Source: a virus
IMG/VR virus record: IMGVR_UViG_3300043015_000405
Location: 1-25,402 of that record
Length of the DNA: 25,402 nt
Direction: 5' to 3' (one strand)
Part shown: piece by piece, positions 1 to 25,402 of the stretch
How positions within the stretch are numbered: the stretch's first letter is position 1
Layout: every line of letters begins with the position of its first letter
The notes under the pieces: generated by a model
Seen by the model: only the letters and a program-made list of their open reading frames with translations
Databases searched by the model: none
Told to the model about the DNA's origin: nothing
Position numbers and translations under genes: made by a program

Positions 1-29
1 AAACACAGGCGAGATAGCATCGGCGGGAT

Positions 30-37
30 GATAAATA
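30..37 (+). promoter_or_regulatory. T4-type late promoter for tail tube gene
   Basis: The octamer GATAAATA matches the T4 late promoter consensus TATAAATA (recognised by gp55 with gp33 and the gp45 clamp) except for the first base. By T4 spacing, +1 falls near position 43. That leaves a short leader with an AGGAG ribosome binding site at 47-51, eight bases before the tail tube ATG. The same GATAAATA spelling recurs in this window at 758, 6618, 7147, 10116 and 12680. Confidence 0.75.
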
Positions 38-59
38 CTATTAACTAGGAGCAAATTAA

Positions 60-686
60 ATGGCAATCTCATCATTATCAAAAATAACAGTTCCACTAGC
101 AAGCGGCGATAGTGCTGCTAGCCAGGGTCTGTTGATGCCGAAGCTCCAGTACCGCTTTAGAGTGTCGCTGGAAAACTTTGGTGTATCAACACCGACAACG
201 GAACTTACGAAACAAGTTGTAGATGTAACTAGACCAACAGTTGCATTTGAACCAATGGAGATTCATGCGTATAACTCGAAAGCATACTTAGCTGGAAAGC
301 ATACATGGAATCCAATTACACTTAACTTACGTGAAGATGTAAACAATGCAGTTCAAAAACTAGTTGGCGAACAATTACAGAAACAGTTTGATTTCATGGA
401 ACAATCAAGCCCAGTATCAGGACAAGATTACAAGTTTACTACACGTATTGAAATACTAGACGGTGGTAACGGTGTATATACTCCAAATGTTTTAGAAACA
501 TTTGAACTATATGGTTGTTTTATTACCAATGCTAATTATAACACTTTAGCATATCAAAACAATGAACCAGTTACTGTTACTTTAGAAATGCAGTACGACA
601 ATGCAATTCAAACAGATGCAGAAGGCGGCATTGGTGTAAGCGTACCACGCGGTACAGGTTCGCTTATCACTGGCGGTGGATCTTAA
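60..686 (+). CDS. 19: Tail tube protein, gp19-like
   Basis: This is the major subunit of the inner tail tube of a contractile tail, which polymerises inside the sheath from the baseplate. The 208-residue product shows the gp19 pattern: an N-terminal strand region around residues 27-45 (PKLQYRFRVSL), a central VTRPTVAFEPMEIHAYNSK segment, and a C-terminal FELYGCFITNANYNTL plus VTVTLEMQYD segment typical of this family. It is longer than T4 gp19 (163 residues), mostly through N- and C-terminal extensions; the end is Gly-rich. The ATG at 60 is set by AGGAG at 47-51. A late promoter precedes it and a strong terminator follows, so it can be a single-gene late unit, as suits a highly expressed virion protein. 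The identification rests on recognised family sequence. Confidence 0.9.
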   Translation: MAISSLSKITVPLASGDSAASQGLLMPKLQYRFRVSLENFGVSTPTTELTKQVVDVTRPTVAFEPMEIHAYNSKAYLAGKHTWNPITLNLREDVNNAVQKLVGEQLQKQFDFMEQSSPVSGQDYKFTTRIEILDGGNGVYTPNVLETFELYGCFITNANYNTLAYQNNEPVTVTLEMQYDNAIQTDAEGGIGVSVPRGTGSLITGGGS

Positions 687-707
687 TATTTTTTAAGACA
701 ATTAGAG

Positions 708-734
708 AAGGGGGCTTTATGTCCCCTTTTTTAT
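708..734 (+). terminator. Rho-independent terminator after tail tube gene
   Basis: An eight-base stem AAGGGGGC pairs with GTCCCCTT (one G-T pair) around a five-base TTTAT loop and runs directly into a T-rich tract. It lies 22 bases after the tail tube stop codon and separates the highly expressed tail tube unit from the next late promoter at 758. Confidence 0.9.
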
Positions 735-757
735 TATCTGCGCACATTACTAATATA

Positions 758-765
758 GATAAATA
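758..765 (+). promoter_or_regulatory. T4-type late promoter, five bases before ATG
   Basis: GATAAATA lies downstream of a terminator and five bases before the ATG at 771. In T4 the octamer occupies -13 to -6, so +1 would be the A of the ATG. No Shine-Dalgarno sequence lies between promoter and start. This predicts a leaderless transcript. Confidence 0.7.
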
Positions 766-770
766 TTAGT

Positions 771-1994
771 ATGGCAAGTAGAGCATATTCAGACAATCTA
801 AATTCGAAGCAAGATGGTGTCACTTTACGTGATTATAATCATGCCAGTCGATTATTTTTAAATAATAATTTAAAATTTGCACCTAAAACAAGATTCTTAT
901 ATCATTGTTTTTTTGCTTTAGATCCATCAGTAGGTAATGTGTTAAGATCTTTAACACAGAAATATACAACTGAAATTGGAATGCTAGTTAAAACAGCAGA
1001 CTTACCTCGCTACACAGCACAAGTAGAAACAAGAAATAAGTACAATAGGAAAAAAAATATACAGACACAAATTCAATATGATCCTATTACAATTACTTTT
1101 CATGACGATAATCATGGAATAACCAGTGCATTATTAGAAGCCTACTACCGTTTTTATTATGCAGACGCCTGGCATGGAGATCAACCAGGAGCATATAGTA
1201 AGTTAGATGGCGATAACACATTTAAAGGTTCTGCTAGACATCAGTTTAGATATGGCTTAGATAATAATATTAGTGTTCCATTTTTTAGGAATATACAATT
1301 AAGTCAATTATCAAGATCTCAATTTACTACATACACCTTAGTAAATCCGATTATTACTAACTGGCAACATGACAATCTTGATAGTAGTGATAATTCATTT
1401 ATGCAAAATACAATTACAATTCAATACGAAGCTGTACATTATGATAGAGGTACTGTTACTATTGGCGACGATGGCGAACCAACAGGATTTGGATCTGTGC
1501 ATTACGATAGTAGACCTAGTATATTAGCAATAGATAAAGATAATACAGATACAAGTGGAACAGATCTTATAGCACAAGACAACAGAAATTATAATAATAC
1601 ACAACCAGAAGACTTCGACCAAAATCAAACATCATTATCTAATATTCCAACTAACCCTAATTTTAGTTTAACAAATTTAGTTTCTAAATCACCTATTGTA
1701 GGAGGATTATCAAATTATAATTTTCCTAAAAATCAAGGAACTGGAGGCATACAAAATATAGCATCTGCACAAGCAGTATCTGTAACTAATTCTTCAAGTT
1801 CTACCACACTCAACAGATTAGACTTACAAAATAATCCTGCTGAGTTAGATAACTTAGCAAAACAACAATTTAAAAATGATTTCTTAGCGGACGGTGGTTC
1901 CGGTGGGACTAATGGTATTTCGATTGCATGGTCGTCTTTATCAGAAACACAACGAGAATCGTATAGAAGACAAGTATTGGAAAATGCAGTATGA
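771..1994 (+). CDS. Tail-tube-fold virion protein (gp19/gp48/gp54-like)
   Basis: The 407-residue protein is probably a structural tail component with a tail-tube-type beta domain in roughly residues 35-235. It resembles the adjacent tail tube protein in layout: a KTRFLYHCFFAL opening strand, VKTADLPRY, YDPITITFHDD, then FTTYTLVNPIITNWQH and NTITIQYEAVHY near the domain end, the counterparts of the FELYGCFITNANY and VTVTLEMQYD segments of gp19. In T4 the proteins that share this fold and have similar size are the baseplate tube initiator gp54 and tube cap gp48, so either role is possible. The C-terminal third is Asn/Ser/Thr-rich and low in complexity. It follows its own late promoter with no leader and overlaps the next gene by four bases. 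The exact T4 equivalent is not settled by sequence alone. Confidence 0.65.
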   Translation: MASRAYSDNLNSKQDGVTLRDYNHASRLFLNNNLKFAPKTRFLYHCFFALDPSVGNVLRSLTQKYTTEIGMLVKTADLPRYTAQVETRNKYNRKKNIQTQIQYDPITITFHDDNHGITSALLEAYYRFYYADAWHGDQPGAYSKLDGDNTFKGSARHQFRYGLDNNISVPFFRNIQLSQLSRSQFTTYTLVNPIITNWQHDNLDSSDNSFMQNTITIQYEAVHYDRGTVTIGDDGEPTGFGSVHYDSRPSILAIDKDNTDTSGTDLIAQDNRNYNNTQPEDFDQNQTSLSNIPTNPNFSLTNLVSKSPIVGGLSNYNFPKNQGTGGIQNIASAQAVSVTNSSSSTTLNRLDLQNNPAELDNLAKQQFKNDFLADGGSGGTNGISIAWSSLSETQRESYRRQVLENAV

Positions 1995-2458
1995 GCGGGT
2001 TACCTATAAAAAATATATCAAAAAGATCAGATAGAGATATACAGTTATATTTCGACACTTATTTTACGTCTAATATAAATTTTAATGATAATGAGTATAC
2101 AGCAGTAGAAGGATTTTTTACAAGTAGAGGTTTTGACAAAACAGCAGCAAAGGCTGTTAGTATTACATTATTAAATCAAGCAAAAACAGACGGAATAAAA
2201 GTTTTTAGTTTATTAGATACATTAAAAGGTATAGATAATGCCCAGTTAACCTATGTAGTTGCTGAAGTACTTAATTATAATAGAAAAAGGACAAGTGTTG
2301 TAGGATTTAAAAAAGAAAAAACAACTTCTAAATTTGAATCAAGAAATATTATTGAAGGTACTCCTGCGCCTATAGTTATAAATATTGGTAGTTCGAAAAA
2401 CTTTAGTAGCACTGGATTTACATTTGATTCAGATACAATTACCTGGGACGGAGAATAA
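1991..2458 (+). CDS. Conserved tail-module protein of unknown function
   Basis: The 155-residue protein has an N-terminal mostly helical part with a distinctive segment at about residues 38-105 (VEGFFTSRGFDKTAAKAV, then LLDTLKGIDNAQLTYVVAEVLN). A Ser/Thr-rich tail rich in predicted beta structure follows. This pattern looks familiar from tail modules of marine T4-like phages, but I cannot assign a T4 gene number. The start overlaps the previous stop (ATGA), with no clear ribosome binding site, so it is probably translated by coupling. Position between a tube-like protein and a fibre-like protein suggests a baseplate or tail assembly role. There is no signal peptide or membrane segment. Confidence 0.6.
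   Translation: MSGLPIKNISKRSDRDIQLYFDTYFTSNINFNDNEYTAVEGFFTSRGFDKTAAKAVSITLLNQAKTDGIKVFSLLDTLKGIDNAQLTYVVAEVLNYNRKRTSVVGFKKEKTTSKFESRNIIEGTPAPIVINIGSSKNFSSTGFTFDSDTITWDGE
2377..2384 (+). promoter_or_regulatory. Possible internal late promoter before fibre gene
   Basis: A perfect TATAAATA lies inside the end of the preceding reading frame, 77 bases before the fibre-like gene's ATG at 2462; T4 spacing puts +1 near 2390. The match equals the T4 consensus, but AT-rich coding sequence can produce it by chance, so this is tentative. Confidence 0.35.
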
Positions 2459-2461
2459 TAA

Positions 2462-4102
2462 ATGGCCAAACAAATTTTAAATACAGGGTTACAACCAAAT
2501 GATGGTTCTGGTGACGGTTTAAGAACAGGTGGCGAAAAAATAAACAGTAACTTTAATGAAGTTTACAGTTTATTAGGTGACGGAACTAATTTACTTTCAA
2601 ACGATATTGATTTTGGTCCTAACAAACTTTTACACAGTAATAGTGTTACAAATGTAGGCGGCTTACAAGATATAAACGTTAATACATATAATGGATTAGT
2701 TGTGCTTGTTCAAGATACTGGCGCATTATATTATGCTCACTCAGGTAGATGGTTTAAATTGTTAGCAGACAATTCTGCTAACAATGTTGTAAATTATCAA
2801 GATAACCTAAAAACTGTATCCTATACAGGTGATTATAATGATCTACAAAATAGACCATCTGTACCAACAGACTTAACTGATCTATCAGGTATAGTAGATG
2901 GTAATGCAGGTCAAGCATTGATTACAGACGGTACTGGTAACTTTACGTTTAGAGATATCACTGCTTCTACAATCGAATTTGGTAACATTACAAATAAACC
3001 AACAACGATTGCTGGGTATGGAATACAAGATGCGTTTGATGGAGACTACGCTAATCTTTCAAACAAACCTGCAATATTTTCAGGAGACTACAGCGACCTA
3101 GAAAATGCACCTACAATACCAGTTGATTTAAGCGATTTAACTGATAATACAAGTTTATTGTTTGATGGAGAATATCTAAGTTTAACTGGAAGACCAACTA
3201 TTCCTTCTGATATAAATCAATTAAATGATACGCAGGGATTGTTATTTGGTGGAAGTTATGCAGATTTAACAAATAAGCCTACATCATTTAGTGGATTAAC
3301 AGCATTATCGATGGGACTAGGAATTAGCGTTGACGAATTTTCAAATGATGCAAGTTTAGCAGATGCAAGTACAACAACATTACCTACAGAATTTGCTGTA
3401 AAAAGCTACATTGATAATAGAGTATTAGATGCAGGAATAGGTCTTACAGATTTAGGAGTAGTTGTTAATAGTGTAGGCACTGCCGATTTGAGCTATAACA
3501 ACATTAGTGGCATTTTTACTTATACTCCACCTGATTTAAGTTCTTACCTTACTAGTGTTGCATTTGCAGACTTAACATCTACCCCAACTACATTAGCAGG
3601 TTATGGTATTACTGATTCTCCTACAACCATTACAGATCTAGGAATAAGTGACGGTACTGTCGGTCAAGTACTTACTACTAATGGCGCTGGATCATTTACA
3701 TTCCAAGATCCTGGAGATCAAATTGGAAACTTTACTCTAGCTGCAAGTGTTATTGATACAGACGACTCGAGTGCAATAACAATAACACCAGCCGTAGTAA
3801 TGAGTAGTGATCTAACTGTTCAAAATGATATAATTGTAAATAATGACTTAAGAGTTAATGGAGACATAGTTACAGGAGCAATAGGTGATCCAGAAATTGT
3901 TTCTGAAAGTGATATATTATTAACTGCTGCAACTAGGGTAACAGTTACTCAAAGTCCGTTTAAACTTGCAAGTTTTACTGATGCCGAACGTGACGCACTT
4001 ACAGCTGAAAACGGAGATATGATTTATAACACAACAAACAACCGCCCTGAGATGTATGTCAATGGGGCATGGAAGATTGTTGATACAAGTCCAATAGTTT
4101 AA
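2462..4102 (+). CDS. Tail-fibre-like structural protein with repeats
   Basis: The 546-residue protein is probably a trimeric fibre or baseplate-decorating virion protein. The N-terminus (QPNDGSGDGLRTGGEKINSN and the following NFNEVYSLLG) looks like an attachment segment seen in marine phage structural proteins. Residues 123-275 carry about four repeats of the form GDYxDLxNxPTIPxDLxDL, and two GYGIxD turns typical of phage fibre repeats occur near 185 and in the 355-385 region. The last 45 residues (ENGDMIYNTTNNRPEMYVNG) form an end domain common in fibres. GGAG at 2450-2453 positions the ATG at 2462. It sits directly before a protease gene, and receptor binding or surface attachment is the likely role. 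Which T4 fibre it replaces is not clear. Confidence 0.75.
   Translation: MAKQILNTGLQPNDGSGDGLRTGGEKINSNFNEVYSLLGDGTNLLSNDIDFGPNKLLHSNSVTNVGGLQDINVNTYNGLVVLVQDTGALYYAHSGRWFKLLADNSANNVVNYQDNLKTVSYTGDYNDLQNRPSVPTDLTDLSGIVDGNAGQALITDGTGNFTFRDITASTIEFGNITNKPTTIAGYGIQDAFDGDYANLSNKPAIFSGDYSDLENAPTIPVDLSDLTDNTSLLFDGEYLSLTGRPTIPSDINQLNDTQGLLFGGSYADLTNKPTSFSGLTALSMGLGISVDEFSNDASLADASTTTLPTEFAVKSYIDNRVLDAGIGLTDLGVVVNSVGTADLSYNNISGIFTYTPPDLSSYLTSVAFADLTSTPTTLAGYGITDSPTTITDLGISDGTVGQVLTTNGAGSFTFQDPGDQIGNFTLAASVIDTDDSSAITITPAVVMSSDLTVQNDIIVNNDLRVNGDIVTGAIGDPEIVSESDILLTAATRVTVTQSPFKLASFTDAERDALTAENGDMIYNTTNNRPEMYVNGAWKIVDTSPIV
2828..3286 (+). repeat. Coding repeats of a fibre shaft
   Basis: The encoded residues 123-275 contain degenerate units with a Gly-Asp/Ser-Tyr-x-Asp-Leu-x-Asn-x-Pro core (GDYNDLQNRP, GDYANLSNKP, GDYSDLENAP, GEYLSLTGRP, GSYADLTNKP), often followed by a xIPxDLxDL segment. 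Repeat length is irregular and the DNA is diverged, so this is an old protein repeat rather than a recent tandem duplication. Confidence 0.8.
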
Positions 4103-4110
4103 GGTGATAC

Positions 4111-6183
4111 ATGAGCGAAAAATATTATACACTTGCAACACACTCAGCTGAGCTGTTTGATGAAGTACACGATGCATTAGTAGACGGCAGCTGGTTAGGT
4201 AGAAATGTTTCTTGTGAAGACCATAAAGATCATAGTCCTACAAGAGGTGAGTTTTTATTAACAGACGAAGAAGCTGCCACGGTAGGCGAAGATGCAAGAA
4301 TACATTTTATAAATTTAACGCCTGCAAGATATCCTGAAATTTTTAATGCAACTGATGACGACTTAAGATTAGATATTAACGCTGAAAATTATTCTCGTTA
4401 TGGACAAACAGTTAAAAACTGGCAATTCTGGGCAAATAATGGTGCTATACTAGGATCTTTTACTGAAGACGGATCAGCAGACGTAAGCCGTGCAAGCAAT
4501 CAATTGATACGTTGTAAACAAAAAAGAAATCCTTGGATAAGCGGTGGTTTAAATAATTTTGATTATATTGATAGGGATCCTGTACAACAAGGTGCAGGAG
4601 AACATGTTGATGTAATATGTATGGACAACGGTACTTGGATAGGACACGTTGAATTTATTAATCCAAATAGAGTAAATTTTGATGCAGGCACACCATTGAA
4701 TCCAACTGACTATGTGGGCGGGAATGTATTACCAGGTAATGGATACTGCGATGTATTAGATGTTGTATTAGATGGCCCATACTATATAGATCCAGACTGG
4801 TTTGATGCTGACCCTGACAACAGATTAGAAACACGTTGGGACGGTACTATTGTGCCTGTTGAAAGTGTTGCAAGAACTTGGTGGGGAAATAGCAGTGAAC
4901 GTTCTGCGGCTTTTTCAAGCATTGGTACTGTAACTGTAAGTAGTAGTTATACTAGGGCAGGCGTTCACGGATCTAACACAGCATACCCTTCAACTGCCAC
5001 AGCAGATCATGGAACACAGTGTGGTAGTTTAATATTCGGAAGAACACATGGCTGGGCATATAATTGTAATAAATGGCATTTAAATCTTTACGGTTCAGGA
5101 AGTGCAGGCAGTATAGAAAGAGGGTTTGATCTATGTAAATTATTTCATCAATATAAACCTGTGAATCCGTTATATGGCACACAAGATCCAACTATAGGAT
5201 CAAACAGTTGGGGATATAGAGCAGGAAAAGTAGCAAGTCATTATTTCTTTCAAAGTGCCACTGGTACTACTTACTCCGGAGTAAATGATGAACCAGAGTT
5301 TATGAAATACATGGGATTGGACGGAGATACTTTTCTAGGCACTCGACGTTGGAAATCAGAAATGTATGACAACTCTATGACACAGGCAGGTAAAGAACTT
5401 GTGGATAGTGGATTTATCTTTGTAGCAGCAGCAGGTAATTCTGGACAAATGCAGGTCGATCCAGACGATCCAAATTATGATAATCATATTGGCGATGCTG
5501 TTGACGAAGGCATATATGAAAATTCATTTAGTGAATTTGGCTACTCTGTTACTGGAACTACAAATAGACGAGGATTTCCACAACACCTAGGCAAAACAGA
5601 AATTCAAACTAGCCAAGGAAATACTACTGTAAAATTTCCTGTAATCAATATCGGTGCATTAGATGATGCATTTGGTAGTGGAAAGGAACGTAAAGTTAAT
5701 TACAGCGATACAGGCAATGCTATTGATTTATATGCACCTGCAGATGGTACGTTAGCTGCAACAGTAGGAACATACGGCACAGATGTTGCACGTTATGATG
5801 ATAGTTATACTGGGCTATCAACATCAAGTGATTGTAGAGATACACGGTTTAGCGGAACTTCAGCAGCCTGTCCTGTAGCAGCAGGTTTTTTAGCTACAGT
5901 GTTACAATATAACAGAGGCTGGAATTATAATGATATACGCAACTGGATACAAAACAATGTAGAGATCCAAGATAGTGCAGACTTTTATGATGATACTAGA
6001 GGCACTACAGCAGAAGGCACAGAATGGAGCGATCGTAATAGATTACAAGGCGGTGATGCTAGAGTTGCATATCTAGCTGCTTATCCGATTACAACGCCTC
6101 ATCCTAGTTCCGCTATAAAGAAGCGCATATTAAAAGGACCATTAAACATATCAGGCGGCTTAACAATTAGGTTTAGGAAATGA
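4111..6183 (+). CDS. Subtilisin-family (S8) serine protease, virion module
   Basis: The 690-residue protein has the full S8 catalytic set: Asp172 in DVICMDNGTW, His300 in ADHGTQCG, the oxyanion-hole Asn443 in AAAGNSG, and Ser584 in SGTSAACPVAAG. A SNSWGY segment near 364-369 matches the usual substrate-binding strand. The first about 160 residues are an N-terminal domain I do not recognise. The Asp-to-His gap (128 residues) is much longer than in subtilisin (32), so a large insertion is present. No signal peptide is visible, so it is not an exported host-type enzyme. The C-terminus ends in a basic segment around KKRILKGPLNISGGL. It lies between a fibre-like gene and gp4, in the late direction, suggesting a virion component that cleaves host surface or phage proteins. 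This is distinct from the gp21 prohead protease family. AAGGTGA at 4101 sets the start. Confidence 0.9.
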   Translation: MSEKYYTLATHSAELFDEVHDALVDGSWLGRNVSCEDHKDHSPTRGEFLLTDEEAATVGEDARIHFINLTPARYPEIFNATDDDLRLDINAENYSRYGQTVKNWQFWANNGAILGSFTEDGSADVSRASNQLIRCKQKRNPWISGGLNNFDYIDRDPVQQGAGEHVDVICMDNGTWIGHVEFINPNRVNFDAGTPLNPTDYVGGNVLPGNGYCDVLDVVLDGPYYIDPDWFDADPDNRLETRWDGTIVPVESVARTWWGNSSERSAAFSSIGTVTVSSSYTRAGVHGSNTAYPSTATADHGTQCGSLIFGRTHGWAYNCNKWHLNLYGSGSAGSIERGFDLCKLFHQYKPVNPLYGTQDPTIGSNSWGYRAGKVASHYFFQSATGTTYSGVNDEPEFMKYMGLDGDTFLGTRRWKSEMYDNSMTQAGKELVDSGFIFVAAAGNSGQMQVDPDDPNYDNHIGDAVDEGIYENSFSEFGYSVTGTTNRRGFPQHLGKTEIQTSQGNTTVKFPVINIGALDDAFGSGKERKVNYSDTGNAIDLYAPADGTLAATVGTYGTDVARYDDSYTGLSTSSDCRDTRFSGTSAACPVAAGFLATVLQYNRGWNYNDIRNWIQNNVEIQDSADFYDDTRGTTAEGTEWSDRNRLQGGDARVAYLAAYPITTPHPSSAIKKRILKGPLNISGGLTIRFRK

Positions 6184-6184
6184 T

Positions 6185-6622
6185 ATGCCTAGATTTGCCC
6201 AAGGTAAATTTAATCTAAAAAACCCTGACAAATATGTAGGTACTAAAACGCCTACATATAGATCAAGTTGGGAATTTGCTTTTATGAAATTTTGTGACGA
6301 ACATGCAAGTGTTACACAATGGGCAAGTGAAGCAATACAAATTCCGTATAGAAATCCATTAACAGGAAAGTATACAATTTACGTTCCTGACTTTTTTATT
6401 GCTTACGGCGACAAAGGTGGCAAACAACGTGTTGAACTAATTGAAGTTAAACCTGCAAATCAGGCTATTAGAGAAAAAACAGGACGCAGTCGAGCTAACC
6501 AAGCACATTGGATAATAAATCAGGCTAAATGGGAAGCTGCAAGAGCTTGGTGCAAGCAGAAGGGTTTATTCTTTCGTATTGTTACCGAGGATGATATTTT
6601 TCATACAGGAAAAAGAAGATAA
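6185..6622 (+). CDS. 4: Head completion nuclease, gp4-like
   Basis: The 145-residue protein matches the T4 gp4 (gp50/65) head-completion family, small PD-(D/E)xK nucleases related to the TnsA N-terminal domain that finish the packaged head before tail joining. Visible catalytic elements are Glu30 in YRSSWEFAF, Pro68-Asp69 in YVPDFF, and Glu87-x-Lys89 in LIEVKP. The basic C-terminal part (RSRANQAHWIINQAKWEAAR) fits DNA contact. AGGA at 6175-6178 precedes the ATG by six bases. The stop codon is embedded in the late promoter for the next gene. Confidence 0.9.
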   Translation: MPRFAQGKFNLKNPDKYVGTKTPTYRSSWEFAFMKFCDEHASVTQWASEAIQIPYRNPLTGKYTIYVPDFFIAYGDKGGKQRVELIEVKPANQAIREKTGRSRANQAHWIINQAKWEAARAWCKQKGLFFRIVTEDDIFHTGKRR

Positions 6623-6625
6623 ATA
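6618..6625 (+). promoter_or_regulatory. T4-type late promoter for gp16
   Basis: GATAAATA overlaps the gp4 stop codon (TAA at 6620-6622). T4 spacing puts +1 near 6631, giving a leader of about 20 bases to the small terminase start at 6652. Confidence 0.7.
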
Positions 6626-6651
6626 ATAGTAGCATATAATGGATAACTCCT

Positions 6652-7155
6652 ATGACTAAAAAATTAGAAGAATTACTAAACTTGCCAGAAAATCAAGACA
6701 TTCTTGATAAAGCACAAGAACAAGAAAATGAACAAAAAAGTCACGAACTAGAGAGACAGCAAGAAACTATGCGTGACATTGCTGAATTTGATAAAATAGC
6801 AAGTGCATTACCTGCTGTAAAAGGTCTAGGGGATAAAGCAGATAGCGAATTAGAAGATATTGCACAACGTGCTTTATCAGCATACGAAGACTTAATGGAC
6901 TTAGGTATGAATGTAGAAAGTCGTTATAGTGGCAGAGTGTTTGAAGTTGCAGGTAGTATGTTAAAAACTGGTTTAGATGCAAAAACTGCTAAATTAGATA
7001 AAAAATTAAAAATGATCGAGCTACAACTTAAAAAAGAGAAAATGGATAAAGATGCAGGTGCAGGTGATGACGGCATGATAAATGGCGAAGGATATGTAGT
7101 CACTGACCGTAATAGTCTGTTAGAACGTCTAAAAGGCTTGGATAAAGATAAATAA
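6652..7155 (+). CDS. 16: Terminase small subunit, gp16-like
   Basis: The 167-residue protein matches the T4 gp16 family in size (T4 gp16 is 164 residues) and in sequence. It has a Gln/Glu-rich N-terminal helix (residues 15-45), a central conserved SAYEDLMDLGMNVESRYSGR segment at about 76-95 followed by a helical KTAKLDKKLKMIELQLKKEK coiled-coil-like stretch. It forms a ring that regulates the gp17 packaging motor and recognises DNA for initiation. A late promoter precedes it and another overlaps its stop codon. In T4 genes 16 and 17 are adjacent; here two extra genes and a terminator separate them. Confidence 0.88.
   Translation: MTKKLEELLNLPENQDILDKAQEQENEQKSHELERQQETMRDIAEFDKIASALPAVKGLGDKADSELEDIAQRALSAYEDLMDLGMNVESRYSGRVFEVAGSMLKTGLDAKTAKLDKKLKMIELQLKKEKMDKDAGAGDDGMINGEGYVVTDRNSLLERLKGLDKDK
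7147..7154 (+). promoter_or_regulatory. T4-type late promoter overlapping gp16 stop
   Basis: GATAAATA spans the last codons and TAA stop of gp16. Predicted +1 is near 7160, leaving a short leader to the ATG at 7176. The spelling is identical to the late promoters at 30, 758, 6618 and 10116. Confidence 0.7.
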
Positions 7156-7175
7156 CATATAACGGGATAACAAAA

Positions 7176-7733
7176 ATGCGCACATTTAATGAAATATTAA
7201 CAGAATCAAAGAAGACATATAATTTTATTATACGAGTTGCAGGAGATCTGCCAGAAGGTTGCGCAGATACCTTAAAAGTCAACTTAGAAAAATTTGATCT
7301 TATTAGTTTAACAGGTCCAAAACGTACTCCTATTGCGGAAAAGCCAATGGATTTCCCACAATTACAAAATATGGAAGTACATCACTTTGAGGCAGAAGTA
7401 GGTTATCCAACAGTTGCACATGTTTTAGAACATTATCTTTCAGACTGCTGTGGTATTGATCATACACATATTATTGTAAGAGTACCAGGAGAACCTGTAG
7501 AATTAGATCAATCTAAACCAGAAGACAATGCATACGAACCAATGCTAACACAAGAAGATATGGGCGGCGAAAGCGCACAGGAATCAGTTGGCGGAAACAG
7601 AGTAATGGATTTATTAAAAGAATTAGAAACAGCTCGTAAAGAAAACACAAACAGTCCAATAGCAGGAATAGAAGCAGGCGATTCTAAAGACATAAACAAC
7701 ACAGAAAACAGCACAAGTGCTGTAGGGAGTTAA
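7176..7733 (+). CDS. Putative encapsidated protein with capsid-targeting N-terminus
   Basis: The function of this 185-residue protein is not recognised. The N-terminus MRTFNEILTES closely resembles the T4 capsid-targeting sequence (MKTYQEFIAEA in IPIII), including a Leu-x-Glu site after which the gp21 prohead protease would cut (LTE then S). Residues 15-110 form a compact domain with the segments TYNFIIRVAGDLPEGC, HHFEAEVGYPTVAHVL and CCGIDHTHIIVRVPGEP. The remainder is acidic, Asn/Ser/Glu-rich and probably disordered. A late promoter lies just upstream, and the gene sits between the two terminase genes. The inference is a protein packed in the prohead core; an alternative is a small head-assembly factor. 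Confidence 0.6.
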   Translation: MRTFNEILTESKKTYNFIIRVAGDLPEGCADTLKVNLEKFDLISLTGPKRTPIAEKPMDFPQLQNMEVHHFEAEVGYPTVAHVLEHYLSDCCGIDHTHIIVRVPGEPVELDQSKPEDNAYEPMLTQEDMGGESAQESVGGNRVMDLLKELETARKENTNSPIAGIEAGDSKDINNTENSTSAVGS

Positions 7734-7738
7734 TTGAT

Positions 7739-8470
7739 ATGGATATGAAAAAAATACTATCTAACATGGACGAGGCTGTATCAGGCAATAGACCATCAGT
7801 AGCATCAAAAGATAAAAACGGAATGAAAAGTATTTTAGAATCGTTTTACTCAGCTAATACAAAAGAAGATAAAAAAATTGTTAACGAAGCAGTTTCAATA
7901 ACTTCTGACTCACCCGATGAACTTGCACAACTATTAAAAGTTATGGGAAACAGCGCAGCACCTGAATCTCCTAGTCATAGTGATCAGGATATGGATATGC
8001 ATATGCTACGTCAAATTGTGTCAGACCCTGAGCCGGAAGACGAATCTGCATGTGGTAGCATGGAAGATTTAGATGTTGAAGAAGATTACATTAACGAACC
8101 AGACGAAGATTATAGAGATCACAAGTTTATGACTAAAGATCTTTCAGGCGGAATTAATAGAGAAAAGAAAGCATATAAAGCAGCTCAACCAGGCGATAAT
8201 GCAATGGCAGTTGAATCAATTAAAAAACAACTATGGGCAGCTCTACAAGAAAAGAAAAGTTGTTCGTCAAAACGTATGAAGGCTAAAGAAGGCGAATACA
8301 AAAACGATGCACAGCGTAAAGCAGTACACGCAGCAAAGTCAAAAAAAAAGAATGAGTCAGACGTAGACGAAGCACACGGTAACAGCAAAGTATATGACAA
8401 ATGTTGGGACGGTTACGAAAAAGTTCCAGGAAAGAAAAGAGGCGAGCCAGGCTCTTGCAGAAAAAAATAA
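7739..8470 (+). CDS. Acidic/basic conserved head-module protein, unknown function
   Basis: I do not recognise a function for this 243-residue protein. It has a short N-terminal helix (MDMKKILSNMDEAVSG), a repeated-looking KKIVNEAVS element near residues 44-52, a strongly acidic middle (about 95-125, rich in Glu and Asp), and a Lys-rich C-terminal third. The last 22 residues carry a CWDGYEKVPGKKRGE motif with a final Cys, a pattern I know from the C-termini of several marine T4-like phage proteins. LxE and IxE sites (SILES, IVNEA) could be gp21 cut sites. GGGAG at 7725-7729 supports the ATG. The strong charge segregation and position between terminase genes suggest a prohead core or internal protein. 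Confidence 0.55.
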   Translation: MDMKKILSNMDEAVSGNRPSVASKDKNGMKSILESFYSANTKEDKKIVNEAVSITSDSPDELAQLLKVMGNSAAPESPSHSDQDMDMHMLRQIVSDPEPEDESACGSMEDLDVEEDYINEPDEDYRDHKFMTKDLSGGINREKKAYKAAQPGDNAMAVESIKKQLWAALQEKKSCSSKRMKAKEGEYKNDAQRKAVHAAKSKKKNESDVDEAHGNSKVYDKCWDGYEKVPGKKRGEPGSCRKK

Positions 8471-8495
8471 AATAGCTACGATGGGGAGCGGAATC

Positions 8496-8523
8496 AAATA
8501 GGCACTTAGGTGCCTATTTTTTT
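8496..8523 (+). terminator. Rho-independent terminator before gp17
   Basis: A perfect ten-base stem AAATAGGCAC / GTGCCTATTT with a TTAG loop runs into a seven-T tract. It ends the unit containing the two small head genes. A GTG inside its 3' arm (8510) is in frame with gp17 but is not a credible start. Confidence 0.92.
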
Positions 8524-8524
8524 G

Positions 8525-8532
8525 GTTAAATA
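8525..8532 (+). promoter_or_regulatory. Possible weak late promoter for gp17
   Basis: GTTAAATA keeps six of eight consensus bases and lies between the terminator and the ATG at 8537. The promoter-to-ATG spacing is four bases, close to the five-base arrangement at 758, 10116 and 18244. Because a terminator precedes, some promoter is expected here, but the match is imperfect. Confidence 0.4.
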
Positions 8533-8536
8533 CAAT

Positions 8537-10117
8537 ATGAGTAAAAGTTTAGATGGTGTTTTAACCAAGAAAGCCAATCAACGAGAACAGTTTACTGAAG
8601 CACAAATACAAGATCTATCATCATGTATGGATCCTGACGAAGGATATTTGTATTTTGCTAGACATTTTGCGTTTATTCAGCATCCTGTGCAAGGCAAGTT
8701 GTTGTTCGACCCTTATGAATATCAATTACGTTTGATGCATAGTTATCATAGCTATCGTTTTAATATCAACATGATGCCAAGACAGACAGGTAAAACTACC
8801 TGTGCTGCGATCTATCTTGCTTGGTATGCAATGTTCAATCCAGATCAGACAATACTAATTGCTGCACACAAGTATACAGGTGCTCAGGAAATTATGGCAC
8901 GTATACGCTATGTGTATGAAACGTGTCCTGATCATATTAGAGCTGGTGTTACAAGTTATAACAAAGGTAGCATAGAGTTTGAGAATGGTTCACGTATTGT
9001 ATCGCAAACAACAACAGGCAACACAGGACGTGGTATGTCTATCTCGCTACTATACTGTGACGAGTTTGCGTTTGTGCAACCTAATATTGCTGAAGAGTTT
9101 TGGACTTCAATATCACCTACACTAGCAACAGGTGGTCGTGCTATTATTACTAGCACACCTAATAGTGACGAAGATACCTTTGCCACTATTTGGAAACAAG
9201 CAGAACAAAAGTTTGACCAACACGGCAACGAGCAAGCAGTAGGAATTAATGGGTTTCACAGTTTTGTAGCAACATGGGACGAGCATCCTGACAGAGACGA
9301 GGAATGGAAAGAAGCAGAAATTGGACGTATCGGTGAAGAAAAGTTTAGACGAGAATATGGCTGTGAATTTTTAGTATTTGATGAAACACTTATCAACTCA
9401 ATAAAATTAGCAACGATGGAGGGTTCTAGTCCTATATTAAATATGGGTCAGACTCGTTGGTACAAGAAACCTACCAGCCAATACACCTATTGTGTATCAC
9501 TCGATCCCAGTATGGGAACAGGCGGCGATTTTGCTGCAATACAAGTGTTTGAATTACCTAGTTATGAGCAAGTAGCAGAGTGGCAACATAACCAAACTGC
9601 AATACCCGGCCAGATTAGAGTGCTTGCGGATATATGTAAGTACCTAGAACAAGAAACAAAAAATCCTACAGGCATATATTGGAGTGTAGAAAACAACGGC
9701 ATTGGTGAAGCAGCATTGATTGTTATTAATGATTTTGGCGAAGAAAATATACCAGGCTTGTTTGTAAGTGAACCAATCCGCAAAGGACATGTTCGTAAGT
9801 TCCGTAAAGGATTTAATACAACACACAGTACTAAAATTACAGCATGTAGTCGTTTAAAAACAATGATCGAAAACGATAAAATGATTTTTAAATCCAAACC
9901 CTTCATTAGTGAATTAAAAGCATACATTGCTACGGGATCAAGTTATCAAGCTAAAGTAGGACATTCAGATGATTTAATTAGTGCAACATTACTTGCTATA
10001 AGAATGATGGATGTTCTAAAAGATTGGGATCCTAGGGTATACAATACATTCAATCAGACACAAGATTTAGAAGATTACGAAACACCAATGCCAATCTTCA
10101 TTAGCAGTAACTATTGA
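8537..10117 (+). CDS. 17: Terminase large subunit, gp17-like
   Basis: This is the DNA-packaging motor ATPase and headful nuclease, acting at the portal of the prohead. The 526-residue protein has an N-terminal ATPase with Walker A PRQTGKTT (81-88) and Walker B LLYCDE (171-176, catalytic Glu176), a STPNS coupling motif near 206-210, and a C-terminal RNase H-fold nuclease with Asp323 (SLDPSMGTGGD), Glu385 (YWSVENNG) and Asp478-Asp479 (GHSDDL). The reading frame extends upstream to a GTG at 8510, but that lies within the terminator hairpin, so ATG 8537 is preferred. No strong ribosome binding site is visible. It is shorter than T4 gp17 (610 residues), as in marine relatives. Confidence 0.95.
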   Translation: MSKSLDGVLTKKANQREQFTEAQIQDLSSCMDPDEGYLYFARHFAFIQHPVQGKLLFDPYEYQLRLMHSYHSYRFNINMMPRQTGKTTCAAIYLAWYAMFNPDQTILIAAHKYTGAQEIMARIRYVYETCPDHIRAGVTSYNKGSIEFENGSRIVSQTTTGNTGRGMSISLLYCDEFAFVQPNIAEEFWTSISPTLATGGRAIITSTPNSDEDTFATIWKQAEQKFDQHGNEQAVGINGFHSFVATWDEHPDRDEEWKEAEIGRIGEEKFRREYGCEFLVFDETLINSIKLATMEGSSPILNMGQTRWYKKPTSQYTYCVSLDPSMGTGGDFAAIQVFELPSYEQVAEWQHNQTAIPGQIRVLADICKYLEQETKNPTGIYWSVENNGIGEAALIVINDFGEENIPGLFVSEPIRKGHVRKFRKGFNTTHSTKITACSRLKTMIENDKMIFKSKPFISELKAYIATGSSYQAKVGHSDDLISATLLAIRMMDVLKDWDPRVYNTFNQTQDLEDYETPMPIFISSNY

Positions 10118-10123
10118 TAAATA
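10116..10123 (+). promoter_or_regulatory. T4-type late promoter, five bases before ATG
   Basis: GATAAATA overlaps the gp17 stop (TGA at 10115-10117) and is followed by CTAAT and the ATG at 10129. T4 late spacing places +1 exactly on the A of the ATG. The arrangement repeats that at 758-773 base for base in spacing. Confidence 0.72.
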
Positions 10124-10128
10124 CTAAT

Positions 10129-12228
10129 ATGAAAAACCTAGAGAACATTGCAGAAGATCTGTTTAATAAAATTAGAGGAAGATTTCCGAGTGTAACAATT
10201 GGAGATGAAAATGGCCAGGTGACAAATGTACCTGAAGATGCAAGATATTTTGATTTTGATTATAAAGAAGCCGATAGAACTTTAGGTAAAGTAAGTATAT
10301 CAATTGATGAAAATAGTTTAAGTGTAATGTATAATGATAATTTCGTTGCTACAGAGAACACTGTTACTCAAAACAACTGGTATGACTTTTTAAAAGAATT
10401 ACGTCAATTTAGTAAAAAAAGAATGCTAAATTTTGATACAAGAAATATTACTAAATCAAATTTAGATAAAAGAGACTATAATTTTTTAGCAACAAATCGC
10501 CTTGGGGAAGAACAAATGAATGAGTCACAAATGTATGGAACTAATAAAACAAGTTTCCAAAAAATAGGAAGTGCTAAGTTAAGTATAAAACATTCACAAA
10601 TTATTAATACTGAAAGTTCATTAGCACGTAGCCAAAAAATTGGTAAAATATTCATTGAAAGTCCAGAAGGTGAAAAATTTAAATATCCTTATAAACATCT
10701 AAGCGGTGCTAGAGCAATGGCACGTCATGTTGCAGAAGGCGGCACACCATATGACGACTTTGGTAAACACATTGTAGGACTTAGTGAAGAACTTTCAAAA
10801 TTGCGTAAATTTAATTCGTATATGAAACGTTCAGCTGTAATGGCAGAAAGCCTAGCAGGTTATTTAGATGTTGTAAAAGAACGTGCAAATTCTATCAAAA
10901 AAGAAATTGCAAACTTACAAAAAGAAAGTTTTTATAAAGAAGCAGTAGGCTCTTACGAAGCACCTGTGCTAGAAGATGTACCTGCAGACGTTGCTGAAAA
11001 TTGGATTGATCAACTTACTATTAAACAGTTTAACGAAGAACTACAAGATGTTTTTCCATACATCTACAATCTTGTAAGTGAAGCAACCAAAGCAAAAGAG
11101 TTAGGCCCTGATCAATTAGAAGAAGGTATTGTTGATTGGATTAAGAGCCAGTGGCAAGAATTTCAACAAGCAAGAGCAGACCGAAGAGCGCAATACGAAC
11201 AGCAGTTACAGATGATGACTCAAATTATGCAAGATAACGGTATGGATGATTTTGCAATTAGACGTATTATTGACGGATGTTTAAATGATCCTCGTGTATG
11301 TATGTACAATCATATTAGAAAGAGCGGCTTTGGACATCAGTTCCATAATGAACTACAAGATGTATACCAAGAATTAAAAAGCGGATTTACTACACGTAGC
11401 GGTACAACAGATGAAGCAATAACAGATGAAGGACAAGGTAATTTAGATAATATTCAAGGTCCTGCTGAAACTGTTAAGGTACGTCAAGGTATGACTATTT
11501 TTAGTATTGCACAAATGTTTAACGATCAAAATAACATGGGCGGTGATGTGCAAGAATTTGTTAAAGAAATTATGAAGATGAATAAAATTTCTAATCCGCA
11601 ACAATTACAAGTTGGACAAATTTTAAAAATGCCATATTCTATGGGAACAGGACCAGACGGTGCAAGCAGAGGTTTGCCACCGGGAGGATTTTCAAATTAT
11701 GAATCACAGATTGAAAATGCATTCGAAGAAATGATGGGTCAGTTTAGTGAATCAAATGACTGTGATTCAACATGTCCTAAGAGTTGTCCGGACTGCGGTG
11801 GCACGGGAGATCCTGCAAAATATAAAGAAATGAAAAAAGACGAAGCAGAAGTAGTAGCGGATAATCCTAAAACACCTTTAGGAGAATTTATTCTTAGCTA
11901 TTTTGATTATACAACTGGACAGTTTCCAAAAGGCGAAACAGCAGTTCTTACTATGGTAGAAAAAGACTATGGTGAAAAATTTATTGAACCTGCTAAACAA
12001 TTTATAGAGCGTATTAATAACAAAGTAGCAGAAGTTATGGGGTACAGAGATACTGATGTAGACGAGTCAGGTTTACAGTATTACACTGGAAAAAAGAAAT
12101 ACGGCAAAGAAGGTATGGCCAAACTTGCACAAGCAGGTCGCGAAGGAGCAAGCGAAGAAGAACTAGGTCGTATCAAAGATGAATACAAAAAAGAATCAGA
12201 CGAACTGAAAAGACTAGCAGGACTATAA
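10129..12228 (+). CDS. Large conserved virion-type protein with LysM domain
   Basis: The 699-residue protein has a conserved N-terminal region including FKYPYKHLSGARAMARHVAE near residues 184-203, which I know from marine T4-like phages without a function. A LysM-like domain lies at about 449-504 (VRQGMTIFSIAQMFN ... LQVGQILKMPYSMG). A Cys cluster at 545, 549, 553 and 556 (CPKSCPDCGG) resembles a small zinc-binding ribbon. The C-terminus has a KKYGKEGMAKLAQAGREG motif. LysM domains bind peptidoglycan, so a role at the host cell wall during entry, or as an internal ejected protein, is plausible. The N-terminus MKNLENIAED resembles a capsid-targeting peptide with an IxE cut site. An upstream in-frame TTG (10114) lies inside the gp17 stop and promoter, so ATG 10129 is the start. 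Confidence 0.65.
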   Translation: MKNLENIAEDLFNKIRGRFPSVTIGDENGQVTNVPEDARYFDFDYKEADRTLGKVSISIDENSLSVMYNDNFVATENTVTQNNWYDFLKELRQFSKKRMLNFDTRNITKSNLDKRDYNFLATNRLGEEQMNESQMYGTNKTSFQKIGSAKLSIKHSQIINTESSLARSQKIGKIFIESPEGEKFKYPYKHLSGARAMARHVAEGGTPYDDFGKHIVGLSEELSKLRKFNSYMKRSAVMAESLAGYLDVVKERANSIKKEIANLQKESFYKEAVGSYEAPVLEDVPADVAENWIDQLTIKQFNEELQDVFPYIYNLVSEATKAKELGPDQLEEGIVDWIKSQWQEFQQARADRRAQYEQQLQMMTQIMQDNGMDDFAIRRIIDGCLNDPRVCMYNHIRKSGFGHQFHNELQDVYQELKSGFTTRSGTTDEAITDEGQGNLDNIQGPAETVKVRQGMTIFSIAQMFNDQNNMGGDVQEFVKEIMKMNKISNPQQLQVGQILKMPYSMGTGPDGASRGLPPGGFSNYESQIENAFEEMMGQFSESNDCDSTCPKSCPDCGGTGDPAKYKEMKKDEAEVVADNPKTPLGEFILSYFDYTTGQFPKGETAVLTMVEKDYGEKFIEPAKQFIERINNKVAEVMGYRDTDVDESGLQYYTGKKKYGKEGMAKLAQAGREGASEEELGRIKDEYKKESDELKRLAGL

Positions 12229-12231
12229 AGA

Positions 12232-12642
12232 ATGCTTGTTAGAGAGATAATATCTGAAAATAAAGAACGTATAGACGAGATTGCTTTTATGGCGCTTGTT
12301 CCTTATATCGTGCCTGTTGTAACGGCAATTGGAGCAATATGGACAGCAGTGGACATATATTACGCAATACAAGAATATGTCGACGGCGGCGGATCACTTA
12401 CAGACTATGAAGAATTAAAAGAAAAAGTAGGTCCAGAAGCAGCAATAGCAATTCGTGATTTTGTAATCTTTTACGGAGTAACAAGAGTAGCTGCAATGAC
12501 ATTTAATACTTTCCGCAGACTTTGGGCAGCAGCAAGAAAAAGAACATCAGATGCTGACATAGGCGGTAACGCAGCAGCAGGAGCAGCAGCTATAGCAGGT
12601 GCACAAGCTATTGATGCTACTGGTGCAACTGAATATCCTTGA
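12232..12642 (+). CDS. Small membrane-type late protein
   Basis: The function of this 136-residue protein is not recognised. A hydrophobic stretch at about residues 17-47 (FMALVPYIVPVVTAIGAIWT and following) is long enough to cross a membrane; a second, weaker one is near 84-100. The C-terminus is Ala/Gly-rich (AAAGAAAIAGAQAID). There is no classic signal peptide. The N-terminus MLVREIISEN has an IxE site similar to the putative capsid-targeting peptides of the two preceding non-terminase genes. AGGA at 12219-12222 supports the ATG; the gene follows the LysM protein by three bases and is presumably cotranscribed. A membrane-active protein delivered with the DNA is one possibility; a holin-like protein is another, but no lysis gene is next to it. 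Confidence 0.5.
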   Translation: MLVREIISENKERIDEIAFMALVPYIVPVVTAIGAIWTAVDIYYAIQEYVDGGGSLTDYEELKEKVGPEAAIAIRDFVIFYGVTRVAAMTFNTFRRLWAAARKRTSDADIGGNAAAGAAAIAGAQAIDATGATEYP

Positions 12643-12647
12643 AAATA

Positions 12648-12672
12648 AAGTCTTTTTTTAAAAAAAACACTT
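12648..12672. repeat. AT-tract inverted repeat upstream of gp32 promoter
   Basis: The arms AAGTCTTTTTTT and AAAAAAACACTT are complementary except for one C-C mismatch and flank a single A. The right arm runs into the -35 box of the gp32 promoter. It could act as an UP-element-like A/T tract or a weak upstream terminator. Confidence 0.6.
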
Positions 12673-12699
12673 GACATTTGATAAATAACACTGTATAGT
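12671..12699 (+). promoter_or_regulatory. Sigma70-type promoter for gp32
   Basis: A perfect -35 box TTGACA (12671-12676) and a -10 box TATAGT (12694-12699) are separated by exactly 17 bases, with an A/T-tract inverted repeat directly upstream. Predicted +1 is near 12706, giving a leader of about 56 bases. This would be read by the unmodified host RNA polymerase early in infection. Confidence 0.85.
12680..12687 (+). promoter_or_regulatory. Late promoter nested in the gp32 sigma70 promoter
   Basis: GATAAATA lies inside the spacer of the sigma70-type promoter. By T4 spacing its +1 would be near 12693. Nesting would allow both early and late transcription of gp32 from the same 30 bases. Confidence 0.5.
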
Positions 12700-12761
12700 A
12701 TGTAATGTGCTATACAAAATAAGGCACAATGCAATAGGCAAAACATATAGGAGGCACAACT

Positions 12762-13751
12762 ATGGCATCATTAGCAGAAATCCGAGCAAAGCTCAAAGAA
12801 CAAGAATCACGCACAAGCGGTAATAGCTCAGGCGGCGGTGATAACGGAATTTACCCATTTTGGAATATGAAAGAAGGCGATAGCTCAACGCTACGTTTCC
12901 TTCCTGATGGCGATTCAGACAATACTTTCTTTTGGAAAGAGCGTTTGGTAATTAAACTTCCGTTCGCAGGCGTAAAAGGCGAAACTGATTCACGTCCAGT
13001 ACAAGTACAAATCCCATGTATGGAAATGTACGGCGAGACATGTAACATTCTTAATGAAGTACGTGGCTGGTTCAAAGATCCAAGTTTAGAAGACATGGGT
13101 CGTAAGTATTGGAAGAAACGTTCTTATATTTTCCAAGGCTTTGTAGTGGATAATCCACTAGCAGACGACCAAACTCCGGAAAATCCAATCCGTAGATTTA
13201 TCATTGGTCCACAAATCTTCCAGATCATTAAACAGGCTCTTATGGATCCTGATATGGAAGAGTTACCAACAGATTACACAGCAGGTGTAGACTTCCGTCT
13301 TAACAAAACTTCAAAAGGCGGTTATGCAGATTACTCAACATCAAACTGGGCACGTAGAGAGCGTCCACTAAATGATGCAGAAATGCAAGCAGTCAATACA
13401 CATGGTCTGTTTAATATGTCAGACTTCCTACCTAAAAAGCCAGGCGAAGTAGAACTAAAGGTCATGCAAGAAATGTTTGAAGCGTCAGTAGACGGTGAAG
13501 CATTTGATATGGATCGTTGGGGACAATACTTCCGTCCAGCAGGTATGGCACAGCGTACAGGTGATCCTAACACGACTCCTGCGGCTACTACACCTGCTCC
13601 AGCAGCGACACCAGCACCTGAGGCAGCACCTGCTCCAGTAGCAGAGGCAGCACCGGCAGCAACTCCAGCACCAGCGGCTGAAGCGGCTCCAGCAGAAGGT
13701 GGCAACGCTCAAGACATTCTAGCAATGATTAGAGCACGTCAAGGACAGTAA
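12762..13751 (+). CDS. 32: Single-strand DNA-binding protein, gp32-like
   Basis: The 329-residue protein coats single-stranded DNA in replication, recombination and repair, and works with UvsX and UvsY encoded just downstream. It has a short N-terminal cooperativity region (residues 1-20), an OB-fold core (about 30-250) with FWNMKEGDSSTLRFLPD, IPCMEMYGETCNILNEVRGW and YSTSNWARRERP segments. A 42-residue Ala/Pro linker (271-312) and a terminal DILAMIRARQ helix follow. Unlike T4 gp32, only two Cys (86 and 94) occupy the zinc-subdomain region and no CxxC is present. The usual acidic C-terminal tail is replaced by the linker plus a short basic peptide. AGGAGG at 12749-12754 is the strongest ribosome binding site in the window, fitting high expression. 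Confidence 0.93.
   Translation: MASLAEIRAKLKEQESRTSGNSSGGGDNGIYPFWNMKEGDSSTLRFLPDGDSDNTFFWKERLVIKLPFAGVKGETDSRPVQVQIPCMEMYGETCNILNEVRGWFKDPSLEDMGRKYWKKRSYIFQGFVVDNPLADDQTPENPIRRFIIGPQIFQIIKQALMDPDMEELPTDYTAGVDFRLNKTSKGGYADYSTSNWARRERPLNDAEMQAVNTHGLFNMSDFLPKKPGEVELKVMQEMFEASVDGEAFDMDRWGQYFRPAGMAQRTGDPNTTPAATTPAPAATPAPEAAPAPVAEAAPAATPAPAAEAAPAEGGNAQDILAMIRARQGQ
13572..13697 (+). repeat. Ala/Pro-rich linker repeats in gp32
   Basis: This segment encodes residues 271-312 of gp32, built of Pro-Ala, Ala-Ala-Pro and Glu-Ala-Ala-Pro units (for example PAPAATPAPEAAPAP). The DNA is a local GC-rich island of GCA/GCT/CCA/CCT codons in AT-rich surroundings. It forms a flexible tether between the DNA-binding core and the C-terminal peptide. 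Confidence 0.85.
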
Positions 13752-13763
13752 TAACAGCAAGCT

Positions 13764-13797
13764 AAAAGGGTTGCATCCTTATAAAGCAACCCTTTTT
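13764..13797 (+). terminator. Rho-independent terminator after gp32
   Basis: A perfect 11-base stem AAAAGGGTTGC / GCAACCCTTTT with an 11-base loop ends in a T tract, 13 bases after the gp32 stop. It separates gp32 from the uvsX unit, so gp32 can be expressed at a much higher level than the recombinase. Confidence 0.92.
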
Positions 13798-13828
13798 AGT
13801 TGCCCAACTTTTTAGATAGGAGAAACAC

Positions 13829-14923
13829 ATGGCATCAAAAGCATTTGATCCTACGAAGTTTAGAACTTCGTTAACTAAATCCATTACAGGTATGAGTGCA
13901 GGTTTTAATGACCCTACTGATTGGATTAGTACAGGTAACTTTGCACTCAACTATCTTATCTCAGGAGACTTTAACAAAGGTGTTCCAATGGGTAAGGTAA
14001 CTGTTTTTGCAGGAGAGTCTGGCGCAGGCAAATCATATATCTGTGCAGGCAACATTGTAAAAGAAGCACAACAGCAAGGCATCTTTGTAGTTCTTATTGA
14101 CTCAGAGAACGCACTTGATGAATCGTGGCTACACGCACTAGACGTAGACACATCAGAAGAAAAACTACTTAAACTAAACATGTCAATGATTGACGATGTA
14201 GCAAAGACTATCAGTACGTTTATGACAGACTATAAGGCTATGCCTGAAGAAGACCGTCCTAAAGTATTGTTTGTAATTGATAGTTTGGGTATGTTGCTAA
14301 CACCTACAGACGTTGATCAGTTTAACAAAGGCGATATGAAAGGCGATATGGGTCGTAAGCCTAAAGCACTAACATCACTTGTACGTAACACAGTTAACAT
14401 GATTGGCTCACACAACGTAGGCTTAGTATGTACTAACCACACTTATGCGTCACAGGATATGTTTGATCCAGATGATAAGATCAGTGGCGGACAAGGCTTT
14501 ATCTATGCATCAAGTATCGTAGTTGCAATGAAGAAATTGAAACTAAAAGAAGATGAAGATGGCAATAAGATTAGTCAAGTTATGGGTATTCGTGCTGGTT
14601 GTAAAGTAATGAAGACACGCTATGCAAAACCGTTTGAAGGTGTGCAGGTTAAGATTCCTTATGAAACTGGTATGAACCCTTACAGTGGACTAGTAGATTT
14701 GTTTGAAGCAAAGGGTGTAATTGAAAAGAGCGGTAATCGTTTAAAATATGTTACAAGCGAAGGCGAAGAACTACTAGACTACCGTAAGAAATGGACTGGA
14801 GCATTACTTGATACTGTAATGTCAGATTACTTGGTAAAAGAAGCATCTGTGGTAAATACCGCTGAGGTTGACGATGAAGCAACTGATGATAATTTAACCG
14901 AGGAACCAGTCACTAATGAATGA
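13829..14923 (+). CDS. uvsX: RecA-like recombinase UvsX
   Basis: The 364-residue strand-exchange protein forms filaments on gp32-coated single-stranded DNA and drives recombination-dependent replication. It has Walker A GESGAGKS at 62-69 (Lys68), the catalytic Glu93 in DSENALD, Walker B VLFVIDS with Asp151, and a disordered-loop region with KGDMKGDMGRKP near 168-179. NHTYAS and SGGQG segments around 203-222 are typical of UvsX. The C-terminus is acidic (DDEATDDNLTEEP). AGGAG at 13818-13822 sets the ATG. No TATAAATA-type promoter is seen, fitting early or middle expression; I could not identify its promoter with confidence. It overlaps the next gene by eight bases. Confidence 0.96.
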   Translation: MASKAFDPTKFRTSLTKSITGMSAGFNDPTDWISTGNFALNYLISGDFNKGVPMGKVTVFAGESGAGKSYICAGNIVKEAQQQGIFVVLIDSENALDESWLHALDVDTSEEKLLKLNMSMIDDVAKTISTFMTDYKAMPEEDRPKVLFVIDSLGMLLTPTDVDQFNKGDMKGDMGRKPKALTSLVRNTVNMIGSHNVGLVCTNHTYASQDMFDPDDKISGGQGFIYASSIVVAMKKLKLKEDEDGNKISQVMGIRAGCKVMKTRYAKPFEGVQVKIPYETGMNPYSGLVDLFEAKGVIEKSGNRLKYVTSEGEELLDYRKKWTGALLDTVMSDYLVKEASVVNTAEVDDEATDDNLTEEPVTNE

Positions 14924-15140
14924 AGAACAAATTGCAGACGTATGGATGCTTTTTAAAGAGTATCTAGATAAAAAACATATCGAAATGGCAGCCGAAAGAT
15001 TTGTAGATTTACTTGCAGATTATGGAATTAGCGATGTGACTTTTACAGAACTATTAGGCACAGATACACATCTCGATCATGCTATAAATTATTATTTAGA
15101 TATTGACCAAGAAGATGAAATAGACGAAGAATGGGATTGA
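14916..15140 (+). CDS. Small acidic protein between uvsX and uvsY
   Basis: The 74-residue protein is mostly helical and very acidic, ending in DQEDEIDEEWD. It has no recognised domain, signal peptide or membrane segment. Its start overlaps the uvsX end, with GAGGA at 14900-14904 as a possible ribosome binding site, and it ends three bases before uvsY. I recall small acidic proteins in this place in marine T4-like phages. Fixed linkage suggests a helper of the UvsX-UvsY-gp32 system, but no function can be read from the sequence. Confidence 0.7.
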   Translation: MNEEQIADVWMLFKEYLDKKHIEMAAERFVDLLADYGISDVTFTELLGTDTHLDHAINYYLDIDQEDEIDEEWD

Positions 15141-15143
15141 TAT

Positions 15144-15599
15144 ATGGGTTGGTATAGCGAGATATCTCGTGATGTTGGTAAAATACCAAATGCAGTAGCA
15201 CACTACGAAAAAGAACTATCAGACGCAAAACAAGAATGTAAACTTGTCGGTAATGTTGAAAAGTCAGCAGCAGCTATGCCTGGTATCGTAGAGCATCGCT
15301 TTAATCAACTACAAGAGATTGAAGCTATACTAAACTATCTCAATATAGAACTACGTAGATTGCGTAGTTCATACTTCAAAAAATATCTTGAAAATTATCA
15401 ACGAGCTCTGTCAAGCCGTGACGTTGAAAAATACGTTGACGGTGAGGCAGACGTTGTTGACTATGAAAAAATTATTAACGAATTTGCACTACTACGTAAT
15501 AAATGGCTAGGTGTCCTAAAAGCACTCGATCAAAAGCAGTGGCAAATTACAAACGTAGTTAAACTACGTGTAGCGGGCATGGAGGATGCAAGTCTTTGA
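15144..15599 (+). CDS. uvsY: Recombination mediator UvsY
   Basis: The 151-residue protein is of the size of T4 UvsY (137 residues), the mediator that loads UvsX on gp32-coated single-stranded DNA. It is almost entirely helical, with a basic central LRRLRSSYFKKYLENYQRAL segment (about residues 70-89), an acidic VDGEADVVDYEKI segment, and a C-terminal KQWQITNVVKLRVAG typical of marine UvsY proteins. Position after uvsX supports the call. Its stop codon overlaps the TTG start of the following methyltransferase gene. Confidence 0.85.
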   Translation: MGWYSEISRDVGKIPNAVAHYEKELSDAKQECKLVGNVEKSAAAMPGIVEHRFNQLQEIEAILNYLNIELRRLRSSYFKKYLENYQRALSSRDVEKYVDGEADVVDYEKIINEFALLRNKWLGVLKALDQKQWQITNVVKLRVAGMEDASL

Positions 15600-16177
15600 G
15601 ATGTTTAGAAATAGGACCGGGAAAAAAACCGATCAAAGGATTTGAAAGTTTAAATCTAGGTGAAGGACAACGTACCGAAGGCGGAGCAGACCACGAAGGT
15701 GACGCTAGAAAGCTACCATTTAGTGATAAAACTTTTGACATTGTGTATAGTTCACATTGTATTGAACATATACAATGGTATCAAGTTGAAGATACTATTA
15801 ATGAATGGGCAAGGGTAGTTAAGCCTGGAGGTTCCTTAGAAGTTTGGACTGTGAACGGGTATGCTATTGCTAAATCATTAGTAGAATACGAAGAAACAGG
15901 AAAATGGATAGGCCCTCCTATTAAGGAATGGAATAATAAAAAAGTACTTGCTATGCTAAAGGACGATCCTTATTTGTGGGCAAGTGGTCGGATAATGAGT
16001 TATCCAAGATCTGGTGATTATGACTCGAACTTACATAGAGTAATATGGACGCCTAAATTTTTAAAACAATGTTTTGAAAAAGCAGGCTTAAAAAATATTA
16101 GAGATATGGATAGTAGTGAAGTAAGAGGTTATGACCACGGCTGGATCAATATGGGGGTTTGTGGTGTTAAACTTTAG
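15596..16177 (+). CDS. SAM-dependent methyltransferase (type 11-like)
   Basis: The 193-residue class I methyltransferase begins almost directly at the SAM-binding strand: motif I is LEIGPG at residues 4-9, followed by DARKLPFSDKTFDIVYSSHC (36-55), CIEHI, and EWARVVKPGGSLEVW (70-84). The start is unusual. The frame opens with TTG overlapping the uvsY stop (TTGA), with GGAGG at 15581-15585 ten bases upstream and no in-frame ATG near. The nearby ATG at 15601 is out of frame. The later part (HRVIWTPKFLKQCFEKAGL) is the usual family end. It opens the accessory glycan island, so a sugar or small-molecule methyl acceptor is likely; the substrate cannot be read. Confidence 0.85.
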   Translation: MRCLEIGPGKKPIKGFESLNLGEGQRTEGGADHEGDARKLPFSDKTFDIVYSSHCIEHIQWYQVEDTINEWARVVKPGGSLEVWTVNGYAIAKSLVEYEETGKWIGPPIKEWNNKKVLAMLKDDPYLWASGRIMSYPRSGDYDSNLHRVIWTPKFLKQCFEKAGLKNIRDMDSSEVRGYDHGWINMGVCGVKL

Positions 16178-17003
16178 GTCTATAGAACATTTAAATTTAG
16201 CAATTGTAAACAAGCTAGATAAAATACGCTCTTTGAATATTGACTTAGTAGTAGGCATACCTCGTTCAGGAATGTTGCCTGCAAGTTTAATTGCTACACA
16301 CTTACAATTACCATTCGTTGACGTTGATGGTTATAATTCTAACAGATGGTATATTAGAAATAAAAAAGTTACAGTGCCATCAGACATTCCTAGTAATCCG
16401 TTAAGGGTATTGCTAGTTGACGATAGTATTAATACTGGAAATGCTATGCGTAATGTGTTAGGATCGTTACGTAAAAGTAATGACACAGTTATAAAATTTG
16501 CAGTATACGGTTCACCTAAAAACAAATCTGAAGATATTGACTTTGTTTGTGAAGAATGTCCTTTACCTAGAGCATTCCAATGGAACATATGGAAACACAA
16601 TGACGCTAAAAATTGGGCAACAGACATGGACGGTGTATTGTGTCGCGACCCTAACAAAAAAGAAAACGACAAGGGTCCTCGTTTAGAACAGTTTTATAAA
16701 ACAGCAGATACAAAGTTTTTGTTCACTAAACCTATTAAGTATATTATTACTTCTAGAGAAGAACGTTTTAGAAAAGTTACAGAAGAATGGTTGTCGCAAA
16801 ATAATATAGCCTATGAAAAACTTATAATGAAACCTACCAGCAATCCCGGCGGCAATCAATCTCACGCCGAGTATAAAGCTAATACATTAAATAATTTGTC
16901 AGATGTAATTTTTTATATAGAAAGCGATCCCAAGCAGGCTAAGATTATGTCACAACTGGTTAAGATACCAATATGGTGTATAGATAATCAAAAATTATAT
17001 TAG
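16161..17003 (+). CDS. Phosphoribosyltransferase-HAD phosphatase fusion
   Basis: The roughly 280-residue protein joins two domains. The N-terminal type I phosphoribosyltransferase has VVGIPRSGMLPASLIA (about 30-45) and the PRPP loop VLLVDDSINTG (83-93). The C-terminal HAD-type phosphatase has DMDGVL with nucleophile Asp155 and Asp157, ITSRE with motif II Ser198, and an IESD motif near 255. The frame is open back to ATG 16131, which would overlap the previous gene by 47 bases. GTG codons at 16161 and 16164 just after a GGGGG sequence (16153-16157) are the more likely starts. Linked to methyltransferase and sugar genes, it may handle nucleotide or sugar phosphates. The exact reaction is unknown. 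Confidence 0.82.
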   Translation: MVLNFRSIEHLNLAIVNKLDKIRSLNIDLVVGIPRSGMLPASLIATHLQLPFVDVDGYNSNRWYIRNKKVTVPSDIPSNPLRVLLVDDSINTGNAMRNVLGSLRKSNDTVIKFAVYGSPKNKSEDIDFVCEECPLPRAFQWNIWKHNDAKNWATDMDGVLCRDPNKKENDKGPRLEQFYKTADTKFLFTKPIKYIITSREERFRKVTEEWLSQNNIAYEKLIMKPTSNPGGNQSHAEYKANTLNNLSDVIFYIESDPKQAKIMSQLVKIPIWCIDNQKLY

Positions 17004-17011
17004 GAAAAAAT

Positions 17012-17572
17012 ATGCAACAAGTAGATTATAGTTCATGTGCTAACTTACATGAGATAGCAAAAACAACACTTACAGGTTTATCAGAAGTTTATCATGAAGC
17101 GTTTCCAGAGTACATAAGACAACTTCCTAAGTTTTTATCTAAGTGTAGTAGTTATAGAGAACTAGGCACTAATCAAGGCGGATCTGCATCAGTTGCAATA
17201 TTAGAAAATCTTTCTTACTATGAATTAGTTGATAAAAGTTTTAAAAATTTTAGTCCAATAAAAAAACATGTCGATGCTTACGTTAAAGAAAATAGTATTG
17301 ATATTATATACCACGAAATGAGTTCGTTAGATGTTGATACTAATATAGAGACAGACTTTATACTAATAGATAGTGTACACAAATACAAACATGTTTCTTC
17401 AGAAATAAAATTATACGAACCTCTCACTAAGAAGTATATGATGTTTCATGACACTTTTGGCTTTCCTGGAGTGGGACAAGCTGTAAAAGATTTTTTAAAT
17501 TCTAATACCAACTGGAAACTTATAGAAGAACAAAAAGAGACTCCTGGATACATGGTGTTGGAGAGAGTATGA
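17012..17572 (+). CDS. Class I methyltransferase (type 24-like)
   Basis: The 186-residue protein has the pattern of the methyltransferase 24 / cephalosporin-hydroxylase-like group: YRELGTNQGGSA as motif I (48-59), FILIDSVHKYKHVSSEI (116-132), a plausible catalytic-face His123, and FHDT at 145-148. Many such phage and bacterial members sit in surface polysaccharide loci and methylate sugars. AGGA at 17002-17005 supports the ATG. The gene overlaps the following glycosyltransferase by four bases, so they are coexpressed. Confidence 0.78.
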   Translation: MQQVDYSSCANLHEIAKTTLTGLSEVYHEAFPEYIRQLPKFLSKCSSYRELGTNQGGSASVAILENLSYYELVDKSFKNFSPIKKHVDAYVKENSIDIIYHEMSSLDVDTNIETDFILIDSVHKYKHVSSEIKLYEPLTKKYMMFHDTFGFPGVGQAVKDFLNSNTNWKLIEEQKETPGYMVLERV

Positions 17573-18225
17573 TGAAAAATAAAACAATAATTATAAGTGG
17601 GGCAGATTCACATCGATACGGTGCTCATATTAATCATAAAAAATATGCAGACATTAGAGGCATTGATTATAAATTCCATTTAAGTAGCGGACTTGCAAAC
17701 CCTTTTTTTACTAAGTGTTATGCTATCTTAGACAGTTTTGAAAAAGGATACGAATACGTTTTATGGATAGACGATGATGCATTTTTTATAAATCCTAATT
17801 GGAATTGCTTAAATATTTGGAAAGAGTATGCTGAAGATGTTATTGTAACACAAGGAAGAACAAATAAAAAGTCTGGAATAACTCTTTTTAACAATGGTGT
17901 TATGTTTATAAGAAATACAAATAAAATGCGAGATTTATTTGAAAAAATACCTAACACTTCTTGGAAAGATATGCAAGCTAATTGGAATCAATCCTGGGGA
18001 CCTTTAGAAGGTAATGATCAGCCTAGAATGATTTACCTAACACAACTTTACTATCAAGATGCAGTTAAAATTTTAGAATATCCTGGATTTAACGCACATG
18101 AAATCACATTTAAGCAACGGAAAAAATTCTTAGAAACAGAGCCTCCTATTGCCCATATCACAGGCACTAATAAAGAAGGAAAGATACTAAGATTTATAGA
18201 TGTAACTGGTATACCAATTCCTTAA
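17569..18225 (+). CDS. DXD glycosyltransferase (GT34-like)
   Basis: The 218-residue protein has a GT-A-type core: an N-terminal strand KTIIISGAD, a Lys-rich nucleotide-binding region, and the metal-binding DDD at 68-70 in YVLWIDDDAFFINP. FNNGVMFIRNT near 111-121 and a late GNDQPRMI segment follow, as in galactosyl/mannosyl transferases of the GMA12/MNN10 type. No signal peptide or membrane anchor is present, so it acts in the cytoplasm. GGAGAGAG directly precedes the overlapping ATGATG start. Donor and acceptor cannot be assigned. Confidence 0.78.
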   Translation: MMKNKTIIISGADSHRYGAHINHKKYADIRGIDYKFHLSSGLANPFFTKCYAILDSFEKGYEYVLWIDDDAFFINPNWNCLNIWKEYAEDVIVTQGRTNKKSGITLFNNGVMFIRNTNKMRDLFEKIPNTSWKDMQANWNQSWGPLEGNDQPRMIYLTQLYYQDAVKILEYPGFNAHEITFKQRKKFLETEPPIAHITGTNKEGKILRFIDVTGIPIP

Positions 18226-18243
18226 TTTACATTAACCTATTGC

Positions 18244-18251
18244 TATAAATA
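18244..18251 (+). promoter_or_regulatory. Consensus late promoter, five bases before ATG
   Basis: A perfect TATAAATA is followed by TCTTT and then the ATG at 18257. T4 spacing puts +1 on the A of the ATG, as for the promoters at 758 and 10116. It lies in the only real gap (31 bases) of the glycan island and indicates late expression of the genes from 18257 on. Confidence 0.75.
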
Positions 18252-18256
18252 TCTTT

Positions 18257-19024
18257 ATGAAAGTAATACTAGTCACAGGTGGCTTTGATCCACTACACTC
18301 AGGACATATTGAATTATTCAAAGAAGCAAAAAAACTAGGTGATAAGCTGATTGTAGGAGTGAATTCCGATGACTGGCTTACACGCAAAAAAGGCAGGCCG
18401 TTTATGCCCTTTACAGAACGTGCAGCACTTATTAAAGAACTTGCAGTAGTTGATAAAGTTATCGGGTTCGAAGATAGTGACGACAGTGCTTGTCAAGCAA
18501 TATTCCATACACTGTCAACAGAATCTAGTAAAATAATATTTGCTAATGGCGGCGACAGAACTAATACCACAACCCCAGAATACAAACAATACGGTGGCCA
18601 TCCGGATGTTGAATTTGCATTCGGAGTCGGAGGATCAAATAAAGCTAATAGTTCAAGTTGGATACTAGACGAATGGAAAACACAAAAGACAGAACGTGAC
18701 TGGGGATATTGGCGGGTATTAGACGACAAGCCGTCCAAAGGTTATAAGGTAAAAGAGCTTGTAATTTATCCAGGTAAAAGTTTAAGTGATCAGCGACATT
18801 TCAAACGTAGCGAGGTTTGGTCAGTACTAGAAGGTACAGTTAAGATGCAAACAGAATTTGAAAGTAGACAAGAACAGGTTTATCTTGAACGTCATAGCCG
18901 TCCTTATGAAATAGACATAGAAGTATGGCATAAAGCAAGTAACCCAGGAACTGAAAACGCACACATATTAGAAGTCCAATGGGGCGATTGTTATGAAGAA
19001 GACATAGAAAGAAGAGACCAATGA
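18257..19024 (+). CDS. Nucleotidyltransferase-cupin fusion
   Basis: The 255-residue protein joins an N-terminal cytidylyltransferase-like domain (residues 1-140) to a C-terminal cupin (about 150-250). The first has GGFDPLHSGH with the HxGH signature at 14-17, VGVNSDDWL, RAALIKEL and NGGDR (97-101), as in TagD, RfaE and related nucleotide-sugar enzymes. The cupin resembles mannose-6-phosphate isomerase type II: YWRVLDDKPSKGYKVKEL, RHFKRSEVW (metal ligand candidates His181 and Glu186), VLEGTV and WHKASNPG. The pair would activate and isomerise or sense a sugar phosphate for glycan synthesis. The likely product is an NDP-sugar or polyol, but the substrate is not assigned. It overlaps the next gene by four bases. 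Confidence 0.85.
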   Translation: MKVILVTGGFDPLHSGHIELFKEAKKLGDKLIVGVNSDDWLTRKKGRPFMPFTERAALIKELAVVDKVIGFEDSDDSACQAIFHTLSTESSKIIFANGGDRTNTTTPEYKQYGGHPDVEFAFGVGGSNKANSSSWILDEWKTQKTERDWGYWRVLDDKPSKGYKVKELVIYPGKSLSDQRHFKRSEVWSVLEGTVKMQTEFESRQEQVYLERHSRPYEIDIEVWHKASNPGTENAHILEVQWGDCYEEDIERRDQ

Positions 19025-19692
19025 AAGTATTTGTAGGTTACGAACCAAGGGAAGATATAGCGTATCAAGTTTGTAAACACAGTATTCAAAACAAACAACC
19101 AAAAGCAGAAGTACGTCCCCTAATACAAAAAGAACTACGTGATGCTGGTTGGTATTCAAGACCAGTAGATAAACTAGCCAGTACAGAGTTTACGTTTACA
19201 CGATTTCTTATTCCTGAACTTATGAACTTTAAGGGTTGGGCAGTGTTTATGGATTGCGACATGATACTTACAACAGATATAAAAGAGTTGTTTGATCAAG
19301 CAGATGACAAGTATGCTGTAATGTGTGTACAGCATGATTATACGCCGCGTGAAGGTATTAAAATGGATGGTCAAAAGCAAACCATTTATCCACGTAAAAA
19401 CTGGTCAAGTGTAGTATTATGGAACTGTGGTCATCCTAGCAACAGAGTTGTCACACAAGACTTTGTAAATGATACAGAACTAAATGGTGCATATATGCAT
19501 CGCTTTAGTTGGTTAAAGGACGAAGAAATTGGAGAGCTTGATCATACATGGAACTATCTTGTTGGCGTGTATGATGATATCGAAACACCGAAGTTGATAC
19601 ATTATACAGAAGGCGGTCCTTGGTTTGAAAATTACAGAGACTGCGAGTTTAATGAACTGTGGAAAAACGAACTGTATGATATGTTTAAGTAA
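19021..19692 (+). CDS. DXD glycosyltransferase (GT8-like)
   Basis: The 223-residue cytosolic glycosyltransferase has a GT-A core. It starts with KVFVGYEPREDIAYQVCKHS, the family opening, followed by FTFTRFLIPELMNF and the metal-binding DCD at 78-80 in AVFMDCDMILTTDI. Next come a VLWNCGHPSN acceptor-side segment and LDHTWNYL plus LIHYTEGGPWFEN near the end, typical of phage and bacterial GT8-like enzymes. It overlaps the nucleotidyltransferase-cupin gene by four bases and probably uses a sugar that enzyme helps make. Confidence 0.85.
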   Translation: MKVFVGYEPREDIAYQVCKHSIQNKQPKAEVRPLIQKELRDAGWYSRPVDKLASTEFTFTRFLIPELMNFKGWAVFMDCDMILTTDIKELFDQADDKYAVMCVQHDYTPREGIKMDGQKQTIYPRKNWSSVVLWNCGHPSNRVVTQDFVNDTELNGAYMHRFSWLKDEEIGELDHTWNYLVGVYDDIETPKLIHYTEGGPWFENYRDCEFNELWKNELYDMFK

Positions 19693-20452
19693 AAATCTTA
19701 CAGACGAATATGTAAATATGTTTGCCAAAGGTGCTAGGTTGCCTATAGAAGATTACAACTATGACTTTGGTAATAAACCTATACTAATACGAAGCATGGG
19801 TAAACGTAAACTTATACACGAGTGTTGGAAAAACAATCACACTTTTTATTATATGGATAGCGGCTATGTAGGTAACTATAAGTCTAAATCTAATCCTAAC
19901 GGATGGAAGGTGTGGCATCGTATTGTAAAAAATAATGTACAGCATAGCGATATTACAGAACGTTCAGATGACAGGTGGAAACGTTTAGATTATCCTATAG
20001 AAAAACGTAAACAAGGAAAACACATTTTGCTTGTTACTCCGTCAGAAAAGCCGTGTAAGTTTTACGGCGTTGACAAAACTCTATGGGTAGAACAAACTGT
20101 TTCATTACTTAAAAAGTATACAGACAGACCAATAGTAATAAGAGATAAAGCACCAAGACAACAACGTATAACAAAAACAATATTTGATGATCTAAAAGAC
20201 TGTCATGCACTTGTCACTTATCAAAGTATTGCAGCAGTAGAAAGTGTGTTATATGGTGTCCCAGCGTTTACAGCAGCACCTACAGCAGCAGATCCAGTAT
20301 GCGATAAGGATCTTAGTCTAATTGAAACACCTACTGTACAAGACGAACATAAAATATATAAATGGGCGTGTCACTTAGCATATGGACAATTTCATAACGA
20401 TGAATTAAAAAATGGAACAGCCTACAGGATATTAATGAATGAAAACAGTTAG
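19676..20452 (+). CDS. Glycan-synthesis protein, paralogue A (GT-B-like)
   Basis: The protein is one of three diverged paralogues in this island. The preferred start ATG 19676 gives 258 residues. The frame is open to 19625, which would overlap the preceding gene by 68 bases. It shares with the other two a KHILLV strand (115-120), TDRPIVIR (149-156), a TYQSIAAVESVLYGVPAFT segment (181-199) and an IETPTVQDE end. These resemble GT-B/capsule-biosynthesis (KpsS-like) proteins. This copy lacks the HP residues that follow the arginine in copies B and C (it has RDKAP), so it may be altered in activity. Confidence 0.65.
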   Translation: MICLSKNLTDEYVNMFAKGARLPIEDYNYDFGNKPILIRSMGKRKLIHECWKNNHTFYYMDSGYVGNYKSKSNPNGWKVWHRIVKNNVQHSDITERSDDRWKRLDYPIEKRKQGKHILLVTPSEKPCKFYGVDKTLWVEQTVSLLKKYTDRPIVIRDKAPRQQRITKTIFDDLKDCHALVTYQSIAAVESVLYGVPAFTAAPTAADPVCDKDLSLIETPTVQDEHKIYKWACHLAYGQFHNDELKNGTAYRILMNENS

Positions 20453-21353
20453 AATTTATTATGCAGGCATACCAGCTAAAAATAATAAACGAGAAAAAAG
20501 AGACGTTTTAAAAAACTTTCACTTAGGAGTAGGTGAAGGTGGTCACAGTACAGAAGTAGAAAACACAGACTGGCAACCATCAGATCTTGCAGTTATGCAA
20601 GGATGGGTACACGCCAATAGTGGTAACACTCCACACTTAGTTTTTAGAAAAAGAATTATTACAGAACAAAAAAGAATAGGTAAACACACATTAGCTATTG
20701 ACAGTAATTTATTTTTATATAGAGATCCAGGGAACACTAAGCAATACTTACGATTTAGTCTAGATGATGTTTTTCCTACTACAGGAAACTATTTTATAGA
20801 TAGTGTAAATGCTAATAGGTGGCAACAGATTAAAAAAGATCTTAATATAGATTTAAAACCTTGGACTAACAAAGGTAAACATATCCTTATATGTTTACAA
20901 AGAAATGGCGGCTGGAGCATGGCCGGCCTAGATGTGATGGAATGGTGTAACTTAACTATACAAAGTATTAAACAATATACAGATAGACCAATTGTAGTTC
21001 GAGCACATCCGGGAGATAAACGAGCACAGCAGTATTTAAAATTAAATCATCCTAATGTAACAATTAGTAATAAAGCATCTATACTTGAAGATTTTCATAA
21101 ATGCTGGGCTGTTGTAACATATAACAGTAGTCCTGGAGTTGCCGCAGCAATAGAAGGTATTCCTGTGTTTGTTACAGACCCTACCCCGCAAATAAGTCAA
21201 GCATACGATGTATGTAATACTAATTTAAAAGATATTGAAAGGCCTGAGAGACCTGACAGACAGCAATGGATAGAAAAGATTTCAATGAGTCATTTTAATT
21301 TTAACGATTTAAAAACTGGAGTTGCTTGGAAAATTATAAAGGAATACTTATGA
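20439..21353 (+). CDS. Glycan-synthesis protein, paralogue B (GT-B-like)
   Basis: The 304-residue protein overlaps copy A by 14 bases. Its N-terminal half has the segments DLAVMQGWVHA and LAIDSNLFLYRDPGNTKQYL. The C-terminal half has KHILICLQRNGGWSM (147-161), TDRPIVVRAHP (181-191), VVTYNSSPGVAAAIEGIPVFV (225-245) and DIERPERPDRQQW. The arrangement of a TDRPIVVR-HP strand and an S-S-P-G-x-A-A-x-x-G-x-P-x-F segment is that of GT-B transferases and capsule export/synthesis proteins. Donor and acceptor are unknown. Similarity to copies A and C is clear in motif order and spacing. Confidence 0.68.
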   Translation: MKTVRIYYAGIPAKNNKREKRDVLKNFHLGVGEGGHSTEVENTDWQPSDLAVMQGWVHANSGNTPHLVFRKRIITEQKRIGKHTLAIDSNLFLYRDPGNTKQYLRFSLDDVFPTTGNYFIDSVNANRWQQIKKDLNIDLKPWTNKGKHILICLQRNGGWSMAGLDVMEWCNLTIQSIKQYTDRPIVVRAHPGDKRAQQYLKLNHPNVTISNKASILEDFHKCWAVVTYNSSPGVAAAIEGIPVFVTDPTPQISQAYDVCNTNLKDIERPERPDRQQWIEKISMSHFNFNDLKTGVAWKIIKEYL

Positions 21354-22195
21354 AAAATATCACAGTTGTTACCACGTTCCATAAAGAAGGACTAGACTTA
21401 TACGGCCAAAGATTTTTAGATAGCTTCTCTCAGAGAGTAGATAAAAAAATCAAGATGCTAGTTTATGCAGAAGATTGCAATCCAACCAATCCAGATCCGG
21501 AACAGATTATAATACTAGATGCAAAAGAAGCATTGCCTAAACTAAACACATTTAAAGAGCGTTGGAAGGATGATCCTAAAGCAAATGGTACTCCGCCAGA
21601 CGATATTAAACGTAGTCGTCCTAGAGATTGGCACAAAGGATTTAAATGGGATGCAGTGAGATTTGCAAATAAAGTATACGCTGTGCTTGATGCTTGCGAA
21701 AGATCTAAAGATTGGTGTGTTTGGATGGATGCAGATATGTTTGTTCATAGCAGCTGGGGTCATAAACAATTTGCAAAACTACTTCCAGATAATATGTGGC
21801 TAACTTATGTAGGCCGTGGCAGAGCAGCAGCAACTTGGCCAGAATGCGGGTTTTACGGTATGAATTTAAATCATCCAGTGTGTCACGAGTTTCTCAAAGA
21901 ATTCGAACGTATGTATGAAGAAGCAGATGATGGTATTTTTAAATTACCCGAATGGCATGATAGTTATGTGTTCGGATATATATTAAATAATATGAAAAAA
22001 GATTTTCCTTTGGTTTTAGATTACACTGCAAACACTGTTTTACAAACTGCAAGGACTGGCGGCGGCGGACATCCTTTAATCAATACTGAGCTAGGTGCAT
22101 ATATTGATCATCTTAAAGGCGCTAGGAAAAATTTAAAGAAATCAAAAAAAAGTGATATAAGCGTTACTCGTACAGAAGAGTACTGGAGACAGTAA
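21350..22195 (+). CDS. DXD glycosyltransferase
   Basis: The 281-residue protein is a predicted cytosolic glycosyltransferase. The true start is ATG 21350, which overlaps the previous stop (ATGA) and has AAAGGA upstream; an in-frame TTG at 21326 is unlikely. Evidence is the strand ITVVTTFHKEG at the N-terminus, the FKWDAVRFANKVYAVLDA helix, the metal-binding DAD at 127-129 in CVWMDADMFVH, GFYGMNLNHP, and a WHDSYVFGYIL segment near the end. A basic C-terminus (ARKNLKKSKK) follows. It sits between paralogues B and C and is coupled to both neighbours. Confidence 0.82.
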   Translation: MKNITVVTTFHKEGLDLYGQRFLDSFSQRVDKKIKMLVYAEDCNPTNPDPEQIIILDAKEALPKLNTFKERWKDDPKANGTPPDDIKRSRPRDWHKGFKWDAVRFANKVYAVLDACERSKDWCVWMDADMFVHSSWGHKQFAKLLPDNMWLTYVGRGRAAATWPECGFYGMNLNHPVCHEFLKEFERMYEEADDGIFKLPEWHDSYVFGYILNNMKKDFPLVLDYTANTVLQTARTGGGGHPLINTELGAYIDHLKGARKNLKKSKKSDISVTRTEEYWRQ

Positions 22196-22917
22196 TGGAA
22201 AAATATGCAGCAATAACAAGTATGGATCGTAAATATTATGATCATTGTGGAAGGTCTATGCTAAGGTCTTTCAAAACAAATTGGTCTCATCTGTTTAATT
22301 TATATGTGTATAACGAAGATGAGTTTGAAGTAAAAGTAAAAGCAGTAACTCCTGTTGGATGGGATCTTGGTTTAGAATATGACAATTTTATGTCTCGACA
22401 TAATAATCCTAGAGTAAAAACTTTTGCAAAAAAAGGGTTCACAATTATACATGCAATGGATAATATAGATTGTGAAAAGTTAATTTGGTTAGATGGTGAT
22501 ACAATAATTAAAGCAGAAGTTCCAATGCAGTTATTAGAACTAATATCGCCAGACGATGTCCTTAGTACACATTTTAGCGTATGGCATATAAAAGATGACG
22601 TATCTTATCATAGTTGTGAAACAGGGTTTTTTATTTTAAATAAAAAACATAAAGGCTATACAGACTTTTGTAATACATACAAACAAATATATTACGAAGA
22701 CAATATAGACGGATTAAGACGGTTTTATGACGGAGAAGTTTACGGCAAAACTGTAGAATTAATGGAAGCTAAGGGACATAAGATGTTAAATCTTAACCCA
22801 GGAAAACATAAGACACCTATTAGTAGAAGTGTAATATCTCCATACTTAGATCATTACAAAGCAGGATTAAAAGATCAAATAGATTATAGTAAATTAGAAA
22901 AAGAGTATGAAGATTAG
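22195..22917 (+). CDS. DXD glycosyltransferase (GT8/GT32-like)
   Basis: The 240-residue protein has an N-terminal strand YAAITSMDRKYYDHCGRSML, a helix with FAKKGFTIIHAM, the metal-binding DGD at 100-102 in LIWLDGDTIIK, and a CETGFFILNKKHKGY acceptor-side segment. It has no membrane segment. The start codon overlaps the preceding TAA (TAATG), and the gene overlaps paralogue C by 11 bases. It is the fourth DXD enzyme in the cluster and differs clearly in sequence from the other three, so a distinct linkage or donor is likely. Confidence 0.82.
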   Translation: MEKYAAITSMDRKYYDHCGRSMLRSFKTNWSHLFNLYVYNEDEFEVKVKAVTPVGWDLGLEYDNFMSRHNNPRVKTFAKKGFTIIHAMDNIDCEKLIWLDGDTIIKAEVPMQLLELISPDDVLSTHFSVWHIKDDVSYHSCETGFFILNKKHKGYTDFCNTYKQIYYEDNIDGLRRFYDGEVYGKTVELMEAKGHKMLNLNPGKHKTPISRSVISPYLDHYKAGLKDQIDYSKLEKEYED

Positions 22918-23755
22918 TTTATGGACAAATCATGGCGCACTTAATAGTAAACCAGTTTTTGATGCCTTTGCTCACAGTTGTGTGGCTGCTGGGCATGATG
23001 TTGTTTGGAATGATCCTGTTTCTGATGTTGATGTTATTTGGAGTGTTCTTTTCGCTGGCAGAATGGCTCAGAATAAAAGTATCTGGGAACGGGCAGTGGC
23101 ACAATCCAAACCGGTGGTGGTCCTAGAAGTAGGTGGTATCAAAAGAGGAACAACTTGGAAGGTAGGATTAAATGGCATTAATAGAGATGCTTTTTTCGGT
23201 GATGCTGGGAACGATAGTAGGCGTAGCAATTTACTTAATCTTAGATTAAAGCCTTGGAAATACAACGGCGAGTATATATTAATTTGTGGCCAGCACGATA
23301 AGAGCTTACAGTGGGTCAATATGCCTTCAATGAGTCAATGGGTACATAGTACTATTTCATATATAAGAGCAAGGACTGATCGACCTATAATTTTTCGACC
23401 TCATCCTAGGTGCAGATTGCCTGCCATTGAACACGAATTTAAAAACGTTAGAAGACAAGAACCTAAACAAGTTCACGGAACATATGATGACTTTGATATG
23501 AAGTTTGATAACATATGGGCAACTGTGAGCTGGAGTAGCAATCCTGGTATTCATAGTATTATAAATGGAGTACCTGCATTTACAGGTCCTAGTAGTCTAG
23601 CATTTGATGTTGCAGACCAAAAGTTAGACAATATAGAGAATCCTTTATATCCTGACAGAACACAATGGCTGAACGACTACGCATGGACAGAATTTACAAT
23701 TGAAGAAATAGCTGAAGGCTTACCACTTAAACGCTTGACAAAAAAGATAATCTAA
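22907..23755 (+). CDS. Glycan-synthesis protein, paralogue C (GT-B-like)
   Basis: The 282-residue protein is the third paralogue. It has an N-terminal Rossmann-like start (KISLWTNHG ... FAHSCVAAGHDVVWND) and DVIWSVLFAGRMAQ. Shared core motifs are EYILICGQHD (122-131), TDRPIIFRPHP (157-167), VSWSSNPGIHSIINGVPAFT (207-226), and IENPLYPDRTQW. LKPWKYNG just before the core parallels LKPWTNKG in copy B. The gene's last 20 bases contain the -35 region of the next promoter. It closes the glycan island. Confidence 0.68.
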   Translation: MKISLWTNHGALNSKPVFDAFAHSCVAAGHDVVWNDPVSDVDVIWSVLFAGRMAQNKSIWERAVAQSKPVVVLEVGGIKRGTTWKVGLNGINRDAFFGDAGNDSRRSNLLNLRLKPWKYNGEYILICGQHDKSLQWVNMPSMSQWVHSTISYIRARTDRPIIFRPHPRCRLPAIEHEFKNVRRQEPKQVHGTYDDFDMKFDNIWATVSWSSNPGIHSIINGVPAFTGPSSLAFDVADQKLDNIENPLYPDRTQWLNDYAWTEFTIEEIAEGLPLKRLTKKII

Positions 23756-23763
23756 GTTATACT
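23735..23763 (+). promoter_or_regulatory. Sigma70-type promoter with +1 at the start codon
   Basis: TTGACA (23735-23740) and TATACT (23758-23763) are separated by exactly 17 bases. With the -10 box ending at -7, +1 is the A of the ATG at 23770, predicting a leaderless mRNA. The -35 box lies in the end of the preceding coding region. Confidence 0.78.
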
Positions 23764-23769
23764 TTTAGT

Positions 23770-25014
23770 ATGACATATGAAGCTCGTACAATTGAAGACT
23801 TGTTAGAACTTATTGCTAGTTTACAGCAAGGACCAAAGATACAAATACAATCTAGTGATGTAAATTTTTTATATAGCATCGGCAGACAGGTGTTTAAAGG
23901 CACTCCGTTAACCGATAGGCAGTACCATGCTGTAAAAGAAAAATTATCCCTATATAAAGATCAATTGCAAGATTATAACTTTGAACTAGCTGTAGACAAT
24001 CTAAGAATGCCGTTGCGTCAAATTGATCGTAGCAAATATATTAAAATTGCTGACCATATAGACGTAGCAGGAAACAAAGTATATGAATCATTTAAAAGTG
24101 ATTGGAAGTGGATAAAGATTAGATTTCCCTTCAGTAAGAAATTAATAATTTTACTAGACAAAATATCTAAACAATATTATGAACATGAAAAAGGTTCTCA
24201 TATTCATTATTTTAGATTTGATGAACAGAACACTTTTGACATTGTTGAAAGTTTTAAAAATAAAGAATTTGAAATAGATAACGAATTAATAAATCAATAT
24301 TACGAGATATTAGAAATGAAGAATAATAAAAAAGATTATGTACCAGGTATATATAATTTAAAATTAAAAAATTTAAATCAAAATGCAATAGATTATATTA
24401 TTAGTTCTGTTGGCGAACCTAATATAGATAACCTTGCTTTATTTAAAGACAGAAAAGATACTCTAGGACTAGAATACTTCGATGACGACAACTTAAATGA
24501 AAGCATATTTAAATTATCTCCACTAAGTCAAAAAATAGTTAATCGTGTATCTCCTAATGTATTAATAACACCTGAATCATACACCTTTAATACAGTAGCA
24601 GAAAGTTTATTAGAACTGAATAGATTTCCATTGCTAGTTCTCCTCAATGAAGATTCTGCATTAGATGAGCTACATTTAATTAATCAATCTTTTAAAGGTT
24701 TTATAGACAGTACAGAGTCATCCGTGCTATTTAGGCTTGATAATGAGAATAATGCAAATTTTAATAATTATGTAAAAAATAATAATCTTAATTCTCCTCT
24801 TGACAAATCTACTAAAGTAGTGTATATTAATAGTAATAAGGTTCCTAAGCCCTTGATTAAATCAGACTGGGAGCCAGAAGCAATGTTGTTAATGTCTAGT
24901 TTTAGGTTACGACAGCATTCTACTATACTGGCGGAAAATGTAGACTTGGTTATTCATTATGATAATAACATGAGTCAAGTAATGCGTATAAAAGAAGGAA
25001 TACAAAAACTTTAA
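23770..25014 (+). CDS. Unrecognised protein coupled to uvsW
   Basis: I do not recognise this 414-residue protein. The N-terminal 65 residues (LELIASLQQGPKIQIQSSDV ... LTDRQYHAVKEKL) are helical, the middle (about 95-230) is Lys/Asn-rich, and the C-terminal part (about 285-414) looks like an alpha/beta domain with LLELNRFPLLVLLNEDS, TKVVYINSNKVPKPLIKSDW, and ENVDLVIHYDNN strands. No Walker A, signal peptide or membrane segment is seen. Its sigma70-type promoter suggests early expression. Its stop overlaps the uvsW start (TAATG), so the two are translationally coupled. A role with UvsW in branch processing or origin remodelling is an inference from position only. Confidence 0.6.
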   Translation: MTYEARTIEDLLELIASLQQGPKIQIQSSDVNFLYSIGRQVFKGTPLTDRQYHAVKEKLSLYKDQLQDYNFELAVDNLRMPLRQIDRSKYIKIADHIDVAGNKVYESFKSDWKWIKIRFPFSKKLIILLDKISKQYYEHEKGSHIHYFRFDEQNTFDIVESFKNKEFEIDNELINQYYEILEMKNNKKDYVPGIYNLKLKNLNQNAIDYIISSVGEPNIDNLALFKDRKDTLGLEYFDDDNLNESIFKLSPLSQKIVNRVSPNVLITPESYTFNTVAESLLELNRFPLLVLLNEDSALDELHLINQSFKGFIDSTESSVLFRLDNENNANFNNYVKNNNLNSPLDKSTKVVYINSNKVPKPLIKSDWEPEAMLLMSSFRLRQHSTILAENVDLVIHYDNNMSQVMRIKEGIQKL

Positions 25015-25402
25015 TGGCAACATGCAAACTTATAATTGAAGATGAAGTAAACATCAAGCTAGAAGGACTTGACGTTGATGTACGTCGAAAGCTGGCAAAC
25101 TCTCTTAAGTTTGAAGTCCCATATGCACGATATATGCCTCAGTATAAACTAGGACGATGGGATGGTAAGGTTGCTTTCTTTGGCATTGGTGGTACAGGTT
25201 ACGTCAATCATCTTGACATTATTAGTGATGTACTTGCGAAAAATAATGTACAAATAGTTGACATTGAGGATAACAGACATCCTGTACAATTAGACTTTCA
25301 GCCTATTGACGAACGCTACTGGGCAGACCAGGGTGTTGTATGGCCTAAAGGTCATCCAGCAGAAGGCGAAGAGATTATTCTACGTGACTATCAGGTCACA
25401 GC
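25014..25402 (+). CDS. uvsW: UvsW-like helicase, 3' end outside window
   Basis: The first 129 codons of a superfamily 2 helicase are present and open to the window edge. UvsW in T4 unwinds R-loops and branched DNA and switches replication from origin-dependent to recombination-dependent. The N-terminal domain has LEGLDVDVRRKLANSLKFEV, YARYMPQYKLGRWDGKVAFF, and GYVNHLDIISDVL, a recognised UvsW N-terminal pattern. The fragment ends in IILRDYQVTA, the Q-like motif that precedes the Walker A motif. The start overlaps the preceding stop (TAATG). It is the start of the gene, not a degraded copy. Confidence 0.85.
   Translation, partial: MATCKLIIEDEVNIKLEGLDVDVRRKLANSLKFEVPYARYMPQYKLGRWDGKVAFFGIGGTGYVNHLDIISDVLAKNNVQIVDIEDNRHPVQLDFQPIDERYWADQGVVWPKGHPAEGEEIILRDYQVT

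Follow-up and report, generated by a model that had tools for sequence, protein, structure and literature searches.

Polysaccharide gene clusters are known from P-SSM2-type cyanophages and jumbo phages, where several glycosyltransferases stand together with a nucleotidyltransferase of the HIGH superfamily, a cupin isomerase, methyltransferases and epimerases, with strong polymorphism between related phages (PMC7824862). The locus described here, on a 25,402-nucleotide stretch of viral DNA (the window), has likewise all of these components, the epimerases being found in its relatives, and the same polymorphism. Why phages should carry large clusters of sugar genes has three standing answers, which assign the product to the virion, to the host surface or to DNA. 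We have moderate confidence in reading it as a glycan-assembly locus that varies around a constant core and occurs clade-wide in marine UvsX/UvsY/UvsW jumbo phages, with a glycan of Kdo type and a virion protein as acceptor.

The island (15596-23755) comprises eleven mostly overlapping ORFs on the plus strand: two methyltransferases, a phosphoribosyltransferase fused to a HAD phosphatase (PRT-HAD), a nucleotidyltransferase-cupin fusion (NT-cupin), four DXD transferases and three GT-B paralogues. The island of the original prediction is therefore real, although its count of ten genes was wrong, and its coordinates and domain calls hold, apart from small corrections, by Pfam, PHROG and AlphaFold2 models. 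It had been placed between uvsY and uvsW, and both plus-strand flanks are confirmed, uvsY on the left (15144..15599; PHROG 231 UvsY, E 2e-16) and the 5' part of uvsW on the right (25014..25400; UvsW_N / PHROG helicase match), but a gene of 414 aa, orf414 (23770..25014, plus strand), separates the island from uvsW. This gene is conserved (46/47 distinct uvsY-uvsW spans) and fast-evolving (34-46% identity among uvsY-selected relatives); it has no family match in Pfam or PHROG, and its profile found no match in the PDB. No tRNA was found in a tRNA search, a promoter and terminator scan gave no enrichment, and a candidate late promoter, TATAAATA, upstream of NT-cupin was dropped because its frequency does not exceed chance.

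Relatives were sampled by anchoring on uvsY, independently of GT8, whereas an initial sample had been selected by GT8. Island genes are present in 36/36 uvsY-selected relatives with sufficient downstream sequence. Since none of these 36 loci offers an empty site, a one-off insertion was rejected, and the earlier description of the genes as inserted in a recombination module is not demonstrated. The comparison with close relatives proposed in the original prediction instead reveals a shared core, with the remaining genes swapped: NT-cupin and GT8 occur in 46, and GTB1, GTB2, DXD3 and GTB3 in all, of the 47 distinct uvsY-uvsW spans. These core genes are under purifying selection among relatives (dN/dS 0.03-0.27). 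The non-core genes turn over (71 clusters, 30 singletons) and are largely glycan enzymes, among them NAD-epimerases, a GDP-Man dehydratase, a UDP-sugar dehydrogenase and a StrS aminotransferase, along with pyruvyl- and sulfotransferases, CTP_transf_3 and FkbM/TylF methyltransferases. Even near-identical phages differ sharply at the island: L008 and L063 are 98.4% identical up to the end of GT8, where a breakpoint lies, and diverged beyond it; L038 and L036 have a backbone that is 99.4% identical and an island that is 86.6% identical; and between L038 and L052 identity is 75%, then 93%. The island is thus a conserved variable locus of the whole phage clade and not an insertion.

At the left end of the core, NT-cupin (18257..19024) joins a nucleotidyltransferase of the HldE-C/TagD type (CTP_transf_like, 1.7e-15) to a ManC-type cupin isomerase (MannoseP_isomer, 1.2e-16). 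GT8 (19021..19692; DCD motif; Pfam 7.3e-7, PHROG 28018 2.9e-51) follows; one allele class has it fused to GTB1 at many loci, which suggests coupled action of both enzymes. DXD3 (21350..22195; DAD motif) folds as a GT-A transferase in its AlphaFold2 model (pLDDT 90), closest to the GT6 alpha-1,3-GalT/ABO enzymes (E 1.6e-8), and its strand flips among relatives (24 minus and 21 plus rows). Pfam gave no useful match for DXD3, DXD4 or the three GTB proteins. A claim that GT8 is unusually conserved was dropped because the initial sample had been picked by GT8 similarity; the uvsY sample gives 54-88% for GT8 versus 75-94% for UvsX. Nor are GT8 classes distributed at random over the UvsX tree, where they are weakly clustered (12 changes versus 14.7 in shuffles, with 5/200 shuffles as low). 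Bacterial GT8 homologues gave no consistent clue to a target, their neighbours being mixed (TPR proteins, ManC, a sulfotransferase), and the best GT8 matches among bacterial entries are phage contigs within MAGs.

The remaining core genes are GT-B paralogues of the KpsC family: GTB1 (19676..20452), GTB2 (20439..21353) and, at the right end of the core, GTB3 (22907..23755). The GTB3 model (pLDDT 93.7) has KpsC, WbbB or KrkA as all of its best PDB matches (KpsC 6mgd: E 1.5e-7, TMq 0.58), and its fold is that of the retaining beta-Kdo transferases KpsC (GT107), WbbB (GT99) and KrkA (GT140). By sequence the similarity of the solved members to the window GTBs is undetectable, and a sequence search of the GTB profiles against the PDB returned no match. 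GTB2 and GTB3 also have the RxHP (RAHP and RPHP, respectively) and S-S CMP-phosphate motifs of these enzymes and the Q of their QxxxD motif. [RK]xHP is present in 121/121 GTB2/GTB3-class copies and RxHP in 69/69 GTB2-class and 52/52 GTB3-class copies, but in 0/43 GTB1-class copies. However, the characterised retaining Kdo transferases use an Asp nucleophile, which the window GTB2 and GTB3 lack (QRNGG and QHDKS, respectively, where QxxxD is expected), while GTB1 lacks the HP motif and, in the window, the Q of QxxxD. The full QxxxD occurs in 24 of the 121 GTB2/GTB3-class copies, and in copies of 23/49 spanning loci (e.g. L020, L042 and L098, the last with a copy at 3692-4642), some accessory relatives among them, but is absent from the window copies. 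Because this catalytic Asp is missing, we do not file the window GTBs as retaining beta-Kdo transferases; with GTB2 and GTB3 lacking the Asp and GTB1 lacking the CMP motif, donor and mechanism may therefore differ from those of the characterised enzymes.

A supply of CMP-Kdo, the donor of the characterised enzymes, may be encoded nearby. A contig identical to the window across 988 bp (L002) continues beyond uvsW, outside the window, into genes for KdsA (L002:3517-4278; match 3fs2, E 9e-78) and KdsB (L002:4247-4924; match 1vh1, E 4.6e-25). The pair is conserved 3' of uvsW in most relatives but was not found in the large relatives L088 (G008) and L160 (G011). Among annotated phage records, credible KdsA+KdsB pairs were found in no more than a couple, so the CMP-Kdo pathway appears to be under-recognised in phages; a literature search on phage kdsA/kdsB returned nothing relevant. 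Given KdsA and KdsB near uvsW and KpsC/WbbB-like GTBs with a CMP-phosphate motif, a Kdo-type sugar is likely, judging by the sequences, to be a signature component of the glycan.

The other window genes occupy variable slots or are accessory. MT1 (15596..16177; Methyltransf_11, E 1.7e-12) is a SAM methyltransferase with a TTG start that overlaps the uvsY stop, and clear homologues adjoining PRT-HAD are found only in L046 and L048 among the spanning loci. PRT-HAD (16131..17003, with the true start probably at ~16167) fuses a type I phosphoribosyltransferase (Pribosyltran, 2.1e-11) to a HAD domain with intact motifs; the window and L046 proteins share the PRPP loop LVDDSINTG and the HAD motifs DMDGVL and ITSR. 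Bipartite ribofuranosyltransferases likewise combine a PRPP-using transferase (gPRT) with a HAD phosphatase (PMC11127046), and PRT-HAD, itself in a glycan locus, may be comparable. However, in both Pfam and the PDB its PRT domain groups with ordinary PRTases of the purine type, the PDB search returning purine PRTs alone (E 7e-6), and its HAD half resembles polynucleotide-kinase phosphatases. MT2 (17012..17572), a CmcI/Methyltransf_24-like O-methyltransferase (weak Pfam matches, 7e-4 / 4e-3), and DXD1 (17569..18225), a GT-A-like protein of Nucleotid_trans/GT34 type (weak Pfam match, 3e-4; motif WIDDDAF), are without counterpart in the 47 distinct spans. The accessory GT-A-like transferase DXD4 (22195..22917), with a DGD motif read from its sequence and no Pfam match, is present in 8/47.

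The most likely product of the locus is a methylated, variable glycan with Kdo or a related ulosonate, made by soluble enzymes. CMP-Kdo or a related CMP-ulosonate would be made by the phage KdsA and KdsB, with arabinose-5-phosphate and other sugar nucleotides drawn from the host, which would also perform the phosphatase step, and NT-cupin would provide a second activated sugar. Soluble transferases would then assemble a short oligosaccharide: GT8 would act early, and GTB2 and GTB3 would add CMP-activated acidic sugars and the DXD enzymes hexoses. PRT-HAD may contribute ribofuranose, taken from PRPP, and the methyltransferases would cap the chain. A virion protein would be glycosylated in this way in the cytosol, before assembly, and swapping of the variable slots between phages would alter the glycan, as in bacterial O-antigen loci. 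The predicted synthesis, activation and assembly of a methylated oligosaccharide has good support from the gene families, the folds and the sugar-nucleotide enzymes that relatives carry in the same slot, except that activation lies partly outside the window, with KdsA and KdsB. More tentatively, the island may be, throughout the clade, a serotype locus, in which the phage CMP-Kdo supply and KpsC-fold transferases partly without the covalent Asp mechanism would yield acidic, variable virion-protein glycans, exchanged via the conserved GT8 and the neighbouring recombination genes.

No flippase, polymerase, exporter or GT-C protein is apparent in the locus, in contrast to serotype-converting Gtr and Wzx-Wzy systems with their membrane flippase, polymerase or GT-C proteins, and just 4/557 island ORFs, none of them in the window, reach a TM-like hydropathy (KD19 1.6; maximum 1.88). 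This apparent lack of machinery for export, flipping or membrane work favours a cytosolic acceptor, either virion proteins or nascent LPS core. Support for virion proteins comes from the related jumbo phage XacN1, in which proteomics detected at least two glycoproteins (PMC5852040), and from Caulobacter phage CcrColossus, where a GT8/GTB pair lies between a tail gene and lysis genes. We infer that a virion protein is the favoured acceptor, with the host LPS core as its main rival and DNA unlikely. It is possible that the soluble transferases act on new lipid A-core at the cytoplasmic side of the inner membrane, altering the receptor so that other phages can no longer adsorb, and so bring about superinfection exclusion. 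Kdo is a sugar of the LPS core, and KdsA and KdsB could therefore raise its supply there; serotype-like variation would fit as well. Iyer et al. 2021 proposed that the cyanophage and jumbo-phage clusters, with their HIGH-type nucleotidyltransferase, cupin, epimerase and glycosyltransferases and their polymorphism between related phages, alter the host surface against competing phages (PMC7824862). However, membrane, flippase, polymerase and transporter genes are none apparent by island ORF hydropathy and there is no sign of pseudolysogeny, and we consider modification of the host surface less likely than that of the virion.

It is improbable that PRT-HAD, the methyltransferases and NT-cupin make a free small molecule, be it a nucleoside-like signal or a secondary metabolite. 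According to Iyer et al. 2021 (PMC7824862), Ter systems do combine PRTases with HAD enzymes to make nucleoside-like metabolites, and the purine-type PRT domain and kinase-phosphatase-like HAD half would suit such a role, but no Ter genes are seen in the window, the core consists of transferases and not synthases, and PRT-HAD recurs jointly with MT1 inside the glycan locus of L046 and L048, in another slot. The least probable reading is that the transferases hyper-modify phage bases, in a T4-like glycosylation that protects from restriction. The locus does sit among DNA recombination genes, and glycosylation of phage DNA is an established theme. However, the sole Thymidylat_synt match in the 357-kb relative G001 is full-length (E 1.6e-100), as would suit ThyA more than a hydroxymethylase, evidence that is weak because this record may be partial; shorter relatives, possibly partial records too, have no match. 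A Tet_JBP search gave no match, but its control also gave no signal. Moreover, seven transferases and the methyl, sulfo and pyruvyl enzymes of relatives exceed known DNA sugars, and we know of no precedent for a Kdo-type donor on DNA. Of the virion, host-surface and DNA targets originally offered, modified DNA is thus disfavoured.

The chemistry is now specific enough to test, and the target with it: the sugar is probably of Kdo type, the conserved core is defined, the active site of one enzyme family is unusual, and some phages are near-identical except at this locus. If virions are indeed decorated, the particles would come in serotypes whose encoding resembles that of bacterial O-antigens. 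Parts of the arrangement recur elsewhere. In Synechococcus phage S-SCSM2R (PQ898602), KdsB, KdsA and a GT8 homologue (49%) lie together in a 3-kb stretch, but the genomic context is another one, and neither a GTB nor a DXD3 homologue is present in the part examined. In Pelagibacter phage Mosig and in CcrColossus the GT8 homologue adjoins a GTB-family protein, as here, and genes of DXD3-like, sulfotransferase and FkbM type are likewise present in Mosig, but the whole records of both phages contain no KdsA/KdsB match and the other neighbouring genes differ. In contrast to P-SSM2-type clusters, neither the genes of the window nor the 25 tabulated family tallies include a PfkB sugar kinase, and the window locus has a fixed uvsY-uvsW site, a constant six-gene core, KpsC/WbbB-fold paralogues and a KdsA+KdsB module nearby. 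Phage glycan clusters as such are not new; what appears to be new, from gene content, is the Kdo wiring and the combination of a constant core with variable slots.

The window, a 25.4-kb IMG/VR fragment, derives from a T4-like jumbo phage whose UvsX is 65% identical to that of Agrobacterium phage Atu_ph07, and resembles those of other Rak2-type jumbo phages. Between uvsY and uvsW lie eleven same-strand ORFs, which form a putative glycan-modification island (15596-23755), and one protein without family (orf414, 414 aa). Pfam backed the methyltransferases, phosphoribosyltransferase-HAD phosphatase (PRT-HAD), nucleotidyltransferase-cupin (NT-cupin) and GT8 of the original prediction, and gave no useful match for the GT-B-like proteins (GTB1-GTB3) and two of the GT-A-like DXD proteins. 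At 0.351, the GC content is intermediate between the values of the two flanks (0.369 and 0.316), so composition gives no sign that the island is of foreign origin. Elsewhere in the window, the tail/baseplate region holds a subtilase (Peptidase_S8) gene (4111-6183), directly followed by a TnsA-like endonuclease gene (6185-6622) that is kept in relatives.

The GT8 query matched 303 viral contigs and the uvsY query at least 599; some of the contigs in these IMG/VR samples may be nearly identical copies from a single population. Across 47 distinct contig stretches spanning uvsY to uvsW (6.7-13.0 kb, median 9.5 kb), which are fragments and whose presence counts vary with tblastn thresholds, GTB1, GTB2, DXD3 and GTB3 each occur in all 47, and NT-cupin, GT8 and orf414 each in 46. 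DXD4 occurs in eight, the methyltransferase MT1 and PRT-HAD in one, and MT2 and DXD1 have no counterpart in any of the 47. Island genes were also found at all 36 loci chosen by uvsY, independently of GT8, that have at least 5.5 kb downstream. Clustering of 557 island ORFs gave 71 clusters (30 singletons), and representatives of the variable ones are mostly polysaccharide enzymes, including epimerases, GDP-mannose dehydratase, UDP-sugar dehydrogenase, aminotransferase, pyruvyl- and sulfotransferases, cytidylyltransferases, and FkbM and TylF methyltransferases. MT1 and PRT-HAD appear to move as a pair, since they follow uvsY in the window and lie side by side between GTB2 and DXD3 in L046 and L048. 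The orf414 product (23770-25014, plus strand) is present in nearly all relatives, yet at 34-46% identity, its neighbours being far better conserved; it matched no family and no PDB entry. The orientation of DXD3 varies: it is encoded on the minus strand in 24 of 45 rows of relatives (compare L012:17140-17985 with L015:6085-7020), with at least 12 switches over the UvsX tree. Two contigs binned in a Neomarinimicrobiota MAG, L166 (PBPT01000016.1, 335 kb) and L167 (PBPT01000082.1, 153 kb), share the SSB-uvsX-uvsY-island-uvsW order of the clade and thus look like misplaced phage contigs.

The contigs L008 and L063 align at 98.4% identity between uvsX and L008 position 4310, six bases short of the end of the GT8 match; beyond that position nothing aligns until GTB3 (77-78%). 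L038 shows 99.4% identity to L036 in the backbone but 86.6% from NT-cupin to GTB1, and to L052 75% in the backbone but 93% in the island; between L034 and L052, dS is 0.08 for uvsX and 0.84 for NT-cupin. These few clear events demonstrate allele exchange at the locus, though not a hotspot. GT8 falls into two classes, of which A is always a standalone gene (95/95) and B mostly forms a fusion with GTB1 (16/22); the classes cluster only weakly on the UvsX tree (12 changes against a shuffled mean of 14.7, with 5 of 200 shuffles as low). Upstream, L037 carries an extra 680 bp or so (~2890-3571) between its g74 homologue and uvsY relative to the 97%-identical L020.

All that is said beyond sequence, fold and motif is inferred. 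DXD3 is a GT-A enzyme closest to family GT6, alike at the fold level only (TM-score ~0.4). KpsC, WbbB and KrkA rank above every other solved structure for GTB3. In such enzymes, (K/R)XHP and serines bind CMP and the Asp of QXXXD is the covalent nucleophile (PMC12887879, PMC9587256, PMC10148158). Since RxHP is present in every GTB2-class (69/69) and GTB3-class (52/52) copy (GTB1 class, 0/43), a CMP-sugar is the probable donor for GTB2 and GTB3. QxxxD occurs in 24 of the 121 GTB2/GTB3-class copies (20 and 4, respectively), at 23 of 49 loci. L002, which matches the last 988 bp of the window completely and which we infer, from identity and synteny rather than a joined assembly, to be the same phage, continues past uvsW with two cupins, homologues of Kdo-8-P synthase (KdsA) and CMP-Kdo synthetase (KdsB) just past the window's right end (L002:3517-4924; E 9e-78 and 4.6e-25 against the solved enzymes), and another methyltransferase. 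At the six loci reaching far enough, L002 included, KdsA follows uvsW in all and KdsB in five. Among longer records, one or both are present in G001-G004, G006 and G007; in G005 and G012 the contig stops within KdsA, and neither was found in G008 (L088, also without GT8), G011 (L160) or Atu_ph07, the last also matching no GT8 or GTB.

Only 4 of 557 island ORFs reached a transmembrane-like hydropathy score in a crude test, and no flippase, polymerase or exporter is apparent, so assembly should be cytosolic, where virion proteins, nascent LPS core and DNA are reachable. We give a virion protein roughly even chances of being the acceptor: proteomics detected glycoproteins in XacN1, which belongs broadly to this group of jumbo phages (PMC5852040), and in CcrColossus a GT8/GTB pair is flanked by a tail gene on one side and lysis genes on the other. 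The host LPS core, of which Kdo is a sugar, is a possible but rather doubtful acceptor, which would accord with the superinfection exclusion proposed by Iyer et al. (PMC7824862). Modification of phage DNA seems very improbable, as the sole thymidylate synthase match in a 357-kb relative, whose record may be partial, is ThyA-like. A virion acceptor is the reading we favour.

In marine alphaproteobacterial contigs (L176, 7992-13398; L177), GT8, GTB-like and DXD3-like genes surround a TPR protein, an arrangement that may be the cellular equivalent of the phage core. PRT-HAD has the active-site signatures of both domains, but since the sequence of the PRT domain is similar to purine PRTs, its likeness to bipartite ribofuranosyltransferases would be one of analogy, not membership. 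The mechanism of GTB2 and GTB3 may differ from that of characterised KpsC/WbbB-type enzymes: the window's own copies lack QxxxD and its Asp nucleophile but keep RxHP. The KdsA and KdsB pair is rare in annotated phage records, being found among 50,697 in S-SCSM2R and LR756500; records titled Acinetobacter phage MD-2021a match too but look like bacterial sequence. In S-SCSM2R, a GT8 homologue lies no more than 3 kb away from both genes.
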